Part shown: positions 1-64,000 of the stretch, piece by piece
Layout of the letters: every line of letters begins with the position of its first letter
Numbering within the stretch: the stretch's first letter is position 1
From: Selenomonas ruminantium AC2024
Lineage (GTDB): Bacteria > Bacillota > Negativicutes > Selenomonadales > Selenomonadaceae
Assembly (NCBI RefSeq): GCF_000687995.1
Contig: NZ_JIAC01000001.1
Coordinates: forward strand, 2,170,001 to 2,234,000
Length of the DNA: 64,000 nucleotides
Direction: 5' to 3'
The notes under the pieces: generated by a model
Seen by the model: the letters and a program-made list of their open reading frames with translations, nothing else
The model's database searches: none
What the model was told of the DNA's origin: nothing
Program-made: the position numbers and the translations under genes

Positions 1-127
1 CATCTACATTTGCTGCCATAGATTTAGAATTATCTTTTGGGCGACGGATTTCGAATCCACCTCTTCCTCTCCCACCAGCTACCATGTCCATTTCCATATT
101 GTCCATCTTATTCATGAGCTTTTCCAT
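1..127 (-). CDS. double-glycine-leader peptide precursor, copy 1 (3' end outside window)
   Basis: A small gene running off the window edge; 42 codons are visible. The ATG ends at 127 and follows an AAGGAGG ribosome site at 136-142. The first 19 residues end in MDMVAGG and match the other two copies (202-357, 406-549) closely. Hydrophobic residues at -12 and -7, Glu at -8, Val at -4 and Gly-Gly at -2/-1 are the known pattern of leaders cut by C39-peptidase ABC exporters. The part after the leader is unrelated to the other copies, is Arg/Gly-rich and begins RGRGGFEIRRPK. Inference: a secreted bacteriocin-type or signalling peptide. No exporter, immunity or modifying enzyme is visible here; they would lie to the left. 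Confidence 0.72.
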   Translation of the reverse strand, partial: MEKLMNKMDNMEMDMVAGGRGRGGFEIRRPKDNSKSMAANVD

Positions 128-201
128 TTTATTTTCCTCCTTACAGTCTGATGATATGCCCTCTGCCACGACTTATGTTGTTGTATAATCAAGAGGCCTT
201 T

Positions 202-357
202 TCACGGTATTTTGATAAGTCTGTTTGGGCTAACCGTGGGCTTTTTAGGGGGCTTATCCTTTTTAAGAAATCTAAGGAATTTAGGAAATTCCACTTTCCC
301 ACCAGCTACCATGTCCAGTTCCATATCTTCCAGCTTGTTCATCATCAGCTTATCCAT
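202..357 (-). CDS. double-glycine-leader peptide precursor, copy 2 (cationic, Pro/Lys-rich core)
   Basis: A 51-codon gene with a strong GAGGAGG ribosome site just upstream of the ATG ending at 357. The 20-residue leader ends MELDMVAGG, the same as copy 3 apart from a few positions. The predicted core has 31 residues beginning KVEFPKFLRF, with eight Lys, two Arg, six Pro and only two acidic residues, so its net charge is about +8. It has no Cys, so no disulfide or lanthionine is possible. It resembles an unmodified membrane-active bacteriocin, but I recognise no family. About 45 bases upstream are repeated upstream of copy 3, which points to gene duplication followed by core replacement. Confidence 0.75.
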   Translation of the reverse strand: MDKLMMNKLEDMELDMVAGGKVEFPKFLRFLKKDKPPKKPTVSPNRLIKIP

Positions 358-405
358 TTTATTTTCCTCCTCACAATCTTGAGTGTTGTTTTTGCTTTCT
401 GTTCT

Positions 406-549
406 CTAAAACGGCAGTAATTCTCTCAATCTCTTTACAACCGGGTTAGAGACTTGTTTGATAGCTTCTTTGAGAGTATCACATAAACCTCCACCAGCTA
501 CCATGTCCAGTTCCATATCGTCCAGCTTATTCATGAATTTCTTGTCCAT
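406..549 (-). CDS. double-glycine-leader peptide precursor, copy 3 (amphipathic core)
   Basis: A 47-codon gene; the ATG ending at 549 follows GAGGAGG. The 20-residue leader carries the NKLDDMELDMVAGG signature shared with copy 2. The predicted core has 27 residues beginning GLCDTLKEAI, with one Cys, net charge near +2 and regularly spaced hydrophobic residues that suggest an amphipathic helix. This is the most upstream copy. A weak promoter (TACACA, 17 bp, TATAAA) can be drawn at about 596-624 on the minus strand. Leader conservation with core divergence is typical of multi-peptide bacteriocin loci. Function is inferred from the leader only. Confidence 0.75.
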   Translation of the reverse strand: MDKKFMNKLDDMELDMVAGGGLCDTLKEAIKQVSNPVVKRLRELLPF

Positions 550-654
550 TTTATATTCCTCCTCACATCTTAGCGTGTTGTTATCTTGCTTTCTGTTCTT
601 TATATCCCCGAAAGCGAAAAGTGTGTAGGAGAAAATAAAATTTTTTGCTTCCCC

Positions 655-1113
655 TCATAACTTTATCCGCCCGACCTTATTCTCCTTGTAGCTGTAAAAG
701 AGGTTATCCCCCAGTATCACATGGTCTAATACTGGGATTTCCATAATGTCCCCGCAGAGCATTAAATGCTGCGTTACCTTTATATCCTCTTTGCTGGGCG
801 CGGGCCTGCCGGATGGGTGGTTATGAGCCACGATAATCGCGGACGCTGAATAGCCCATTGCATCACGGAACACTTCCCGGGGATGTACCACCGCTCCCGA
901 CAGGCTACCCACCGATACAACAGACGTTCCAATCAGACGGTGATGGGTGTTCAAGGCCAGCAGCATAAAGTGCTCCTGATTCTCTCCTTTTAGTTTCGGC
1001 ATTAAATGCCTGGCCACATCCTCGGGGCCGTTTATCACCCGCAGCGTGCGCTCCGTAAAAACTTCCGCGGGAATATTCAGCAGCTCGGCCAGCAGTTCCC
1101 CATGACTTTTCAT
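655..1113 (-). CDS. RadC-family JAMM (JAB) domain protein, mobile-element type
   Basis: About 152 residues, covering only the C-terminal metalloprotease-like JAB domain of RadC without the N-terminal helix-hairpin-helix part. The metal motif is clear: HPREVF supplies the Glu and VAHNHPSGRPAPSKED supplies the H-x-H-x(7)-S-x(2)-D set. The start was placed at the ATG ending at 1113 because homologous sequence begins there and farther upstream codons run through an integrase fragment on the other strand. Short RadC-like proteins of this form are common on plasmids, prophages and integrated islands; their role is unknown. It fits the mobile-island setting between the peptide genes and tRNA-Leu. 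Confidence 0.8.
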   Translation of the reverse strand: MKSHGELLAELLNIPAEVFTERTLRVINGPEDVARHLMPKLKGENQEHFMLLALNTHHRLIGTSVVSVGSLSGAVVHPREVFRDAMGYSASAIIVAHNHPSGRPAPSKEDIKVTQHLMLCGDIMEIPVLDHVILGDNLFYSYKENKVGRIKL

Positions 1114-1117
1114 AATT

Positions 1118-1303
1118 ATGTCCCAATCTTTGTTCCACATGCTGCGACATGACATGGCCAGCCGGATGAAGGGCACCCACATGTTTGACCTCAAAGATAT
1201 ACAGGCGCAACTGGGCCATTCCAGCATCCAAGTCACCATGGATATATATACCCACATCGACGAGGAACAGAACCAAAAAGTCAGCGGCTGGCTGGCGGCG
1301 TAA
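1118..1303 (+). pseudogene. C-terminal remnant of a tyrosine recombinase (phage/ICE integrase)
   Basis: About 61 codons end at the TAA at 1303. They carry the C-terminal catalytic half of a tyrosine recombinase: LRHDMASRMK (the H-x-x-R box), LGHSS (second His) and TMDIYTHI (the Tyr nucleophile). The N-terminal domain and first catalytic Arg are missing. An in-frame stop lies just upstream at 1103-1105, where RadC begins on the opposite strand, so the gene was truncated at that junction. It sits about 200 bp from the 3' end of tRNA-Leu, the usual place for such an integrase. It cannot be active alone. Confidence 0.8.
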
Positions 1304-1371
1304 ATGACCTGCTAAGTGGCAGTCAAGCATAGCAACATCATGATCATATAAGAAACAGGAAAACATTTGAC

Positions 1372-1409
1372 ATTTACTTGCCCTTGTAAAAATGCAGGGG
1401 CAAGTAAAT
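1372..1409. repeat. perfect 12-bp inverted repeat next to the integrase stump
   Basis: Arms 1372-1383 and 1398-1409 (ATTTACTTGCCC and its complement) are separated by 14 bases. It could be a terminator for the integrase remnant or part of a recombination site; no long T-run follows. Confidence 0.5.
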
Positions 1410-1466
1410 AAATTTGATACTGCCGATTAAATTCTGGTGGTAGTCAAATTTCAAAAAATGGACAAC

Positions 1467-1498
1467 AAAAAAGCCCCGTGAGAACCTCACGGGGCTTT
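1467..1498 (-). terminator. rho-independent terminator of tRNA-Leu
   Basis: A 13-bp perfect stem (AAAGCCCCGTGAG and its complement, 1470-1482 / 1486-1498) with a 3-base loop. On the minus strand it is followed by a T-run at 1466-1471, directly downstream of the tRNA. Confidence 0.85.
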
Positions 1499-1508
1499 GA
1501 ATTACAAG

Positions 1509-1595
1509 TGGTGCCGATGATCGGAGTCGAACCGATACGTTGTTGCCAACGGCAGATTTTGAGTCTGCTGCGTCTGCCAATTCCGCCACATCGGC
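1509..1595 (-). tRNA. tRNA-Leu (anticodon CAA)
   Basis: Read on the minus strand it begins GCCGATGTGGCGG and ends with the matching acceptor strand, discriminator A and an encoded CCA (1509-1511). The anticodon loop is CTCAAAA, giving CAA, which reads UUG. The long variable arm (CGTTGGCAACAACG) marks a class II tRNA. The 3' end faces the integrase stump, consistent with use as an attachment site by the island at 1-1500. Confidence 0.95.
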
Positions 1596-1694
1596 GTTTG
1601 CAACTCGTTGTTGCTGACAAATAATATATTAGCAGATATATCCACCGTTGTCAAATCATTTTTATCATTTTTTTGAAAAACTTTCAGATAGGTT

Positions 1695-3773
1695 TCAGAA
1701 TTTGAAGCGAGCGCTTTCTTTTTGCAGTTCTTCTGCCATATTTGCCAATCTATGGCTGGAAGCAGCGAGTTCTTCCATGGAGGCCGATTGTTCTTCTGTA
1801 GCGGCCGAGATAGAAGCGATGTTCTGGGTAATCTGCTTGGTGGTTTCGTCTACATCCTCAGCATCCTGCAATACGCTTACACTGTCTTCTGCCACTCTGG
1901 AAGCACTGGTAGCCGCATCCTTGACCAGATTGTCCACTTCTTCGATATGAGAAGCAATCTGACGGAATTTCTCACCGGCTTCTACTACCGTACGTCCACT
2001 GGTGCTCACCTGCTCAGTACCCACATTCATGGATTCTACGGCACGCTTAGTCACCTGCTGTACGCCGGAAATCATCTGGGCGATTTCCGTAGCAGCTTCG
2101 GAGGACTGTTCGGCAAGCTTACGAACTTCATCGGCTACAACGGAGAAGCCGCGGCCCTGTTCACCGGCGCGGGCAGCTTCGATAGCCGCATTGAGAGCCA
2201 GCAAGTTCGTCTGCTCGGCAATGCTCTGGATGGTGTTGATGATTTCACCAATCTGTTCGGAACTCTTGCCCAGTTCGTCTACATTTGCTGCTGATTCCAC
2301 TACGGTCTTATGGGCAACCTTCATCTGTTCTACAGCAGCTTCGATGGCCGCTACACCTTCTTTGGCTGCGACACCAGCCATGCCGGAGGTCTTGCTGATG
2401 TTGGCAGATTTTTCAGCAATGCCGTTAACATGGTCAGCCATCTGCCGGATATTGCCCACCACATTGTTGATGGTATCGCTCTGATGGCTGGCGGCTTCGG
2501 CGATATCCCCTACCTGCTCAGCTACATGGGTGATGGTCTCAGCCACCTGCTCAACACCGCTGGACATCTGGCCAGAGGAATTGGAAACTTCGTCTGCACT
2601 GCCCTTAATCTGCTTTAAGAGGCCAGTAAGTTCGTGGGTCATGGTATGGAAGGACTTGGACAAGTTGCCGATTTCATCATCGGATTCCACTGCCACATCC
2701 GTATCGCGCAAATCGCCATCTGCAAGCCGTTCAGCCGAAGCCTGCAAGCTGCGCAGCGGGGAAACAATCATGTTGGAAATGGTATAGGTGGCAAAGAAAA
2801 TCAGAACCAATGCTACAACCAGCACGCCGCCCAAAATCATGCGAATGTGATTGACGCTTTCCATAAGCTGAGAACGGTCAACAATGGTCAGATAACGATA
2901 CCCGGTATTTTCAGAAACGTAGGTATTGACCATCTTAGTCGTGCCATCCATGGTAATTTCCTGCAAGCCTTTGAGGCTCTTGCTGGTATCGAGATTGGCA
3001 ATATCACCGAGCTCCGACTCCGGCAATTTCTTGAAGTCCGCTTCCGGATGTTTGGGATCGGCGATAATTACGCCATCGGCATCGAGCATCATGATATAAC
3101 CGGTTTCGCCCATCTTGATTTCGGAAATCATATCCGTAACCACCGGCAGGTCAATATTCAGGCCCAAAACGCCCAGAGGCTTATTATCCAGGCCTTTAAC
3201 CGTAGCAAAAATACCTACAGTCGGCGTACCTTTGGATGTCTTGAACGGTTTGGTGATGCGAACCTTGCTTACATCAGCCATACTCTCCTTGAACCAGTCA
3301 CGGCTGCGGGAGTCATAACCTTTCTTGCGTTTAACTGCAGGATACTGCAGGTAGCCGCCATCCGTGGTTCCATAGCTGATAACGGAAACACTGGTCTTAT
3401 TGGCTTCACCAAAGCGTTGGAAAAGCTGATAGGCAGCCAGTTCAAAACCACCTTTTGCCTGTGGGTCCATCGCAATATTGCCATCAGATGCAGCCGTTGC
3501 AATAACTGCGGGGTCCGTATAGCGGGTAATTTCTCCCCCTGCCCGCAGAACGGGATCGTTTGCCATATTGACCAAACCATCACGCAAGCCGTTCAGGAAC
3601 AGATGCATGGCATTATCCACCTGCGCCGACTGCAAATCAGCCTCTTCTTCAAAGTTGGCCATCTGCGTACTGGTGATGATTCGATCCAGCACAATGCCCA
3701 ACACCAGCATAACTACGATAAAAAGCACCGAAACGGATACCATTATCTTCTGCTTAACATTAAATCGATCCAT
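1695..3773 (-). CDS. methyl-accepting chemotaxis protein (double-Cache sensor)
   Basis: A membrane chemoreceptor of about 692 residues. Order: TM1 about 10-31, periplasmic dCache-type sensor about 35-300, TM2 about 312-333, HAMP about 334-388, and a cytoplasmic signalling coiled coil to the end. The hairpin tip motif [19 protein letters not shown] is present. It would report ligands, probably amino or carboxylic acids judging from the Cache type (inference), to CheA/CheW. The ATG ending at 3773 was preferred; an in-frame ATG ending at 3794 has GAGGAG directly abutting it with no spacing. No chemotaxis partner lies nearby, so it is a lone receptor. Confidence 0.93.
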
Positions 3774-3850
3774 CAATCCACCCAATTTCCTCATCTCCTC
3801 TTCTATATACCTTCAATTCCCCATGGTACATGTTGTTCTTATACGACAAA

Positions 3851-3903
3851 GAAGCGAAATTTTCCTGCTAAGCAAATCGCTAAATCACAGAAAATTTCGC
3901 TTC
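3851..3903 (-). terminator. inverted repeat after trmD
   Basis: A 14-bp perfect stem (GAAGCGAAATTTTC, 3851-3864 / 3890-3903) just downstream of trmD. The flanking T-run on the minus strand is short (TTCTTTG), so termination strength is uncertain. Confidence 0.6.
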
Positions 3904-3908
3904 TTATT

Positions 3909-4643
3909 TTAATCCTGATATTCCGCCAAAAATTGCCGGTCTTTATCCGTTAACGGGGCTTTATCGAGCAAATCCGGACGGTATTTTTTCGTCACGAGCA
4001 GGGATTGCTCCCGCCGCCATTGACGGATTTTGGCATGGTCGCCATTTAGGAGTACCTCCGGCACTTCCATGCCCTCAAATTCGCGTGGACGGGTATACTG
4101 CGGAAATTCCAACAGGCCCTCATAAAAGGAATCCGTAGGCGCAGAATCTTCATGCCCCAGTACCCCCGGCAGCATTCGCGACACCGCATCGGTAATCACC
4201 ATAGCTGGCAGTTCCCCGCCGGTCAGCACGAAATCGCCAATGGAAATCGCTTCATCCGCGAGCTTATAGATGCGGGCATCAAAGCCTTCGTAATGGCCGC
4301 AGATAAACACCAGCTGGTCATAACCTGCCAGTTCCTTGGCCTTTGCCTGATTAAAGGTCGGTCCCGAAGGGTCCATAATCAACACCCGGCGGTTGGCCGC
4401 ATATTCCTCGGTACGAGCCAGTACATCCCGCACCGCCTTGTACATTGGCTCAGGCTTTAGCACCATGCCCGCGCCGCCGCCAAAGGGGCTGTCGTCCACA
4501 TGATGGTGCTTATCCTCGGCAAAATCCCGGAAGTTGGTAAAGTGGATATCCAGAATCCCATTATCCACCGCCCGCTTGGTAATGCTGTCACCAAAGGGGC
4601 CGGAAAACATCTCCGGGAAAATGGTCACCATATCAATGCGCAT
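3909..4643 (-). CDS. trmD: tRNA (guanine-N1)-methyltransferase
   Basis: 244 residues, normal for TrmD. It methylates G37 of tRNAs with a G36pG37 anticodon edge, using S-adenosylmethionine, and prevents frameshifting. The start MRIDMVTIFPEMF is the conserved N-terminus, and the trefoil-knot SAM site appears as GDFVLTGGELPAMV. The ATG ending at 4643 overlaps the rimM stop by 11 bases, indicating translational coupling. It is the last gene of the ylxM-ffh-rpsP-khpA-ylqD-rimM-trmD run and is followed by an inverted repeat. Longer upstream in-frame codons lie inside rimM and lack family similarity. Confidence 0.97.
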   Translation of the reverse strand: MRIDMVTIFPEMFSGPFGDSITKRAVDNGILDIHFTNFRDFAEDKHHHVDDSPFGGGAGMVLKPEPMYKAVRDVLARTEEYAANRRVLIMDPSGPTFNQAKAKELAGYDQLVFICGHYEGFDARIYKLADEAISIGDFVLTGGELPAMVITDAVSRMLPGVLGHEDSAPTDSFYEGLLEFPQYTRPREFEGMEVPEVLLNGDHAKIRQWRREQSLLVTKKYRPDLLDKAPLTDKDRQFLAEYQD

Positions 4644-5178
4644 CGGAAATCTCCTCAGGCATATCGACCACCATACGGCCGTCAGGCACATCAATTTCCT
4701 TGACTACAGCCTTGAGCGCCGGAATCAACAGTTCCCCGCCATCCGTGCGGCGGGTCTGATAGACGTCATTGCTGCCGGTGCGCAGGACATTTTCGACCTT
4801 GCCCAGCTCCTTGCCGTCCATATCGTAAACCGTCAGCCCGATGATGTCAAAGGTGTAATATTCACCTTCCTGCAAGGGAGCAGCCTCGCTGCGGTCAACG
4901 GTCAAAAGTTTACCCGTCAGACTCATAGCAGCTTCCCGCACCGGATATTCCTGGAACTTCATCAGCACGTACTGCTTATGATACTTGCAACTTTCGATAT
5001 GGAGCATTTCGCTGCCAACCATGACTTCTTTCATGGTCTCAAAGCGTTCCACAAAGTCCGTCAGCGGAATGATGCGCATTTCCCCATGAATGCCATGGGG
5101 TGCGCCCACCTTGCCGATGGTCACGCGATTCTTGTCGCGCTTGTTTTTCTTAGCTGCGAATGGCGATAACTTTGTCAT
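4633..5178 (-). CDS. rimM: 16S rRNA processing protein RimM
   Basis: About 181 residues. RimM binds ribosomal protein S19 and helps mature the 3' domain of the 30S subunit. The N-terminal beta-barrel begins VTIGKVGAPHGIHGEMRI, the family signature, and a PRC-barrel follows in the second half. The start shown overlaps the end of ylqD by 29 bases; a GTG start nearer residue 19 is possible and would remove the lysine-rich extension (KKNKRDKNR). It overlaps trmD by 11 bases. The rpsP-rimM-trmD order is the usual one in bacteria. Confidence 0.94.
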   Translation of the reverse strand: MTKLSPFAAKKNKRDKNRVTIGKVGAPHGIHGEMRIIPLTDFVERFETMKEVMVGSEMLHIESCKYHKQYVLMKFQEYPVREAAMSLTGKLLTVDRSEAAPLQEGEYYTFDIIGLTVYDMDGKELGKVENVLRTGSNDVYQTRRTDGGELLIPALKAVVKEIDVPDGRMVVDMPEEISDAH

Positions 5179-5581
5179 CTTCTACCAGCACTTCCACATT
5201 CATGATTTCGCGCATATCGTCGCCCACATGAACTTCTACCTGATGTTCCAGCGTGCCCTGCACGATTTCGGCACCGATAACCATCTTTTCCATTTCTTCT
5301 TTGCGAGCCTGAGATTCTTCACGGAACTGGAGACGCTTGTTGCGTTCTTCGCCGAAATGAGCCTGAATGGCCTGCAGGCGCTGAATTTCTTCCATCGTGG
5401 GCTGTTCCGGGTTAGCCGGCTGATTTTCCTGCAACACGCGCTTCTGCTGAATATCCATCTGCTGGAGTTCGAGCTCCGTGCGCTTGATGGCTTCGTCCAA
5501 ATCCGTCAAGATTTTGGTCTTGAGTTTTTCCGTTAATTTTGCCTTAATCGTAACAGGCACTTTCAGTGAAATAGAATCCAT
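5150..5581 (-). CDS. ylqD: YlqD-family protein
   Basis: 143 residues, mostly predicted coiled coil: a Lys/Glu/Gln-rich segment around residues 12-95 lies between two short beta-rich ends. The family is known from Firmicutes, where ylqD sits between the KH-domain gene and rimM exactly as here. Its function has not been worked out; the position among ribosome and SRP genes suggests a link to translation (inference only). The ATG ending at 5581 follows a GAGGAAC ribosome site. The 3' end overlaps rimM. Confidence 0.85.
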   Translation of the reverse strand: MDSISLKVPVTIKAKLTEKLKTKILTDLDEAIKRTELELQQMDIQQKRVLQENQPANPEQPTMEEIQRLQAIQAHFGEERNKRLQFREESQARKEEMEKMVIGAEIVQGTLEHQVEVHVGDDMREIMNVEVLVEDDKVIAIRS

Positions 5582-5610
5582 GACAGTTCCTCTTTTCTTT
5601 TTCTCATAGT

Positions 5611-5650
5611 AAAAAACGGCAAGACACCGAAAAGGTAATCCTGCCGCTTT
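5611..5650 (-). terminator. intra-operon terminator or attenuator after khpA
   Basis: On the minus strand GCGGCAGGATTACC pairs imperfectly with GGTGTCTTGCCG across a short loop and runs into TTTTTT (5611-5616). It lies between khpA and ylqD and may reduce transcription into ylqD-rimM-trmD. Confidence 0.7.
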
Positions 5651-5654
5651 TCAT

Positions 5655-5882
5655 TTAAATAATCTCAACCGTGACTTTCGTATTTTCCCGAGTGGCTGCG
5701 GCTTTGACCACGGTGCGCAAAGCTTTGGCAATGCGCCCCTGGCGTCCGATGACCTTACCCATGTCATCTTCAGCCACATGGAGGCTGAGCACGGTCTGCC
5801 CATCCTCCTGCCGTGAAGAAACCTCCACAGCTTCTGGATGCTCCACCAGGGATTTGGCGATTACTGCAACAAGTTTTTCCAT
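5655..5882 (-). CDS. khpA: KH-domain RNA-binding protein KhpA
   Basis: 75 residues forming one KH domain; the GKVIGRQGRIAKALRTVV segment contains the G-x-x-G nucleic-acid-binding loop. In other Firmicutes KhpA pairs with KhpB (Jag/EloR) and affects RNA stability, cell elongation and division. The ATG ending at 5882 was chosen because GGAGAG lies 8 bases upstream; a TTG five codons earlier is less likely. It follows rpsP by 15 bases and is followed by a terminator-like hairpin. Confidence 0.92.
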   Translation of the reverse strand: MEKLVAVIAKSLVEHPEAVEVSSRQEDGQTVLSLHVAEDDMGKVIGRQGRIAKALRTVVKAAATRENTKVTVEII

Positions 5883-5897
5883 GTCGCTTCTCTCCAA

Positions 5898-6167
5898 TTA
5901 CTTTTTCTTGGATTCAGCGAACTTGGCCATAATGCCCTGCTTGCTGAACAGATTTTTAACGGTATCGGTCGGCTGAGCACCTTTGTTCATCCAATCAAGA
6001 ACCTTTGCTTCGTCGAGGTTAACGACTGCCGGCTGCTTGGAGGGGTCGTAGTTACCGAGAATTTCGATGAAACGACCATCACGCGGAGCGCGGGAATCAG
6101 CTACTACCACACGGTAGAACGGGTTCTTCTTTGCACCCATACGGTTCAAACGAATCTTTACTGCCAT
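5898..6167 (-). CDS. rpsP: 30S ribosomal protein S16
   Basis: 89 residues beginning [20 protein letters not shown], the conserved S16 N-terminus, with [17 protein letters not shown] following. S16 is an early assembly protein of the 30S body. It lies 36 bases downstream of ffh and upstream of khpA, the standard order ffh-rpsP-khpA. A strong AAAGGTGG ribosome site precedes the ATG ending at 6167. No oddities. Confidence 0.98.
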
Positions 6168-6203
6168 GAAATTTCACCACCTTTCGCAAATAAGGATTAA
6201 AAC

Positions 6204-7586
6204 TTAACGCATAAACGGCATTTTCGGGAAACCACCGAGATTTCCGAGTGCTCCCAAACCGGGGAAACCTTTGCCCTTCTGCATTTTTTTCATCTTCTTC
6301 ATCATCTTGCGCATTTCGCCGAACTGCTTCAAAAGCTTGTTGACGTCCTGCACTCTCGTGCCAGAGCCCATAGCGATGCGCTTGCGGCGGCTGCCGTTGA
6401 TGATGGTAATGTCGGCACGTTCCTGCGGCGTCATGGAGCGGATAATAGCTTCAATCTGACGCATTTCCTTGCCGTCCAGGTCAATATCCTGGCCTTCGAG
6501 CTGCTTTTTGAGCCCGCCCATACCGGGAATCATGCCTAAGATGTTTTCGAGCGAGCCAAGTTTCTTGACCTGCTGCATCTGGGATAAGAAGTCATCCAAG
6601 GTAAATTCATCCTTGCGCAGCTTCTTTTCCATCTTCTTGGCTTCCTCCATATCGAAGGTCTGCTGGGCTTTTTCCACGAGGGAAAGCACATCGCCCATGC
6701 CCAAAATACGGGAGGCCATACGGTCGGGGTGGAACGGCTGGAGAGGTTCCAGTTTCTCGCCCATACCGATGAATTTTATGGGAACATTCGTGACTGCTTT
6801 GACGGAAAGTGCCGCACCACCGCGGGCATCACCGTCGAGCTTGGTCATAATGACACCGTCAAGTCCAAGACTGTCGTTGAAGGTCTGCGCCACATTGACC
6901 GATTCCTGACCGGTCATCGCATCGACAACGAGCAAGATTTCGTGGGGCTTAACCTCAGCCTTGATATCGCGAAGCTCCTGCATGAGGGCTTCGTCTATCT
7001 GCAGACGACCGGCCGTATCGATGATAATGACATCATTAGCATGGCTCTGCGAATAAGCAATGGAAGATTTGGCAATCGTTACCGCATCGGTTCCCGGTTC
7101 CATGGAGAACACGGGAATGTCGAGCTGTTTGCCGACAACCTGCAGCTGCTTGATAGCCGCCGGACGATAAATATCGCAGGCAACGAGCAATGGACGCTTG
7201 CCCTGTTTCTTGAGGGACAAGCCCAGCTTACCAGCGGAAGTGGTTTTACCTGCGCCCTGCAAACCTGCCATCATAATGATGGTCGGCGGATTCGGGCTGA
7301 TGTTGATACGGCTCTGCGTGCCGCCCATGAGGTTCGTGAGTTCCTCATCAACAATCTTAATAACCACCTGAGCCGGCGTCAGGGTTTCCAAAATATCCTG
7401 ACCAATGGCCCGTTCCTTAACGGTTTTTATGAAATTCTTTACAACCTTGAAGTTGACGTCTGCTTCCAGGAGCGCCATACGCACTTCCCGCATGGCTTCA
7501 TTGACATCATCCTCCGTCAATTTGCCATGGCCGCGAAGTTTTTTGAAGGTCTCCTGCAAGCGGTCAGACAGGCTTTCAAATATCAA
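6204..7586 (-). CDS. ffh: signal recognition particle protein Ffh
   Basis: 460 residues, typical. Ffh is the SRP GTPase that binds signal sequences and 4.5S/6S RNA and delivers ribosomes to FtsY at the membrane. The N-terminal four-helix bundle is followed by the G domain with GLQGAGKTTSAGKLG (P-loop, about residue 108), DTAGR and TKLDGDARGG. The C-terminal M domain is Met- and Lys-rich, with GSGTRVQDVNKLLKQF and a run of MMKKMKK. The stop codon of ylxM abuts the start, which is the classic ylxM-ffh arrangement and implies coupled translation. Confidence 0.98.
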   Translation of the reverse strand: MIFESLSDRLQETFKKLRGHGKLTEDDVNEAMREVRMALLEADVNFKVVKNFIKTVKERAIGQDILETLTPAQVVIKIVDEELTNLMGGTQSRINISPNPPTIIMMAGLQGAGKTTSAGKLGLSLKKQGKRPLLVACDIYRPAAIKQLQVVGKQLDIPVFSMEPGTDAVTIAKSSIAYSQSHANDVIIIDTAGRLQIDEALMQELRDIKAEVKPHEILLVVDAMTGQESVNVAQTFNDSLGLDGVIMTKLDGDARGGAALSVKAVTNVPIKFIGMGEKLEPLQPFHPDRMASRILGMGDVLSLVEKAQQTFDMEEAKKMEKKLRKDEFTLDDFLSQMQQVKKLGSLENILGMIPGMGGLKKQLEGQDIDLDGKEMRQIEAIIRSMTPQERADITIINGSRRKRIAMGSGTRVQDVNKLLKQFGEMRKMMKKMKKMQKGKGFPGLGALGNLGGFPKMPFMR

Positions 7587-7943
7587 TTAATTAACCTCCT
7601 GACTGCGCCCGATAAAGGGCTCCAGCCGGTCAAGGATTGCCTCAACGGCGCTTTCATTGCCCGCCTGCCGCAAATCCTTGATGGACTCATAAATTTTTGC
7701 CAGTTCCTGACGTTCCTCGTGATAACGAGCCGCCAGCCCCAGCTTTTTTTCGTAGGATTCCATCGCCTTTTCACTGCGATGGATATTGTCGTAAACCGCC
7801 TGCCGGGATATGCCCAGCTCCTCGCCGATTTCCGACAGAGAAAAATCTTCAAAGAGGTGCAAGCGCAAGCACTCTTGCTGCTTTTCCGTCAACAGCGCCC
7901 CATACAGGTCAAACAAAGTAGACAAATATAAGAACTGCTCCAT
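7587..7943 (-). CDS. ylxM: YlxM-family helix-turn-helix protein
   Basis: 118 residues from the ATG ending at 7943. The HTH part reads LSEIGEELGISRQAVYDNIHR, sigma-70 region 4-like, and a coiled region follows. YlxM (SRP-associated HTH protein) is encoded before ffh in Firmicutes and modulates SRP in streptococci. The start was chosen over one ending at 7994 because the consensus promoter at 8000-8028 would start transcription near 7993, leaving no leader for the longer form, and an AGGTGA ribosome site fits 7943. It is the first gene of the SRP/S16/TrmD operon. Confidence 0.9.
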   Translation of the reverse strand: MEQFLYLSTLFDLYGALLTEKQQECLRLHLFEDFSLSEIGEELGISRQAVYDNIHRSEKAMESYEKKLGLAARYHEERQELAKIYESIKDLRQAGNESAVEAILDRLEPFIGRSQEVN

Positions 7944-7968
7944 CACGGCTATCACCTGCTTCAAAAAT

Positions 7969-8047
7969 AGGTGCCAAGGTTTTCCCCTTGACATAGGCTA
8001 TTATAGCGAAGCTGCTATAGCCTGTCAAGTGTTTTTCCTTGGCACCT
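7969..8047. repeat. 79-bp imperfect palindrome enclosing the ylxM promoter
   Basis: The outer arms AGGTGCCAAGG (7969-7979 / 8037-8047) are perfect. The inner arms CTTGACA...GGCTAT and its complement (about 7988-8002 / 8013-8029) are nearly perfect. Together they could form a cruciform or, in RNA, a long hairpin. It also follows the stop of the upstream gene (8058) and could act as its terminator. Confidence 0.8.
8000..8028 (-). promoter_or_regulatory. perfect-consensus sigma-70 promoter for ylxM-ffh operon
   Basis: Minus strand: TTGACA (8023-8028), exactly 17 bp, TATAAT (8000-8005). Both hexamers match consensus at all positions. The expected start is near 7993, about 50 bases before ylxM. 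The promoter lies inside a 79-bp imperfect palindrome. Confidence 0.9.
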
Positions 8048-8057
8048 TGAAAAAATA

Positions 8058-9170
8058 TCAGATTTTCACGTATTCTGAGCCCATTTCCACAATCTTTTGG
8101 CCAGCAGCCTCTAAAGCCGCCGCCAAATCATGGGCAGTTCCGTTGAACTCCAGGTCCACGGTCGTATTGCCGAAGGAAGTGGCACGCACATAGGCGTGGT
8201 TGACGCCGGGAATGTTCTCCAGATAGTTGGTAATATCGGCAATGTTGCCCCATTTGTTCTGCGTGATGACCAAAGTGATATGCTGGCTGGGATTGGCCGC
8301 CTTGTTGAGTGCTGCCTCCCCTATGGCCTTGGCAATACCGGCCGATGCCGCATTGATGGCCTCATTTTCCGCATTATTGCTGCGCCGTTCCGACTTGCCA
8401 CGGAAATTGCCAGCGTAGATGACTTCACCGGTGTTGGCATTTACCATGCGCACGGCGATGGAAGCCGCAGCTTTCTTTAAGTTAGCCATACCGGGCATAG
8501 GAACGTAATCGGCCATGCTGTTGACGGCTAAATCCACCTGCGCAGTCACCAGGTAATCCACCGGTGACTGGATGTTGAGGCTTTGCCAGAGCTTCCTGTC
8601 CTGGGAGTATTGCGCCGCCAAAAGCTGGCGCCGCTTAGCAGTACTTATCTGGCCCATGTCCACCACCCGGCTGAAACCTTGACTTGTCAAGCCGTTGATT
8701 ACATTGTTTTCCACCGCAGGATAGGCCCGCCCCTGCCGGTCCATGGCCAGCACGCCGATACGCGGGTCCTGCATGTTCATGCCGATAACAGCTTTTTTCT
8801 GGGCCAATGTGCCAAGAGCCGCCGTCAGTTTCTGCTCCTGCACATCCACCTGCACCTTGGCGGAATGGATGCCGTTGACGACATTATGTTCCAACACCTT
8901 GTAGCTTCTGATATAGCCATCGGCCTGGGTATAGACCCGGTCATTAATGAGCTTGTAGTTCTGCACATAACTGCGGCTGTCCACCATGACGCCAATCTGC
9001 TGCTCAATAGCCTGCCGCAGGGCGGCTTTAATCGCCCCCCGCTCCGAACTGCCCTGACCGGTCACTGTCACCATAGCAGCCCAGGTCACGCTGGCAAAAG
9101 CCCACCAACAGACCATCGCCAACAGGCATATTTTCAAGCCATGCTTCTTCTGCACTTTCGTCACCTTCAT
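8058..9170 (-). CDS. secreted FlgT/LPP20-like protein of unknown role
   Basis: 370 residues with a Sec signal peptide (basic start, hydrophobic core, ending near TWA at residue 31). The mature start MVTVTGQGSSERGAIKAALRQAIEQQIG resembles the N-terminal domain of FlgT and related lipoprotein-20 proteins, which are found at the flagellar base or outer membrane. The middle part (IGVLAMDRQGRAYPAVENNVINGL) resembles the periplasmic CsgG/LpoB/FlgT-middle type. The C-terminal part has alternating beta/alpha segments. A periplasmic role in the envelope or flagellum is an inference. It overlaps the upstream AsmA-like gene by 4 bases, so they are co-transcribed. A TTGACTTGTCAA repeat lies inside at 8679-8690. 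Confidence 0.75.
   Translation of the reverse strand: MKVTKVQKKHGLKICLLAMVCWWAFASVTWAAMVTVTGQGSSERGAIKAALRQAIEQQIGVMVDSRSYVQNYKLINDRVYTQADGYIRSYKVLEHNVVNGIHSAKVQVDVQEQKLTAALGTLAQKKAVIGMNMQDPRIGVLAMDRQGRAYPAVENNVINGLTSQGFSRVVDMGQISTAKRRQLLAAQYSQDRKLWQSLNIQSPVDYLVTAQVDLAVNSMADYVPMPGMANLKKAAASIAVRMVNANTGEVIYAGNFRGKSERRSNNAENEAINAASAGIAKAIGEAALNKAANPSQHITLVITQNKWGNIADITNYLENIPGVNHAYVRATSFGNTTVDLEFNGTAHDLAAALEAAGQKIVEMGSEYVKI
8679..8690. repeat. TTGACNNGTCAA palindrome, single, inside a gene
   Basis: TTGACTTGTCAA within the FlgT-like coding sequence; member of the dispersed family described in the findings. Confidence 0.8.
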
Positions 9171-10591
9171 TTCCTTCCCTCGTAAACTGCCAGCAATTCA
9201 CCGTTTTTATCCGTAATGTTGATGGGGTTAAAGGTCAGCTTACCCTCCTTCACTTGGAGGTAATCGGTCCGCATGGTGAGACCGGCAAATTCAATGGCCA
9301 CGTCATTAAACTCCAAATCCCGATAACCCTGACGGAATTTACCAGACATACTCTTGAAAGGGATTATCTTAAACCGGCCTTCCCCCGAAGAAAAATGGCC
9401 ATAGGACGAAGTTTCCCGGCCACTCCCCTTAGATGATAGGAACATCTCCAGGTCCACATTACAGGAAAGATGGCTGCCCGGCAAAGCCTTTTGCGCCTGC
9501 AAGTCCGTGCCAATGCCATGAATGCTGTAGTAACGGGTATCCAAATCGTATTCCCCATCAGCCACCAGCTTGCCGCCAAAGACCGAAGCCTCCACATCGT
9601 TAAAGTAGAGCTTCTCCCCATCATAATCGACCCGGCCCCGCACATTTTCAAAATCGAGCGCGGGAATATGCAGATGTTCCATGCGCACATGGCCTTCCCC
9701 GCTGATCTCGTGCAACGGGCCGGTCAGGTGGCTGTCCAGTGTCATCTTGTCGTGAATGTTAATCCCCATTCCAAGCGAGGAGGGGTCAACATCCATGAAA
9801 CTGATGTAAAAATCAGCCAGCGGCAGCTCTGCCCCGTCAAAATCCACCGTGCCCTTGAGTTTGACCCCATTGCCCACCATAGTGCCGCCGAAATGACCGG
9901 TGGAAAGTTCCAGAATCATATCGTCATCGGTGTTGATATCCGCCAGCATATTCACTTTGGACAAAAGATAGTGACGCCGCTTATGGAATACCTCAAGACG
10001 GCAGTCCTCGAATTTCAGCTTCATGCGGATTTTCTTTCCTTCCCGCTCGAAGTTGTGCCATTGCTTAGCCATGCGCTCGGCATGTTTCTTGCGGCGGTAT
10101 TCACCGATTTGTTTGCGCTCTTCCTCGCTTTTGCCCGCCAGGCTGACTTTTGCCCGCCAGTCTGTATCCTCTTCCTTGACCTGTTGCATATCCGGGGAAC
10201 TGCGCACAAAGTCTACCCGCATGTCATCGGACAGACGCACCGCCACGGCAGCATTCCGAATGGTCAATTCCTGCATGGTCGTGGATTTGATATTGCCGGT
10301 GATAACATCCCAGGGGCGCACCTCAAAGGAGCCTTCCGGCACATAGAGGATCAGACGGCCCTCGGGGTCATGCCATTGAAGCTGGCTGAATTCCACATGC
10401 CCGTTAATATGCGCCACAATTTTTTCCGCCCTGATTTCCCCTTTGAGCATGTCCTGATCCATCATGGCCTGATTAAAAATGGCTGCGGCCCCCCGGCTAA
10501 AAACTTCCAGCACAAGAACAGCGGCAACAGCAATCACTGCCGCCGTTATGAGCAGTAGTTTTTTCCAGTGGGTACGCAGCCATTTCATCAT
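9167..10591 (-). CDS. AsmA-like envelope protein
   Basis: 474 residues with a single N-terminal membrane helix (about 12-31) followed by a long periplasmic part rich in short beta strands. The pattern (repeated D-x-x-G-x-L, ISGEGHVRMEHLHIPALDFENVRGRVDYDGEKLYF) fits the AsmA/YhdP/TamB group. Those proteins form hydrophobic grooves that carry phospholipid between inner and outer membranes in diderm bacteria. Residues 100-200 are more charged and may be an insertion. The ATG ending at 10591 (followed directly by a second ATG) lies after GAGGAGAT. It overlaps the downstream secreted protein by 4 bases. Confidence 0.75.
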   Translation of the reverse strand: MMKWLRTHWKKLLLITAAVIAVAAVLVLEVFSRGAAAIFNQAMMDQDMLKGEIRAEKIVAHINGHVEFSQLQWHDPEGRLILYVPEGSFEVRPWDVITGNIKSTTMQELTIRNAAVAVRLSDDMRVDFVRSSPDMQQVKEEDTDWRAKVSLAGKSEEERKQIGEYRRKKHAERMAKQWHNFEREGKKIRMKLKFEDCRLEVFHKRRHYLLSKVNMLADINTDDDMILELSTGHFGGTMVGNGVKLKGTVDFDGAELPLADFYISFMDVDPSSLGMGINIHDKMTLDSHLTGPLHEISGEGHVRMEHLHIPALDFENVRGRVDYDGEKLYFNDVEASVFGGKLVADGEYDLDTRYYSIHGIGTDLQAQKALPGSHLSCNVDLEMFLSSKGSGRETSSYGHFSSGEGRFKIIPFKSMSGKFRQGYRDLEFNDVAIEFAGLTMRTDYLQVKEGKLTFNPINITDKNGELLAVYEGRK

Positions 10592-10605
10592 GACATCTCC
10601 TCTAA

Positions 10606-11982
10606 CTATTCATTTTGATAATTCATCAGCATCCGGTCCGCCAGACCTTTTACCTGGGGCCAGGCAAGATTGATACGCTCAGCCATGAGTCTCTTGCCGT
10701 TGGCATCAGGATGCAGACCATCCAGCGCATATTTTACCGGCAGTTTATTATCGGGGCAGACAAAGGCGGCCGCCGTATCGATATAAACCTGCGTACGGAT
10801 AAAATTATTCACCGTAAGGAAGCGGCTGGCATAATCGGGAGCCGTGCCCTCTTGGAAAATATGCTCAATGCTGTCAGGATTAATCATCGGCAGGGTCAGC
10901 AGAATGGGCGCAATGCCGTTTTCCAGACACTTGCGCTGGATTTCCTTGAGGCAGTCGATGACCACCTGTGGGTCCTCCCCAGCCCGCAGACTGTTGCTGC
11001 CGGTCATAATCAGCAGATAATGCGGCTTAAAAGGCAGTACATCCGCATCAAAGCGGTCGCGGGTCATCTGCGCCGTATCGCCGCTCTGGGAAAGATTGAT
11101 GGCTGGGAAATCCAGATAGCTCAGATAGCTGAATTCAAAATCTGCCGGGCCAAAGGAAAAATGACCACCGCCATGACTGATGCTGTCCCCGAGCACGCCC
11201 ACTTCCCAGTTGTCCAAGGGCGATACCCTGTAATACTGTGGTTCTGACCAGGTGCCCATGACATTTCCGTCCTGGTCAAAGGACAGAACACGCCAGAAGA
11301 AACCATTGGGCAACGGGCGCGGCGAAGTATCGTAAAGCTCCGACATATCTGCAAATAAGGTCGCAAAGGGCTGGGCACTTTTATTGACCGCCGGATTATC
11401 GTGATACAGCGCGACTTCATAACGCTTGGCGCCTGCCTGCTGTACCCAGTGATAGACCGGATAGAGGAGCGCTCTGCCCCTTTCCCCATTGTATTCCGTC
11501 ACCGGCACGGGCGCATTCATCGGCGCGATATCCGGACTTGTCCAAAGTTCTCGGGGCGGAGAAAAGGGCGTCAGCGCATTGCCGTCAAAATCCATGGAAC
11601 GCACCCGCCAATAGAGGGGACGTTTGCCGAGCAAATCGGCGGCAAACTCCTTTAGGGGCGGATTGTAGCGGTTCTGATACACCCGCCGGGAACGATGAAT
11701 GGCCGACGTGGACTCACATTTTTCATCGAGGAAGAACGGCACCGAGGAAAAAAATTCCACCTCGTAGAACACCGCGTTCTCATCCTTCTCCCACTCCAAC
11801 ACCGGGGAATAAGACACAGGATTTTGCTTGCTTGTCACCGTATAGTAACCATCATCCATCGCTGCAGTCTTTGCCTTGTTTTGCATCTGATAAAAGAGGA
11901 TGCCTCCCATGGCACCGCCCACAATGCAGACGGTCAGACCAATAATCATTAAATACGTGCGCCTTTGACGCCACCAGGTCAT
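10606..11982 (-). CDS. membrane-anchored SGNH/GDSL hydrolase
   Basis: 458 residues: an N-terminal membrane helix (about 10-31), two fibronectin-like beta domains (about 55-150 and 160-255), then an SGNH esterase domain. Catalytic blocks are visible: GDSISHGGG (Ser, block I, about 265), GSNSLRAG (Asn, block III, about 336) and DGLHPDANG (Asp/His, block V, about 430). Such enzymes remove acyl groups from glycans, peptidoglycan or lipids outside the membrane; the substrate here cannot be told. The start overlaps the cca stop by 4 bases, placing it in the thrB-cca-SGNH-AsmA run. Confidence 0.87.
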   Translation of the reverse strand: MTWWRQRRTYLMIIGLTVCIVGGAMGGILFYQMQNKAKTAAMDDGYYTVTSKQNPVSYSPVLEWEKDENAVFYEVEFFSSVPFFLDEKCESTSAIHRSRRVYQNRYNPPLKEFAADLLGKRPLYWRVRSMDFDGNALTPFSPPRELWTSPDIAPMNAPVPVTEYNGERGRALLYPVYHWVQQAGAKRYEVALYHDNPAVNKSAQPFATLFADMSELYDTSPRPLPNGFFWRVLSFDQDGNVMGTWSEPQYYRVSPLDNWEVGVLGDSISHGGGHFSFGPADFEFSYLSYLDFPAINLSQSGDTAQMTRDRFDADVLPFKPHYLLIMTGSNSLRAGEDPQVVIDCLKEIQRKCLENGIAPILLTLPMINPDSIEHIFQEGTAPDYASRFLTVNNFIRTQVYIDTAAAFVCPDNKLPVKYALDGLHPDANGKRLMAERINLAWPQVKGLADRMLMNYQNE

Positions 11983-13226
11983 AACTTCGTTTCTCCTTGT
12001 TTGTGATACTTATAATTTTGATAGGCTTTCACCTGTTGGTTCCGAACCCAATCGCCAATCGCAGCGCCTCTTAAAGATTTCGGCGCCTGACTGCCATTTA
12101 CCTGCTGCATGCAGGCAATAATCGCAGGTGCTTCTTCGAGATAGGGCGGCAGACTGTGATGGTCCGCTCGGATGACAGCCTGAAAGTCCGCGATTTCCAT
12201 AGGGGAAGCCGCCACCTTCAGCAAAAGTTCCGCAATTTTTCCTGCCTTATTGAGACGGGCCGCCCGCATGTGCTGGCTGATAACGAAAAGTCCCGCCTGC
12301 AGCCATTTCTTGGGCAGAGTCATACGCGCATTCCAGCGCTTCAGTACATCCTGTCCCCGCACTTCATGGTCGTAGTGATGCGGCAGCATTTCTGCAGGCG
12401 TCTCGCCCTTGCCTAAATCATGCACCAGGCCACAGAACCTTGCCAGCAGGGAATCCGTCTCCGCTGCCACCATATCCACCACGAGCATCGTATGGGCAAA
12501 GGCATCCCCTTCGGGATGAAAGGCTTCCGGCTGGGTCTTGCCGATAAGCGCCGCCAGTTCTGGGAAGGTCACAGCCAGCAGCCCTGTTTCCTGCAAGGCA
12601 CGAAAAAACAGCGAGGGCTTTTCCGTCAGCAAGGCCCGCTTTAGTTCCTGCAGAAGCCGTTCCGCTGGTTCCCCTGCCAGTTCCTCCCGGCAGGCTGCCA
12701 TAGCTTCCTTCGTCTCCTCCGCCAGCGTGAAATGAAACTCCGCCGCCTGACGGGCAGCTCTAAGCGCCCGCACCGGGTCTTCGGCAAAATGATGCGATAC
12801 CGGGCGGATTATGCCCTGCTTCACATCCTCGCGTCCCCCATAAAAGTCAAAAATCTCGCCTGAGGGCAGTTCCATCGCCATGCTGTTGATGGTGGTATCC
12901 CGGCGGTATAAATCTTCTTCCAGTGTCACATTGCGGCCATACTCGACGGCAAAACCGCGATAGCCTGCTCCCTGCTTTTCTTCCTTGCGAGCAAAGGCCA
13001 CCTCGGCATGGCAGCCATCAATATCCACGAGATACACAGGGAACGCCTTCCCCACGCGCGGGGCATGCGGAAATACCTGTTGAAATGTCTCCTCATCAAT
13101 GCCCGCCGCCATATAATCCTTGTCATGGGCAGGCACCTGACGCAAAAAATCCCGCACCCAGCCGCCCACGATAAAAACGCGGGCGCCTGCTGTGCGGATT
13201 TTATTCACAAAATCTTTCTCAGTCAT
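11979..13226 (-). CDS. cca: CCA tRNA nucleotidyltransferase with HD domain
   Basis: 415 residues. It adds or repairs the 3' CCA of tRNA. The nucleotidyltransferase head has GGWVRDFL and the acidic HDKDYM pair, then RRDTTINSMAMELPSGEIFDFYGG and the RALRAARQAAEF segment, all class II CCA-enzyme motifs. An HD-type domain follows (AFAHTMLVVDMV ... VHDLGKGETP), as in bacterial enzymes with added phosphohydrolase activity. One oddity is MAAG after the acidic pair, where most enzymes have a more hydrophobic strand. It starts 12 bases after thrB and overlaps the SGNH gene. Confidence 0.95.
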   Translation of the reverse strand: MTEKDFVNKIRTAGARVFIVGGWVRDFLRQVPAHDKDYMAAGIDEETFQQVFPHAPRVGKAFPVYLVDIDGCHAEVAFARKEEKQGAGYRGFAVEYGRNVTLEEDLYRRDTTINSMAMELPSGEIFDFYGGREDVKQGIIRPVSHHFAEDPVRALRAARQAAEFHFTLAEETKEAMAACREELAGEPAERLLQELKRALLTEKPSLFFRALQETGLLAVTFPELAALIGKTQPEAFHPEGDAFAHTMLVVDMVAAETDSLLARFCGLVHDLGKGETPAEMLPHHYDHEVRGQDVLKRWNARMTLPKKWLQAGLFVISQHMRAARLNKAGKIAELLLKVAASPMEIADFQAVIRADHHSLPPYLEEAPAIIACMQQVNGSQAPKSLRGAAIGDWVRNQQVKAYQNYKYHKQGETKL

Positions 13227-13238
13227 AATTCACTTCAA

Positions 13239-14171
13239 TTATCTATCGTTCAAAATATGTGCTCCGCGGGTATCGAGCTCCAGACTCAGGATATTCGCCT
13301 TTACCCCATGACGGGCAAAAGCCTCCTGCATAGCCTGTCCTACCGCATCTTCCACATGACGACGCTGGAGGCAATAGGCAATGAGGCAGGGACCGGCACC
13401 GCTGAGGCTGGCGCCTAAGGCACCGGCTTTTTTCGCGGCGCTGAACACATCGTACATGCCGGGAATCAGTTTGGCCCGATAGGGCTGATGCAGGGCATCT
13501 TCAAAGACATTGCGAAGGAACTTCTCATTGCCCTTGCAGAGGGCCGCCACCAGCATACCGGCCCGGCCGATATTGTTGATGGCATCCTTCATGGGCACTT
13601 CCTTGGGCAGAACTTCCCGCGCCTTTTTGGTGGATAGAGGGAAATCCGGTACTGCCACCACGAGCTTTAACCGCATCTTGGGAATCAATGTAAAGCATTC
13701 CACATCCCCGCGGGTCACGGTGCTGATGGTAAAACCACCATAGATAGCCGGTGCCACATTGTCGGGATGACCCTCAATGTCCGTGGCAAACTGCAGCAGT
13801 TCCCGGCGGGTAAAGCGGTTGTTTATCAAGGCATTAGCGCCTTTCAGCCCTGCCACAATGGCCGTAGCACTGCTGCCCAGACCGCGGGACAAAGGCACGT
13901 TATTTTCCATATGGATAATGGCGCCCTTATAGGTATCTGCAAGGCCTGCTTTTTTGAGCAGGTACTGCACCGACTGCCAAACGATATTGCGGTCATCACA
14001 GGGAATATTCCCTGCTCCGGCACCGTTAATGGTAATCCTGCAGCCAGGAGCTTCTGTTAATTGTAACTGCAAGTCATTGTAGACCGTACAAGCCAGCCCA
14101 ATGGAATCAAATCCCGGCCCGCAGTTGGCACTTGTTCCCGGGACTCTTACCCAGATGCTGCGACTATCCAC
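13239..14171 (-). CDS. thrB: homoserine kinase
   Basis: 310 residues from a GTG ending at 14171. It phosphorylates homoserine on the way to threonine (GHMP kinase family). The ATP loop VPLSRGLGSSATAIVAG and the opening VRVPGTSANCGPGFDSIGLA are diagnostic; GALGASLSGAGPCLIAY is the C-terminal GHMP motif. GTG was chosen because GGGGG lies 8 bases upstream and the hom stop is at 14176, five bases away; a longer version would extend into hom. Co-transcribed with hom and the ACT-domain gene. Confidence 0.95.
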   Translation of the reverse strand: MDSRSIWVRVPGTSANCGPGFDSIGLACTVYNDLQLQLTEAPGCRITINGAGAGNIPCDDRNIVWQSVQYLLKKAGLADTYKGAIIHMENNVPLSRGLGSSATAIVAGLKGANALINNRFTRRELLQFATDIEGHPDNVAPAIYGGFTISTVTRGDVECFTLIPKMRLKLVVAVPDFPLSTKKAREVLPKEVPMKDAINNIGRAGMLVAALCKGNEKFLRNVFEDALHQPYRAKLIPGMYDVFSAAKKAGALGASLSGAGPCLIAYCLQRRHVEDAVGQAMQEAFARHGVKANILSLELDTRGAHILNDR

Positions 14172-14175
14172 TGAC

Positions 14176-15474
14176 TTACCCCCGTTCCTGCTCAACACGA
14201 ATGACACTGCGAATTTCATCTACCACAGGCAAAGCCTTTAAGGCTGCCAGCGCAGCTTCAATCTGGGCATGCTCCACGCGATGGGAAATCGCCACGATTT
14301 CGGCATGGTCCACGATATTGCGGTGGGTCTGGATAACGGATTCCAAACTTACACCGGCATTGCCGAAGGCCGTAGCCACATAGCCCAATACGCCCGGCTT
14401 ATCGTCCACGAGCAAGCGCACATAATACGAAGACTTTGTCTTCTCCAGCGGGCAGATGGGCTTTTCTTCATAGCAGGTGCAGCGTACCCGACCAAAGTTA
14501 TCATGCAGGATATCGCGGGAAACTTCAATCACATCCGCGACAACTGCGGATGCCGTCGGCAGGGAACCGGCGCCCTGACCATAGAACATGGCATCACCGA
14601 TGGCATTGCCCTTGACGAAGATGGCATTGAACACGCCGTTAACTGCAGCCAGCGGATGTTCCTTGGGCAGGAATACCGGATGTACCCGTACATCCACACC
14701 ATTTTCCTGGGTTTCCTTGCCCACGGCAAGCAGCTTAATCACATAGCCAAGGTTCTTGGCATATTCGATATCGTCCGGGGTGATTTTCGTAATGCCTTCC
14801 ACGGACACATCTTTAAGTTCCACGCGGGTATTAAAGGCCAGCGATGCGAGAATTGCCGCCTTGCGGGCCGCATCAAGACCATCTACGTCCGCAGATGGAT
14901 TAGCTTCGGCATAGCCTTTTTCCTGTGCTTCCTTAAGGACACTTTCGTAATCGCTGCCACATTCCGTCATTTTCGTGAGCATATAGTTGGTCGTACCGTT
15001 CACAATGCCCATGATTTCCGTCACCTGATTGGCCGTCAGGCACTGCTTCAAGGGCGTGATAATGGGAATGCCGCCGCCAACACTGGCTTCAAAGAGGAAG
15101 TCCACATCCTTTTCTTCGGCTTTGGCAAACATTTCCTTGCCGAACTGGGCCACGACATCTTTATTGGCGGTCACGACATTCTTGCCTGCTTCCATTGCCC
15201 GGAGCATATAATCCTTGGCCGGATTCAACCCGCCCATCAGCTCGACAACGATTTCGATTTCGTCATCATTTAAGATGTCTTCAATCTTATCCGTGACCTG
15301 ATAGTTCGCCAAAAAGGGGCGCACCTTACTGCAATCGCGCACGAGAACTTTTTTAATCATAAGTTCTGCTCCCACGCGCTCGGTAATCTGCTGCCGATTC
15401 ATCTCCAGCACTTTAACAACGCCGGAGCCGACAGTCCCGGCTCCCAACAAGCCTATCTTAATAACCTTCTGCAT
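14176..15474 (-). CDS. hom: homoserine dehydrogenase with C-terminal ACT domain
   Basis: 432 residues. It reduces aspartate semialdehyde to homoserine. The NAD(P) site is IGLLGAGTVGSGVVK at the N-terminus; the catalytic core shows GGGIPIITPLKQCL and NGTTNYMLTKM. The last 85 residues form an ACT domain (YYVRLLVDDKPGVLGYVATAFGNAGVSLESV), the usual place for threonine feedback. The ATG ending at 15474 follows AGGGGTG; a GTG three codons earlier is less likely. It sits between the ACT/UPF0735 gene and thrB. Confidence 0.97.
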   Translation of the reverse strand: MQKVIKIGLLGAGTVGSGVVKVLEMNRQQITERVGAELMIKKVLVRDCSKVRPFLANYQVTDKIEDILNDDEIEIVVELMGGLNPAKDYMLRAMEAGKNVVTANKDVVAQFGKEMFAKAEEKDVDFLFEASVGGGIPIITPLKQCLTANQVTEIMGIVNGTTNYMLTKMTECGSDYESVLKEAQEKGYAEANPSADVDGLDAARKAAILASLAFNTRVELKDVSVEGITKITPDDIEYAKNLGYVIKLLAVGKETQENGVDVRVHPVFLPKEHPLAAVNGVFNAIFVKGNAIGDAMFYGQGAGSLPTASAVVADVIEVSRDILHDNFGRVRCTCYEEKPICPLEKTKSSYYVRLLVDDKPGVLGYVATAFGNAGVSLESVIQTHRNIVDHAEIVAISHRVEHAQIEAALAALKALPVVDEIRSVIRVEQERG

Positions 15475-15500
15475 ACGGTACACCCCTTTTTCCTATTCAA

Positions 15501-15947
15501 TTAAGCCTGACCAAGAACTTCCAGACGCTTCACGCCATCCACCATGCGTAGCTTATCGAGCAAAGCTTCGAGGTCTACGCTGAGGTTCATGGTTTCAATG
15601 GAAACGGTGGCATTGGCCACGCCCTGCAGAGGAATGCCCTGATTGATGGTCATAACGCTGCCCGAATCCTGGGAAATCGTATTCAGCACGCTGGAAAGAA
15701 CCCCCTTCTTGTGCTCAAGAAGGAAAGTCAGCGTCACAATCTTGTTCTGGCTGGCTTCATAGAAGGGGAACACATAATCTTTGTATTTGTAGTAGGCACT
15801 GCGGGAGAGTTCCATCTTCTCCACAGCCTCATTGATGGTGCGGGCATCGCCGCGCTTGAGCATTTCTTTTACTTTGATGGTTTTCTTGATAGCTTCCGGA
15901 AGAATTTCTTCACGGACGAGGAAAAATCCGCTTTTCTGTTCGTTCAT
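15501..15947 (-). CDS. ACT-domain regulatory protein, UPF0735 family
   Basis: 148 residues: an N-terminal helical, HTH-like part (DARTINEAVEKMELSRSAYYKYKDYVFPF) and a C-terminal ACT domain (VTLTFLLEHKKGVLSSVLNTISQDSGSV). Members of this family (sometimes called PheB) are encoded beside hom-thrB in Firmicutes and are thought to sense amino acids. Here it is the first gene of the operon, with a good promoter about 45 bases upstream, so a regulatory role on threonine synthesis is a fair inference. The AGGCG ribosome site precedes the ATG ending at 15947. Confidence 0.9.
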   Translation of the reverse strand: MNEQKSGFFLVREEILPEAIKKTIKVKEMLKRGDARTINEAVEKMELSRSAYYKYKDYVFPFYEASQNKIVTLTFLLEHKKGVLSSVLNTISQDSGSVMTINQGIPLQGVANATVSIETMNLSVDLEALLDKLRMVDGVKRLEVLGQA

Positions 15948-15988
15948 GTATTACGCCTCCAATGGATGATTTTCTACTGACAAAAGAT

Positions 15989-16017
15989 AGTATACCATAC
16001 TTTGTATACATTGTCAC
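15989..16017 (-). promoter_or_regulatory. promoter of the ACT-hom-thrB-cca operon
   Basis: Minus strand: GTGACA (16012-16017), 17 bp, TATACT (15989-15994). The spacer and -10 contain GTATAC twice, 8 bases apart, a possible operator. Confidence 0.75.
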
Positions 16018-16044
16018 TCTTAAATTTTACAAATGTCCACAGAG

Positions 16045-16641
16045 TCAGCGCTTTGCCGCCTGAATTTTACTTTCCGTGCCCTTCAGCAGACGGCCAATGT
16101 TACTGTGATGGCGGACAATGATAAAGGCTGCCGCCAGCAGGCCAAAGAGAATAAAGGGCAGTTCATAGTTCATGAGCCAGGCCAGTAGGGGTACGCAGGC
16201 CGCCGCCACAATGGAACCCAAGGAAACATAGCCCGTCACCTTTACAATGGCCAGCCAGATGAGGAACACGATTAAGGCCGGCAGGGGCATCAGCATTACC
16301 ATGACACCAAGGCCCGTGGCCACCCCCTTGCCCCCCTTGAACTTCAGAAACAGGGAGCAGGAATGGCCCACAATGGCCAGAATGCCGCAGACAATCATAA
16401 AGACAGGCGTGCCTACAAGCAGAGCGCCAAGGTAAACGCTCAGTGCACCCTTGGCAAAGTCCAGCAGGAAGATGGACGTTCCTGCGGCCTTGCCCAAAGT
16501 ACGCCAGGCATTGGTGGCCCCAATATTATGACTGCCATGCTCTCGCAGGTCCGTATGCCAGATGGCTTTGCCCAGCCACAGACCGTTGGGAATGGAACCT
16601 AAGATATAGGAAAGAACACCAGCTAACAGCATCGAGCTCAT
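16045..16641 (-). CDS. plsY: glycerol-3-phosphate acyltransferase PlsY
   Basis: 198 residues with about five membrane helices. PlsY transfers the acyl group from acyl phosphate to glycerol-3-phosphate, the first step of phospholipid synthesis. Diagnostic motifs: GSIPNGLWLGK, SHNIGATNAWRTLGK and KFKGGKGVATGLG. Its ATG (ending at 16641) overlaps the TGA of der, so the two are coupled. A TTG one codon earlier is not needed. It ends 28 bases before the hom-operon promoter. Confidence 0.96.
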   Translation of the reverse strand: MSSMLLAGVLSYILGSIPNGLWLGKAIWHTDLREHGSHNIGATNAWRTLGKAAGTSIFLLDFAKGALSVYLGALLVGTPVFMIVCGILAIVGHSCSLFLKFKGGKGVATGLGVMVMLMPLPALIVFLIWLAIVKVTGYVSLGSIVAAACVPLLAWLMNYELPFILFGLLAAAFIIVRHHSNIGRLLKGTESKIQAAKR

Positions 16642-17972
16642 CAATAATCATCCTCCTCATCACGGGCGCGGACAATCAGGCGCAGGGGCGTACCCTCAAA
16701 GCCGTACATTTCCCGCAGGCGGTTTTCGATAAACCGCAGGTAGGAGAAATGCATGAGTTCCGGATCGTTGACGAAGATGATAAACTTAGGCGGCTTAATG
16801 TCGGCCTGCGTCATAAAGAGAATCTTCAAGCGGCGGCCGCGATGCATGGGCGGCGGGTTGATGGAAACCGCGTCACGGATGAGCTCGTTGAGGACGCTGG
16901 TCTTGATGCGCATGGACTGCTGTTCAGCCACATACTTCACCAGTTCCGTCACACGGCCGACACGCTGACCGGTCAAAGCCGAAGCATAGAGCACCGGCGC
17001 ATACTGCAGGAAGCCGATTTCTTCACGCAAATCTTCGGTAAAGCGGAGGGTTGACTTGTCATCCTTTTCGGGATAGATATCCCATTTGTTGACGACAATG
17101 ACTACCCCCTTGCCAGACTCATGGGCATAACCGGCAATCTTCTTGTCCTGCTCGGTGATACCTTCAAAAGCGTTGATAACCATCAGGACAACATCGGCAC
17201 GGTCAATAGCCCGCAGGGAACGCATAACACTGTAGCGCTCCACCGGCTCGTCAATCTTGCCACGGCGGCGCATGCCGGCAGTGTCAATCAGCATAAACTT
17301 CATATCGTCCTTGACGAAATGGGTGTCGATGGCATCACGGGTGGTGCCGGCCACATCGCTGACGATAACACGTTCTTCGCCGAGCAGCTGATTGACGAGA
17401 GAAGATTTACCAACATTCGGACGGCCGATTACGGCAATGCTGATTTCGTCCTCGTCCTTTTCCTCGGGCACTTCTTCGGGGAATGCCGCCACAATGGCAT
17501 CCAAAAGGTCACCCAGGTTCATAACATTGGTAGCCGAAAGAGGAATCGGGTCACCCAAGCCCAGATTGTAGAACTCATAGATGTTCATTTCGAGCTGTGG
17601 GCTGTCAATTTTATTGACGCCTAAGATAACCGGCTTCTTGGTATTGCGCAGAATCTTGGCCACTTCTTCATCCGAAGTCGTAAGTCCAGCCCGGCCATCC
17701 ACCAAAAAGAGGATAACGTCAGCCTCTTCCATGGCGATTTCCGCCTGGTTGCGCATGGATTTTAAGATATGGTTGCTTTCATCGAATTCGATACCGCCGG
17801 TATCAATCATGGTGAACTCATGGTTCAGCCATTCTGCATCCAAGTAAATTCTGTCCCGGGTAACGCCGGGCATATCGTCAACGATGGAAACGCGTTTCTT
17901 GCCAATCTGATTGAACAGGGTAGACTTGCCCACATTCGGGCGTCCTACGATGGCAACGATAGGTTTGCTCAT
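16641..17972 (-). CDS. der: ribosome-assembly GTPase Der (EngA)
   Basis: 443 residues with two tandem GTPase domains and a C-terminal KH-like domain, the Der signature. P-loops are GRPNVGKSTLFNQ (about 9) and GRPNVGKSSLVNQ (about 183); the matching DTGG/DTAG and NKID/NKWD motifs are present. Der acts late in 50S subunit assembly. It overlaps plsY by one base and follows the DUF512 gene by 21 bases. No oddities. Confidence 0.98.
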   Translation of the reverse strand: MSKPIVAIVGRPNVGKSTLFNQIGKKRVSIVDDMPGVTRDRIYLDAEWLNHEFTMIDTGGIEFDESNHILKSMRNQAEIAMEEADVILFLVDGRAGLTTSDEEVAKILRNTKKPVILGVNKIDSPQLEMNIYEFYNLGLGDPIPLSATNVMNLGDLLDAIVAAFPEEVPEEKDEDEISIAVIGRPNVGKSSLVNQLLGEERVIVSDVAGTTRDAIDTHFVKDDMKFMLIDTAGMRRRGKIDEPVERYSVMRSLRAIDRADVVLMVINAFEGITEQDKKIAGYAHESGKGVVIVVNKWDIYPEKDDKSTLRFTEDLREEIGFLQYAPVLYASALTGQRVGRVTELVKYVAEQQSMRIKTSVLNELIRDAVSINPPPMHRGRRLKILFMTQADIKPPKFIIFVNDPELMHFSYLRFIENRLREMYGFEGTPLRLIVRARDEEDDY

Positions 17973-17993
17973 TGTCAGCCTTCTTTCTTATAG

Positions 17994-19400
17994 TTATTCC
18001 ACAGGCTTCGTATAGCCTGCATTGCTCTGCCAGGTATAGGCAGTTTCGCCGCTGCGGTTCTTATGATAATTTGACCAGTCGGTAAGCGCATGGTAGTAAT
18101 CTGCCCCGCCCTGTACCGGCTCTACGCGGATGTTCGGGAAATGCGCGGTAAATTCCTGCAGGGTCATATCGTCAAGGAAGATATCCTCGCCTGCCCTCAG
18201 CGCAGGTTCGGGAATAATCAGCGCCTGCCGCTTCTCTGCCTCCGGCATAGTCTGCAGCGTATCAATAATGTCCTTTGCGGTCAACAGTCCCGATACATTG
18301 ACCGTTGAACCAAAGTGCTTGTTCTCCACCGGCACAATCCGTACCTGCAGATTTTTGATCTGTAAGGATTTCGCCAGCTTTTCCATAACCGGCGCCACGG
18401 AGGTTCCCGTCACCACATCAATCACAAAGGGCTCATCATAGCCATTTGACATGTCAGAATTTTGACATGTCAAATTCCAGTCATTGATAAAGCTGCGGGT
18501 CAGGCCAATGCCGTTATCGAGCTGCGGGAAGCCGTCATAGAATTCGGTTGGCGGCACTTCACGGCCTGCCAAGAAGTAGAATTCATCCCCTAAGTACAGG
18601 AACGTACGTCCCTCTTCCTGCTGGAACTTCTTCTGCCACTTCTCCACCATGTCGATGACTCTGGCGGCACCTTCACGGTCGAACTGCTGCAAGGGATAGG
18701 GGTCGGTGCGATATTTGGTGATGCCCACGGGCACAATAGCCATGGACAGGGCATGGGGACGGCGGGCGGCGATTTCGCGGATGGAGCGCTCTAATTCTTC
18801 GCCATCGTTTAATCCAGCACAGAGCACAATCTGCGTATGGTATTCAGCACCAGCTTTTTCCAGATTTTCAAGCTGCTCGGTAATCCGTGCCGCGCCTTTA
18901 CACCGCAGCATCTGTGCCCGTAGCTCCGGATTCATGCACTGCACCGACACATAGAGCGGCGACAGGTGGAACTGCTCGATACGCTTGAAGTCCGCCGGTC
19001 CCATATTGGTCATGGTCACAAAGTTGCCATAGAGGAAGGACAGGCGGTAATCATCATCTTTTATCGACAAGCTGTCCCGCATATCCGGGGCAATCATATT
19101 GACAAAGCAGAAATAGCAGTTGTTGGCACATTTGCGAATGCCATCAAATACTGCCGACTCAAATTCCACGCCCAGTTCTTCATCAAAATCCTTATCAAAG
19201 GAAATGATTTCCCGCTCGCCATCGGCATGCTCTATGGTCAGGTCGATTTCTTCATCGGCCATGGCAAAGCTCACATCAATGATATCCCGCAGGGGCTGTT
19301 CGTTGATGGCGATGATTTTATCACCAGGAACCAGCTCCAGTTCCTCGGCCAGACTCCCCTCATTTACTCTGGAAATAATCCCAGCGTATTCCTTACTCAT
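17994..19400 (-). CDS. DUF512 / PDZ radical-SAM-like Fe-S protein
   Basis: 468 residues: an N-terminal PDZ-like domain (about 1-65), then a radical-SAM-like core with RKCANNCYFCFVNM, a C-x3-C-x2-C cluster site near residue 91, and a C-terminal DUF512 region. The family (YtoI-like/TIGR03279-like) is widespread in anaerobes and cyanobacteria and often adjoins der, as here. Its reaction is unknown. An oddity: two TGACATGTCA palindromes at 18447-18472 encode a stretch (NLTCQNSDMSNG) that looks like an insertion in the DUF512 part. Confidence 0.88.
   Translation of the reverse strand: MSKEYAGIISRVNEGSLAEELELVPGDKIIAINEQPLRDIIDVSFAMADEEIDLTIEHADGEREIISFDKDFDEELGVEFESAVFDGIRKCANNCYFCFVNMIAPDMRDSLSIKDDDYRLSFLYGNFVTMTNMGPADFKRIEQFHLSPLYVSVQCMNPELRAQMLRCKGAARITEQLENLEKAGAEYHTQIVLCAGLNDGEELERSIREIAARRPHALSMAIVPVGITKYRTDPYPLQQFDREGAARVIDMVEKWQKKFQQEEGRTFLYLGDEFYFLAGREVPPTEFYDGFPQLDNGIGLTRSFINDWNLTCQNSDMSNGYDEPFVIDVVTGTSVAPVMEKLAKSLQIKNLQVRIVPVENKHFGSTVNVSGLLTAKDIIDTLQTMPEAEKRQALIIPEPALRAGEDIFLDDMTLQEFTAHFPNIRVEPVQGGADYYHALTDWSNYHKNRSGETAYTWQSNAGYTKPVE
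18446..18473. repeat. pair of TGACATGTCA palindromes inside a gene
   Basis: Copies at 18447-18456 and 18463-18472, 16 bases apart, within the DUF512 coding sequence and in frame. Confidence 0.85.
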
Positions 19401-19430
19401 ATCTATATCTCTTTCATTCTAGTTCTAATT

Positions 19431-19460
19431 AAACAAAGGAGTGATGGAAAACATCACTCC
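19431..19460 (-). terminator. terminator after rpsA
   Basis: Stem GGAGTGATG / CATCACTCC (19438-19446 / 19452-19460) followed on the minus strand by TTTGTTT; ends the ispH-rpsA unit. Confidence 0.8.
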
Positions 19461-19492
19461 CCTGAGTTTATTCTGTTTATTTAGCGAAGCTA

Positions 19493-20557
19493 TTAGTTAG
19501 CTTTCGTGATGGACAGCGAAATGCGTTTACGCTTCGTGTCGATGCGCAGAACCTTAACCTTAACTTCATCGCCAACATGAACAGCTTCATCAGCACGTTC
19601 AATGCGCTTTTCAGCCAGTTCGCCCATCGGAATCAGGCCATCGAAGCCCGGTTCGATTTCCATGAATGCACCGAAGTCCGTCAGTTTGATGATTTTGCCT
19701 TCGATGATGTCGCCTTCAGCATACTTTTCAGCATTGTCGAGCCAAGGATCACGCATGGTGTCTTTTACGGACAGGGAAATGCGCTTTGCTTCCTGGTCGA
19801 TGCTCTTAACGTATACATCGAGTTCCTGACCAACTTCGAGAACATCAGACGGATGCTTCACGCGGTTCCAAGCCAGGTCAGAGATATGAGCCAGACCATC
19901 TACGCCGCCGATGTCGATGAATGCACCGTAATCAACGATACGCTTAACGGTACCGCGAACGATGGTATCAGCCTGCAGCGTGGAGAATACTTCGTCTTCC
20001 TTCTCAGCGCGAACAGCTTCGAGGAGCTTGCGGCGGGAAAGAACAAGACGCTGCTTGTGTACATCGATTTCGATGATTTCGCATTCAACAGTCTGACCAG
20101 CATATACGGACAGATCTTTTACGAAATGCAGTTCCATCTGGGAAGCCGGGATAAAGCCACGGAGACCATTTACGGAAGCTACGAGACCGCCCTTAACTAC
20201 CTGATTGATGGTAGCCTGAACCGTTTCGCCACGTTCCATGATGGCTTCCATTTCCTTCCAAGCAACCATGCGGTCAGCTTTAACCTTGGAAAGGATGCCG
20301 CCGTTGTCGCCGCCCAGGGAAACGATGTAAACATCGATTTTGTCGCCAACTTTTACTACGTCCTCAGCGGACTCCGGAGCCGGGTAAGCCAGCTCGCGCT
20401 TCGGAATAGCAATTTCCTGCTTGTATCCGATATCAACATAAGCCTCATCGCGGGAAACCTGGATAACTTCACCGGTTACAACGGTGCGCTCCTGGATATC
20501 CGGCATTGCATTTTCGGCCTCTGCTAAGAGTTCTTCCATATTCATCTGTTCTGACAC
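19493..20557 (-). CDS. rpsA: S1-type RNA-binding protein (short ribosomal protein S1)
   Basis: 354 residues with four S1 domains (about 22-90, 108-175, 196-264, 281-349); GRGEL-type turns such as VDYGAFIDIGGVDGLAHIS and LTDFGAFMEIEPGFDGLIP are clear in the last two. E. coli S1 has six domains, so this is the shorter Firmicute form, which may bind mRNA without full S1 function. The start is GTG ending at 20557, ten bases after AAGGAGG; it overlaps the ispH stop by 16 bases. In related organisms ispH and rpsA adjoin or are fused. Confidence 0.93.
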   Translation of the reverse strand: MSEQMNMEELLAEAENAMPDIQERTVVTGEVIQVSRDEAYVDIGYKQEIAIPKRELAYPAPESAEDVVKVGDKIDVYIVSLGGDNGGILSKVKADRMVAWKEMEAIMERGETVQATINQVVKGGLVASVNGLRGFIPASQMELHFVKDLSVYAGQTVECEIIEIDVHKQRLVLSRRKLLEAVRAEKEDEVFSTLQADTIVRGTVKRIVDYGAFIDIGGVDGLAHISDLAWNRVKHPSDVLEVGQELDVYVKSIDQEAKRISLSVKDTMRDPWLDNAEKYAEGDIIEGKIIKLTDFGAFMEIEPGFDGLIPMGELAEKRIERADEAVHVGDEVKVKVLRIDTKRKRISLSITKAN

Positions 20558-21369
20558 TTTTTATATACCTCCTTGATAATCCAGTCAGGTGTTGAAGCAC
20601 CCGCTGTAATACCAATTTTTTCAATTTTATCAAACCACTCGTCCTGCAGTTCTTCTGCAGTTTCGATATGGTAAGTTAAACATTTTTCTGCGCAAATCTG
20701 CGCCAACCGCGTGGTATTAGCACTGTTTCTGCCGCCAATCACGAGCATCATGTCAACCTTGGCTGCTAAATCCAAAGCTGCTTTCTGCCGCTGGTCAGTC
20801 GCTGTGCAAATGGTTCGCTGTATGTGGATATCCCGGGACTTCTCCAGCAAATGATTCACGATACTCTTGAACCGGTCACCGGAAAAAGTCGTTTGACAGA
20901 CCACACCGAGTTTGGCACTGGATTCCAAGGCATCGGCCTCTTCCTCTGTCTCCACGATTGTCGCTTTGCCATCGGACCATTCAAAGATACTGCGCACCTC
21001 AGGGTGCTTCTTCTCACCGATGATGACAACCTTATAGCCTTCATCCGCCAATTTCTTAGCCGACAACTGCGCCTTCTTCACATGAGGACAGGTTGCATCC
21101 ACCAGATTCAGCCCGCGTTTTTCGGCTTCTTCATAAATATCCGGCCCTACACCATGGGAGCGGATAATCACGGTTCCCCTATCCATCTCTGCTAACGTAT
21201 CAACCGTGCCAACGCCTTCTGTCTTGAGGCGTTCCACCACTTGGGGATTATGGATAATGGGTCCCAGTGTTGAAGCTGTGCCATCAGCGGAAGCATTTTC
21301 CTGGGCAATGGTTACAGCACGTTTCACGCCATAACAAAAGCCGAGATAATCTGCTAAAATGACTTCCAT
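20542..21369 (-). CDS. ispH: 4-hydroxy-3-methylbut-2-enyl diphosphate reductase
   Basis: 275 residues. It carries out the last step of the MEP isoprenoid route, making IPP and DMAPP with a [4Fe-4S] cluster. The three cluster Cys are in DYLGFCYGVKRAV, VDATCPHVKKAQ and RTICTATDQRQ, with the substrate motif GGRNSANTTRLAQIC nearby. It is translated from an ATG ending at 21369, about 70 bases downstream of a promoter, and overlaps rpsA, so the two are coupled. Confidence 0.97.
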   Translation of the reverse strand: MEVILADYLGFCYGVKRAVTIAQENASADGTASTLGPIIHNPQVVERLKTEGVGTVDTLAEMDRGTVIIRSHGVGPDIYEEAEKRGLNLVDATCPHVKKAQLSAKKLADEGYKVVIIGEKKHPEVRSIFEWSDGKATIVETEEEADALESSAKLGVVCQTTFSGDRFKSIVNHLLEKSRDIHIQRTICTATDQRQKAALDLAAKVDMMLVIGGRNSANTTRLAQICAEKCLTYHIETAEELQDEWFDKIEKIGITAGASTPDWIIKEVYKKCQNR

Positions 21370-21439
21370 ACATCAACCACCATCATTGTATTATGTAAAA
21401 ACGGTTATACCTTCAGCCCGTTTTCACAATCTAACATAC

Positions 21440-21469
21440 ATAATAGCATAGCAAGATAGTATTTGGCAA
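21440..21469 (-). promoter_or_regulatory. promoter of ispH-rpsA
   Basis: Minus strand: TTGCCA (21464-21469), 18 bp, TATTAT (21440-21445). Confidence 0.7.
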
Positions 21470-21488
21470 GAAATTTTTTGACAAATTC

Positions 21489-22214
21489 TTACATTCTTTC
21501 CGCCAGCATATCTGCAGCGGCCAAAAGGCCGGCAATCATAGCGCTTGGTCTGGGAGGGCAGCCGGGGATATAAATATCCACCGGCACCACCTTGTCAGCA
21601 GCCCCGACGATAGCATAGCTGGCGCCGTAAGTCTCACCGCCCGCCGCGCAGGCACCGCAGGCCATGACCAGCCGCGGTTCCGGCATGGCTTCGTAGGACA
21701 TTTTAAGGGCCTGCTCCAAGTTTCTCGTCACCACGCCTGTGACCATCAAGAGGTCAGCATGACGCGGAGATGCATCCACATGCACGCCATAGCGGTGCAA
21801 ATCATAGATGGGATTGGACATTGCGCCCATCTCAAAGTCGCAGGCATTGCAGGAACCGGCATCAAGATGGCGCACATGCAGGCTGCGGCCGAGCTTTTGC
21901 TTGATGACTTCGGCCGTAACCTCGGCAGCATCTTCCGTAATCACAGGCAGAGCCTCATCACTGCTATGCTGCAGGTTGCCCATGGCTTTTTCCACACACT
22001 TGCCGCAGAATAGGCATTTTTTATAGTCAACGGCATAGCCCTGTGCATCTGCCGTGACCTTAAAAGCGCCCACGGGGCAAACCTTGGCACATTCTTCCCG
22101 CAGATTTTCTGGGCAGCTGCCGTTGATTTTCCCGCGGAAGCGTTCACTGCCGGTGAGGGAAATTTTTTCGGTGGCGATTTTATCGCCTAATAAGCGTTCT
22201 ATTACCTTAAACAT
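21489..22214 (-). CDS. hyfI: hydrogenase small subunit (HyfI/NuoB-like) fused to ferredoxin domain (HyfH-like)
   Basis: 241 residues, longer than a normal NuoB-like subunit. Residues 110-241 hold the proximal [4Fe-4S] site: GSCNACDFEMG, ACGACAAGG and PGCPPRPSAM. Residues 30-80 look like a two-cluster ferredoxin but keep only six Cys (34, 42, 46, 67, 70, 73) instead of eight, so probably one cluster, or two with unusual ligands. In E. coli these are separate HyfH and HyfI proteins, so this is a fusion. It is the last gene of the operon, 16 bases after the large subunit. It should pass electrons between a soluble donor and the NiFe site. Confidence 0.9.
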   Translation of the reverse strand: MFKVIERLLGDKIATEKISLTGSERFRGKINGSCPENLREECAKVCPVGAFKVTADAQGYAVDYKKCLFCGKCVEKAMGNLQHSSDEALPVITEDAAEVTAEVIKQKLGRSLHVRHLDAGSCNACDFEMGAMSNPIYDLHRYGVHVDASPRHADLLMVTGVVTRNLEQALKMSYEAMPEPRLVMACGACAAGGETYGASYAIVGAADKVVPVDIYIPGCPPRPSAMIAGLLAAADMLAERM

Positions 22215-22230
22215 AATCTCTCCTCACCTC

Positions 22231-23763
22231 TTAACGGTCAATGCAGGCATAGCACAGTTCAAAACTCTTATTGATAAGCGGGAAGTCGGGAATGATATCC
22301 CCCTGCACCGCAATGGTCAGCGCAGGCCAGTTGGGATAAGAGGCGCTGCGGACGAAAATGCGGTCAATTTTGCCATCCTGCAGGGCTACAAACTGGAAGT
22401 TGCTGCCCCGAGCCGATTCGCTAAGGCCCCAATCCTCACCGCTGACATTTGACCAGTCAATTTGACTTGTCAGATTTGACGGGTCATTTGACTTGTCAGC
22501 TTTCAGCAGATTGCAAAGCTGCTCCACAAGGCCAAAGGATTCGGTAAGTTCGGCAATACGCAGAGCCAACCTTGCGGCCACATCGCCGGTCTTTTCCGTC
22601 ACAAGCTCAAAGTCAAGTTCCGGGTAAAGGCCGTAAGCAAAATCCTTGCGGCTGTCATGGGCAAAGCCCGAGGCTCTTGCACCCACACCAACCATCGCCA
22701 AATCCACAGCGGTATTTTTGCGTACAATACCTGTCGTGCGCACGCGGTTCTGGAAGTTGGCCTGCTGGGCAAACATTTCGCTTAAATCGCTGACATTGGT
22801 TTTGACCTTGTCCATAATATCGGCGATATCGTTGATTAAGGCACTGTCAATATCCTGGTGCACACCGCCGGGAACGATTACGCCGCGCAGGAAGCGGTTG
22901 CCCGCAATGCGTTCCTGCAGGCGCATAAGCATTTCCTTCGTGCGACCGCCGAGGCTGATAGCCGGATTAAAGCCCACGCCGGCGGGGATATTGCCAAGGT
23001 CACCCACATGGTTGGTGATGCGCTCGATTTCCATCAGCAGCGTGCGGATGATTTCCGCCCGCCGCGGAATTTTTACGCCAGCGATTTTTTCCACAGCCTG
23101 ACAGAAGCTCCAGGTGTTGGCAATGGAGCAGGCACCACAGATACGCTCGACGATGGGCAGCGCTTCTTCGGGTGTCTTGCCCTCCATGATTTTTTCCAGA
23201 CCACGGTGAGTATAGAACAGACGCGCGTCCAACTGCAGCATGGATTCACCGGCCTGACTGAAACGGAAGTGACCCGGCTCGATAATACCGGCATGAATCG
23301 GACCGACCGGCACTTCATAAACACCTTCGCCCTTGGCCACACTCATATCCATACGGCGGTTGCCACGAACCTCAACATCCTTTGCCACATTCTTGCGCAG
23401 GGGATAAAAACCTTCGGGGAACGTATCGTGCAGGACAAGCGGGCGCGGGTCTGGATGGCCCTGCGGCACAATGCCGAACATATCCTGAATCTCGCGCTCA
23501 TACCAAACGGCAGCAGGAATCACACTGGTCAGGGATTCGTAACAAAGGGACTCCCCTTCGCCAAAGACAGCCTTAACGGCCTCCATCTTATGCTCGCTCA
23601 GATTTTCAAACACCGCATAAATAGCATAACCCTTCACTTCGGGATTTTCCGTTTCATCCCGGCCAAACATGGCAGTCAAAGGATTATTGCCGCCGTTGGA
23701 AAGGATATTAGCAGTGCCCCGGAAATTTTCCGGCTTCACCACTTTCAAAGACCAATCCGCCAT
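22231..23763 (-). CDS. hyfG: group 4 [NiFe]-hydrogenase large subunit, NuoC-NuoD fusion (HyfG/HycE-like)
   Basis: 510 residues: a NuoC-like part (about 1-125) fused to the NiFe large subunit. Both nickel-binding Cys pairs are kept: RICGAC (209/212) and LCYACIDR at the extreme C-terminus. Two oddities. The usual His of the first motif (C-G-x-C-x3-H) is Asn here (CGACSIAN). The protein stops right after the second motif, so there is no C-terminal tail to be cut by a maturation protease. Around residues 425-445 four TGACNNGTCA repeats encode KSNDPSNLTSQIDWSN, which looks like an insertion. The start overlaps the HyfF-like stop. Confidence 0.92.
   Translation of the reverse strand: MADWSLKVVKPENFRGTANILSNGGNNPLTAMFGRDETENPEVKGYAIYAVFENLSEHKMEAVKAVFGEGESLCYESLTSVIPAAVWYEREIQDMFGIVPQGHPDPRPLVLHDTFPEGFYPLRKNVAKDVEVRGNRRMDMSVAKGEGVYEVPVGPIHAGIIEPGHFRFSQAGESMLQLDARLFYTHRGLEKIMEGKTPEEALPIVERICGACSIANTWSFCQAVEKIAGVKIPRRAEIIRTLLMEIERITNHVGDLGNIPAGVGFNPAISLGGRTKEMLMRLQERIAGNRFLRGVIVPGGVHQDIDSALINDIADIMDKVKTNVSDLSEMFAQQANFQNRVRTTGIVRKNTAVDLAMVGVGARASGFAHDSRKDFAYGLYPELDFELVTEKTGDVAARLALRIAELTESFGLVEQLCNLLKADKSNDPSNLTSQIDWSNVSGEDWGLSESARGSNFQFVALQDGKIDRIFVRSASYPNWPALTIAVQGDIIPDFPLINKSFELCYACIDR
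22449..22499. repeat. four TGACNNGTCA palindromes in tandem inside hyfG
   Basis: Copies start at 22450, 22463, 22477 and 22489, spaced 12-14 bases, centres CA, TT, GG and TT. The reading frame stays open through all four. Confidence 0.88.
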
Positions 23764-25253
23764 TACTGCACACCTCCCAGAACAATTTTTGCCGCCTCAG
23801 TCAGCAGCGTTCCCACATAGGGAAGCTCGTAGGCAAAGGCACTTACTACACCACTGACAGCCAGCATCAAGAACAGTACACAGCTGTCAAGGTTGCCCAT
23901 CAGTTCACCGGCAGATTTGCGCGTCGGCTTGCCGCCGAGCATACGCATGGCATGGTAGAGAATACCAATCAGCATACCAGCCAGCAGCACGAGCGCCAGA
24001 ATGCCCAGATACGGATGATGTGCCTGGAAGAAGCTGGCAATGATGTAGAATTTACTGAAGAACACCCCCATCGGCGGCATCCCCAGGATGCCTACGATGC
24101 CGAGCAGCCAGAACATCGCCGTTTTGGGTGCCTGCTGCATCATGCCATGAATGCGCATCATATTTTTCGTCGCATAGGTTTCCATAATGGTACCTGCCGT
24201 ATAGAACAGCATGTATTTAACCAATGCATGGTTGAACATGTGCAGAAGGGACGCCTCTGCGGCCAGCGGCATAAAGAGACCGAAGCCTGCGGCGAGCAGA
24301 CCGAAGTTTTCCATCGAGGAATAAGCAAGCATACGCTTGACATCACGTTGCACCAGTACAAACGGCACAGCCAGAGCAATGGTCAAGAGGCCAAAGCCCA
24401 CATACATATTGCTGATGAAGTCCAGCCCCACCACCGGCATCACGATAGCCGTAGCGCGCAGGAGCACATAGAGGGCGCAGATACAGAGCGCACCGGAGAG
24501 CAGGCCACTCGTAAGGGCCGGCGCTTCCGAATGAGCATCCGGCAGCCAGGCATGCATGGGCGCGAGGCCGATTTTCGTGCCGTAACCCACAAAGAGGAAG
24601 GCAAAGGCGAGCTTTGCCACATCATGGTCAAGCATCTGCGCATGATGGGCCATAAACTCCCAGTTCAGCGGCTGAACATTGCCCATGGCCTGCAGCTGGC
24701 CATAATAAAGGATGATGGTACCCAAAAGCGCCAAGCAGATACCCACGGTGCAGACCATAACATATTTCCAGGCTGCTTCCAAAGACGTGCGGGTGAACTT
24801 AAAGGCCACGAGCAGTGCCGACACCAAGGTAGTTGCTTCAATGGTTACCCACATAAGCCCTAAGCTGTCCACCGTCACCACCAGCATCATCGTCCAAACG
24901 AAGAGATGCGACAGCGCATAGAAGCGCCCTTCCAAATGGGTAAAGCGGCGTAAGTATCCATAGCGGATATTCGTATCGCGTTCCAGATACGCCTTGCTCG
25001 TCCAGGCAAAAGCCAAGTACAGCGTGCCCACAATCACCAGCATCCAAATGCCCAGAGCATCCACATAGAAGAAGCCCTGGCGGATGGGTTCATCGGCATG
25101 GCAGGCAAATTTGACTGCCATGTCGAGAATCAGGCCAAAGACCACGGTGGCCGTCAGCCTGTCGGCGATATGCAGGAGTTTTAACCCCAGCATATTGGTA
25201 GCCGCCACCACTGCAAAGAGCAGGGGCAGCCCCAGTATATAATAAAGTTCCAT
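23763..25253 (-). CDS. hyfF: hydrogenase membrane subunit, NuoM/N-like (HyfF-like)
   Basis: 496 residues with about 13-14 membrane helices, in the Mrp/NuoLMN antiporter-like family. Motifs include KIGLAPMHAWLPDAHSEAPALTSGLL and the DVKRMLAYSSMENFG segment, with the charged residues thought to move protons. In Hyf-type complexes it is one of two or three large antiporter-like arms. The gene lies between the HyfE-like and large-subunit genes, with 8 bases to the former and a 1-base overlap with the latter. It likely couples H2 chemistry to ion translocation (inference from family). Confidence 0.92.
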   Translation of the reverse strand: MELYYILGLPLLFAVVAATNMLGLKLLHIADRLTATVVFGLILDMAVKFACHADEPIRQGFFYVDALGIWMLVIVGTLYLAFAWTSKAYLERDTNIRYGYLRRFTHLEGRFYALSHLFVWTMMLVVTVDSLGLMWVTIEATTLVSALLVAFKFTRTSLEAAWKYVMVCTVGICLALLGTIILYYGQLQAMGNVQPLNWEFMAHHAQMLDHDVAKLAFAFLFVGYGTKIGLAPMHAWLPDAHSEAPALTSGLLSGALCICALYVLLRATAIVMPVVGLDFISNMYVGFGLLTIALAVPFVLVQRDVKRMLAYSSMENFGLLAAGFGLFMPLAAEASLLHMFNHALVKYMLFYTAGTIMETYATKNMMRIHGMMQQAPKTAMFWLLGIVGILGMPPMGVFFSKFYIIASFFQAHHPYLGILALVLLAGMLIGILYHAMRMLGGKPTRKSAGELMGNLDSCVLFLMLAVSGVVSAFAYELPYVGTLLTEAAKIVLGGVQ

Positions 25254-25261
25254 AAACTACC

Positions 25262-25888
25262 TCAGCCCTTCAACTTTCTCATTACGGTGGTATCCGTGGT
25301 CATAAAGGAAAGACTCATGCGATTAGTGAGAATTACCAGTACCACCACGGCAATCAATACATCCAGGAATACACCAAGCTCCACCACTAACGGCAGACCT
25401 TCGGTGATGATGAGACCCAAGAGATAAATGCCGTTTTCCAGCGTAATCAAACCGCAAATCTGCAGGATGGCGCGCTTGCGCATCACCATGAGCGCGAGTC
25501 CCGTCATAATCATCATAACGGTGGCCGCAAAGATATCCTGCGCCATGGGGTCGAGCATAAAGCGGTTGCCGAGTACATAGCCGAACACCAGGAAGGCCGC
25601 CGCGGCCAGCGTGGAATAATTCACGTTAATATCCGAAAAGATTTCCCGCTCATCGGTAATGCGCTTGATGAGCTTGAGCATGGCCGTAGGAATAAAGATA
25701 ACCTTAACTCCCAGCGTCAGCGCAAAGGGAATCAAAGCATGGATAAGGCCATGGTTAAGGCCTGCCAACAGACAGGCACAGGCCACAATCACCGACTGGG
25801 CCATCAGCGCCACCACCGAGCGGCGCAGCTCCATCACCCGGGTCTGCACAAAGACCACAAAGATGAGCAGAACTACCAAATATTCCAT
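25262..25888 (-). CDS. hyfE: hydrogenase membrane subunit, NuoK-like (HyfE-like)
   Basis: 208 residues with about seven membrane helices. The family (HyfE) has an N-terminal extension to a NuoK/MrpC-like core; TDEREIFSDINVNYSTLAAAAF and the GLITLENGIYLLGLIITEGLPLVVELG segment, with its buried acidic residues, fit. Size is close to E. coli HyfE (216). It lies 10 bases after the HyfC-like gene. Role: membrane arm of the complex. Confidence 0.9.
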   Translation of the reverse strand: MEYLVVLLIFVVFVQTRVMELRRSVVALMAQSVIVACACLLAGLNHGLIHALIPFALTLGVKVIFIPTAMLKLIKRITDEREIFSDINVNYSTLAAAAFLVFGYVLGNRFMLDPMAQDIFAATVMMIMTGLALMVMRKRAILQICGLITLENGIYLLGLIITEGLPLVVELGVFLDVLIAVVVLVILTNRMSLSFMTTDTTVMRKLKG

Positions 25889-25898
25889 TTTCTCCTCC

Positions 25899-26774
25899 TT
25901 ACTGTGCGATAATCGCTACGGCCAGCATGATAACAGCCGCAGCCAGATAAACACGGACTTTGAACAGGCGCATCTTGTTGTTCAGCGTTTCCACCAGACC
26001 AATCAATAGCGCACTCAGGAGCACCTTCACCACCAACGGCAACGGCAGAGGCAGATAGAGACTGCCAAAGAGCACAAGGAAGGACAGCATCTTGAGCATG
26101 CTGCCCAGATGGATATAACTCAAAAGACGGCCTGAATATTCAAGCGTCATGCACTCGTGAATCATGGTGAGCTCCAGATGCGTATCGGGATTATCCACCG
26201 GCAGTCGGCTGTTTTCCGCCAGCATCACGAGGAAGAAGGCCACGCCGCCCATTACCGCCGGAACGGTAAAGTAAAAGGCATTGTAGTCAATGACCATCTG
26301 CGAGAGCATGGTTGAGCCGTAACGGCTGGCGTTCAGCAGGATGGCCAGCATCACCGCCGGTTCCACCAAAACGGAAATATAGATTTCGCGGGAACCGCCC
26401 ATGCCGCCAAAGGCCGTAGCCGAATCAAGCGAACCAAGCGTCATAAAGAAACGGCCCAAAGCTAAGATATAGACAAAGACAAAGGCATCACCCAAGCGGA
26501 TATTCCCCGCGAGCAGTCCCGGCAGCATCATGGCTGCCATAATGCTGGTCACCAGATACACAATGGGTGCCGCCAGAAAAATCCAGCTGGTGTATTTCGT
26601 CACAATCACCGGCTTATGCCACCATTTCCAGAGGTCAAAGTACTCCTGAAAGATACTGGCCCCCTGCCGCTTCTGCAAAGTTGCTTTCGTCTTATTGACA
26701 ATCCCGGCAATCAGGGGAGCGCAGACAAGCAGACAGAGTGCCTGCACGGCGGCATTATAAAAACCAATCGCCAT
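25899..26774 (-). CDS. hyfC: hydrogenase membrane subunit, NuoH-like (HyfC/HycD-like)
   Basis: 291 residues with eight membrane helices. NuoH-like features: GIVNKTKATLQKRQGASIFQEYFDLWKWW near the N-terminus (the loop touching the hydrophilic arm) and ENSRLPVDNPDTHLELTMIHECMTLEYSG in the middle. This subunit links the NiFe/Fe-S module to the antiporter arm. The ATG ending at 26774 lies one base after the stop of the HyfB-like gene. Confidence 0.93.
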   Translation of the reverse strand: MAIGFYNAAVQALCLLVCAPLIAGIVNKTKATLQKRQGASIFQEYFDLWKWWHKPVIVTKYTSWIFLAAPIVYLVTSIMAAMMLPGLLAGNIRLGDAFVFVYILALGRFFMTLGSLDSATAFGGMGGSREIYISVLVEPAVMLAILLNASRYGSTMLSQMVIDYNAFYFTVPAVMGGVAFFLVMLAENSRLPVDNPDTHLELTMIHECMTLEYSGRLLSYIHLGSMLKMLSFLVLFGSLYLPLPLPLVVKVLLSALLIGLVETLNNKMRLFKVRVYLAAAVIMLAVAIIAQ

Positions 26775-26775
26775 C

Positions 26776-28758
26776 TCACATACCTCCCCAAATCAACACG
26801 ATGACCATAGCAATCATGGTATAACCAATATAGAGGCGCACACTGCCCTGCTGAACAATCCGCAGGGTATCGGCAGCCTTTATCATGATGTGCTGTACCG
26901 GACGATAGAGTCTGTCCGTAAACTGGTCAGGAATCAGCAGATTATAATGAAGCTTCCGGCCAAAATAAGCGTGCTCCCGCTGCAGGAAAACGCGCTCCCG
27001 GCGGGGCTTCAAGATAAAGTCAAAGGCTCGGCGCAAGGGCTTGGAAAAACCAGTCGCCGTATACTGCTGGCGGCGGGTCGGTTCCGTACCGCAGTTCCAG
27101 GTCACATCCTGGCGCACGATGACTTTCTTGCCGCTGATGGTCAGCGCAAGAATAGCAAACAGCCAAAGAGCAGCAATCAAAATCAGCCAGGGACTAAAGA
27201 CCGCTTCCGACTGGCCGCCATTCCACCAGAGGCCCATAAAGTTACCGGCAGGAATAGCCAGAGGACTGTCCACCAAAATCTGACGCATGGTATTAACCAG
27301 CGGTGCCGGCATGATGCCCGCCGCCAGAATGACCAGCGCTTCCATGCCCATGCCCAGAAGCATCGTAAAGGGCATTTCATGGGCTTTGAGCACCAGATTG
27401 GAACGGCGGCGGCCCAAGAAGGTCACGCCGTAAAGCCGCACAAAGCAGCCCAGAGCCAATGCGCCCGTAAGCCCCAGCAAAATAAAGGCAAAGATAACAA
27501 GCAGGCGCAGTTCCGGCGTGCCGGATTCGAAGGCCAGTGTCATCATGCCCTGCAGGGTCAGCCACTCACCGACCAGACCTGCCGTAAAGGGCAGCGAGGC
27601 CAAGGACATGGAACCAATCAACGTGAAGGCTGCCGTCCAGGGCATCTTCTTCATAAGACCGCCCAGAAGCTCCACATTGCGGGTGCCCGTAGCGTGCATG
27701 ACGGCACCGGCACTCATAAAGAGCAGGCACTTCATTAAGCTGTGGGCAAAGGAATGAACCAATACAGCCGTAAAAGCTGCCAGCGAAAGATACGGCTTAT
27801 CCATAGCCACGAGCAGCATACCGCAGCCGAAGGCCGCAAAGATAATGCCCATGTTTTCTACAGAAGAATAAGCCAGAATCCGCTTCATATCCTTTTCCAT
27901 GGAAGCGTAGAGCACACCAAGGAAAGCAGAAACCAAACCTACCACCATGACAATCAGGCCATAGGCAAAGACATCCGCGCCGATAAATTCAAAGACGAAA
28001 CGGCCAAAACCATAAACGGCCACCTTGAGCATCACACCACTCATGAGCGCCGACACATGGGACGGCGCAGCCGGATGTGCATTAGGCAGCCAAACATGCA
28101 GCGGCATCAGGCCCGACTTCAGCGCAAAGCCCAGGAAAGCACAGCCAAAGGCGATATGCCGGAGCACCGGCGGCAGCTGGCTATGTGCCAAATCAGCAAA
28201 GGCGAAGCTTTCGGCCCCGCTGCCCAAAAGATAGAAGGCGACAAGAATAGCTGCCGTGCCCAGATGGGTCATGACCATGTACTGATATGCGGCATGCACC
28301 ACCTGCTTCTTCTCGCTCTCGTGGTTCACGAGCAGGAAGGACACCAACGCCATGACTTCCCAAGCCAGAATAAAGGTAAAGGCATCGCCAGCCAGCACCA
28401 CCATGACCATCGAACCCAAAAAGAGATTCCAAAGTCCGGACAGCTGACGGATGCGGGCACCTAAGTATCCCCGGCCATAGCCCATACCATAGATGCTGAC
28501 GGCCGTGCCGGACAGACCGATAATCAGCAGAAAGGCTGCCGCCCAACCGTCAACGGCCAACGAATAGCGGCCCAGCTGCCAGACAGCTGCACCTCCCATG
28601 CCCCCCAGCGTCAGCAAGGATTGGCACAACACCACAAGGCTGGCGATACTTGCCAGCCCCATGGACACATAATGGGCAGCCAATTCCAGCCGCTTCGGCC
28701 AAATCAGCGCCAGCGTTCCGAGGCCATAAAGGCCCAACGCCCCCACAAAAGATTCCAT
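26776..28758 (-). CDS. hyfB: hydrogenase membrane subunit, NuoL-like (HyfB-like)
   Basis: 660 residues, about 15 membrane helices, first gene of the operon. NuoL-type motifs: LKSGLMPLHVWLPNAHPAAPSHVSALMSGVMLK and EKDMKRILAYSSVENMG. A long hydrophilic C-terminal stretch (about 565-625) precedes a last helix, as in HyfB/HycC. It is preceded by AGGAGG and by a promoter about 50 bases upstream. Of the E. coli hyf set, B, C, E, F, G and a fused H/I are here, while A and D are absent. Confidence 0.92.
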   Translation of the reverse strand: MESFVGALGLYGLGTLALIWPKRLELAAHYVSMGLASIASLVVLCQSLLTLGGMGGAAVWQLGRYSLAVDGWAAAFLLIIGLSGTAVSIYGMGYGRGYLGARIRQLSGLWNLFLGSMVMVVLAGDAFTFILAWEVMALVSFLLVNHESEKKQVVHAAYQYMVMTHLGTAAILVAFYLLGSGAESFAFADLAHSQLPPVLRHIAFGCAFLGFALKSGLMPLHVWLPNAHPAAPSHVSALMSGVMLKVAVYGFGRFVFEFIGADVFAYGLIVMVVGLVSAFLGVLYASMEKDMKRILAYSSVENMGIIFAAFGCGMLLVAMDKPYLSLAAFTAVLVHSFAHSLMKCLLFMSAGAVMHATGTRNVELLGGLMKKMPWTAAFTLIGSMSLASLPFTAGLVGEWLTLQGMMTLAFESGTPELRLLVIFAFILLGLTGALALGCFVRLYGVTFLGRRRSNLVLKAHEMPFTMLLGMGMEALVILAAGIMPAPLVNTMRQILVDSPLAIPAGNFMGLWWNGGQSEAVFSPWLILIAALWLFAILALTISGKKVIVRQDVTWNCGTEPTRRQQYTATGFSKPLRRAFDFILKPRRERVFLQREHAYFGRKLHYNLLIPDQFTDRLYRPVQHIMIKAADTLRIVQQGSVRLYIGYTMIAMVIVLIWGGM

Positions 28759-28808
28759 ACGTTCCTCCTATAATTTATGATTGCTTTAATTAATATAGTA
28801 ACCTTGAC

Positions 28809-28837
28809 ATTATACCCCAAAGATTCTGCACTGAAAA
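28809..28837 (-). promoter_or_regulatory. promoter of the hydrogenase operon
   Basis: Minus strand: TTTTCA (28832-28837), 17 bp, TATAAT (28809-28814), with transcription expected near 28802. Confidence 0.75.
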
Positions 28838-28846
28838 GGGCTCCTA

Positions 28847-28886
28847 TAAAAAAAGTGATTGACCAGTCATTTGACCGGTCAATCAC
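28847..28886 (-). terminator. terminator after the ldc pair, built on TGACNNGTCA repeats
   Basis: Stem GTGATTGACC / GGTCAATCAC (28855-28864 / 28877-28886) followed on the minus strand by eight Ts. It contains palindromes at 28860-28869 and 28872-28881. Confidence 0.88.
28859..28882. repeat. pair of TGACNNGTCA palindromes in a terminator
   Basis: TGACCAGTCA (28860-28869) and TGACCGGTCA (28872-28881), 12 bases apart. Confidence 0.85.
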
Positions 28887-28888
28887 CA

Positions 28889-29074
28889 TTATTCTGCCTC
28901 GTTCTGCATTGCTTTTATTCCCTGCTGGAACTCCTCCATGCTCAGGGTAAAATAATCCAGTTCCTGCAAAATCCCATAAACTTCCTGCTGGGATTTTGCC
29001 GCGTCCAACTTTGCTTCCAGAGATTCCTCCGTCAGCGCATGAAAAAGCATATGTTTGATTTCTTCAATATCCAT
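28889..29074 (-). CDS. small acidic protein coupled to the decarboxylase
   Basis: 61 residues, acidic and helical (MDIEEIKHMLFHAL ... KAMQNEAE). Its ATG overlaps the last base of the decarboxylase gene, so translation is coupled, and a terminator follows at once. The pattern around LEAKLDAAKSQQEVYGILQELDY is loosely like the Nif11-type leader fold, but this is weak and there is no Gly-Gly end. I do not recognise a family. A partner or modulator of the decarboxylase is possible from context alone. Confidence 0.7.
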   Translation of the reverse strand: MDIEEIKHMLFHALTEESLEAKLDAAKSQQEVYGILQELDYFTLSMEEFQQGIKAMQNEAE

Positions 29075-30255
29075 TATACAGCCGCCTTACTCTTTACTTC
29101 GTCATCCTCCGTGAGCCGCGCCGCGTACTCCGGCTGGTCCTCGAAGATAATGGTGGGTGCCAGATAGAAACCATTGAAGCGGGTAGCGCTGACGCTGGTA
29201 TAAGAACCCATTTCCGTCACGAGCACCTTGTCGCCGATTTTGAGCTCCGGCGCCATAAAGTCGCGATAGAGCACATCGATACCATCGCAGCTGGGACCGC
29301 CAAAGGTCGAAGGCTTCTTGGTGCCCTTGCCAAAGCAATGCAAGGGGTACGTCCAGTGGTCGTACATAATGCCTGAGAAGCAGCCGTAGATGCCTTCATC
29401 CAAAATATACCAGGGCTGCGGGCCACGGGTCTTGGTACCGATAACAGAGGTCACAAGGTTCACCGCCGTACCGCACATATAGCGTCCCGGCTCCGTCCAA
29501 ACAGCCGTATTTGGGAACAGGCGGTCAATCTGCTTGTTGATGGCTTCCATCATGGCCGCCAAATCCACATTCAGCCCCTTGGCATCGGGAACGGGGAAAC
29601 CGCCACCGATATCCAAATCCGTCAGGTGCATGCCCATCGCCTCTGCTTCATCAAAAAGCTTGCGGGCCACCAGCAGGGCTTCCTCATAAGCCGCCGTAGA
29701 CAGCGACTGGCTGCCCACATGGAAGCAGATGCCCATGGCATGAAGGCCGGCCTCCTGCGCAGCTTTCAGTAAATCCAGCGCCTCTTCCACAGGTGCACCG
29801 AACTTCGTATTGAGGTCTACCAAGGCCTTGTTGTTGCGCACAGCAATACGCACGAGCACATCCGCACCAGGCACAGCCTTGGCCATCTTGTCGATTTCCG
29901 ACGGGTCATCAAAGGTAAAACGGCGTACATTATATGCAGCCGCAGCCTTAAGCCCGCGTTCATCCTTTACCGGATTGGCATATATCATCTGCGAACCATC
30001 TACGCCTAATTCATGGAGAATTTCCATCTCACCAGCCGAGGCCACATCAAAATGGGAACCAAGGCCCGCCAGCAGAGATAAAATCTCGGGTGTCGGGTTC
30101 GCCTTCATCGCATAAAATACTCCCGCCCGCGGCAAATGACGGCGCATAAACTGGTAGTTCTCCTCAACTTTGTCCAGTGATGCCACCAAAAAGGGCGTTG
30201 GAAAACGCTCTGCAAGCGTTTTTACTTCTTTTTCGTTCAGTCTGAAATTTTTCAT
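29074..30255 (-). CDS. ldc: lysine/ornithine decarboxylase (fold III, PLP)
   Basis: 393 residues from the ATG ending at 30255, the length of the well-studied Selenomonas ruminantium enzyme, which it matches closely from memory. It makes cadaverine and putrescine; in S. ruminantium cadaverine is attached to peptidoglycan and needed for envelope integrity. The PLP lysine is Lys51 in VFYAMKANPTPE; CFHVGSQS, the glycine loop DIGGGFPVPDAKG and GPSCDGIDVLYRD (catalytic Cys/Asp) are in place. An upstream in-frame ATG four codons earlier is possible. A promoter lies about 65 bases upstream, and the small 61-residue gene overlaps its stop. Confidence 0.96.
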   Translation of the reverse strand: MKNFRLNEKEVKTLAERFPTPFLVASLDKVEENYQFMRRHLPRAGVFYAMKANPTPEILSLLAGLGSHFDVASAGEMEILHELGVDGSQMIYANPVKDERGLKAAAAYNVRRFTFDDPSEIDKMAKAVPGADVLVRIAVRNNKALVDLNTKFGAPVEEALDLLKAAQEAGLHAMGICFHVGSQSLSTAAYEEALLVARKLFDEAEAMGMHLTDLDIGGGFPVPDAKGLNVDLAAMMEAINKQIDRLFPNTAVWTEPGRYMCGTAVNLVTSVIGTKTRGPQPWYILDEGIYGCFSGIMYDHWTYPLHCFGKGTKKPSTFGGPSCDGIDVLYRDFMAPELKIGDKVLVTEMGSYTSVSATRFNGFYLAPTIIFEDQPEYAARLTEDDEVKSKAAV

Positions 30256-30317
30256 AACACAACCCATTCCGTATTTGATTTAAGATGAATTGACAAATGT
30301 TCATCTCATGAGTTACA

Positions 30318-30346
30318 TTGTAATATATCTGATACATTTTAACAAT
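30318..30346 (-). promoter_or_regulatory. promoter of ldc
   Basis: Minus strand: TTGTTA (30341-30346), 17 bp, TACAAT (30318-30323). The leader RNA can form a small hairpin AGATGAA / TTCATCT (30283-30289 / 30300-30306) before the start codon. Confidence 0.7.
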
Positions 30347-30436
30347 ATAAAATCGAAATAAAAGCTTCTTTTTCCCATATTTTAGCAGGAAGTGCATGGC
30401 GGGCAAAATTTTTTCCCGGCTGTCAAGTAAAAATAC

Positions 30437-30465
30437 TTGCACCCCCTCCCTTTTTGTGCTAAAAT
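30437..30465 (+). promoter_or_regulatory. promoter of rpmB
   Basis: TTGCAC (30437-30442), 17 bp, TAAAAT (30460-30465). The leader carries a short hairpin GGAGCAGTAGGCTCC and an AAGGAGGTG ribosome site before rpmB. Confidence 0.75.
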
Positions 30466-30521
30466 ACCATTATTGTGTGTTAGGAGCAGTAGGCTCCCAC
30501 AGGTTTAAGGAGGTGTAACAC

Positions 30522-30713
30522 ATGGCAAGTGTTTGCGAAATCTGCGCTAAAGGCGAACTGTCTGGCAACAATGTCAGCCATTCCCATCTGAAGACGAGAC
30601 GCACTTGGAAGCCGAACATCCAGCGTGTACGCGCTGTTGTTGAAGGCGAAGTGAAACGTGTCAACGTCTGCACGCGTTGCCTGCGTTCTGGTAAGGTTCA
30701 GCGTGCCCTTTAA
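30522..30713 (+). CDS. rpmB: 50S ribosomal protein L28
   Basis: 63 residues with two CxxC pairs (CEIC near the start, CTRC near the end), the zinc-binding form of L28. NVSHSHLKTRRTWKPNIQ is the family core. It stands alone with its own promoter and a strong terminator, divergent from ldc. The zinc form implies that a Zur-regulated non-zinc paralogue could exist elsewhere (inference). Confidence 0.97.
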   Translation: MASVCEICAKGELSGNNVSHSHLKTRRTWKPNIQRVRAVVEGEVKRVNVCTRCLRSGKVQRAL

Positions 30714-30749
30714 TTTGCGCATAAATATCACCAAAAGCTGATATATCAT

Positions 30750-30786
30750 AAAATAACCCTATCGCAGTTGCGGTAGGGTTATTTTA
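30750..30786 (+). terminator. rho-independent terminator of rpmB
   Basis: 16-bp stem (AAAATAACCCTATCGC / GCGGTAGGGTTATTTT) with a 3-base loop; one T-G wobble. T-rich 3' arm. Confidence 0.92.
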
Positions 30787-30878
30787 TATGTGCTGTCATT
30801 GTTTTTCCCAAGGCCTTGTGCTAGACTTAAACGTATAATACATGCAATACGAAACTATCCAAAGAGGGTGAACATCCT

Positions 30879-31661
30879 ATGGCTATACCATACAATATCA
30901 TAGACTTTGATATGCAAATCGGGCGGCAGAAGCCGGAGACCATCCGTCACCCGGATAACTACTGTCCCTTCTGCCATACAGATGAGCTCACGGACATCAT
31001 CGCCACCGATGGCCCCATCATCCTCCTGCGCAATAAATACAATGTACTGTCCGGCACGGAACAGTTCGTCCTCATCGAAACGAATGCCTGCCAAAGCGAT
31101 ATGCCCGACTACACGCCCGAGCATATGCAGCGCCTGATACGCTTCGGCCTCTATCATTGGCAAAAAATGCTGCACTCCGGCAAATACGATGATGTGGTAT
31201 TCTTCAAAAACTACGGCCCCCTGTCGGGCGGAACCATCCGCCACCCCCATATGCAGCTTGTGGCCTTCCCCCATCTTGCACAGCCCCTTACCGTCTATCC
31301 CGAAGAATTTGCCGGGGAAATCATCACCAATGAAAACGACGTGGAATTTAACATTTCCACCAATCCCCGCATTGGTTTCTGGGAACTTAACATCATCCCG
31401 TCAGAAATCGAAAGCACGGAGGCCATCCACACCATAGCCAAATTCCTGCAAATTGGCACTGAATATCTAACCCGTCATTTCCATAAAGGACAGGTTCATA
31501 GCTACAACATCTTTTTCTACCAGCTAAAGAATCAGGTCTACGCCAAAATCCTCCCTCGCTTCGCCACACCGCCCCTCTATATCGGCTACGGCGTTCATGT
31601 GCGGCCCACCAATATAAAAGAAGCCACCCAGGAAATCCGGCGGCTCTACTTCCATAACTAA
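30879..31661 (+). CDS. GalT/HIT-superfamily protein, DUF4931-like
   Basis: 260 residues. A CPFC motif near residue 29 suggests a zinc site, and GGTIRHPHMQLVAFP carries the H-x-H-x-Q nucleotidyl-transfer motif of galactose-1-phosphate uridylyltransferase relatives in the HIT superfamily. It is shorter than true GalT and lacks other gal genes nearby, so the substrate is unknown; a nucleotidyltransferase or hydrolase is the best guess. GAGGGTG precedes the ATG. It stands alone on the plus strand and ends at a two-way terminator shared with prfC. Confidence 0.82.
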   Translation: MAIPYNIIDFDMQIGRQKPETIRHPDNYCPFCHTDELTDIIATDGPIILLRNKYNVLSGTEQFVLIETNACQSDMPDYTPEHMQRLIRFGLYHWQKMLHSGKYDDVVFFKNYGPLSGGTIRHPHMQLVAFPHLAQPLTVYPEEFAGEIITNENDVEFNISTNPRIGFWELNIIPSEIESTEAIHTIAKFLQIGTEYLTRHFHKGQVHSYNIFFYQLKNQVYAKILPRFATPPLYIGYGVHVRPTNIKEATQEIRRLYFHN

Positions 31662-31663
31662 AG

Positions 31664-31711
31664 AAGGTCATCTGACCCGTCAAAAAATTGACATGTCAGA
31701 TGACCTTTTCT
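31664..31711. terminator. two-way terminator between the GalT-like gene and prfC
   Basis: 13-bp perfect stem AAGGTCATCTGAC / GTCAGATGACCTT (31664-31676 / 31695-31707) with T-rich tails both ways; its loop holds parts of two TGACNNGTCA repeats. Confidence 0.88.
31672..31699. repeat. pair of TGACNNGTCA palindromes in a terminator
   Basis: TGACCCGTCA (31673-31682) and TGACATGTCA (31689-31698), 16 bases apart. Confidence 0.85.
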
Positions 31712-33336
31712 TATGCTTCTTTTTTGTCGAAGGGTACGTGATTGAGGATGAGGTCCGGATTGTTGTCGGTAATCCAGCCCAAAGCCCATTCGTTGTTCAC
31801 GAGCAGCACCGGGTTATTGTGGCGGTCGTAGACGAACATACCACGGTCAGCGCCTTTGAGTTCAGCCGGCGTTACTTCATGGCCGTCTTCAAAGGCCATC
31901 CAGCGCGCCACCTCATAGGGCTGCATATTCATTTCGATATCCACGTTATACTCGTTCTTGAGGCGGTATTCGAGCACTTCAAACTGCAGCGTACCGACGG
32001 TGCCGACAATGTAGGATTCCGTACCGGCACCAGCCTGTTGGAACAACTGAATCGCACCTTCCTGTGTCAACTGCTCAATCCCCTTGACGAACTGCTTGCG
32101 CTTCATGGTGTCCTTGGCCTGTACGCGGGCGAATTTTTCAGGCGGGAATACCGGGAAATCGGCATATTTGAACTTATGGCCGGCATCGCAGACCGTATCG
32201 CCGATACCAAACACGCCCGGGTCAAAAAGACCAACGATATCGCCGGGATAAGCCGTGTCAATAATCTGTCTGTCCTGCGCCAGGAACTGCTGGGGCTGGG
32301 CAAGTTTCAGCATCTTGCCCGTGCGTTCATGCCAGACTTCCATATTGCGCTCGAATTTGCCGGAGCAAATGCGGATAAAGGCCAGACGGTCACGGTGCGC
32401 CGGGTTCATGTTTGCCTGAATCTTGAATACAAAGCCCGAGAACTTTTCATCGTTGGCGGCAATCAAACCTTCCGAGGACTTGCGCGGCTGCGGCGTCGGC
32501 GCCATTTCAATATAGCCTTCCAGGAAGTCCTGCACACCGAAGTTGGTCATGGCCGAGCCAAAGAACATCGGCGTCAGTTCACCAGCATTGACCTTTTCCA
32601 TGTCAAATTCTTCACCGGCTTCGCTCAAGAGTTCCAAGTCTTCCTGCAATGCTTCCCAAACATCTTCACCAACGCGTTCGATAACCTGCGGGTCATCCGG
32701 TTCAAATACATCGGCTACGCGGGCTTCTTGACCATGGGTGGTATCGGCGGCAAAGAGCAGCACCTTGTCGTTGCGGCGGTCATACACGCCCATATACTGA
32801 CCATCCTGACCAATCGGCCAGTTCATAGGATAGGAGCGAATGCCCAACACGTTTTCGATTTCGTCCATCAAGTCAATCGGCGCCTTGCCGAAATGGTCGA
32901 GCTTGTTGACAAAGGTAAAGATAGGGATACCACGCTGTTTGCAGACCTTAAAGAGCTTTTTCGTCTGCGCCTCGACGCCCTTGGCTACGTCGATAACCAT
33001 GACGGCGCTGTCCACAGCCATCAAAGTGCGGTAGGTATCTTCACTGAAGTCCTGATGGCCCGGCGTATCGAGAATGTTGATACGGCAGCCATCGTAATCG
33101 AACTGCAACACGGACGAAGTTACAGAGATACCGCGCTGCTTTTCAATTTCCATCCAGTCGGACACCGCATGACGCTGCGTCTTGCGAGATTTGATGGAAC
33201 CGGCCAGATGAATGGCACCACCGTAGAGCAAAAGTTTTTCCGTCAACGTCGTCTTACCAGCATCCGGGTGCGAGATGATGGCAAAGGTACGACGCTTTTC
33301 AATTTCTTTATCAAGTTCTGCGCTTAAAGCTGACAA
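31711..33336 (-). CDS. prfC: peptide chain release factor 3
   Basis: 541 residues. RF3 is the translational GTPase that removes RF1/RF2 after termination. G-domain motifs: ISHPDAGKTTLTEKLLL, DTPGHQDFSEDTYR and VNKLDHFG; the RF3-specific stretch RKTQRHAVSDWMEIEKQRGIS is present. It is a single gene, divergent from the restriction-type gene at 33688, and ends at the terminator shared with the plus-strand neighbour. No oddities. Confidence 0.97.
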   Translation of the reverse strand: MSALSAELDKEIEKRRTFAIISHPDAGKTTLTEKLLLYGGAIHLAGSIKSRKTQRHAVSDWMEIEKQRGISVTSSVLQFDYDGCRINILDTPGHQDFSEDTYRTLMAVDSAVMVIDVAKGVEAQTKKLFKVCKQRGIPIFTFVNKLDHFGKAPIDLMDEIENVLGIRSYPMNWPIGQDGQYMGVYDRRNDKVLLFAADTTHGQEARVADVFEPDDPQVIERVGEDVWEALQEDLELLSEAGEEFDMEKVNAGELTPMFFGSAMTNFGVQDFLEGYIEMAPTPQPRKSSEGLIAANDEKFSGFVFKIQANMNPAHRDRLAFIRICSGKFERNMEVWHERTGKMLKLAQPQQFLAQDRQIIDTAYPGDIVGLFDPGVFGIGDTVCDAGHKFKYADFPVFPPEKFARVQAKDTMKRKQFVKGIEQLTQEGAIQLFQQAGAGTESYIVGTVGTLQFEVLEYRLKNEYNVDIEMNMQPYEVARWMAFEDGHEVTPAELKGADRGMFVYDRHNNPVLLVNNEWALGWITDNNPDLILNHVPFDKKEA

Positions 33337-33619
33337 AATAAATCCTCCAATTGTCTTATAAATTTAACACAAACACATGTTTTACCGTTTGAGGGGTTGC
33401 AACGCCCCTCTCAAAACCACGTAACAATCATTTTACCATAAAATAAGAAGGAAAGACAAGAAAAATGGAACGGGACTTTGTGCCACCTGTTACCTTATAT
33501 AAATTTCTGTGCCATACATGAAGGTCACGCTGATGTCATACCTTATATATATCAATTCTTCTCCATCAGGCTGTTTCTTCGCCAAGACAGCCCCTCTATG
33601 TGAACAGACTTCATAGCAC
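33337..33619. other. intergenic region between prfC and the DUF262 gene
   Basis: With the promoter and leader up to 33687 this is about 350 bases without a gene. It holds AT-rich TTATATA tracts (33494-33502, 33543-33553). I see no further strong signal apart from the promoter listed separately. Confidence 0.5.
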
Positions 33620-33649
33620 TTGACTGGTCTATATATAGAACAGTACAAT
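33620..33649 (+). promoter_or_regulatory. promoter of the DUF262/HNH gene with internal palindrome
   Basis: TTGACT (33620-33625), 18 bp, TACAAT (33644-33649). The spacer contains a perfect TCTATATATAGA palindrome that could be an operator. Confidence 0.7.
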
Positions 33650-33687
33650 ATTTTTATTAGATAGTTTTATCCTTGGAGGCATGATGA

Positions 33688-35508
33688 ATGAGCAATACCA
33701 GTGCAAAATACGATGTAAGTCAATACTCTGTAGACACATTACTAGGATACATCAAAGGAGGCAGTATAGCCATCCCTGACATTCAACGACCTTTTGTATG
33801 GAAAGCCAAAAAGGTGCGTGATCTCATTGATTCCCTCTATAATGGCTATCCTATCGGCTATCTCATTATATGGCACAATGAAACGGTCAAGCTAAAGGAT
33901 GGTTCCAGTGCCGTAGGGAAAAAAATCCTCATTGATGGGCAACAACGTATAACAGCACTCATGACTGCTATTGTTGGGCAAAAAATCCTCACAGAAAATT
34001 ATGAAGAAAAGATTATCCGAATTGCATTTAATCCCCTTGCCGAAAAGGATGATGAACGTTTTGCCGTCCAAACTCCTGCGCATGTGAATAGCCCCATGTG
34101 GATTTCGGATATTTCCGAAGTATTCAAACCAGATTTTGACAGTTTTGAATTTGTGAACAAATATGTTGAAAAGAATCCCACGGCTTCTGCCAAAATTGTA
34201 AATCAGGCAATTACGCATCTATCTGGCATAGCCAACTGCCAAATAGGTGCTATCACCCTCGTACCGCAGCTTGACATCAGCGAAGTCACTGAGATTTTCG
34301 TACGTATCAATTCTCAAGGCAAACGACTCAATGAAGCAGATTTTGCTATGTCGAAGATAGCCGCCGACGAAAGCTACGGCGGTAATCTTCTGCGTAAAGC
34401 TATTGATTATTTCTGCCACCTGGCTGTAGATCCGGCTTTTTATCATCATTTAGAACTGGTAGATACGGAATTTATGTCCTCTCCGTATGGGACAAAAATG
34501 AAGTGGCTGAAAGACACGAATGATGACATTTATGACCCAGAGTACAATGATATGCTCCGTGTTTCCTTCATGCACCAATTTGGCCGTGGCAAATTGGGAG
34601 ATTTGGTAAGCCTGCTCTCCGGCAGGGATTTTATCGAACGTACCTACAAAGAGGAGATTATCGCGGACAGTTTCAACAAACTGAACATTGGTATTCTGAA
34701 CTTCATGAACGAGTACAACTTTAAGCAGTTCGTGCTAGCCATAAAATCTGCTGGATTTATTTCCACTAAGCTCATCAACTCCATGATGACCATGGATTTT
34801 GCCTATACCCTATTCCTGATTTTACAAAACTCAAACGATGTGCCAAAAACTGAAATCAAGCATTATATACAGAAATGGTTTGTCCTGTCCACACTGACAG
34901 GCCGATATATCTCCTCCCCAGAATCGCAGATGGACAGAGACCTGCGCAGCATCAATGCTAAAGGCTTTTTAGAGTTTTTCCGCGAAAACGAAGAAGCTAT
35001 GCTCTCCGATACATTTTGGAGCGTACGTCTAGTGCAGAACATGGAAACTTCATCCATCAACAGCCCCTATTTCAACACATACCTCGCTGCACAGATTTTC
35101 TTAAGTGAGCACTCTCTGCTTTCCAATGCCTCAAAAGTAGAACATTTGATTACGGTTGCCGGAGATGTTCACCACATCTTTCCTAAGGAATATCTTAAAA
35201 AGAATGGATTTGATGATAAATCTCTGTATAATCAGGTAGCCAACTATACTTATCTCGACACGACAGTAAATATTGCCGTAGGTAAGAAATCCCCCAATGA
35301 CTATTTTAGTCAGGCACTAACAGCATGCAATTCCAACGACCAAAGCGGCTGGACAATAAAGGACGAGACCATCTTCTGGCAGAATTTAGATGAAAACTGC
35401 CTTCCGCACCGCATCACTACGATGACCGCAGCAGATTATCCCGATTTTTTGAAGGAGCGGCGCGTACTGATGGCCAAAAAGATCAGAGAATATTACGAAA
35501 AACTGTGA
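33688..35508 (+). CDS. GmrSD-type DUF262 + HNH (DUF1524-like) restriction protein
   Basis: 606 residues. The N-terminal DUF262 domain shows IPDIQRPFVWKAKKVRDLIDS (about 29-50) and the DGQQRIT box (83-89), a ParB-like nucleotide-hydrolysing motif. The C-terminal HNH part shows GDVHHIFPKEYL and NYTYLDTTVNIAVGKKSP (about 493-545). This matches single-chain type IV restriction systems related to GmrSD, which cut DNA with modified cytosine, typically phage DNA. Base composition is visibly more AT-rich than the core genes, suggesting transfer. It has its own promoter and ends at a two-way terminator. Anti-phage activity is inferred, not shown. Confidence 0.87.
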   Translation: MSNTSAKYDVSQYSVDTLLGYIKGGSIAIPDIQRPFVWKAKKVRDLIDSLYNGYPIGYLIIWHNETVKLKDGSSAVGKKILIDGQQRITALMTAIVGQKILTENYEEKIIRIAFNPLAEKDDERFAVQTPAHVNSPMWISDISEVFKPDFDSFEFVNKYVEKNPTASAKIVNQAITHLSGIANCQIGAITLVPQLDISEVTEIFVRINSQGKRLNEADFAMSKIAADESYGGNLLRKAIDYFCHLAVDPAFYHHLELVDTEFMSSPYGTKMKWLKDTNDDIYDPEYNDMLRVSFMHQFGRGKLGDLVSLLSGRDFIERTYKEEIIADSFNKLNIGILNFMNEYNFKQFVLAIKSAGFISTKLINSMMTMDFAYTLFLILQNSNDVPKTEIKHYIQKWFVLSTLTGRYISSPESQMDRDLRSINAKGFLEFFRENEEAMLSDTFWSVRLVQNMETSSINSPYFNTYLAAQIFLSEHSLLSNASKVEHLITVAGDVHHIFPKEYLKKNGFDDKSLYNQVANYTYLDTTVNIAVGKKSPNDYFSQALTACNSNDQSGWTIKDETIFWQNLDENCLPHRITTMTAADYPDFLKERRVLMAKKIREYYEKL

Positions 35509-35641
35509 TAGGAAAAGGATGAACCGTACTCCTCACAAACCAAGGTCATGTCCACGGCGTTACACGACAGACTGAATTACACACCAAAGCCCCAAGGGAT
35601 TCCTCATTGAATTTATTTCCATCCATAAAAAACAATTATCT

Positions 35642-35683
35642 GCAATATAAAAGACGGCAATGATTAGCCGTCTTTTATATTGC
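35642..35683. terminator. two-way terminator between the DUF262 gene and the ADP-ribosylglycohydrolase gene
   Basis: Perfect 17-bp stem GCAATATAAAAGACGGC and its complement (35642-35658 / 35667-35683) with an 8-base loop and T-rich arms, between convergent genes. The rest of 35509-35735 shows nothing I can name. Confidence 0.9.
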
Positions 35684-35735
35684 GCTTTTGAACTTGGCGC
35701 AGAACAACTACGCTGTTATGCAACATTTTTAGTTA

Positions 35736-36665
35736 TCACGCTTGCGGATTGTTGCGAAGATATTCATTCATACTGGTAAGCATTATATGGAATGCCCTGC
35801 GTTCGCCATTTACTGTCGTGATATACGTTCTCCACCGCCGCAACACATCTTTCAGTGGTTCATCCAAATAGGAATAGGCTTTATCCTTAATCCAATCTGG
35901 AATACCATAGGCAGCTTCCGCAATGCTGCCTGTTATAGCCGCCAGAGTATCGCTATCGCCACCCAGCGATACGGCATTGCGTATGGCATCTTCGAAATCC
36001 GTACTTTCCAAAAAAGCTATTATCGCCTGTGGCACAGTTTCCTGACAGGTTTCGTTAAACTTGTAGCCATGGCGAATATCAGCTAGGGTACGAGACAAAT
36101 CATAGCCATATTCCTTCTCGATATGTTCCTTAACAAGTCTTTTACATTCTGCTGGATTATCATGGATTGGTTTCTCATAATCTCCGTGATAACCACCAAA
36201 ATAATAGCGACACATGAAGATTGCATCGGCAGTTGCCATGGCTCCTTTGATGCCCTCCGGATGGTTATGCGTAACCTCCGCAGATAGTCTCGCTTCTTCT
36301 CTGCCATTTGACGGCCACATTCCCGTTCTGGCACAGAAACCGCAATCCATCACCCAAGCACAAGGGGAAACTCGCATAGCCGAGCCGTTGCCAAAGCTGT
36401 TATAAGGCTTACGATTATCCGAAAACAGCCAGGTAGCAAACCTGCCACCATAACCAGCCTTTGGGTACATCCGACCATATTTCTTCATGGCATCAATAAA
36501 ATCGTCCTTTTCGCCACCATTCATAACAGCCTCAGCTACGGCACAAGTCATAACCGTATCATCCGTAAAGAAACAATCATCTCGAAACAGCGGGAAATCC
36601 TTTGTCCTGATATTGTTCCACTCATAAACAGAACCTACGATATCGCCCACGATTGCACCTAACAT
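35736..36665 (-). CDS. ADP-ribosylglycohydrolase (DraG family)
   Basis: 309 residues. The fold removes ADP-ribose from proteins or small molecules using a two-magnesium site. Its metal ligands are visible: GDIVGSVYEW at the N-terminus, FFTDDTVMTCAVAEAV and SLGGDSDTLAAITGSIAEA near the C-terminus. The ATG ending at 36665 is preceded by AAGGAGTGG; in-frame codons farther upstream lack similarity. No nitrogenase genes are nearby, so the DraG nitrogen role is unlikely. The neighbouring macrodomain gene suggests joint handling of ADP-ribose. Confidence 0.9.
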   Translation of the reverse strand: MLGAIVGDIVGSVYEWNNIRTKDFPLFRDDCFFTDDTVMTCAVAEAVMNGGEKDDFIDAMKKYGRMYPKAGYGGRFATWLFSDNRKPYNSFGNGSAMRVSPCAWVMDCGFCARTGMWPSNGREEARLSAEVTHNHPEGIKGAMATADAIFMCRYYFGGYHGDYEKPIHDNPAECKRLVKEHIEKEYGYDLSRTLADIRHGYKFNETCQETVPQAIIAFLESTDFEDAIRNAVSLGGDSDTLAAITGSIAEAAYGIPDWIKDKAYSYLDEPLKDVLRRWRTYITTVNGERRAFHIMLTSMNEYLRNNPQA

Positions 36666-36790
36666 CGCGACCACTCCTTTCCTTGATGATTCCATTCTAT
36701 CGAAATCGAATCGTGGTTTGGTCGCTTAGCAGGCGACATTTATAAGGCCTTTAATTTTTGCCGTCCTAGTTATACGATTATATCCTCCTC

Positions 36791-37810
36791 CTAGCAACCT
36801 AAAAGCGGCTGATGGAATGTGAACAGCGTTTCATTTATGGTGAAGATGTCGTACTCCGCCCGCTGGATGAAATACTCCACGATTATATCTGCCTTACTGC
36901 TATGGGACAAAGCATAACCTGCCCGGCTGATAAAGTCTTTTGTCTCATCCAGATTTAGTTCCAATGCCACCGCAAAAGCTAACGCCGTGGATTTGCTAGG
37001 CTTATAGGCGGGGTTATTACGAATTTTCGAGAATAGCTTGCGGTCAACATTCGCTTTCTTATATACTTCGGGGTCAGTCTTGCCCTTAACATCAATCAGT
37101 CTTAATAACGCTTCTGAAAAGGTATCATCTACCTCTGCCAGCAAATCCTCCAAGGAGCTTTTTTTCTTAGACGGCAGACTTATCGCTTTCGCAACAGGGG
37201 CTTCATTCCCAAGATAAACAGTATCTTCCAGTATTCTACGCCTGTCGCAATAAACACCACGGTACTCTTCATCCAGTAGTTCTTCAATGTACCTCTCATC
37301 GATAAAACTTTGCACATCGTCAAACAAGCTGCTGGAAATCTTGAAAGCCTTATGGTCAAACACCACCAGATAGACTTCCATCTCATGGTCATGGAGAAAT
37401 TCACGTATAGCCTGTGTTGCTACTGCTATGGCAATCTCCGAAGGACAGCCATATACACCCGCCGAGATAAGCGGAAATGCTATGGATGTACATCCATTAT
37501 CCGCCGCCATCTGCAACGAATTGCTGTAACAATTGGATAGCAATCCTCGCTCATCATGCTTTCCATCTTTCCAAACCGGCCCGACTGTGTGGATGACAAA
37601 CTTAGCTTGGAGATTAAAGGCCGGTGTGATGGCTGCCATACCTGTGGCAAGCTCACCGATTTTCTTCCGCGCCGTCAGAAGTTCTTTTCCTGCCGCTTGA
37701 TGAATAGCACGGTCAACACCTCTTCCTACAATTGGTCGTGGGTTTGCTGTATTGACGATGGCATCCACCTGCATTTTGGTTATGTCGTTGCGTACGATTT
37801 CTAAGGGCAT
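36791..37810 (-). CDS. macrodomain protein with C-terminal helical domain
   Basis: 339 residues. Residues 1-165 form a macrodomain: DAIVNTANPRPIVGRGVDRAIHQAAG (ADP-ribose loop 1, with GRGV where GGGV is usual) and PLISAGVYGCPSEIAI (loop 2). Residues 210-339 are a helical domain (YKKANVDRKLFSKIRNNPAYKPSKSTALAFAVAL) that often accompanies macrodomains and looks like a small HTH-type unit. Macrodomains bind or hydrolyse ADP-ribose and its esters. It lies 125 bases upstream of the ADP-ribosylglycohydrolase gene on the same strand, probably in one operon. Confidence 0.9.
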   Translation of the reverse strand: MPLEIVRNDITKMQVDAIVNTANPRPIVGRGVDRAIHQAAGKELLTARKKIGELATGMAAITPAFNLQAKFVIHTVGPVWKDGKHDERGLLSNCYSNSLQMAADNGCTSIAFPLISAGVYGCPSEIAIAVATQAIREFLHDHEMEVYLVVFDHKAFKISSSLFDDVQSFIDERYIEELLDEEYRGVYCDRRRILEDTVYLGNEAPVAKAISLPSKKKSSLEDLLAEVDDTFSEALLRLIDVKGKTDPEVYKKANVDRKLFSKIRNNPAYKPSKSTALAFAVALELNLDETKDFISRAGYALSHSSKADIIVEYFIQRAEYDIFTINETLFTFHQPLLGC

Positions 37811-37876
37811 TAACTCACCTCCATGCTGATTGCTGTACCCAGAACCTTGCCAATAGGTTCGCGAATAAGATCGTAA

Positions 37877-38203
37877 TCATTCCACTCCTGGAAACGCATT
37901 CACATACTTGATTTTGATATCGGGGAAATTTTCGACAAACTGTACGGTGAAGTCTTCACCGCTTTCCACGAACTTCCACTCGCCAATTTTATCCGGGAAA
38001 GCTTCCCGGACCTTCACCTTCAGGTCCGGGAAGGACTCCACTACCTTGACTTTAATATCAGCAAAGTGCTCCACCACCTTCACTCTGCCGCAGAGTTTAA
38101 TCCCTTTGTAATAGCCATCCCTGTTGACAGCAGATGCCGCCATCGCCGGAAGTGTCATAGTCAACAGCAGCAGAATAGTCAATATGGCTGTACATTTTTT
38201 CAC
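37877..38203 (-). CDS. secreted protein with 11-residue F-x-D repeats
   Basis: 108 residues from a GTG ending at 38203, nine bases after GGAGGTG. A clear signal peptide (about 1-22, ending AMA-A) is followed by about six copies of an 11-residue unit of the form VKVVE-x-F-x-D-(I/L), with one variable spacer (GEWKFVESGEDF). Such short periodic units may stack as a small beta-solenoid or ribbon. I know the repeat style from hypothetical proteins but not a function. Its place in a set of ADP-ribose genes is odd, because it is exported. Confidence 0.78.
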   Translation of the reverse strand: MKKCTAILTILLLLTMTLPAMAASAVNRDGYYKGIKLCGRVKVVEHFADIKVKVVESFPDLKVKVREAFPDKIGEWKFVESGEDFTVQFVENFPDIKIKYVNAFPGVE

Positions 38204-38251
38204 GGTTACTCACCTCCAACAAAATCAACATAAATCCGCAGAAGATATGCC

Positions 38252-38782
38252 TCATTTCATTTTCAAATCCAGCAATACCTTATCGGTTTCCCATGGTGAT
38301 ATGACGGTATAGCCGATGCCTGCTCCATCCAGAACAGCCTTGATTTCATCATCCTTTACCTTGGCCCGTTCCAGATTGGTTTCCTTGCGCCCATCAATGC
38401 TGATGAATTCATCATTGCGCCGCAAGAGGTATTCCACATTGTCAAACTTGGCATGCTCATGCATGACCAGCTGGTCAAAGAGTTCATCCGGCGTATTGTT
38501 GTAAATGATATTCAAAGGCAGCGGCGAATCACAGACCGCATACTCCACGCCATAGCGTTCCAGCGTCTTGAGCCGGTGCACCTGCTCGGCAAAGAGATAC
38601 AACTGGTCCTGCACGATGTCCGTAGCGTTCTGATACCAAAGCCACTTGGCATATTCGCCGACCAATTCTGTCTTGTGCCCTTTGCGTTTCAGCTTCGAGA
38701 AAATATCTGCGGCAATGGTACTCTTGCCAATGCCAGCACCGCCGTAAAAATTAATTACCTTCAAGTTCATGCTCCTATTCAT
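38252..38782 (-). CDS. P-loop ATPase/kinase, NadR/Ttd14-like (AAA_28)
   Basis: 176 residues. Walker A is FYGGAGIGKSTIAA (near residue 13) and the acidic YAVCDSPLPLNIIY acts like Walker B. ELVGEYAKWLWYQNATD and DQLYLFAEQVHRLKTLE fit the AAA_28 group, which includes the nicotinamide-riboside kinase domain of NadR and many phage-encoded proteins. A role in NAD salvage would fit the neighbouring ADP-ribose genes, but substrate cannot be read from sequence. Two ATGs (ending at 38782 and 38770) are possible; neither has a well-spaced ribosome site. Confidence 0.83.
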   Translation of the reverse strand: MNRSMNLKVINFYGGAGIGKSTIAADIFSKLKRKGHKTELVGEYAKWLWYQNATDIVQDQLYLFAEQVHRLKTLERYGVEYAVCDSPLPLNIIYNNTPDELFDQLVMHEHAKFDNVEYLLRRNDEFISIDGRKETNLERAKVKDDEIKAVLDGAGIGYTVISPWETDKVLLDLKMK

Positions 38783-38836
38783 TCTATATTTCCGATAATG
38801 ATATTATACATCACCACCAAGCTATTCTCTAGCATT

Positions 38837-38881
38837 GAAAAAAATCAGCACCATGTTCGAATCCATGATGCTGATTTTTTC
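38837..38881. terminator. two-way terminator-like hairpin upstream of the P-loop gene
   Basis: GAAAAAAATCAGCACCATG pairs with CATGATGCTGATTTTTTC across an 8-base loop with one mismatch; runs of A and T on the outer sides allow termination in both directions. Confidence 0.75.
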
Positions 38882-38925
38882 ATTTTGAACGATTCATTCC
38901 CAACTGAAAATATAGTTACAGACAG

Positions 38926-39076
38926 CAAAAGAACCGGTATCACTCCACTGACTCCGGTTCTCGCTAAAAAGATGTAAGGAAATGGGATACTGGAAACTGG
39001 GATATGTTTCCAGAGAAGAGACCGATAGGTTTTTCCGATGTAAACCGGTGGGATATCCGGCTACTTGCCTATCGAC
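38926..39076 (-). ncRNA. candidate structured small RNA, about 150 nt
   Basis: A minus-strand transcript could begin near 39076 (TACACT at 39083-39088 as an extended -10, weak -35) and end at an 8-bp hairpin (38930-38937 / 38954-38961) followed by TTTT. Inside, 7-bp arms CGATAGG/CCTATCG (39023-39029 / 39068-39074) close a domain. Two hairpins show the identical 8-base loop ATATCCCA (39045-39060 and 38990-39013), and TATCCCAT occurs a third time at 38982-38989. I match it to no known riboswitch. It has no open reading frame of note. Confidence 0.45.
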
Positions 39077-39244
39077 ACTTATAGTGTAACACATCTATTA
39101 AAAAAAATACACCCCCTGACGCAAAAAATTTTTATTTTTATCAATTTTTCAGTCTATTACAAATTTAATCCAATCTTATATCACCATATTTGCATGGCGC
39201 AATCTCTTTAATATATAATAGAGAGTGATTTCAAAGGAAGGCGA

Positions 39245-41527
39245 GTGACAACCATGGCACTTTATCAAAGCAAAATCTTCGGCATCGTACAGGGTGTGGG
39301 CTTCCGTCCCTTTGTGGCGCGATTGGCCGCCCGTTTTCATATCTGCGGCAGTGTCTGCAACAAGGGGCCTTACGTGGAGGTCTTCGCCCAGGGAAGTGAA
39401 GCAGCGGTTGACCAATTTCTTACTGCCATCGAGCAGGAACCGCCTGAGCGGGCCTCCATCCTGAAACTGACCCGTCAAAAACTTGACCAGGCCGAAACAT
39501 ATGCCGACTTCCAAATTATTGAAAGCGCCAAGGAGCAAGGTTCCATCTTCGTATCCCCGGATATTGCCACCTGCGATAAATGCAAAGCGGAACTCTTTGA
39601 CCCGCAGGATAAACGCTATCTTCATCCCTTCATCAACTGCACCGCCTGCGGCCCCCGCCTCACCATTTTAGACTCCATGCCCTATGACCGTGAGCGCACG
39701 AGCATGGGGGAATTTCCTATGTGCCCCAGCTGTCAGGCCGAATACGACAACCCGGCCACCCGCCGCTATGATGCCCAGCCCGTCTGCTGCAACAACTGCG
39801 GCCCGGAAGTCTATCTGATTGGTGAAGAAGATGTGCGGGGAGCTGCCGCCATCACCCGCACCCGTCAAACCATTATCGCGGGCGGAATTGTGGCCATCAA
39901 GGGCATCGGTGGCTTTCATCTCTGCTGTGATGCCACCAACGATAACGCCGTCCGCCGCCTGCGAAAGTTAAAACACCGTCCGGTCAAGCCCTTTGCCATC
40001 ATGGCCCGTGATATGGCGGCTGTGGAACGGGAATGTCAGGTAGAAAACGGCCAGCAGGAAATGCTCACAGGCCATAAAAAGCCCATTCTCCTCTTAAAGC
40101 GAAAATTGACCGGTCAAATTGTGGACAGCGTAGCTCCCGGCAATCCCAAAATCGGTATGATGCTGCCTTATGCGCCTTTGCATATGCTGCTCTTTGATTA
40201 TCCTGACGGACTCACCATGCCCGATACCCTTATCATGACCAGCGGCAATCCGGCAGGCGCGCCCATCTGCCGGGATGACGACGGAGCCGTCGCTGCCCTT
40301 AGCGGCTTCTGCGATTTAATGCTGTCACATAACCGCAAGATTCGCATTCGCGCTGACGATACGGTAATGGACTGGCTTGCTGGCCAGCCTTACATGATTC
40401 GCCGCAGCCGTGGCTTTGCCCCCCTCCCCTTTATGCTGAAAAATACCTGGCAAGGAGCTGTGCTGGGCATTGGCAGCGAGCTCAAGAACACCTTCTGCGT
40501 TGGCAGTGACAACATCTTCTATCCTTCGCCCTACGTGGGGGATATGAGCGATTTGCGCACCATGCAGGCTTTGCGGGAAACCATCCAGCGGCTGACGGAG
40601 CTTCTGGAGTGCGCCCCAAAAATTGTAGCCTGCGATATGCACCCACGCTATAACACCGTCACCATTGCCAAGGAGCTTGGCCTGCCCCTGTTCCCGGTTC
40701 AGCATCACTACGCCCATATTCTCTCCTGCATGGCGGAAAATGACTACGATGCTCCCGTCATCGGCGTGTCCTTTGATGGCACTGGCTACGGCACCGATGG
40801 AACCATCTGGGGCGGAGAAATTCTGCAGGCTGATTTTAAGGGCTTTCAGCGGCTCGCTTCCATTACCCCTTTCCGTCAGGCCGGCGGCGACAAAGCCAGC
40901 CGGGAAGGCTGGCGCATTGCCGTATCTTTGCTTTACGATTTGACCGGTGACAAGGAAGAAACACGTAAGCACGTTAACTCATTAAATCTTTGCAGTGAAG
41001 CTGACCTGGAAGCCATGTTCTTCATGCTGGATAACAACATCAACACCATCAAGAGCACCAGTGCCGGCCGCCTCTTTGATGCTGTCAGCGCCATCTTAGG
41101 AATCCGCACCAGCTCCACCTTCGAAGGCGAAGCCAGCATGTATTTGGAATTTGCAGCCCGCAAATGGCAGGACGAACACAAAGATGCGCTGCCTGTTCCT
41201 GCTGAGATGAACACCGACCGACTCTTTGCCTATCTGCTGGAGCAGCGATTAAAGGGTGAGGACTCTGGCAAACTGGCCTATCTCTTCCATGCCGGCCTTG
41301 CCCGCTTCATCACTGCCGCCTGCCTGCGTGCCCGTAAAGACACGGGCTTAAATACAACAGCTCTGTCCGGCGGCGTTTTCCAAAACCTGCTGCTGACGGA
41401 ACTTGTCGCGACCTTCCTGCAGGAAGAAGGCTTCACGGTCCTGCGCCACAGCCTGATTCCGCCTAATGACGGCGGCATTTGCCTGGGACAGGCTGTGGCT
41501 GCCATGTATCATTTGAATTCTGAGTAA
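39245..41527 (+). CDS. hypF: carbamoyltransferase HypF for [NiFe]-hydrogenase maturation
   Basis: 760 residues. HypF makes the thiocarboxamide on HypE that becomes the CN ligands of the NiFe site. Domains in order: acylphosphatase (GIVQGVGFRPFVARLA, about 12-95), two zinc-finger-like units with CDKC, CTACGPR, CPSC and CCNNCGP (about 108-190), a YrdC-like domain (KPFAIMARDM, about 200-385) and a Kae1-like carbamoyltransferase domain (FPVQHHYAHILSCMAEN, about 475 on). The GTG at 39245 is spaced 6 bases after AAGGA; an ATG three codons later is an alternative. It stands about 10 kb from the hydrogenase operon, and no other hyp gene is in view. Confidence 0.96.
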   Translation: MTTMALYQSKIFGIVQGVGFRPFVARLAARFHICGSVCNKGPYVEVFAQGSEAAVDQFLTAIEQEPPERASILKLTRQKLDQAETYADFQIIESAKEQGSIFVSPDIATCDKCKAELFDPQDKRYLHPFINCTACGPRLTILDSMPYDRERTSMGEFPMCPSCQAEYDNPATRRYDAQPVCCNNCGPEVYLIGEEDVRGAAAITRTRQTIIAGGIVAIKGIGGFHLCCDATNDNAVRRLRKLKHRPVKPFAIMARDMAAVERECQVENGQQEMLTGHKKPILLLKRKLTGQIVDSVAPGNPKIGMMLPYAPLHMLLFDYPDGLTMPDTLIMTSGNPAGAPICRDDDGAVAALSGFCDLMLSHNRKIRIRADDTVMDWLAGQPYMIRRSRGFAPLPFMLKNTWQGAVLGIGSELKNTFCVGSDNIFYPSPYVGDMSDLRTMQALRETIQRLTELLECAPKIVACDMHPRYNTVTIAKELGLPLFPVQHHYAHILSCMAENDYDAPVIGVSFDGTGYGTDGTIWGGEILQADFKGFQRLASITPFRQAGGDKASREGWRIAVSLLYDLTGDKEETRKHVNSLNLCSEADLEAMFFMLDNNINTIKSTSAGRLFDAVSAILGIRTSSTFEGEASMYLEFAARKWQDEHKDALPVPAEMNTDRLFAYLLEQRLKGEDSGKLAYLFHAGLARFITAACLRARKDTGLNTTALSGGVFQNLLLTELVATFLQEEGFTVLRHSLIPPNDGGICLGQAVAAMYHLNSE
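39467..39478. repeat. TGACCCGTCA palindrome inside hypF
   Basis: Full copy at 39468-39477, followed at 39483 by a decayed half copy (TGACCAGGCC). Confidence 0.75.
40106..40117. repeat. TTGACCGGTCAA palindrome inside hypF
   Basis: Perfect 12-bp palindrome; a one-base-off copy (TGACCGGTGA) lies at 40941-40950. Confidence 0.8.
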
Positions 41528-41531
41528 AAGC

Positions 41532-41547
41532 CTTAAGTATACTTAAG
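41532..41547. repeat. 16-bp perfect palindrome after hypF
   Basis: CTTAAGTATACTTAAG lies just upstream of the promoter for the small gene at 41631; it may be an operator. Confidence 0.6.
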
Positions 41548-41554
41548 AAAACAT

Positions 41555-41583
41555 TTGTCCACAGACACGTTTCATGTTATAAT
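41555..41583 (+). promoter_or_regulatory. promoter of the small gene at 41631
   Basis: TTGTCC (41555-41560), 17 bp, TATAAT (41578-41583). Confidence 0.8.
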
Positions 41584-41630
41584 CGAATTAGAGATACTTT
41601 CCTGCCTGCACTTGCAAGGGAGGGATTGTT

Positions 41631-41909
41631 ATGAGCGGTACGAGTGGTATTGGCAGCTTTGCCTATCGCTGGAACCTAGTTGCCTCTGGCATCGCCTCGG
41701 TAGATGCCATAACGAGGACATCGGACTCATTTCACCAGAGCTCTGATAAGAACGACACCTCCGCTTCTCGTGATACTGTGGAAAGTGCTACGATTACCAA
41801 GAGGATGTCCGACGGAGCCATGATAATTTTACGTTATGATAAACGCGCCAAGGTTTCGGCCTATTCTGCAGGAAATAATACCGGCAATAACGTAAATATG
41901 ACTGCTTGA
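41631..41909 (+). CDS. small Ser/Thr-rich protein of unknown function
   Basis: 92 residues. A GGGAGGG ribosome site lies 7 bases before the ATG, a good promoter is at 41555-41583 and a terminator at 41981-42006, so it is a complete single-gene unit. The sequence is polar, rich in Ser, Thr, Ala and Asp, without a signal peptide or membrane helix; the C-terminal part reads MIILRYDKRAKVSAYSAGNN. I recognise no family. Expression looks likely; function is unknown. Confidence 0.65.
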   Translation: MSGTSGIGSFAYRWNLVASGIASVDAITRTSDSFHQSSDKNDTSASRDTVESATITKRMSDGAMIILRYDKRAKVSAYSAGNNTGNNVNMTA

Positions 41910-41980
41910 TTAACGGTTTATATTCAAGGACGGAATAAGCGGGCAGGAGTATCTCGACGAACTGTACAGCAAGCGTAAAA

Positions 41981-42006
41981 AAAAACCGGCTGAATGCCGG
42001 TTTTTT
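41981..42006 (+). terminator. terminator of the small gene
   Basis: AACCGGC/GCCGGTT stem with loop TGAAT, preceded by A9 and followed by TTTTTT. Confidence 0.9.
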
Positions 42007-42040
42007 ATTTGTTATATTCGATAATGCAAAGGAGCATGTT

Positions 42041-42838
42041 ATGAATCTCAATATGCCACAACTTTACTACAGCAAGCTGATGCGGGCTGTGGTGGAATTC
42101 GATATGATTGCCGACGGCGACCACATTCTGCTGGGCATTTCCGGCGGCAAGGACAGCATCTTCCTCGCTTACGCCATGGCCATCTTGAAGCAGCGGCTGC
42201 ACAAGGATTTCAAGCTATCTGCCCTCACCATCAATCCCCAGTTCAAGGACGAGCAGGGGCGCCCTGCCCTCTTTGATATCGAGCGGGCCAAGGATTTCAT
42301 GGCGAAGCTCAACATTCCCTATGAAATCATCGATGTGGACATTGCGGGCACCATTGAAACATGTCCGGACAAAAATCCCTGCTTTACCTGCGCCTTTTTC
42401 CGCCGGGGAGCTGTGAACCGCTATGCCAAAGAGCACGGTGTCAACAAGGTCGCCTATGCCCATCACCATGATGATGCCGTGGAAACCTTCCTGATGAGCC
42501 TGCTTTACTCCGGTCAGCTGCATACATTTACCCCGGTCACCTATCTGGACCGCATGGATTTGACAGTAATCCGCCCCTTGGTTTACTTCCGGGAAAAAGA
42601 ACTTATCGAAGCCATCAACATCCATGGTTTTGACCCGGTCAAAAGCCCCTGCCCCCATGACGGCAATACCTGCCGCCAGGATGTCAAGGAACTCATTGCC
42701 AAATTGGAGCCCCAAATTCCCGATGTCTACGACCACCTAGGCGCTGCCATGCGTCAAGGGGCCCTTGGTGAACTCTGGCCCGCCGCCAAAACCCGGGAAG
42801 AAATGCGCCAAACATATTTCGCCTATAAGAATAAGTAA
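42041..42838 (+). CDS. TtcA-like PP-loop tRNA-modifying ATPase
   Basis: 265 residues. The PP-loop SGGKDSIFLAYAM activates a substrate by adenylation. CFTCAFFRRGAVNRYA and CPHDGNTCRQ provide the paired Cys found in TtcA-type enzymes, which use an Fe-S cluster to make 2-thiocytidine in tRNA. HHHDDAVETFLMSLLYSGQL is the family core. It could be TtcA itself or a close relative with another sulfur target. AAGGAGC precedes the ATG. Single gene, convergent with the TPR gene across the 600-bp non-coding element. Confidence 0.88.
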   Translation: MNLNMPQLYYSKLMRAVVEFDMIADGDHILLGISGGKDSIFLAYAMAILKQRLHKDFKLSALTINPQFKDEQGRPALFDIERAKDFMAKLNIPYEIIDVDIAGTIETCPDKNPCFTCAFFRRGAVNRYAKEHGVNKVAYAHHHDDAVETFLMSLLYSGQLHTFTPVTYLDRMDLTVIRPLVYFREKELIEAINIHGFDPVKSPCPHDGNTCRQDVKELIAKLEPQIPDVYDHLGAAMRQGALGELWPAAKTREEMRQTYFAYKNK

Positions 42839-42855
42839 AGAGAACAGCGCTTGTA

Positions 42856-43457
42856 AAATTACAGTTTGTTGGGGAGTTCGTGGTAAAGGTATCCAGTTCA
42901 TACGTTGTCAAGGGGCGAACGGGGAGTAATTTTTCTGTTTTCCGCTAAACGACCCCTTCGCAAAGTAGAGCTGTCCAGTTACCTGCGCCGGGCAGGCCAA
43001 CGGCGCTGCTTTCAGCGTATTTGCTTAGTTGCTTCCTACAGGGGCCGGCCTTCACTTCGTTCAGGCAGTCGCTCCCTACAGAAAAATCACTCCCCGTCCG
43101 CCCCAAGCTACGTCCTATACTATTGCCACGAACTCGTTGCTCCCGTAGCAAGAACATCGATGTACTTGTCGCTTGTCATCGAGAAAAATACATTTAATGC
43201 AAATGCAACTTAGGGCGGAAGTGGTGATGCTTTTCGCCGTGGAACGACTGTCCGAACGCAGTGAGGACTGGCCCACAAACGGCATAAACTAAACACTGGG
43301 CTGAACATACGCGCCGCCGGTCTTGCCCGGCGCAGGTAACTAAAAAGCCCATACATTTGCTTGTGGGTCATTTAGTGCAACGGCAAAAAGTATTACCACC
43401 TCCGCCCAAACTGAGCTGTAACAAAAAATTTCAGCACGCACTGGCAAACTGTAATTT
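42856..43457. other. 600-bp non-coding element with several long inverted repeats
   Basis: Between convergent genes. Paired arms: 42856-42868 / 43445-43457 (13 bp, perfect, outermost); 42874-42892 / 43117-43135 (16 of 19); about 42913-42938 / 43078-43103 (24 of 26); 42977-42994 / 43324-43341 (18 bp, perfect); about 43211-43239 / 43381-43408 (about 26 of 29). A local hairpin CGCTG/CAGCG lies near 43003-43016. The fourth pair crosses the second, third and fifth, so they cannot all nest. No convincing reading frame. It may be a non-autonomous mobile element or a large pseudoknotted RNA. Confidence 0.75.
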
Positions 43458-43470
43458 ATCTATCACAGGC

Positions 43471-44313
43471 TTATTTCATAGCCTTGTTGATGCCGTCCAG
43501 CAGCTCTTTCAGTTCCTTGCTCTCCGTGAGTTTATAGGCAATATCGAGGAAATACTGGGCGTGTTCGTATTTCTTGTTGGCCAGCATGGTCTTGCCGTAC
43601 TGCATGGCCGTCTCGATGATTTTACTGTCCGGCCCGATGGGGAAGCCGTACTTTTCCCCGTAGGAGCGCAGAGCTCCGATGGAGGGCCGCTGGGCCTGGC
43701 CTTCCGTTTCGTCATGGATGTACTTAAGCTCCAATTCCGCCTGATAACGGCCTTCTGCATCGGCAAAACTCATGCTGAGCAGATAACAGCCTACGGCTTC
43801 ATCCCACATCTGCTTTTCCACGAAGTAATAGCCTAAATTGCGATAGCAATGGGCGATTTCCCGGCGCTTGTAGGCGATGGGGAATATGGCAATGGTCAGT
43901 TCCTTGAGCTTTTCCCAGTCCTTTTTCTGCTTGAAAACCTCCGCATGCTCAAAGGCAATGTCAGCGCTCATGGGGTTCCAGTCCATGGCAATAGCCAAAG
44001 CCTCCTGCGCTTCGTCCAGCTTGCCCTGCTCCAACAGCAACGAGCCATACATGGCGTATAAGCGGTTCAAGGGCTCTTCGATATCGGACACGGGATGGAT
44101 TTCCGGATGCTGGCTCTGGAACATCACCATTTCCATCAGCGTATTGAAGTCATAGTAATCAGCACGGCCGTCATTGTAGAGGTTCAAGGCCTCCACCGCT
44201 TCAATCTGCTGGCGCAGGATATCCACCGCTGCTTCCACATCTTTTTCCCCTGCCAGACTCAGCGCCTGACTCAGGGCATCCTCTATTTTTTTCTTTAAGG
44301 CATTTGCCTGCAT
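43471..44313 (-). CDS. tetratricopeptide-like repeat protein
   Basis: 280 residues, all helical, with TPR-like pairs such as NRLYAMYGSLLLEQGKLDEAQEALAIAMDWNP and CYRNLGYYFVEKQMWDEAVGCYLLSMSFADAEG. The end (AQYFLDIAYKLTESKELKELLD) is also TPR-like. No signal peptide, so it is cytoplasmic. Such proteins act as scaffolds; the partner is unknown. It is a single gene, with a terminator of the upstream gene just before it and the repeat-rich non-coding element just after. Confidence 0.85.
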   Translation of the reverse strand: MQANALKKKIEDALSQALSLAGEKDVEAAVDILRQQIEAVEALNLYNDGRADYYDFNTLMEMVMFQSQHPEIHPVSDIEEPLNRLYAMYGSLLLEQGKLDEAQEALAIAMDWNPMSADIAFEHAEVFKQKKDWEKLKELTIAIFPIAYKRREIAHCYRNLGYYFVEKQMWDEAVGCYLLSMSFADAEGRYQAELELKYIHDETEGQAQRPSIGALRSYGEKYGFPIGPDSKIIETAMQYGKTMLANKKYEHAQYFLDIAYKLTESKELKELLDGINKAMK

Positions 44314-44335
44314 ACTTTCTTCTCCTTTGCATTAT

Positions 44336-44366
44336 AAAAGCCCCCACGGATTCTGGGGGCTTTTTT
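44336..44366 (-). terminator. terminator after the 106-residue gene
   Basis: GCCCCCA / TGGGGGC stem with T-runs both ways (TTTT on minus, TTTTTT on plus), just past the stop at 44370. Confidence 0.82.
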
Positions 44367-44369
44367 CCA

Positions 44370-44690
44370 TCATTTTTGCCGCTTCTTCTCCCGCTCCAGA
44401 CGACGCTCATGCAGGTCTGCACATTTTTCCACAATGAGGCGCACCACCCAGGAAGGGGGTCTGGAGGCATCTTTATGGAACCACATCTCCACGGTGCGGC
44501 TGGGAGCGCCCAGGATTTTCTCGCAATCCCGCGGGGTTATCCCCCAGAGGTCGCGCATCATCTTCATGGGCTCATCGGCACAGGCTATACGGTCCAGTTC
44601 CGCCGCTTTTTTCAGTTCTTCCACATCTACGTTAAAACCAGTCTTGCGCTGGAACCAGTTGGGAATATCTTCACGGGTAACCTTAGGCAT
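44370..44690 (-). CDS. small basic putative DNA-binding protein
   Basis: 106 residues, rich in Arg/Lys at the C-terminus (HERRLEREKKRQK). The middle part LWGITPRDCEKILGAPSRTVEMWFHKDASRPPSWVVRLIVEKC reads like an HTH of the type that recognises a short operator: a helix, a turn with GAPSRT, and a second helix. It could be an antitoxin-like or transcription factor-like protein, but I recognise no named family. GGAGG precedes the ATG. It follows coaBC by 17 bases and ends at a terminator, so it closes that operon. Confidence 0.68.
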   Translation of the reverse strand: MPKVTREDIPNWFQRKTGFNVDVEELKKAAELDRIACADEPMKMMRDLWGITPRDCEKILGAPSRTVEMWFHKDASRPPSWVVRLIVEKCADLHERRLEREKKRQK

Positions 44691-44707
44691 AGCGCGCCTC
44701 CTTTGCT

Positions 44708-45904
44708 TTACATCATCTTTACTATTTTATTCAAGAGGATGCCGGCTAATTCCTGCTTGCTCATCAATGGATATTTCTCACATTCGCCGTTGCGGAAGTA
44801 AATCTGCACCCGGTTGTTGTCCACAGCAAAGCCTGCATCCTTAGCCGATACATCATTGGCCACGATAAAGTCCAAATTCTTCTTCGAGAGCTTCTTTTTG
44901 GCATATTCCTCCACATTGCAGGTTTCCGCCGCAAAGCCCACCAAAATCTGCCTGTCTTTTTGCTGACCAAGACCGTAGAGAATATCCGGATTGCGCTCTA
45001 AATGGAGCACCAGTTCATCATCGCTTTTTTTGATTTTATCCTTGGCCACCGTCTTTGGGCGATAGTCGGCCACAGCTGCCGACATGATAACCGCATCGGC
45101 TTTAGCGTAGGCTGCCTGCACGGCCGCCTGCATTTCCAATGCGGTCTGAATGCGCACGGTCTTTACGCCTGCGGGGTCAGCCAGATTACTGGGGCCGGAT
45201 ACTAAGAGCACCTCTGCCCCAAGCTTTGCGGCTTCTGCGGCAATGGCGTAACCCATCTTGCCCGTAGAGTGATTGCCTAAGTAACGCACCGGGTCCAGCG
45301 GCTCAATGGTGCCGCCGGCAGTAACGATAATCTTGCGGCCCTGCAGAGGCTGCTCTCCGCACATAAAGTCCATGACGAACTGTACGATTTGCGCCGGTTC
45401 CGGCAGACGGCCCTTGCCCTCTACACCGCAGGCCAAGTGGCCAGAGGCAGGCTCAATCATCTGCACGCCCCGGCTCTTTAGCTCCGCGATATTCTTCTGG
45501 GTCACAGGATTCTCATACATATTGGTATTCATAGCCGGCGACATGACGATGGGCGCCTTGGTGGCCAGAACTGTAGTGGTCAGCATATCATCGGCGATGC
45601 CCGCCGCCGTCTTGGCAATGATGTTTGCCGTAGCCGGGGCAATGAGCACAAGGTCAGCCAGCGTAGCCAGTGCAATATGTTCCACATTGAAGTTCGCGAC
45701 CTTAGCCCACATATCCACAGACACAGGCTGACCCGTAATCTCCCGGAAGGTCAGTTCCGTGACAAACTCCGTGGCCTCCCGCGTCATGATGACATGAATT
45801 TCTGTCCCAGCTTTGCGGAGACGGGAGGCAATCTCCACCGCCTTATAAGCGGCAATACCTCCCGTCACGCCTAATACAATTTTCTTGCCTGTTAAGCTGC
45901 TCAT
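44708..45904 (-). CDS. coaBC: bifunctional phosphopantothenoylcysteine synthetase/decarboxylase
   Basis: 398 residues. The N-terminal CoaC half (VLGVTGGIAAYKAVEIASRLRKAG; SPAMNTNMYENPVTQKN; flavoprotein) decarboxylates, and the C-terminal CoaB half (VTAGGTIEPLDPVRYLGNHSTGKMGYAIA; AAVADYRP) joins Cys to phosphopantothenate in CoA synthesis. The ATG ending at 45904 is one base past the rpoZ stop; longer forms would read back into rpoZ. The gmk-rpoZ-coaBC order is a conserved Firmicute cluster. Confidence 0.97.
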   Translation of the reverse strand: MSSLTGKKIVLGVTGGIAAYKAVEIASRLRKAGTEIHVIMTREATEFVTELTFREITGQPVSVDMWAKVANFNVEHIALATLADLVLIAPATANIIAKTAAGIADDMLTTTVLATKAPIVMSPAMNTNMYENPVTQKNIAELKSRGVQMIEPASGHLACGVEGKGRLPEPAQIVQFVMDFMCGEQPLQGRKIIVTAGGTIEPLDPVRYLGNHSTGKMGYAIAAEAAKLGAEVLLVSGPSNLADPAGVKTVRIQTALEMQAAVQAAYAKADAVIMSAAVADYRPKTVAKDKIKKSDDELVLHLERNPDILYGLGQQKDRQILVGFAAETCNVEEYAKKKLSKKNLDFIVANDVSAKDAGFAVDNNRVQIYFRNGECEKYPLMSKQELAGILLNKIVKMM

Positions 45905-45905
45905 C

Positions 45906-46142
45906 TTAGAGGTCAGCCTTGGAAATCTTGTAGGCGATTTTGCCTTCGGCGATTTCTTCCAGAGCATTGGTCACGTCTTTGGTGGATTTCATTTCGATTT
46001 CCTTGAGTTCTTCGCCATCCACCAGCTGACGGGCACGCTTGGAAGCGCATACCACCAGACCATAACGGCTGTCCACGCGGGACATCAGTTTATCCGTAGA
46101 CGGGTTTACCATGCTCATTTCCGGTTTGCTCATTACTTTCAT
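45906..46142 (-). CDS. rpoZ: RNA polymerase omega subunit
   Basis: 78 residues. Omega helps fold the beta' subunit. MVNPSTDKLMSRVDSRYGLVVCASKRARQLVDG is the diagnostic N-terminal region. Its start overlaps the gmk stop by one base (TAATG), and the next gene coaBC begins right after. An ATG three codons in (ending at 46133) is an alternative. The lysine-rich C-terminal helix (AYKISKADL) fits the short form. Confidence 0.95.
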   Translation of the reverse strand: MKVMSKPEMSMVNPSTDKLMSRVDSRYGLVVCASKRARQLVDGEELKEIEMKSTKDVTNALEEIAEGKIAYKISKADL

Positions 46143-46744
46143 TACTTTGCCAACTCCTCAAAAATTTCCTGATTTTTATCCATACGGCAGTGTTCTGCAG
46201 TGCGAATCGCCATAATGCGCTGTACGGCATTTTTCACCGTATCATTGACCACCACATAGCCGTATTTTTTGCCATCTTCGATTTCCTTGCGGGCAGAACC
46301 CATGCGCTTCTGCAGGGATTCCTCCGTCTCGGAACCACGGCCGCGGATGCGGCGCTCCAGCTCTGCCAGAGACGGGGGCACAAGGAAGATAAAGAGCCCA
46401 TCGGGGCATTTTTCCATGACATTGATGGCACCCTGGGTATCGATTTCCAGCAGGATGTCCACACCTTCTGCCAGTCGTTCCTCGATTTTGCCCAGCGGCG
46501 TGCCGTAGTAATTGCCATAGACATTGGCATATTCCAAAAAGCCGCCTTCGGCAATCTTCTTTTCAAAATCGGCCTTGTCCATGAAGTAGTAGTTCTTGCC
46601 GTCCACTTCTCCAGCCCGCGGCTGACGGGTCGTAGCGGAAATGGAATACGCAAGGTCCTGGGCCTGGGACAAAAGTTCACTGCATACCGTGCCCTTGCCT
46701 GTTCCCGAAGGACCGGAAACGACAATCAATAATCCTTTACTCAT
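46142..46744 (-). CDS. gmk: guanylate kinase
   Basis: 200 residues. It converts GMP to GDP using ATP. The P-loop VVSGPSGTGKGTVCSELL, the GMP-binding TTRQPRAGEVDGKNYYF and EIDTQGAINVMEKCPDGLFIFLVPPS are all present. It abuts remA (stop at 46745) and overlaps rpoZ by a base, so the three are coupled. No oddities. Confidence 0.97.
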   Translation of the reverse strand: MSKGLLIVVSGPSGTGKGTVCSELLSQAQDLAYSISATTRQPRAGEVDGKNYYFMDKADFEKKIAEGGFLEYANVYGNYYGTPLGKIEERLAEGVDILLEIDTQGAINVMEKCPDGLFIFLVPPSLAELERRIRGRGSETEESLQKRMGSARKEIEDGKKYGYVVVNDTVKNAVQRIMAIRTAEHCRMDKNQEIFEELAK

Positions 46745-47029
46745 TTATTCCTCGTCTTCTTTCTCTTTCTCCGTCTTTACATCATCATCGTCATCCTCTA
46801 CGCGATGAGCTACCGTTTCCGGCTGCACCGCCGATAAGATGACATGGTCGCTGTCCATAATGATAACTGCACGGGTTCTGCGTCCATAAGTCGCATCAAT
46901 CAGCCGTTCCCCATCCCTGGCTTCCTGGATAATGCGCTTAATAGGCGCAGATTCCGGGCTCACAATGGCCACAATCCGATTGGCCGATACAATATTACCA
47001 AAGCCGATATTGATGAGTTTAATATCCAT
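46745..47029 (-). CDS. remA: RemA/DUF370-family regulator
   Basis: 94 residues. The core ([59 protein letters not shown], read in segments) matches RemA, a DNA-binding activator of matrix genes in Bacillus that forms ring-shaped oligomers. The C-terminal tail is very acidic ([16 protein letters not shown]), unlike the short Bacillus form. It lies between yicC and gmk, the usual position in Firmicutes. Confidence 0.92.
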
Positions 47030-47042
47030 CAGTATCTCCCCT

Positions 47043-47918
47043 TTACTCGATATTTTGCACCTGCTCGCGAATCTTTTCGATTTCGCTCTTCATATCCACC
47101 ACCAGCTGGGCCGCTTCGGTACTATTGGCCTTGGAACCAATGGTGTTCGTTTCCCTGTTAAATTCCTGAATGAGGAAGTCCAGCTTCCGGCCTACCGGCT
47201 CATCTGCCGCCATAATCTGACGGAACTGGCCGATATGGCTCTCAAGCCGCACCACTTCTTCCGTATAATTCACACGGTCGGCAAAGAGTGCGGTTTCCTG
47301 AATAATCCGCGTCTCATCAAAGTCCTTGCCAGCCAGCGCTTCTTCGAGCACTTCCTGCAAATGTTTGCGCCGTTCTTCCACAATGGCCGGCGAGAGCTTA
47401 ATCACCTGCTGGCGCATTTCCTCAAGTTTGTCCAGGCGCTTTGCAAAGTCCTCTGCGATATGCGCTCCTTCCCGCTGACGCATGGTGTCAAAGGCCGCGA
47501 GCGCCTGCGCCATAGCCTCCGTTAGCACCGGCTGCAGACCTTCAAAATCTGCCGTTTGCTCCACCTGCAGCACATCGGGAAAACCCGCAAACATCGCCGC
47601 GCTGTCAGGCCGAGGCAGATGCAGGGTATCGCTGAGCTCATTTAAGGCCGACTGATAGGCCAAAGCCAGCTCCTTATCCACACGGATGCTGCTTTTGGCT
47701 TCCCGCTTGTCCTGATAATTGATGAAAATATCCACTTTGCCACGGGCTGCAGTCTTGCGGATAAGCTGGCGTAAACTTTCTTCCCACTCCCCAAACTGCC
47801 GGGGCATATGGAAATTCAGTTCCAAGAACCGCTGGTTGACGGCTTTTAACTCCACCGTCACCTTGTAATCGTCATTCTCCACCGTTGCGGCACCGAAGCC
47901 GGTCATACTCTTCAGCAT
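47043..47918 (-). CDS. yicC: YicC-family endoribonuclease
   Basis: 291 residues from the ATG ending at 47918 ([16 protein letters not shown], the family start). YicC-like proteins are stress-linked endoribonucleases in E. coli and Firmicutes, often next to gmk. The C-terminal DUF1732-like part has [21 protein letters not shown]. The start overlaps the dapF stop by 7 bases; a GTG two codons earlier is less likely. First of yicC-remA-gmk-rpoZ-coaBC after dapF. Confidence 0.93.
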
Positions 47919-48772
47919 ACACACGCCTCACAATCTGCCAGCTCGCCGCTGAACACCAGTTCAGCCGGGCCAGTCATAAACACATGGTTATCATTCGCCC
48001 AATGAATCGAAAGTTTGCCGCCGTCCAGTTCAACTTCCGTAGCAGCCTCTCTGTCCAGTTTGCCGTTCAATATGCCAGCCACCACCGTCGCACAGGAGCC
48101 CGTACCGCAGGCCAGCGTCACCGCAGCCCCACGCTCCCAGACGCGCATGCGTACATGCTGGCAGTCCTTGACCTCCACAAACTCCGTATTGGTCTTTTTC
48201 GGAAACAACTCATGGGTCTCAAACTTGTGGCCCAGTTCATAGATGGGGAAATTCTCCGCATCATCCACAAAGATGACACAGTGCGGATTGCCCATGGATA
48301 CAGCTGTGAAGTGATATTCCTGACCGTCAACAGACATTGACTTGTCAATAACCTTTGACCCGTCAAAGCCGACAACAGGTATTTCCTCACCCAAAAGATG
48401 CGGCTCACCCATATCCACTTTGATGCCCTTGACCTGGCCGCCTTCGAGCACAATCTCCGGCACTAGAATCCCGGCGCCCGTTTCCACGGTAAAACGCGTT
48501 TCCTTCGTCAGGCCGAAGTCATAGAGATAACGAGCAAAGCAGCGAATGCCGTTGCCACACATCTCCGCCTCGCTGCCATCGGTGTTGAAAATCCGCATGC
48601 GGAAATCCGCTTGCGCAGAAGGCAGTACCACGAGAATCCCATCTGCCCCGACGCCATAATGACGGTCACAGACCTTCCGGGCTACCGATGCATAATCCTC
48701 TATATCATCCTGCAGGCAGTCGAACAAAACAAAATCATTGCCACAACCTTGCCACTTCGTAAATTTCTTCAT
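47912..48772 (-). CDS. dapF: diaminopimelate epimerase
   Basis: 286 residues. It interconverts LL- and meso-diaminopimelate for lysine and peptidoglycan. Both active-site Cys are present: GSEAEMCGNGIRCFARY and ACGTGSCATVVAG. The ATG ending at 48772 is chosen; a TTG directly upstream is possible. An oddity: two TGACNNGTCA repeats at 48338-48365 encode GFDGSKVIDKSMSVDG, a segment that appears longer than in typical enzymes and may be an insertion. It is the first gene of the run to coaBC, with a clear promoter. Confidence 0.95.
   Translation of the reverse strand: MKKFTKWQGCGNDFVLFDCLQDDIEDYASVARKVCDRHYGVGADGILVVLPSAQADFRMRIFNTDGSEAEMCGNGIRCFARYLYDFGLTKETRFTVETGAGILVPEIVLEGGQVKGIKVDMGEPHLLGEEIPVVGFDGSKVIDKSMSVDGQEYHFTAVSMGNPHCVIFVDDAENFPIYELGHKFETHELFPKKTNTEFVEVKDCQHVRMRVWERGAAVTLACGTGSCATVVAGILNGKLDREAATEVELDGGKLSIHWANDNHVFMTGPAELVFSGELADCEACVC
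48337..48366. repeat. pair of TGACNNGTCA palindromes inside dapF
   Basis: TTGACTTGTCAA (48337-48348) and TTTGACCCGTCAAA (48354-48367), 18 bases apart; a partial copy (TGACCGTCA) lies at 48321-48329. Confidence 0.85.
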
Positions 48773-48819
48773 CAATAACCTGCCTCCTGTCTATTTCGAT
48801 ATCTATACTATAATACCTG

Positions 48820-48848
48820 CATTTCCGCAATTTTTCAAGGTTTTTCTC
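48820..48848 (-). promoter_or_regulatory. promoter of the dapF operon
   Basis: Minus strand: TTGAAA (48843-48848), 17 bp, TATTAT (48820-48825). Confidence 0.78.
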
Positions 48849-48893
48849 ACGATTTCACCGCAATACGAAAAACTCTCCCATTGGCAAGTCAAT

Positions 48894-48920
48894 CTGACAT
48901 GTCAAAAATTGACTTGTCAA
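48894..48920. repeat. pair of TGACNNGTCA palindromes in an intergenic region
   Basis: TGACATGTCA (48895-48904) and TGACTTGTCA (48910-48919), 15 bases apart, with a half site AAGTCAAT just before. Confidence 0.85.
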
Positions 48921-48983
48921 CTCAATATAATGTAAGCCAAAGCCTCGCGGGCGCCTTAGCATGCTAATGTAATGTACGCAAAA

Positions 48984-49062
48984 GCCCGGTGGCTGATGAT
49001 GCTTTCCCGTTGCGTTAGGCAAGCCTGCATAAGCTAAGGGAAAGTATTATCAGCCACCGGGC
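48984..49062 (-). terminator. long hairpin after typA
   Basis: 25-bp arms (48984-49008 / 49038-49062) beginning GCCCGGTGGCTGAT, two wobble positions, with an inner AGGC/GCCT hairpin in the loop. On the minus strand it is followed by TTTTG. It is longer than an ordinary terminator. Confidence 0.75.
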
Positions 49063-49095
49063 GTCTTATTATATGGATGTTAACCGAACTTAGGA

Positions 49096-50922
49096 TTAAC
49101 CTTTGCGTGCATTCTTAGCTGCACGGCCACGCACGGTACGGTCCAGAATGCTCTTGCGCAGACGGATGTGTTCCGGCGTAACTTCAACCATTTCATCATT
49201 GTTGATGTATTCGATAGCCTGTTCCAGAGAAAGGATTCTCGGCGGGGTCAGGCGGATTGCTTCGTCAGAGGAAGACGTACGCATGTTGGATACGTTCTTC
49301 TTCTTGCAGGGGTTGATGTCAATATCGTTATCGCGGGAGTTTTCACCAACGATCATACCTTCATAAACCTGTTCGCCCGGCTCAATGAACATTACGCCGC
49401 GATCCTGCAGGGAGAAGATACCATAACCAGTGGTTTCACCCTGTTCGAAAGCAACGAGGGAACCGCGCGTACGGCCCGGAATGTCACCCTTGTACGGAGC
49501 ATAGCCATGGAACACATGGTTCATGATACCATTACCCTTGGTGCTCGTCAGCAGTTCGGAACGGAAACCAATCAGGCCGCGGGCCGGAATGGTAAATTCG
49601 AGGCGCATGTAGCCAGCCGTCTCCGTCATGTTGGTGAGCTCAGCCTTACGGGTGCCGAGGCCTTCCATAACAGCGCCCATGTATTCCTGGGGTACTTCTA
49701 CCGTCAGGTTCTCGATGGGTTCGCAGAGCTGGCCGTTAATGGTCTTGTACACAACTTCCGGTTTACCCACCTGCAACTCGTAACCTTCACGGCGCATGGT
49801 TTCGATGAGGATGGACAGGTGGAGTTCACCACGGCCGGAAACCTTGAACACATCGGCAGAATCCGTTTCCTCTACCTTCATGGCCACGTTGGTCTCAATT
49901 TCCTTGAAGAGACGGTCACGGAGGTGACGGGAGGTCACGAACTGACCTTCACGGCCAGCAAAGGGGCTGGTGTTAACGCCGAAGGTCATGGACAGGGTGG
50001 GCTCGTCGATGTTAATCGTCGGCAGAGCTTCCGGATTTTCAGCGTCAGCTACGGTGTAACCGATGGATACATCGCCCAGACCAGTCAGAGCAACGATTTC
50101 GCCCATGCTGGCGGATTCGCTCTCTACACGCTGCAGGCCCTGATAGGTGAATACCTTACCGATTTTAGCCTTGGTTTCCTGGTCGCCATTGATGATGCAA
50201 ACATTCTGGTTCGGCTTAGCCGTACCACGGATGATACGGCCGATGGCCACGCGGCCAACGAAAGCATCGGATTCCAACGTGGTAATCATCATCTGCAGAG
50301 GAGCTTCCGGATCGCCATGGGGAGCCGGGATTTCCTTAACGATGGTTTCCATCAGCGGCTGGAGGTTGTCGTTGTCATCGTCCATGCTATACTTGGCAAT
50401 ACCGTCACGAGCCGTAGCATAAATAACGGGGAAGTCCAGCTGGTCATCGTCAGCATCCAGTTCCATGAAGAGTTCGAGAACTTCATCATAAACATCGTCT
50501 ACGCGCTGGTTGGGCTTATCGATTTTGTTGATAACCACGATGGGCTTCAGTTTCTGTTCCAAAGCCTTGCGCAGCACGTACTTGGTCTGAGGCATAGGGC
50601 CTTCGAAGGCATCTACCAGCAGTACCACGCCGTCAACCATGTTAAGAACACGCTCTACTTCGCCGCCGAAGTCAGCATGGCCCGGGGTGTCCACGATGTT
50701 GATTTTTACATCGTTGTACATAACGGCCGTGTTCTTGGAAAGAATCGTAATGCCGCGCTCACGCTCGATATCGCCGGAGTCCATGACACGTTCTGCAACC
50801 TGTTCGTTGGAACGGAATACATGGCTCTGCTTCAGCATGCCATCAACCAGGGTGGTTTTACCATGGTCAACGTGGGCGATAATGGCGATGTTTCTTAAAT
50901 TTTCATTGGTGGTCATACTCAT
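49096..50922 (-). CDS. typA: translational GTPase TypA/BipA
   Basis: 608 residues. TypA is a ribosome-associated GTPase needed under cold or stress. G motifs: [31 protein letters not shown] and [14 protein letters not shown]; the BipA-specific C-terminal part LMRRMR-like [15 protein letters not shown] ends it. It has a strong promoter about 85 bases upstream and a long terminator hairpin downstream, so it is a single-gene unit. Confidence 0.97.
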
Positions 50923-51005
50923 TTTAGTGTAATCTGCCTCCTAAATTCTATAAAGCAAGGAAGGATACATAACTGTATCCCCCAAAAGCTCAACATAACG
51001 TATAA

Positions 51006-51034
51006 ATTTTATCCTATGGCCGTGCCCCTGTCAA
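51006..51034 (-). promoter_or_regulatory. strong promoter of typA
   Basis: Minus strand: TTGACA (51029-51034), 17 bp, TAAAAT (51006-51011). The leader can form a hairpin GGATACA / TGTATCC near 50963-50980. Confidence 0.87.
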
Positions 51035-51041
51035 GGTTTTT

Positions 51042-51797
51042 CTAGCATTCAATCTCCAAGCCTACGGGGCAATGGTCGCTGCCAAAAATCTCATTGTGGA
51101 TGGTGGCATCCTTGATGTTTTCCTGTAGACGCTTTGAAGCCACGAAGTAGTCAATGCGCCACCCGGCGTTGTTATCCCTAGCCTTGCGCAGATAGGACCA
51201 CCAGGTGTAGATACCCGTGCGCTCCGGATATAACGTACGGAAGGTATCGATAAAGCCCGCCTCCAAAAGCTCACCGAACTTGGCTCTTTCCTCGTCGGTA
51301 AAGCCGGCATTGTGATGATTTGTCTTGGGATTTTTGAGGTCAATCTCCTGATGGGCCACGTTGAGATCCCCGCAGACAACCACAGGCTTTTGTTCATCCA
51401 GCTTCATTAAATACTGCCGGAAGGCGTCCTCCCATTCCATGCGGTAGGAAAGCCGCTCGAGTTCCCGCTTGGAGTTCGGTGTATAAACCGTCACCAAAAA
51501 CATCTCGGGAAATTCCAAGGTGATAACCCGGCCTTCATGGTCGTGTTCTTCAATGCCCAAACCATAGGTGACATTTAATGGCTCAATGCGGCTGAACACC
51601 GCCGTGCCGGAATAGCCTTTTTTCTCAGCACTATTCCAATACTGCTTATAACCGGGCAAATCGAGGATTGCCTGGTCCGGCTGCATTTTGGTTTCCTGCA
51701 GGCAGAACACGTCGGCGTCCAGCTTGCAGAATGACTCCATAAATCCCTTTTTCAGACAGGCCCGCAGGCCATTGACATTCCAGGAAATAAACTTCAT
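51042..51797 (-). CDS. xth: exodeoxyribonuclease III
   Basis: 251 residues. An AP endonuclease/3'-exonuclease of base-excision repair. Motifs: [23 protein letters not shown] (metal Glu), [17 protein letters not shown] and [10 protein letters not shown] (catalytic Asp-His at the end). It lies 17 bases downstream of lepB, likely in one unit rplS-lepB-xth, and its end abuts the typA promoter. Confidence 0.96.
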
Positions 51798-51814
51798 CGT
51801 CCATGCCTCCCTTA

Positions 51815-52336
51815 TTACGGCAGCGTCTTAAACTGTCCAATCGGCCAGAAAACCAGCATAGCCTTCCCCTTAATCAGGTCGAAGGGCACAAAGCCCACAT
51901 CGGCAAAGCGGCTATCCTCGGAATTGTTGCGGTTATCCCCCATCACAAAGACGGTGCCCTGCGGTACCGTGGACTTAGGATACTCACTGCGAGTAGGTTC
52001 TAAGATATAATCTTCCGTCAGCAGCTGGTCATTGACATAAACCTTGCTGGCCTTGATTTCTACCGTATCACCCGGCGTAGCAATAACCCGCTTGATAAAA
52101 TCACGGCTTCTGTCCCGCGGATATTCAAACACGAGAATTTCATTCTTCTGGGGTGCCCGGAAATTGTAGATGAACTTATTGACCACGAGCCGTTCCTGGG
52201 ATTGCAGGGTGGGCCGCATGGAAGGGCCATCTACAATATATAATTCCACGATGAACTCGCGGATAAAGAAGGCCAGTACCACCGCAATGACGATGGATAT
52301 GAGCCAGTCCTTTGCTTCTTCGCCTAATGAACTCAT
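51815..52336 (-). CDS. lepB: signal peptidase I
   Basis: 173 residues with one N-terminal membrane helix (about 12-25). Catalytic Ser39 lies in [10 protein letters not shown] and the Lys in [36 protein letters not shown] is the box E motif. It cleaves signal peptides outside the membrane. It follows rplS by about 87 bases with an intervening terminator-like hairpin, the common Firmicute rplS-lepB order. Confidence 0.96.
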
Positions 52337-52381
52337 AAGGGGTTCCTCCTCTTGCTGTGTTTTAGCTGTATTACGCTAATG

Positions 52382-52411
52382 AAAATAGGGACTGCTCGGA
52401 AGCAGTCCCTA
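52382..52411 (-). terminator. terminator between rplS and lepB
   Basis: 11-bp perfect stem TAGGGACTGCT / AGCAGTCCCTA (52386-52396 / 52401-52411) followed by TTTTC on the minus strand; probably partial. Confidence 0.82.
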
Positions 52412-52423
52412 CCGTTACGCAGA

Positions 52424-52765
52424 TTAGCGTTTTTCTTTGATACGAGCAGCTTTACCCGTAAGGTTGCGCAGATAATAAAGTTTTGCACGACGGACAACAC
52501 CGCGGCTAACAACTTCAATCTTGGCAATACGCGGAGAATGAACCGGGAACAGACGTTCTACGCCGATGCCGTAGGAAATACGACGAACGGTGAAAGTCTC
52601 ACGAACGCCAACGCCCTGACGAGCGATTACGCGGCCTTCGAATACCTGAATACGCTCACGGTTGCCTTCGACGATCTTTGCATGTACGCGAACTTTGTCG
52701 CCAGGTGCAAATACAGGAATGTCGCTGCGGAGCTGTTCTTTCTCCAGAGTCTCGATGATGTTCAT
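52424..52765 (-). CDS. rplS: 50S ribosomal protein L19
   Basis: 113 residues. L19 sits at the 30S-50S interface. [19 protein letters not shown] and [19 protein letters not shown] are diagnostic. An AAGGAGG ribosome site precedes the ATG ending at 52765. The leader of about 70-75 bases between its promoter and start is longer than needed and could hold an autoregulatory ribosomal-protein structure (inference). Confidence 0.98.
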
Positions 52766-52838
52766 TTATATTTTCCTCCTTAACCAGACGTTCGTGGCAA
52801 GCTCATGCTCACTCAGAGGACCGTCCACATACCTAAGT

Positions 52839-52867
52839 AGTTTACCATAAAAAAATCTGGGCTTCAA
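52839..52867 (-). promoter_or_regulatory. promoter of rplS
   Basis: Minus strand: TTGAAG (52862-52867), 17 bp, TAAACT (52839-52844). Confidence 0.75.
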
Positions 52868-52887
52868 TACCTAAAAAAAATATTTTT

Positions 52888-53673
52888 TTAACATCTAGCC
52901 CTTACCGTAAATACAGAGCTGAGCAGTTTCTGCGTATAAGGATGCTGCGCTTCCTGTATCTTATCCCCCGGCAATTCTTCCACAATCTGGCCCTGCTGCA
53001 TGACTGCCACCCGATGGCTTATTAGGCTTACGAGCCCTAAATCATGGCAGATAAAGATGTAGCTTACGCCGCGTTCCTTTTGAATCTTAGCCAAAAGTTT
53101 TGCAATGCTGTCCTGCACAGACACATCGAGAGCACTGGTGGCTTCATCGCAGATGATGATTTCCGGCTCTAAGATAAGTGCCCGGGCAATACCGACGCGC
53201 TGGCGCTGGCCGCCGGAAAGTTCATGCGGATAGCGCAGGGCGATTTCCGGTGCCAGTTCCACCTTCTCCAACAGCGCCACGGCTCTAGCTTCGGCTTCCT
53301 TATCAGAAACCTTGGCAAAGTTGCGCAGCGGCTCGCAGATGATATCGCGAATCCGCATCTTGGGATTAAACGCCGTAGCCGGGTCCTGAAAAATCATCTG
53401 GATATGCTTGGCCATTGCCCGGCGCTTTTCGCCGGAAAGGTTCGTGATATCCTCGCCCTTGAAATAGATTTTGCCGCTATCGGCCGGATGCAGGCCCATA
53501 ATCGTGCGGACAAAAGTGGACTTGCCGCAGCCGGACTCACCGACCAACCCCAGCGTTTCACCGCGGTAGAGCTGCAGGCTCACATCCTTGCAGGCGGTAA
53601 ACTTCGTGCCATCACCTTTGGTAAATTCCTTGCAGATTTTATCCGTGGACAGCAAAATTTCCTTATCCGACAT
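52888..53673 (-). CDS. ABC importer ATPase, DppF/NikE-type
   Basis: 261 residues from the ATG ending at 53673. Walker A GLVGESGCGKSTFVRTIM, signature LSGGQRQRVGIARAL and Walker B IIICDEATSALDVS are intact. It pairs with the ATPase encoded just upstream (11-base overlap). Members serve peptide, nickel or cobalt importers of the Opp/Nik family. It is the last gene of a five-gene operon behind a cobalamin riboswitch, so a metal substrate is favoured. Codons upstream of the chosen start read through the neighbour and have no similarity. Confidence 0.9.
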   Translation of the reverse strand: MSDKEILLSTDKICKEFTKGDGTKFTACKDVSLQLYRGETLGLVGESGCGKSTFVRTIMGLHPADSGKIYFKGEDITNLSGEKRRAMAKHIQMIFQDPATAFNPKMRIRDIICEPLRNFAKVSDKEAEARAVALLEKVELAPEIALRYPHELSGGQRQRVGIARALILEPEIIICDEATSALDVSVQDSIAKLLAKIQKERGVSYIFICHDLGLVSLISHRVAVMQQGQIVEELPGDKIQEAQHPYTQKLLSSVFTVRARC

Positions 53674-54451
53674 AGCGTGTGCCTCCAATCTCCGGCACAG
53701 CCTGCAAAAGGGTCCGGGTGTAATCTGCCTGCGGATGTTCAATGACTTCCGCCGTGCTGCCATACTCCACCACTTTGCCGCCGGCCATAACCATGATTTT
53801 ATCCGCCATATGCGCCGCCACACCGATATTATGGGTAACGATAATCATGGCTGAACCTGCTTCGTGAACAACCTGCATGAGTTCATCCACAATCTGTGCC
53901 TGCGTGGTCACGTCGAGCGCCGAAGTCGGCTCGTCAGCGAGCAGCAGTTTGGGCGCAAAAGCCAGTGCCATGGCAATGCCGACACGCTGGCGCATACCGC
54001 CACTAAGCTCAAAGGCATGCGATTCCATCACGCGCTGCGGGTCAGGCAGATTCATGCGGGTAAGCAGCGAGCAAGCTTTCTCTACCGCCTCACTTTTGCT
54101 CATTGAGCTATGCAGCTGCAAATATTCCACAAACTGCTTGCCAATGGTCTGCACGGGATTGAGCATATTGCCGCTGTCCTGAAAAATCATGGCAATGTCC
54201 TTGCCGCGAATGGAGAGCCATTCCTTGTTGTTCAGATGGGCAATATCACGGCCGCCAAAGTTGATTTGGCCGCCCTCCACCTGCCCATTGCCGGACAGAC
54301 AGCCCAAAATCGCCCGAATCACAGAGGTCTTGCCACTGCCGGATTCCCCGACAATGGCCATAATCTCCCCTGCCTGCAGGTCAAAATTGACATCGGACAC
54401 CGTAGGCTTGCCCTGATAGGCAATTGATAAATTCTTTACATCTAAAAGCAT
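53663..54451 (-). CDS. ABC importer ATPase, DppD/NikD-type
   Basis: 262 residues. Walker A AIVGESGSGKTSVIRAIL, signature LSGGMRQRVGIAMAL, Walker B LLLADEPTSALDVTTQ and the switch His in ITHNIG-like IIVTHNIG are intact. Its end overlaps the start of the second ATPase and it lies 11 bases after the binding-protein gene. It hydrolyses ATP to drive the importer. Lacks the long C-terminal oligopeptide extension seen in OppD/OppF, like NikD. Confidence 0.9.
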   Translation of the reverse strand: MLLDVKNLSIAYQGKPTVSDVNFDLQAGEIMAIVGESGSGKTSVIRAILGCLSGNGQVEGGQINFGGRDIAHLNNKEWLSIRGKDIAMIFQDSGNMLNPVQTIGKQFVEYLQLHSSMSKSEAVEKACSLLTRMNLPDPQRVMESHAFELSGGMRQRVGIAMALAFAPKLLLADEPTSALDVTTQAQIVDELMQVVHEAGSAMIIVTHNIGVAAHMADKIMVMAGGKVVEYGSTAEVIEHPQADYTRTLLQAVPEIGGTRYVG

Positions 54452-54462
54452 CTTTGCTTCCT

Positions 54463-56058
54463 TTACTTTTTCGCCGGTTTAATCAGGCTCGTAATCCAGT
54501 AGTAATCGGAAGGATACATCTTCACACCGGACAGAACCTTGTTGCTGATGATGTTGGTCTGCGGATAGCCCAGGAACAGTGCCGCACCATCATTTAAGAG
54601 AATCTGCTGAATGTCGATAATCAGCTGACGGCGCTTGCTCTTGTCGAATTCAGCGGCCAGTTCATTGAACTTGGCATCGAGCGCCGGATTGCTGTAACCA
54701 GAACCATTCTGCGGGTTGTCGCCGTTGTTATTGGTCTTCCAGTACCAGGAGAGGAAGATTTCCGGGTCGCCGGTGTTAGCCGTCGTGATGTTGGAAATCA
54801 AGAGGTCATATTCACCCTTGATGCCCATCTGGTCAACGAGATTATAGTCAACGGTCTTGATGTTGATGTCAAAGCCGAGTTTCTTGAGGTCGGACTGCAC
54901 AGCTTCTGCGTAAAGCGGCAGTTCGGCACGGCTGTTATACACAACGAAGTCGAGCTTCAGCGGCTGGCCGTCCTTATCGCGGATGCCATCGCCATTGGTA
55001 TCTTTCCAGCCTGCTTCATCGAGGAGTTTTGCAGCGCGTTCCGGATTGTAGGCATTGGGGTCAGTCAGCTGGTCAAAGCCATAGTCCATGGAAGGCGGTA
55101 CAGGAGCCTTGCCCGGCAGGAAGGTGCCTTTGAGCAGTACCTTATTGTAGGTTTCACGGTCACAGCCGCAGATAAGGGCCGCACGCACCTTGTCATCCTT
55201 CAGGATGCCCTTGTGATTCAGACGGGCCAGCACCGTGCGCAGGGAGGAAATTTCATCCACGAAGAACTTGTCGTTGCCGCGGAAGGTATCCATATCGCCA
55301 GCCGCGATGTTTACCGCCATATCCACTTCACCAGACTGCAGGGCCATAGCACGGGTGTTCGGGTCGTCAATAGACGGAATTTCTACGGTTTCAAACGGCA
55401 CTTCGCCATCCCAGTAGTTCGGGTTCTTCTTCATCACGGCTTTTTCCTTCACGAAGGATTCCACCATGTACGGGCCGGTGCAGATGGGGCCTTCCTTGGC
55501 AAAGTCGCGGCTGCCTTCGGCGCTGGTGTCCACAATGATGAACAGCGGGTCAGCCAAAAAGCCCGGCATATTCGGCATGGGCTTTTCCGTCACAATGGTC
55601 AGGGTCTGACCCTCGGCCTTGATTTCCTTGTACTTGAAGAACGTAGCGGCGCGGTTGTTCTTGGCAAAAGCGCGTTCAATGGAAGCCTTAACAGCTTCAG
55701 CCGTCAGCGGATTGCCGTTGGAGAATTTTACGCCCTCGCGGATTTTGAACGTCCAGGTCATGTGGTCGTCGCTGATGCTCCAGCTTTCGGCCAGCCAGGG
55801 CTGTACGTTCATCTTCTCGTCAAACTTCGTCAGGCATTCGCCGAGACCATAACGCATAACGACCCAGCCAAAGAAATTCTGCGTGGGTTCGAGCGTATCG
55901 GCAAAGTTCGTCACGCCGACTTTGAGTACACCCTTGTCGGCACTGCTGCTATTATCCGCACCACAGCCGGCCAGCATAACGGTCAGTGCTGCACCGCACA
56001 GGCCGAGACTGACGGCCTTCCATAACTTCTTCGTGTTGAACATTTTCATCTCAAACAT
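54463..56058 (-). CDS. substrate-binding lipoprotein, peptide/nickel family (SBP_bac_5)
   Basis: 531 residues. The lipoprotein signal ends at LAGC (Cys32), and the mature start GVLKVGVTNFADTLEPTQNFFGW fits family 5 binding proteins such as NikA and DppA. Asp/Glu-rich Gly-Asp segments (GWKDTNGDGIRDKDGQPL) are typical for the group. NikA-like proteins bind nickel or cobalt complexed with a chelator. Because the operon is under a cobalamin riboswitch, cobalt, or a nickel import shared with the hydrogenase, is likelier than peptides (inference). Three ATGs occur in the first six codons; the first is used. Confidence 0.88.
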   Translation of the reverse strand: MFEMKMFNTKKLWKAVSLGLCGAALTVMLAGCGADNSSSADKGVLKVGVTNFADTLEPTQNFFGWVVMRYGLGECLTKFDEKMNVQPWLAESWSISDDHMTWTFKIREGVKFSNGNPLTAEAVKASIERAFAKNNRAATFFKYKEIKAEGQTLTIVTEKPMPNMPGFLADPLFIIVDTSAEGSRDFAKEGPICTGPYMVESFVKEKAVMKKNPNYWDGEVPFETVEIPSIDDPNTRAMALQSGEVDMAVNIAAGDMDTFRGNDKFFVDEISSLRTVLARLNHKGILKDDKVRAALICGCDRETYNKVLLKGTFLPGKAPVPPSMDYGFDQLTDPNAYNPERAAKLLDEAGWKDTNGDGIRDKDGQPLKLDFVVYNSRAELPLYAEAVQSDLKKLGFDINIKTVDYNLVDQMGIKGEYDLLISNITTANTGDPEIFLSWYWKTNNNGDNPQNGSGYSNPALDAKFNELAAEFDKSKRRQLIIDIQQILLNDGAALFLGYPQTNIISNKVLSGVKMYPSDYYWITSLIKPAKK

Positions 56059-56080
56059 CTACCCCTTTATAAAAAATATA

Positions 56081-56899
56081 TTATTCCTGCCGTGGGTCGA
56101 GAACATCCCGCAGGCTGTCTCCCCACAGATTGAATATAGCTACGACAATAAAGATGGCCAAACCTGGAAAAATCATGAGCCAGGGCGCCGTCTGGATATA
56201 CTGACGGCCCTCGTTGAGCATCAGGCCCCATTCCGGCGTCGGCGGCTGCGCACCAAAGCCCAGGAAGGAGAGCCCGGCAATTTCCATCATCATGGTACCG
56301 ATATCCATAGCCCCAGTGATGACCACCATGGGCATGACATTGGGCAGGATATGACGCCAAAGAATGCTGCTGGTCTTCGCCCCCTGAATCTTCGCGGCCT
56401 GGATAAAATCCTGATTGCGCAAACGCAGAACAAGGCTGCGCACTAAACGGGCATATTTTGCCCAACTGACCACGAGCAGGGCCAAAATGGTATTGATGAC
56501 ACTGCCCCCCAAGATACCGGCAATGGCAATCGCCAGCACGATACCGGGGAATGCGAGCATCATATCCGCAAAACGCATGAGGATGTTTTCGAGCCAGCCA
56601 CCAAAGAAACCGGCCAGCACACCGACCAGCGTACCCACCATGGCAATCAAGGCCACGAGACACAGGGCCATAAAGAGCGAAATCTGCGTGCCGCAGAGGA
56701 TGCGGGAAAAGATATCCCGTCCGAGCTTATCCGTGCCGAGGAAATGCTCCGCAGACGGCGTCTGCAGAACCAATTTCATATTTCCCGCCATCGGGTCTTG
56801 CGGCGCAAGGTACGGGGCAAAGATGGCCAAGAGAACAATCAGCACAACCAGCCCCGTATAAAAAGCAAATAACTTATTTTCCCGAAAAACCGTCATCAA
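56081..56899 (-). CDS. ABC importer permease, DppC/NikC-type
   Basis: 272 residues with about five or six membrane helices; the cytoplasmic coupling loop reads AAKIQGAKTSSILWRHILPNV. An N-terminal cytoplasmic segment and the DPMAGNMKLVLQTPSAEHFLGTDKLGRDIFSR region are typical of NikC/DppC. It overlaps the other permease gene by 4 bases and precedes the binding protein. It forms half of the membrane channel. Confidence 0.92.
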   Translation of the reverse strand: MMTVFRENKLFAFYTGLVVLIVLLAIFAPYLAPQDPMAGNMKLVLQTPSAEHFLGTDKLGRDIFSRILCGTQISLFMALCLVALIAMVGTLVGVLAGFFGGWLENILMRFADMMLAFPGIVLAIAIAGILGGSVINTILALLVVSWAKYARLVRSLVLRLRNQDFIQAAKIQGAKTSSILWRHILPNVMPMVVITGAMDIGTMMMEIAGLSFLGFGAQPPTPEWGLMLNEGRQYIQTAPWLMIFPGLAIFIVVAIFNLWGDSLRDVLDPRQE

Positions 56900-57843
56900 T
56901 GGGCCTCCTTTTTCAGACGCGGGTCAAGGTAGACATAAGACAAGTCCACCAACGCATTGATGGCCATGTACACAATGGAAATCCAAAGCACAAAGCCCTC
57001 AATCAGCGGATAATCCCGCATGGAAATCGCCCGTACCGCCATATTGCCGATACCCGGCCAGGAGAACACCATTTCGATTACGGCCACGCCGCCCAAGAGC
57101 CAGCCAATGGACATGCCCAAGAGCGTAATCAACGGCAGAACGGCATTAGGCAGAACATGCTTCCAGAGGATTGCTTTCTCCGAAAGGCCGCGGGCTCTTG
57201 CGCCCACCACATAATCCTGCTGCAGTTCCTCCAAGAACACCGTGCGCACCTGCCGGATATACTTCGACGACATATAAAGTGCCAAAGTGAGTGCCGGCAA
57301 GACAATGCCCTGTGCCGTCACTGCCGATTTGGCAATCGGGAACCAGCCCAATTTGAGGCCGAACACATAGAGAAAGATAAGGCCGAGCCAAAAGGTCGGC
57401 ATGGATACGCCGATAAACGAAACCGTCCGCACCAGATAATCCTGCCAGCCATTGCGATGCACAGCCGACCATATCCCGAGTGGCAGGGATATAAGCAGAA
57501 CGAACACAATCGTCACCGCCGCCAGCGTCAGGGTTCCGGCAAAGCCTTCGAGCAATTTATCCGTTACCGGTTTCTTGGCCGAGTAAGACATGCCCATATC
57601 CCCATGGAGAACGCCTCCGGCCCAGTTGACATACTGCACGAGGAACGGCTTATCAAGGCCCAACTCTGCGCGGGTCTTGTCCAAGGTTTCCTGCGATACA
57701 ATCGTATCACCGGCCTCCAAAAGCATGGCCGCCGGGTCCCCCGGTGCCAGATAGGTCAAACAAAATGTCAGAAAGCTGACGCCCACAAGAGTTATCAGCA
57801 TTTGCGACAATTTGCTTACAAGTTTTTGCAAAATCATCCACAC
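56896..57843 (-). CDS. ABC importer permease, DppB/NikB-type
   Basis: 315 residues, six membrane helices. The N-terminal part (MLITLVGVSFLTFCLTYLAPGDPAAMLL) and the coupling loop GARARGLSEKAILWKHVLPNAVLPL are DppB/NikB features. It is the first gene of the importer operon, directly after the riboswitch and its terminator, so it is the gene whose transcription the switch controls. Confidence 0.93.
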   Translation of the reverse strand: MWMILQKLVSKLSQMLITLVGVSFLTFCLTYLAPGDPAAMLLEAGDTIVSQETLDKTRAELGLDKPFLVQYVNWAGGVLHGDMGMSYSAKKPVTDKLLEGFAGTLTLAAVTIVFVLLISLPLGIWSAVHRNGWQDYLVRTVSFIGVSMPTFWLGLIFLYVFGLKLGWFPIAKSAVTAQGIVLPALTLALYMSSKYIRQVRTVFLEELQQDYVVGARARGLSEKAILWKHVLPNAVLPLITLLGMSIGWLLGGVAVIEMVFSWPGIGNMAVRAISMRDYPLIEGFVLWISIVYMAINALVDLSYVYLDPRLKKEAH

Positions 57844-57852
57844 TCCCTAAAT

Positions 57853-57890
57853 AAAAATAAAAAGCCTGTCCGCATAAAGGCAGACAGGCT
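57853..57890 (-). terminator. riboswitch-linked terminator
   Basis: AGCCTGTC / GACAGGCT stem (57863-57870 / 57883-57890) followed on the minus strand by a T-rich tail starting TTTTT. It lies between the aptamer and the first permease gene, the expected expression platform. Confidence 0.85.
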
Positions 57891-57964
57891 CACCGTAACA
57901 AACTCCAGTAAAATCCCCATCCCCATCGCTCGCGGGTGTAAGAAACAGCCAACGTTTCTTGCGG

Positions 57965-58140
57965 TGATTGTCAATCAGGCAGTTCTCCTGGCTCCAGTTC
58001 ATCATCATACCGCGCCTTCCCAGAAATGCTTTGCCCTTTCCAGTGACCTAAATGCAATATGACTCCCTGTTACAGTGGCGGGACCGCTCCGGCATATACC
58101 GGATTTTCTATTAAGTCTTCCGACACCTGATTCAACCGTA
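57965..58140 (-). promoter_or_regulatory. cobalamin (B12) riboswitch aptamer
   Basis: On the minus strand the hallmark order is clear: GGTGTCGGAAGA (about 58120-58132), GCGGTCCCGCCACTGTAACAGG (positions about 58066-58087), GGGAAGGCG (58014-58022) and the B12 box GAGCCAGGAGAACTGCCTGA (57974-57993). B12 binding normally favours termination and lowers transport when the cofactor is plentiful. Confidence 0.94.
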
Positions 58141-58204
58141 TATTAAAAATTACTCTCAATACACAATAAGACAAACAAAATTTTACCACTCTGCCCAGGC
58201 TGTG

Positions 58205-59557
58205 TCAAGTGTCACAGGCCATTTGCGGGCGGGATTTCCAGAGGCGCCAGAGCAAAAATGATGCACAGGACGCCCGAAGTGATTGGTCAATCGCGAGAGC
58301 CAGCCATGCGCCTGCCAGCCCTAAGTCGAGCACCTGCAGAAAGAACGCCGTAATCAGTGGCCGCAGGAAAGCAATGCTCACAAAGGAATAGGCCGCGACC
58401 TGACTCGTCTTGCCGCTGCCCCGAAGGACTCCAGCACAGACCATAGCATGGGCTTCGGGAAAGCTCACCGCTGCCACGAAAATCATAATCAAAGCGCCTA
58501 ACGGCAGAAGCTCGGCCTCATGGGAATAGATGCCAAAGATTTCCTCACGCAGTACATAGGTGGCAGCAAAGGAAATCAGCGAGAACACAAAACTCCACTT
58601 GAGTCCTGCGCGCAGCTGCCGCTGCCAGTAGCTCCAGTCACCGGCACCATGGGCATGCCCGGCCAGTACCATATTAGCTTTGCCCAAGCCGCCCGCAAAG
58701 CAGTAATAAAAATCGCAGAAGTTCATGCAGATGGCATGGACGGCATAAGCCGCCGTACCCAGTTCAGCGACCATGCGCGTATAGAGCACCATACCGATAC
58801 GCTCAAAGCCCTGCTCGCTGAACACGCCGCCAAAGACCGGCAAAAATTCCTGAAAATACGCCCGCGTCGGCCAAAAACTGCCCCAGCCAGACCATTCGCT
58901 CTCCTTCAGCTGATAGCCCGTTACGCCAAGCGTCCAGCCTGTGCCAATAACCGTACCCACGGCCGCTCCAACCACGCCCATTTCCGGGAAAGGACCCAGC
59001 CCGAAAATCAGCAGGGCGTTGGCGATAATGTTGACCACATTGCCTTGCACATTGGCACTCATGACCTGCTTGGTATGGCCATAACCTAGCTGCACAGCCT
59101 GCAAAATCGTAGATAAAGTGGTCAAAAACACGCCGGCCAGGGCAATATCGCCATAGGCCAGAGCCGCCGCCATGTATTCCTCCTTGGCTCCCATCCAGCT
59201 TAGAATCCCCTCTAAATACAGGAAGAAAAGCACATGGAGTACGCCCATCAGAATAACCATACAAAAAAGTGTCCGCGCAAGCAGCGCAGGCACTTCCTGT
59301 AATTTCTTCTCCCCAAACTTCCGGGCGGTGAGCAGCGTCAGCACCGAAGCCACCGACCGCACCACACACAAGAGCATCATGCGCGGCTGCGTGAAGATAC
59401 TCACCGCCGCAATGGCCGCCGTTCCGAGCACGCCCACCATGATGATGTCCACCGAGGAAAGCAGCACCATAAAGAGCCCTTCCAACGCAGCAGGCATGGC
59501 TATGCCCAAATAATGTCTGTCATCTTGTTGTAATCGCACAGCAAAACTCCTCATCAT
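58205..59557 (-). CDS. MATE-family efflux transporter
   Basis: 450 residues with 12 membrane helices in two repeats. MATE-type features: DIIMVGVLGTAAIAAVSIFTQP near the N-terminus and AAVGTVIGTGWTLGV in the first repeat. Such pumps use Na+ or H+ to export cationic drugs or metabolites. The substrate is unknown. It begins close to 59557 (two adjacent ATGs) and ends before the riboswitch leader of the importer operon. A single gene, not obviously coupled to queA. Confidence 0.9.
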   Translation of the reverse strand: MMRSFAVRLQQDDRHYLGIAMPAALEGLFMVLLSSVDIIMVGVLGTAAIAAVSIFTQPRMMLLCVVRSVASVLTLLTARKFGEKKLQEVPALLARTLFCMVILMGVLHVLFFLYLEGILSWMGAKEEYMAAALAYGDIALAGVFLTTLSTILQAVQLGYGHTKQVMSANVQGNVVNIIANALLIFGLGPFPEMGVVGAAVGTVIGTGWTLGVTGYQLKESEWSGWGSFWPTRAYFQEFLPVFGGVFSEQGFERIGMVLYTRMVAELGTAAYAVHAICMNFCDFYYCFAGGLGKANMVLAGHAHGAGDWSYWQRQLRAGLKWSFVFSLISFAATYVLREEIFGIYSHEAELLPLGALIMIFVAAVSFPEAHAMVCAGVLRGSGKTSQVAAYSFVSIAFLRPLITAFFLQVLDLGLAGAWLALAIDQSLRASCASFLLWRLWKSRPQMACDT

Positions 59558-59624
59558 CGAAAATTAATCTCATTACAATAATAACAGGTCTGACGATTTC
59601 TGCACAAGCCCCCGGGGGGATATT

Positions 59625-60722
59625 TTATTTTGTTTCCGTCAAATGACTTTTTTCCAAAGCCGCCAATTCAGCGTCACGTTCTGCCGTCGGCTGTTTGACT
59701 TTGAGCATCATGGCATCACCAAAGGAGAAGAAGCGGTACTTCATCTCCACTGCCGTCTTATAAGCATCCAGTACGAAGTTGCGGCCTGCAAAGGCGCTGA
59801 TGAGCATAATCAACGTGGATTTGGGCAGGTGGAAGTTCGTGATGATGGCATCGACAATCTTGAAGTCGTAGCCCGGATAGATGAAAATCTGCGTCCAGCC
59901 ACTCTTGGCAGAAATTTCTCCCATGCCATCTGCTGCCGATTCCAAGGTGCGGATACTGGTCGTGCCCACGGCGATAACGCGATGGCCAGCCTTTTTCGTA
60001 TCCATGATGAGTTTGGCCGTTTCTTCCGGCACATTGTAGAATTCCTTGTGCATATCATGCTTCTGGATGTCTTCCACATTGACCGGACGGAAGGTGCCCA
60101 GACCTACATGAAGCGTCACAAAGCCAAGGTTCACGCCCATATCCTTGAGCTCCTGCATCTGTTCCTTGGTGAAGTGCAGGCCCGCAGTCGGTGCAGCCGC
60201 CGAACCCTGTTCGCGATTATAAACCGTCTGATAGCGTTCCTTGTCCTCCAGTTTTTCATGGATGTACGGCGGCAGCGGCGTTTCACCGAGGCGGTCGAGG
60301 ATTTCCTCGAAGATGCCCTCATACTGGAACTCCACAATGCGGCCGCCAAAATCCGTGTGGTCGGTGACCACGCAGCTCAGCTCATCACTGAAGTTGATTT
60401 TATAGCCCGGCTTGGCCTTCTTGCCCGGCTTAACCAAGGTTTCCCAACGGTTGGCATCAATGCGGCGCAGCAGGAAAACTTCCACCTTGCCGCCCGTCTG
60501 GTCGCGATGACCGATAAGGCGAGCCGGCATAACGCGGGTATCGTTGAAAATCAGCGTATCGCCCGGTTCCACATATTCCTTGAGGTCATAGAAATGACGG
60601 TGTTCCACAGTCTTTTCCACCGGGTCAAGCACCATCAAACGCGAGGAGTTACGTGGTTCCACCGGAACCTGCGCAATCCGTTCTTCTGGCAGTTCATAAT
60701 CAAAATCCGAAAGTAATAACAT
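59625..60722 (-). CDS. queA: S-adenosylmethionine:tRNA ribosyltransferase-isomerase QueA
   Basis: 365 residues, slightly longer than E. coli QueA. It transfers the ribosyl part of SAM to preQ1 on tRNA to make epoxyqueuosine. Diagnostic: [43 protein letters not shown] and VGLGTFRPV. The start codon ends at 60722, 16 bases after the SpoIID-like gene. It works just before QueH, whose gene is two positions upstream, so the cluster supplies two successive queuosine steps. Confidence 0.97.
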
Positions 60723-60738
60723 GTTTCATCCTTCTATA

Positions 60739-61911
60739 TCAATACAATTTTTTCAGCTGCGCACCATTATAATAGTGCTGCAAAATCTTCTTATAATCCC
60801 AACGCTCGCTGTCCGCATAAGCCTTGGCGCCATACTGGGACATGCCCAGCCCGTGTCCCCAGCCGTAGCCCTTGATAAAGACCACATGGCGGTTCAGGCT
60901 CATGGAAAAGAGCGTGCTCTTGAGGCCCAGCATACTGCGCAAATCGTTGCCCGTCACGCTGGCCCGTCCATTCTTGCCCACAAAGGTCACAGACTTCACC
61001 CGGCCGGAAATGGTGCGGTCCTTTGAGGCCTTGCCAATCCTAATCGGCGAAAGTTCGATTTTCTTGATTTCACCGATATTCTTGCCCCGCTTGGCCAAAA
61101 GCTCACCAAGCTGCTGGGCTGTGACATTCTTCTCCCACGGATACGTTTCCGTGCGCAGTTCCTTAGCCGCCCGCAGGCAGTCAATGCGGCTGCCCCAGAC
61201 ATCTTCGCTGTTTTCTGTCATGCCGCCGGAATCCGTATGGAACAGGGCGTCCACCAGTGCGCCCCGGCTTTGCAGAACTTCACCAGCCGTAGCCTTGACG
61301 GCCTGATTAGCCGCCGTCCGCTCTGCGGCCACACCACCATACTGCTGGCAATGGGTGGTCGCACAGACATCAAAGCCCTCTTTGCCATGGCGCTTGCGCT
61401 GATGCAGGGCATAGGTGCGGGCCGCCACTGCCTGCGCTTTCACCGCTTCGGCGTTCCACTCCGGAGGCATTTCCTCGGGCACCACACCCTGCAGGTATTC
61501 CTCCACCGTCACGCGGTTAATCACATCGAGACGGTTCTTGTGCGGCACGAGCCGCAGGGCCCCCCGATAGGATTTGCTATCGTAGGTGCTGACAAGTTTG
61601 GCCAGATTGCGCTCGTCCTCAACCGTTAGTTCCAAAGCCGCCGCATCGGCATTTTTGAGTTTCTTGCCGTTCATTTCCCAACCGGTGCCGGCAAAGGTCA
61701 ATGTCGCAAATTCCTTAGCCTTGCCCTGCCAGACCACCTTCTTGTTGTCCAGCCGCTTCAAGACCACGGGGATATTTCCCGACAGGCGTAAAGTCGTGCC
61801 CTTGGTGCCCAGAGAAACCAAGAGCTGAGGCTGCCAGGCGGCCTCAGCAAAGCCTGCCGAGCCCAGCAAAAACAAACACAGGGTGCAAAGGGTGATTAAT
61901 TTCTTTTTCAT
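60739..61911 (-). CDS. SpoIID/LytB-domain cell-wall protein
   Basis: 390 residues with a signal peptide (about 1-24). The SpoIID domain is clear: NVTVEEYLQGVVPEEMPPEWNAEAVKAQAVAARTYAL and GYGWGHGLGMSQYGAKAYA, both sites that bind and cut glycan strands. In spore-formers SpoIID acts in engulfment; here the neighbours are housekeeping genes and the organism may not sporulate, so a peptidoglycan lytic role in growth is likelier. It overlaps the queH end by 4 bases. Confidence 0.92.
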   Translation of the reverse strand: MKKKLITLCTLCLFLLGSAGFAEAAWQPQLLVSLGTKGTTLRLSGNIPVVLKRLDNKKVVWQGKAKEFATLTFAGTGWEMNGKKLKNADAAALELTVEDERNLAKLVSTYDSKSYRGALRLVPHKNRLDVINRVTVEEYLQGVVPEEMPPEWNAEAVKAQAVAARTYALHQRKRHGKEGFDVCATTHCQQYGGVAAERTAANQAVKATAGEVLQSRGALVDALFHTDSGGMTENSEDVWGSRIDCLRAAKELRTETYPWEKNVTAQQLGELLAKRGKNIGEIKKIELSPIRIGKASKDRTISGRVKSVTFVGKNGRASVTGNDLRSMLGLKSTLFSMSLNRHVVFIKGYGWGHGLGMSQYGAKAYADSERWDYKKILQHYYNGAQLKKLY

Positions 61912-62537
61912 CGCTGCGCCTCCAGTTCCCGGGCCTTGGCCTCTGCTTCGAGCCGTGCCCGCTTCTTGGCCTTGTTGTCCTTCTTGCGCTGCTTGCGGAT
62001 GGCCTTGCTGTAGCGCTCCTCCTCACTGAAGATACATCCGCAGTAAGGCTGGCGGTAAAGCTCCAGCTCCTGGCTGATGTCAATGCCCTCCTGCCAACCG
62101 GGACGGAAATCTTCATAGTAGAATTGCACGCCATACTGCGCGGCAAAACGCTCTGCCGTCCGCTTCATTAAATCATGCTGCTGGTAAATGCTGTAAAAGA
62201 GCGTCGATGTAAAGGCATCAAAGCCATGCTCCGCCGCAAACCGCGCCGCTTCCTCCAACCGCCAAGTATAGCACATGGTACAGCGGCCATTGGGCATGGC
62301 TTCTGCCGGCAGGGCCCGCTTCAGAAAATCCCGCAGGAGGTAATTTTCGTCCGCGAAAAATTCCATCTGGACCTTTTCCGCAAACTCCCGCGCGGTATTG
62401 AGACGCATCTCCCACTCTTTGTACGGGTGGATGTTGGGATTGAAAAAATACCCAACCGGCTCAATGCCATCGGCCCGCAGTTTTTTCACCGGATAACAGG
62501 AACACGGCCCGCAGCACATATGTAATAGTAACTTCAT
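61908..62537 (-). CDS. queH: epoxyqueuosine reductase QueH
   Basis: 209 residues from the ATG ending at 62537. It reduces epoxyqueuosine to queuosine, the last step, using an Fe-S/iron site. Conserved Cys sets: HMCCGPCSCYP, GRCTMCYTWRLEEAA and YCGCIFSEEERYSKA. This is the non-cobalamin type (QueH) that replaces QueG. A GTG two codons earlier is possible. It lies 12 bases downstream of ruvB. Confidence 0.95.
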   Translation of the reverse strand: MKLLLHMCCGPCSCYPVKKLRADGIEPVGYFFNPNIHPYKEWEMRLNTAREFAEKVQMEFFADENYLLRDFLKRALPAEAMPNGRCTMCYTWRLEEAARFAAEHGFDAFTSTLFYSIYQQHDLMKRTAERFAAQYGVQFYYEDFRPGWQEGIDISQELELYRQPYCGCIFSEEERYSKAIRKQRKKDNKAKKRARLEAEAKARELEAQR

Positions 62538-62549
62538 AACCACAAACTC

Positions 62550-63578
62550 CTATTCCGGATAAGCAATGCCCAGATGCTCGTAGCCCGCCTTCGTCACCAC
62601 GCGGCCGCGGGGCGTACGGTTGATAAAACCGAGCTGAATGAGGAATGGCTCAAACACATCCTCCACAGTATCCGTACTCTCGCTGATTGCCGCCGCCAAC
62701 GTGTCGAGTCCTACCGGGCCGCCGCCAAACTTCTTAATCATGGTCAAAAGCATGCGCCTGTCCGTATGGTCAAGGCCTGCCTTATCCACTTCAAGCAGAG
62801 ACAATGCCTTATCGGCAATCTCGTCGGTGATGACGTCCTTGCCCTCATACTGCGCCACATCCCGCACACGCTTCAAGAGACGGTTGGCAATACGTGGGGT
62901 TCCCCGGGAACGGCGCGCAATTTCCATAGCCCCTTTATCCTCAATGGGGATTTCCAAAATCTCTGCCGCACGCTTGACAATCGTCACCAATGCCTCCGGC
63001 GTATAATACTCCAGACGGGAAATGATGCCGAAACGGTCACGCAAAGGCGCCGCCAGCGAGCCCGCTTTCGTCGTAGCGCCAATCAGCGTAAAGGGCGCAA
63101 TATCGAGCCGGATGGAGCGGGCACTTGGCCCCTTGCCGATAATAATATCCAGCGCAAAATCCTCCATGGCCGAGTACAGCACTTCCTCCACGCTGCGAGA
63201 CAAGCGGTGAATTTCATCAATAAAGAGTACATCATGCTCCTGCAGATTCGTGAGCAGCGCCGCCAAATCCCCCTGCCGTTCAATAGCCGGGCCGGAGGTC
63301 TGCCGGAAATTTACACCCATTTCATTGGCAATGATTCCCGCCAGCGTGGTCTTCCCCAGCCCCGGCGGGCCGTAGAGCAGAACATGGTCCAGCGAATCGC
63401 CGCGGTTCATCGCCGCCTGAATGAAAATCTCCAGATTCTTTTTGGCCTTGTCCTGGCCAATGTATTCACTTAACTTGCGGGGGCGCAGGCTGTACTGCCA
63501 ATCATCCGTCCGCTGCTCGTCCATGGCCACAATGCGGCCATCATCAATATCCATATCGTAAAAATCTTCTTCAGCCAA
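62550..63578 (-). CDS. ruvB: Holliday junction branch-migration ATPase RuvB
   Basis: 342 residues. It drives branch migration with RuvA. AAA+ motifs: [19 protein letters not shown] (Walker A), [15 protein letters not shown] (Walker B), and [19 protein letters not shown] (sensor 1). The C-terminal winged helix ends [13 protein letters not shown]. It starts 15 bases after ruvA. No oddities. Confidence 0.98.
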
Positions 63579-63593
63579 GCCTCAACCCTCCTG

Positions 63594-64000
63594 TTAAAAT
63601 TTATTCAACTGCTTAAGCGCCAGCTTGATGACTTCTTCCGTCGTCTTGCACTTGGTCGCCTTCTTGAGCACCGGCGCGATTTCGGCCTGACTATAACCCA
63701 GAGCCACCAAAGCCGCCTGCGCTTCACTCATCATATCGTCGCCAGTCGGCCCTTCCAAATCCAACGTCAGAATTTCTTCCACATCATCAGCCGCCGCAAA
63801 AGCAACCTTGTCCTTCAGTTCCAAAATCAGCCGCTCCGCCGACTTCTTGCCAATGCCCGGCAGTTTCGTCAGCACCGTGGCCTGCTTGTTCTGAATCGCC
63901 TTGCAGAGACTTTCCACCGTAATGGCCGACAAAATCCCCAGCGCCACCTTGGGCCCGATACCCGAAACACCAATGAGCAGCTGAAAGATATCGTACTCTT
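63594..64000 (-). CDS. ruvA: Holliday junction DNA-binding subunit RuvA (5' end outside window)
   Basis: About 135 residues are visible on the minus strand, running off the right edge; the missing part is the N-terminal OB-fold. The visible start FQLLIGVSGIGPKVALGIL and LPGIGKKSAERLILELKDKV are the two helix-hairpin-helix motifs; the last 50 residues form the domain III that touches RuvB (AQAALVALGYSQAEIAPVLKK). The frame is open to the edge, so it is a normal gene cut by the window, not a broken one. Confidence 0.94.
   Translation of the reverse strand, partial: EYDIFQLLIGVSGIGPKVALGILSAITVESLCKAIQNKQATVLTKLPGIGKKSAERLILELKDKVAFAAADDVEEILTLDLEGPTGDDMMSEAQAALVALGYSQAEIAPVLKKATKCKTTEEVIKLALKQLNKF

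What the first reader, a model, noticed from the sequence alone, without database searches (positions are those of the whole stretch)
1..549. Three tandem peptide genes with a shared double-glycine leader and unrelated cores
Seen: leaders ending MVAGG with about 20 near-identical residues, then three unrelated cores (Arg/Gly-rich; Lys/Pro-rich with net charge about +8; amphipathic with one Cys). The L(-12), E(-8), L(-7), V(-4), GG pattern is the known signal for C39-peptidase ABC exporters. Conservation of leader and 5' region against core change suggests swapping of bioactive peptides behind one export signal. I do not recognise the peptides as a described bacteriocin family.
Basis: partly seen in the sequence, partly recalled or inferred. 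Interest (0 to 1): 0.8.

Follow-up and report, generated by a model that had tools for sequence, protein, structure and literature searches.

The report
Scattered family of exported peptide genes
A rumen bacterium carries about twenty small genes that share the same start region and export tag but end in very different peptides, which looks like a swappable set of secreted weapons or signals sent out by a shared exporter encoded elsewhere in the genome.

Summary
The three genes are the end of a larger array. The complete 2.83 Mb genome holds 20 such genes at seven places. Between genes, the upstream 90 bp (median 89% identity) and leader (82%) are conserved, while cores (45%) are no more alike than shuffled sequence (45%). 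Leaders of this type occur in 9 of 22 genus genomes, all among the 13 with an NHLM exporter over cut-off. A matching promoter-like sequence occurs in 19 of 189 family genomes, 18 of them exporter-positive. Unforeseen: two classes with different upstream blocks and leaders, one mostly basic and one acidic, recur as head-to-head pairs about 180 bp apart. Most likely this is an unmodified, microcin/class II-like peptide arsenal, diversified by recombination and gene transfer. Export and cleavage are inferred, not shown; antimicrobial action, immunity and expression are untested. It is a new variant of a known kind (double-glycine peptides with a C39 exporter), not a new kind of system.

The parts
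406..549 (-). precursor gene 1 (class A): leader MDKKFMNKLDDMELDMVAGG, core GLCDTLKEAIKQVSNPVVKRLRELLPF
   Evidence: ORF; leader pattern match; homologous longer cores GLFDT../GFFDI.. in G001 and G014
202..357 (-). precursor gene 2 (class A): core KVEFPKFLRFLKKDKPPKKPTVSPNRLIKIP, net +8
   Evidence: ORF; same core at G000:2164615 and, with 1 change, in G017
1..127 (-). precursor gene 3 (class A), runs 64 bases past the left edge of the window: core RGRGGFEIRRPKDNSKSMAANVDETQMKLPIGKLPIGGGHKINV
   Evidence: L004:14937-15128
586..613 (-). class A promoter-like 28-mer TTTCGGGGATATAAAGAACAGAAAGCAA; the only full copy ahead of the three genes, so they probably form one transcription unit (inference)
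   Evidence: 12 copies in the genome, 8 exact and 4 with one mismatch, reversed-pattern control 0; genes 2 and 3 lack a full copy
655..1257 (-). radC-family gene directly upstream of the three genes (neighbour)
   Evidence: TIGR00608 over cut-off; radC pieces also elsewhere in this array and, by reading, beside the 248 kb array
1509..1595 (-). tRNA-Leu(CAA); an array lies on its 3' side in four genomes (neighbour, possible insertion site)
   Evidence: ARAGORN; marker mapping

Best explanation
This is a dispersed multigene family of secreted-peptide precursors. Each unit is a conserved cassette (promoter-like block, ribosome-binding site, about 20-residue C39-type leader) joined to a variable core. 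Shown: the cassettes, their distribution, the conserved 5' part against variable cores, and the presence of C39 exporters. Inferred step 1: the NHLM-type exporter (C39-ABC subunit, second ABC subunit, membrane-fusion adaptors, and in the 2.51 Mb operon an outer-membrane channel) recognises the last ~13 leader residues, cuts after GG (or GA/GS) and moves the core across both membranes. Inferred step 2: the cores act outside the cell, most likely as unmodified microcin/class II-like antimicrobial peptides against rumen competitors. Some basic cores are amphipathic and others rich in Pro/Arg; most of the acidic class are amphipathic. Inferred step 3: recombination between the repeated 5' regions, duplication and transfer between genera keep renewing the cores.
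For: Two TIGR03796 exporters over cut-off in the genome, with adaptors; all 20 genus ABC1 rows keep the WEFNHF block; their ECGA Cys block was the criterion by which the rows were picked. All 9 leader-positive genus genomes are among the 13 exporter-positive of 22 (p=0.0014); 18 of 19 motif-positive family genomes are exporter-positive, against 103 of 189 overall (p=8.6e-5). In four genomes the promoter motif lies 2.6-5.8 kb from an NHLM gene (coordinates); in G014 and G187 it leads into a GG-leader ORF, in G141 and G164 no such ORF was picked. Several NHLM operons have their own local GG-leader ORFs. Identity upstream/leader/core 0.89/0.82/0.45, shuffled 0.45. Within core families pN/pS is 0.11-0.83 in 9 of the 11 families that gave a value line.
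Against: No expression, cleavage or activity data. No immunity gene identified. Exporters are not linked to the cassettes in this genome, and the 12 NHLM upstream regions looked at lack the cassette motifs. The association tests ignore shared ancestry. Three exporter-positive genus genomes (G005, G006, G008) showed no cassette by leader or promoter pattern, and 85 exporter-positive family genomes lack the promoter motif. One motif-positive genome (G009, 68% complete) has no C39 exporter over cut-off. Some cassettes are stubs (cores of 6, 6, 7 and 9 residues), so not all are functional. pN/pS is 2.1 in the GLFDT family, to which window gene 1 belongs, and in the RKK family no synonymous change was seen; few sites in all. 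Many cores, the acidic class above all, would be unusual bacteriocins.
Confidence: 0.58

Rival explanations
1. The peptides are cell-cell signals (pheromones) rather than weapons, as for BlpC/ComC-type double-glycine peptides.
For: One acidic class B peptide (SWWDDL..) gives a weak match to the BlpC pheromone model (E 5.8e-5, 22.8 bits, cut-off 70). Small, strongly conserved cores such as KRYVYP recur in G000, G001, G014, G015 and G017.
Against: No LytTR regulator (the Blp/Com output type, recalled) anywhere in the genome. Too many unrelated cores per genome for one signalling circuit. No receptor kinase was noticed among the ORFs read around the cassettes, though none was searched for.
Confidence: 0.17
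2. Basic (A) and acidic (B) peptides are made as matched pairs: they act together as a two-component toxin, or the acidic one neutralises or chaperones the basic one and so protects the producer.
For: 8 head-to-head A|B pairs with start-to-start distance 175-184 bp and a conserved intergenic region; no A|A or B|B divergent pair under 600 bp. Charges: 48 unique A cores -3 to +8, 17 unique B cores -11 to 0 (Mann-Whitney 1.9e-9; related cores are not independent). B leaders are also C39-type, so both would be exported.
Against: The same B core (SWLDD..) faces different A cores (KIFSEL stub, RCNPGG, RGYVPM), so there is no fixed pairing. The first of these A cores is only 6 residues. 44 of the 52 class A genes and 11 of the 19 class B genes are not in such a pair.
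Confidence: 0.2
3. The cassettes are mainly a mobile repeat (selfish DNA) whose ORFs are by-products and are not exported.
For: Near-identical 5' DNA in many copies and five genera; the window's array beside tRNA-Leu with radC pieces, an IS66-like fragment and a radical-SAM mobile pair; truncated copies.
Against: Leader residues keep the C39 motif. Core families show pN/pS below 1 in 9 of 11. Cassettes go with the exporter genomes. No terminal repeats or transposase common to the sites were noticed (not tested).
Confidence: 0.1

Closest known systems
NHLP / Nif11 (N11P) precursors with the TIGR03794/03796/03797 export system
   Same: Same exporter families (TIGR03796 over cut-off twice; TIGR03797 and TIGR03794 over cut-off for the L005 operon); GG end, hypervariable core; species distribution tied to the exporter, as in PMC2887384 (passages read)
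   Different: Leader is about 20 residues with no NHase-like or Nif11-like domain (none of 6 cassette peptides matched those models); no modification enzyme among the 10 proteins of the two loci scanned with Pfam; genes not clustered with the exporter
Prochlorosins (ProcA/SyncA) of marine picocyanobacteria
   Same: Many precursors per genome, conserved leader with Gly-Gly, diverse cores, genes that can be scattered over the genome (PMC10783134, passages read)
   Different: Those have long Nif11-type leaders and a promiscuous LanM enzyme (same passages); none was noticed here, but none was searched for genome-wide
Class II microcins (E. coli and relatives)
   Same: GG/GA leader, C39-ABC exporter, membrane-fusion protein, TolC-type channel (parts as listed in PMC9746304, passages read)
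   Different: No cognate immunity gene found; 20 genes in one genome; peptide genes far from the exporter
Class II bacteriocin and Blp-type double-glycine peptides of Gram-positives
   Same: Leader pattern (TIGR03949/TIGR01847/BlpC models, all below cut-off)
   Different: Export operon with an outer-membrane channel; no LytTR match; cores unrelated by the scans made
Cyanobacterial C39/bacteriocin clusters
   Same: Many precursors (290 in 58 genomes) with poorly conserved cores (PMC3140520, abstract and one section read)

Membership tests
C39 double-glycine peptide precursor | leader with hydrophobic -12, E -8, hydrophobic -7, hydrophobic -4, G -2, G/A/S -1 | tested here: met
   42 class A and 13 class B distinct leaders; the pattern used to pick them restricts -9 to -1 but not -12. 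Consensus for -12, -8, -7 and GG/GA/GS from PMC6363468 (passages)
C39 double-glycine peptide precursor | C39-peptidase ABC exporter in the same genome | tested here: met
   PF03412 over cut-off at two places (a third, weak match is below cut-off); TIGR03796 over cut-off
C39 double-glycine peptide precursor | leader actually cut by that exporter | not testable with these tools
   needs biochemistry
NHLP/Nif11 precursor family | NHase-like or Nif11-like leader domain | tested here: not met
   no such NCBIfam match for the 6 cassette peptides scanned, even at E 10
NHLP/Nif11 precursor family | distribution tied to TIGR03796 exporter | tested here: met
   18 of 19 motif-positive genomes against 103 of 189; not phylogeny-corrected
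Class II microcin | C39-ABC exporter, membrane-fusion protein and TolC-type channel | tested here: met
   L006 operon: TIGR03796, HlyD/RND-type adaptor, OEP
Class II microcin | cognate immunity protein gene near the peptide gene | tested here: inconclusive
   none recognised by reading the ORFs around the arrays; no systematic search
Class II microcin | antibacterial activity | not testable with these tools
   needs assay
Blp/Com pheromone | LytTR response regulator | tested here: not met
   PF04397: 0 matches in the genome; control rings in 5 of 14 genomes
Prochlorosin-like lanthipeptide | LanM modification enzyme | not tested
   no genome-wide LanM search was run

The most novel reading that the evidence does not exclude
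A combinatorial, horizontally exchanged peptide arsenal of diderm Firmicutes in which one promoter-leader cassette is re-used with dozens of unrelated cores, and basic and acidic peptides are co-expressed head to head from a shared ~180 bp control region so that the acidic partner tunes or neutralises the basic one, a built-in, exported self-protection replacing dedicated immunity genes.
Probability: 0.15. Interest if true: 0.8.

Novelty: new variant of a known kind. Interest (0 to 1): 0.55.

Why it matters
If the cores are secreted antimicrobials, this is a sizeable library of short, apparently unmodified peptides from rumen bacteria: 65 distinct cores (48 class A, 17 class B, many of them related) in the stretches examined. 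Mining that looks for precursors beside exporters or modifying enzymes could miss it. Two rumen surveys opened here do not describe it in what I saw: the Hungate1000 bacteriocin paper has no mention of Selenomonas, Anaerovibrio or NHLP in its main text (PMC13289728, term search), and in the passages shown of the rumen gene-cluster paper the Selenomonas clusters that are specified are sactipeptides (PMC8241843; its 1,943 'bacteriocin' clusters were not examined). The conserved cassette gives a handle to find members by upstream block and leader alone, and the A/B pairing makes a concrete question (partner, antagonist or independent) directly testable with synthetic peptides.

Tried and rejected
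Exporter beside the array: rejected; the stretch to the left holds more peptide genes, an IS66-like fragment (below cut-off), a radical-SAM mobile pair and a nitroreductase-like gene (named by recall; no NCBIfam match), no exporter. A third, weak C39-like match in the genome (21.1 bits, cut-off 22) was not pursued.

LytTR-type quorum sensing: 0 LytTR matches.

Cassette motifs in front of the NHLM operons: 350 bases before the chosen start of 12 operons scanned with 12-mers of the two consensus blocks (one mismatch allowed); one hit, a low-complexity repeat, so co-regulation is not shown. An ECF sigma factor was recognised in 16 of the 20 NHLM stretches and could drive the cassettes; this is only an idea.

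Proline-rich antimicrobial peptide likeness (IMPYPRPRPRPRK.., KIFPRPRPGC..): resemblance recalled; a PDB sequence search with one core gave one hit, unrelated, at E 0.61.

Fold of the ~98-residue FDYGYG core: model poor (mean pLDDT 43, 3 sequences), so no fold search was made.

Inverted repeat TTGCTTTC..GAAAGCAA around the promoter-like block: seen in many own-genome copies, but the left arm is not kept in many relatives, so dropped.

Horizontal transfer: cassette DNA is 90.8% identical over 217 bp between G017 and G165, and 90.3% over 238 bp between G011 and G029, while trmD of G165 and G029 is 76.0% and 72.7% identical to that of G000. These are among the highest of many pairs listed; trmD was compared with G000, not between the same pairs; and the shared front is under constraint. 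Suggestive only.

pN/pS: uncorrected proportions pooled over pairs; pairs under 40% core identity were left out; 12 families were named in the script, one (VDV) returned nothing because of a slip in its pattern.

Papers: search listings only for beyond those opened; PMC4579445 (rumen bacteriocin survey) is not held. No paper describing this family was seen in those eight listings; most subscription papers are not in the library.

Format errors; each repeated in corrected form (13, 47, 54, 90): 13 without the L003 row and with another exporter protein instead, 47 and 90 with partly other terms, 54 without the row that had stops. One search was this report with four fields in the wrong form.

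Full report
OBSERVATION. The three ORFs exist at the stated place on the minus strand. The third runs 64 bases past the left edge; its full core is RGRGGFEIRRPKDNSKSMAANVDETQMKLPIGKLPIGGGHKINV. The window is bases 2170001-2234000 of a single 2,831,713-base chromosome.

THE SET IS LARGER. A degenerate DNA pattern for MExDxV(A/S/T)GG and like leaders matches the genome 17 times exactly, once with one mismatch and three times with two; the reversed pattern matches 0 times. Of the three 2-mismatch hits, one (317.9 kb) is a family member, one (1246.1 kb) is a GG-leader ORF with a different leader, and one (2729.4 kb) was not inspected. The promoter search added one more gene with a GS end at 2.718 Mb. 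Total counted: 20 genes, 15 class A and 5 class B, at seven places: 247-248 kb (4 genes), 294 kb, 318 kb (2), 1290 kb, 1760 kb, 2161-2171 kb (10, ending with the three of the window) and 2718 kb. Two GG-leader ORFs with other leaders lie at 1.246 and 1.250 Mb and are not counted.

CONSERVED FRONT, VARIABLE CORE. Over all 105 class A pairs in this genome the median DNA identity is 0.89 for the 90 bases upstream, 0.82 for the leader, 0.45 for the core and 0.59 for the 80 bases downstream; shuffled cores give 0.447. The 28-mer TTTCGGGGATATAAAGAACAGAAAGCAA occurs 12 times (8 exact, 4 with one mismatch, control 0). In the window only the first gene has it in full (586-613); the other two follow after 48 and 74 bases, so the three are probably one transcription unit (inference).

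TWO CLASSES. Class B genes have another upstream block (AATCGTAAGTATAGACAAAGGTAAACAAAGTCAACTAAG: 4 in this genome, 11 in 4 of 22 genus genomes) and leaders starting MMDKKEL or similar. In 71 genes collected from the stretches held, sorted by leader alone, the 48 unique class A cores have net charge -3 to +8 and the 17 unique class B cores -11 to 0 (Mann-Whitney p 1.9e-9; related cores are not independent). Picking a gene needed a leader match and a ribosome-binding site, so members with other leaders are left out, e.g. L161, which has the B block and a core that I count by hand as net -3. Eight A|B pairs stand head to head with starts 175-184 bp apart and a well conserved intergenic region; no divergent A|A or B|B pair under 600 bp was found.

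ARE THE CORES CODING? Within 11 core families pN/pS is 0.11 (FDYGYG) to 0.83 (KVEF) in nine, 2.1 in GLFDT (the family of window gene 1), and undefined in RKK, where no synonymous change was seen. Numbers of sites are small. By helical moment 21 of 61 cores of 18 residues or more exceed their own shuffles at p<=0.05 (12 of 16 class B, 9 of 45 class A, by my tally of the list; no correction for multiple tests or relatedness). Stub cores of 6, 6, 7 and 9 residues show decay.

EXPORTER. PF03412 (C39) is over cut-off twice, with a third match below it. Both are NHLM exporters: TIGR03796 at 979 and 970 bits, cut-off 853. The 1.148 Mb operon has two adaptors (one TIGR03794), C39-ABC, second ABC (TIGR03797) and an ECF sigma factor. 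The 2.51 Mb operon has an adaptor, C39-ABC, a second ABC protein, an outer-membrane channel and an ECF sigma factor. In the 20 genus ABC1 rows the WEFNHF block is kept throughout; the rows were picked by their ECGA block. In relatives several NHLM operons have their own local GG-leader ORFs (the output was cut in the middle).

DISTRIBUTION. Genus: leader pattern (up to 1 mismatch) in 9 of 22 genomes; TIGR03796 over cut-off in 13 of 22; all 9 are among the 13 (Fisher p 0.0014). In the ABC1 tree (20 rows) one clade of 12 covers all nine; counting G009 and G010, which have cassettes by the promoter, cassettes occur in 10 of 12 genomes with that clade and 1 of 10 without (p 9.5e-4; the clade was chosen after seeing the data). 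Family: the promoter 22-mer (up to 1 mismatch) in 19 of 189 genomes and 5 of 30 genera, control 0; exporter at E<=1e-200 in 103 of 189; overlap 18 of 19 (p 8.6e-5). The other 85 exporter-positive genomes lack the motif, so the exporter probably has other substrates. These tests do not correct for ancestry.

PROMOTER TO GENE. Of 16 promoter-like sites (up to 2 mismatches) in the 13 further stretches fetched, 10 lead directly into a GG/GS-leader ORF and 6 do not. Of 64 promoter-like sites (A or B, up to 4 mismatches) in the earlier stretches, 50 lead to an ORF with GG somewhere in its first 40 residues (one of them, L160, looks Sec-secreted instead); the other 14 are 5 GS ends, 1 GA end, 3 without a start found, 3 wrong or very short picks and 2 that look Sec-secreted. 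A scan of genome contigs (84,980 species) for the exact leader pattern gave 35 stretches. By record title 27 are Selenomonas, Anaerovibrio or Veillonellaceae; of the other 8, three (L067, L069, L094) show a plausible but different GG-leader ORF and five look like chance.

LOCATION. In G000, G014, G004 and G017 an array lies on the 3' side of tRNA-Leu(CAA). G000 and G014 share asd-dapB-recG-[array]-tRNA-Leu-MCP, with trmD beyond. Not all cassettes do: stretches L116 (G001), L028 (G000, 247 kb) and L133 (G017) hold cassettes and no tRNA. In five cassette-free genomes (G002, G005, G007, G008, G016) no tRNA lies within the stretch taken beside trmD, so those are no clean empty sites. The G000 array also holds a radical-SAM mobile pair with its MarR regulator (three NCBIfam models over cut-off), an IS66-like fragment (below cut-off) and a radC piece. 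Cassette DNA of different genera can be about 90% identical over 217-238 bp. Together this points to recombination and transfer (inference).

MECHANISM AND RIVALS. See the best explanation. The leader consensus Leu(-12)-X3-Glu(-8)-Leu(-7), double-Gly ends GG/GA/GS and cleavage of a synthetic peptide with the last 13 leader residues are from PMC6363468 (passages read) and match what is seen here. Antimicrobial action is judged the most likely role because of core number, diversity and the company of similar systems (PMC9746304, PMC2887384; passages), but nothing here tests it. Signalling, a paired acidic/basic system and a mobile repeat remain open.

NOVELTY. Double-glycine peptides with C39 exporters are well known, as are scattered precursors with one processing system (prochlorosins, PMC10783134, passages). 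New in combination, as far as the eight paper searches show: a short-leader, apparently unmodified, dispersed family on an NHLM-type exporter in Selenomonas and related genera, with a strongly conserved upstream block and recurring divergent acid/basic pairs.

Noticed in passing
L004:10317-12348 (G000:2165316-2167347), inside the array: Radical SAM mobile pair proteins A and B with their MarR regulator (TIGR04470/04471/04472, all over cut-off), sitting between peptide cassettes.
   Followed up: partly
L153:8585-8941 -, L126:9052-9408 -, L159:3156-3512 +: A ~98-residue, strongly conserved core (FDYGYG..) behind the same promoter-like block and a leader ending GS; pN/pS 0.11; no Pfam match; could be a folded secreted protein of unknown function.
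   Followed up: partly
L122:13183, L133:7206, L160:3029 (promoter sites): Three small proteins with Sec-type signal peptides (by reading) behind class A-like sites (3-4 mismatches); possible co-regulated partners or immunity proteins.
   Followed up: no
NHLM stretches L005, L006, L135-L140, L142, L144-L147, L149, L150, L152: An ECF sigma factor was recognised in 16 of 20 NHLM stretches of the genus (not found by text pattern in L141, L143, L148, L151); its target promoter is unknown and could be the cassette promoter.
   Followed up: partly
L005:7829-8014 -, L137:14899-15117 +, L139:2736-2954 -, L150:213-425 -: A second type of small protein next to NHLM operons with ..LSxDELDxVxAAG(G).. or similar and a charged tail, a possible further precursor family.
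   Followed up: no
class A cores at L115:970, L116:9556, L028:10246, and behind the promoter site L126:8582: Variable Pro/Arg-rich heads (such as PRPRPRPR) joined to a recurring tail built from NANSMAANVDETQ and KLPIG repeats, with changing repeat number between genes.
   Followed up: partly
DNA just after the -10-like TATAAA of class A: GAACAGAAAGCAA: In genes picked by leader alone about 12 bases downstream of the presumed -10 are nearly unchanged in the copies that have the block, more than a simple promoter would need; reason unknown. (The 62 sites were picked by this very string and are no independent evidence.)
   Followed up: no
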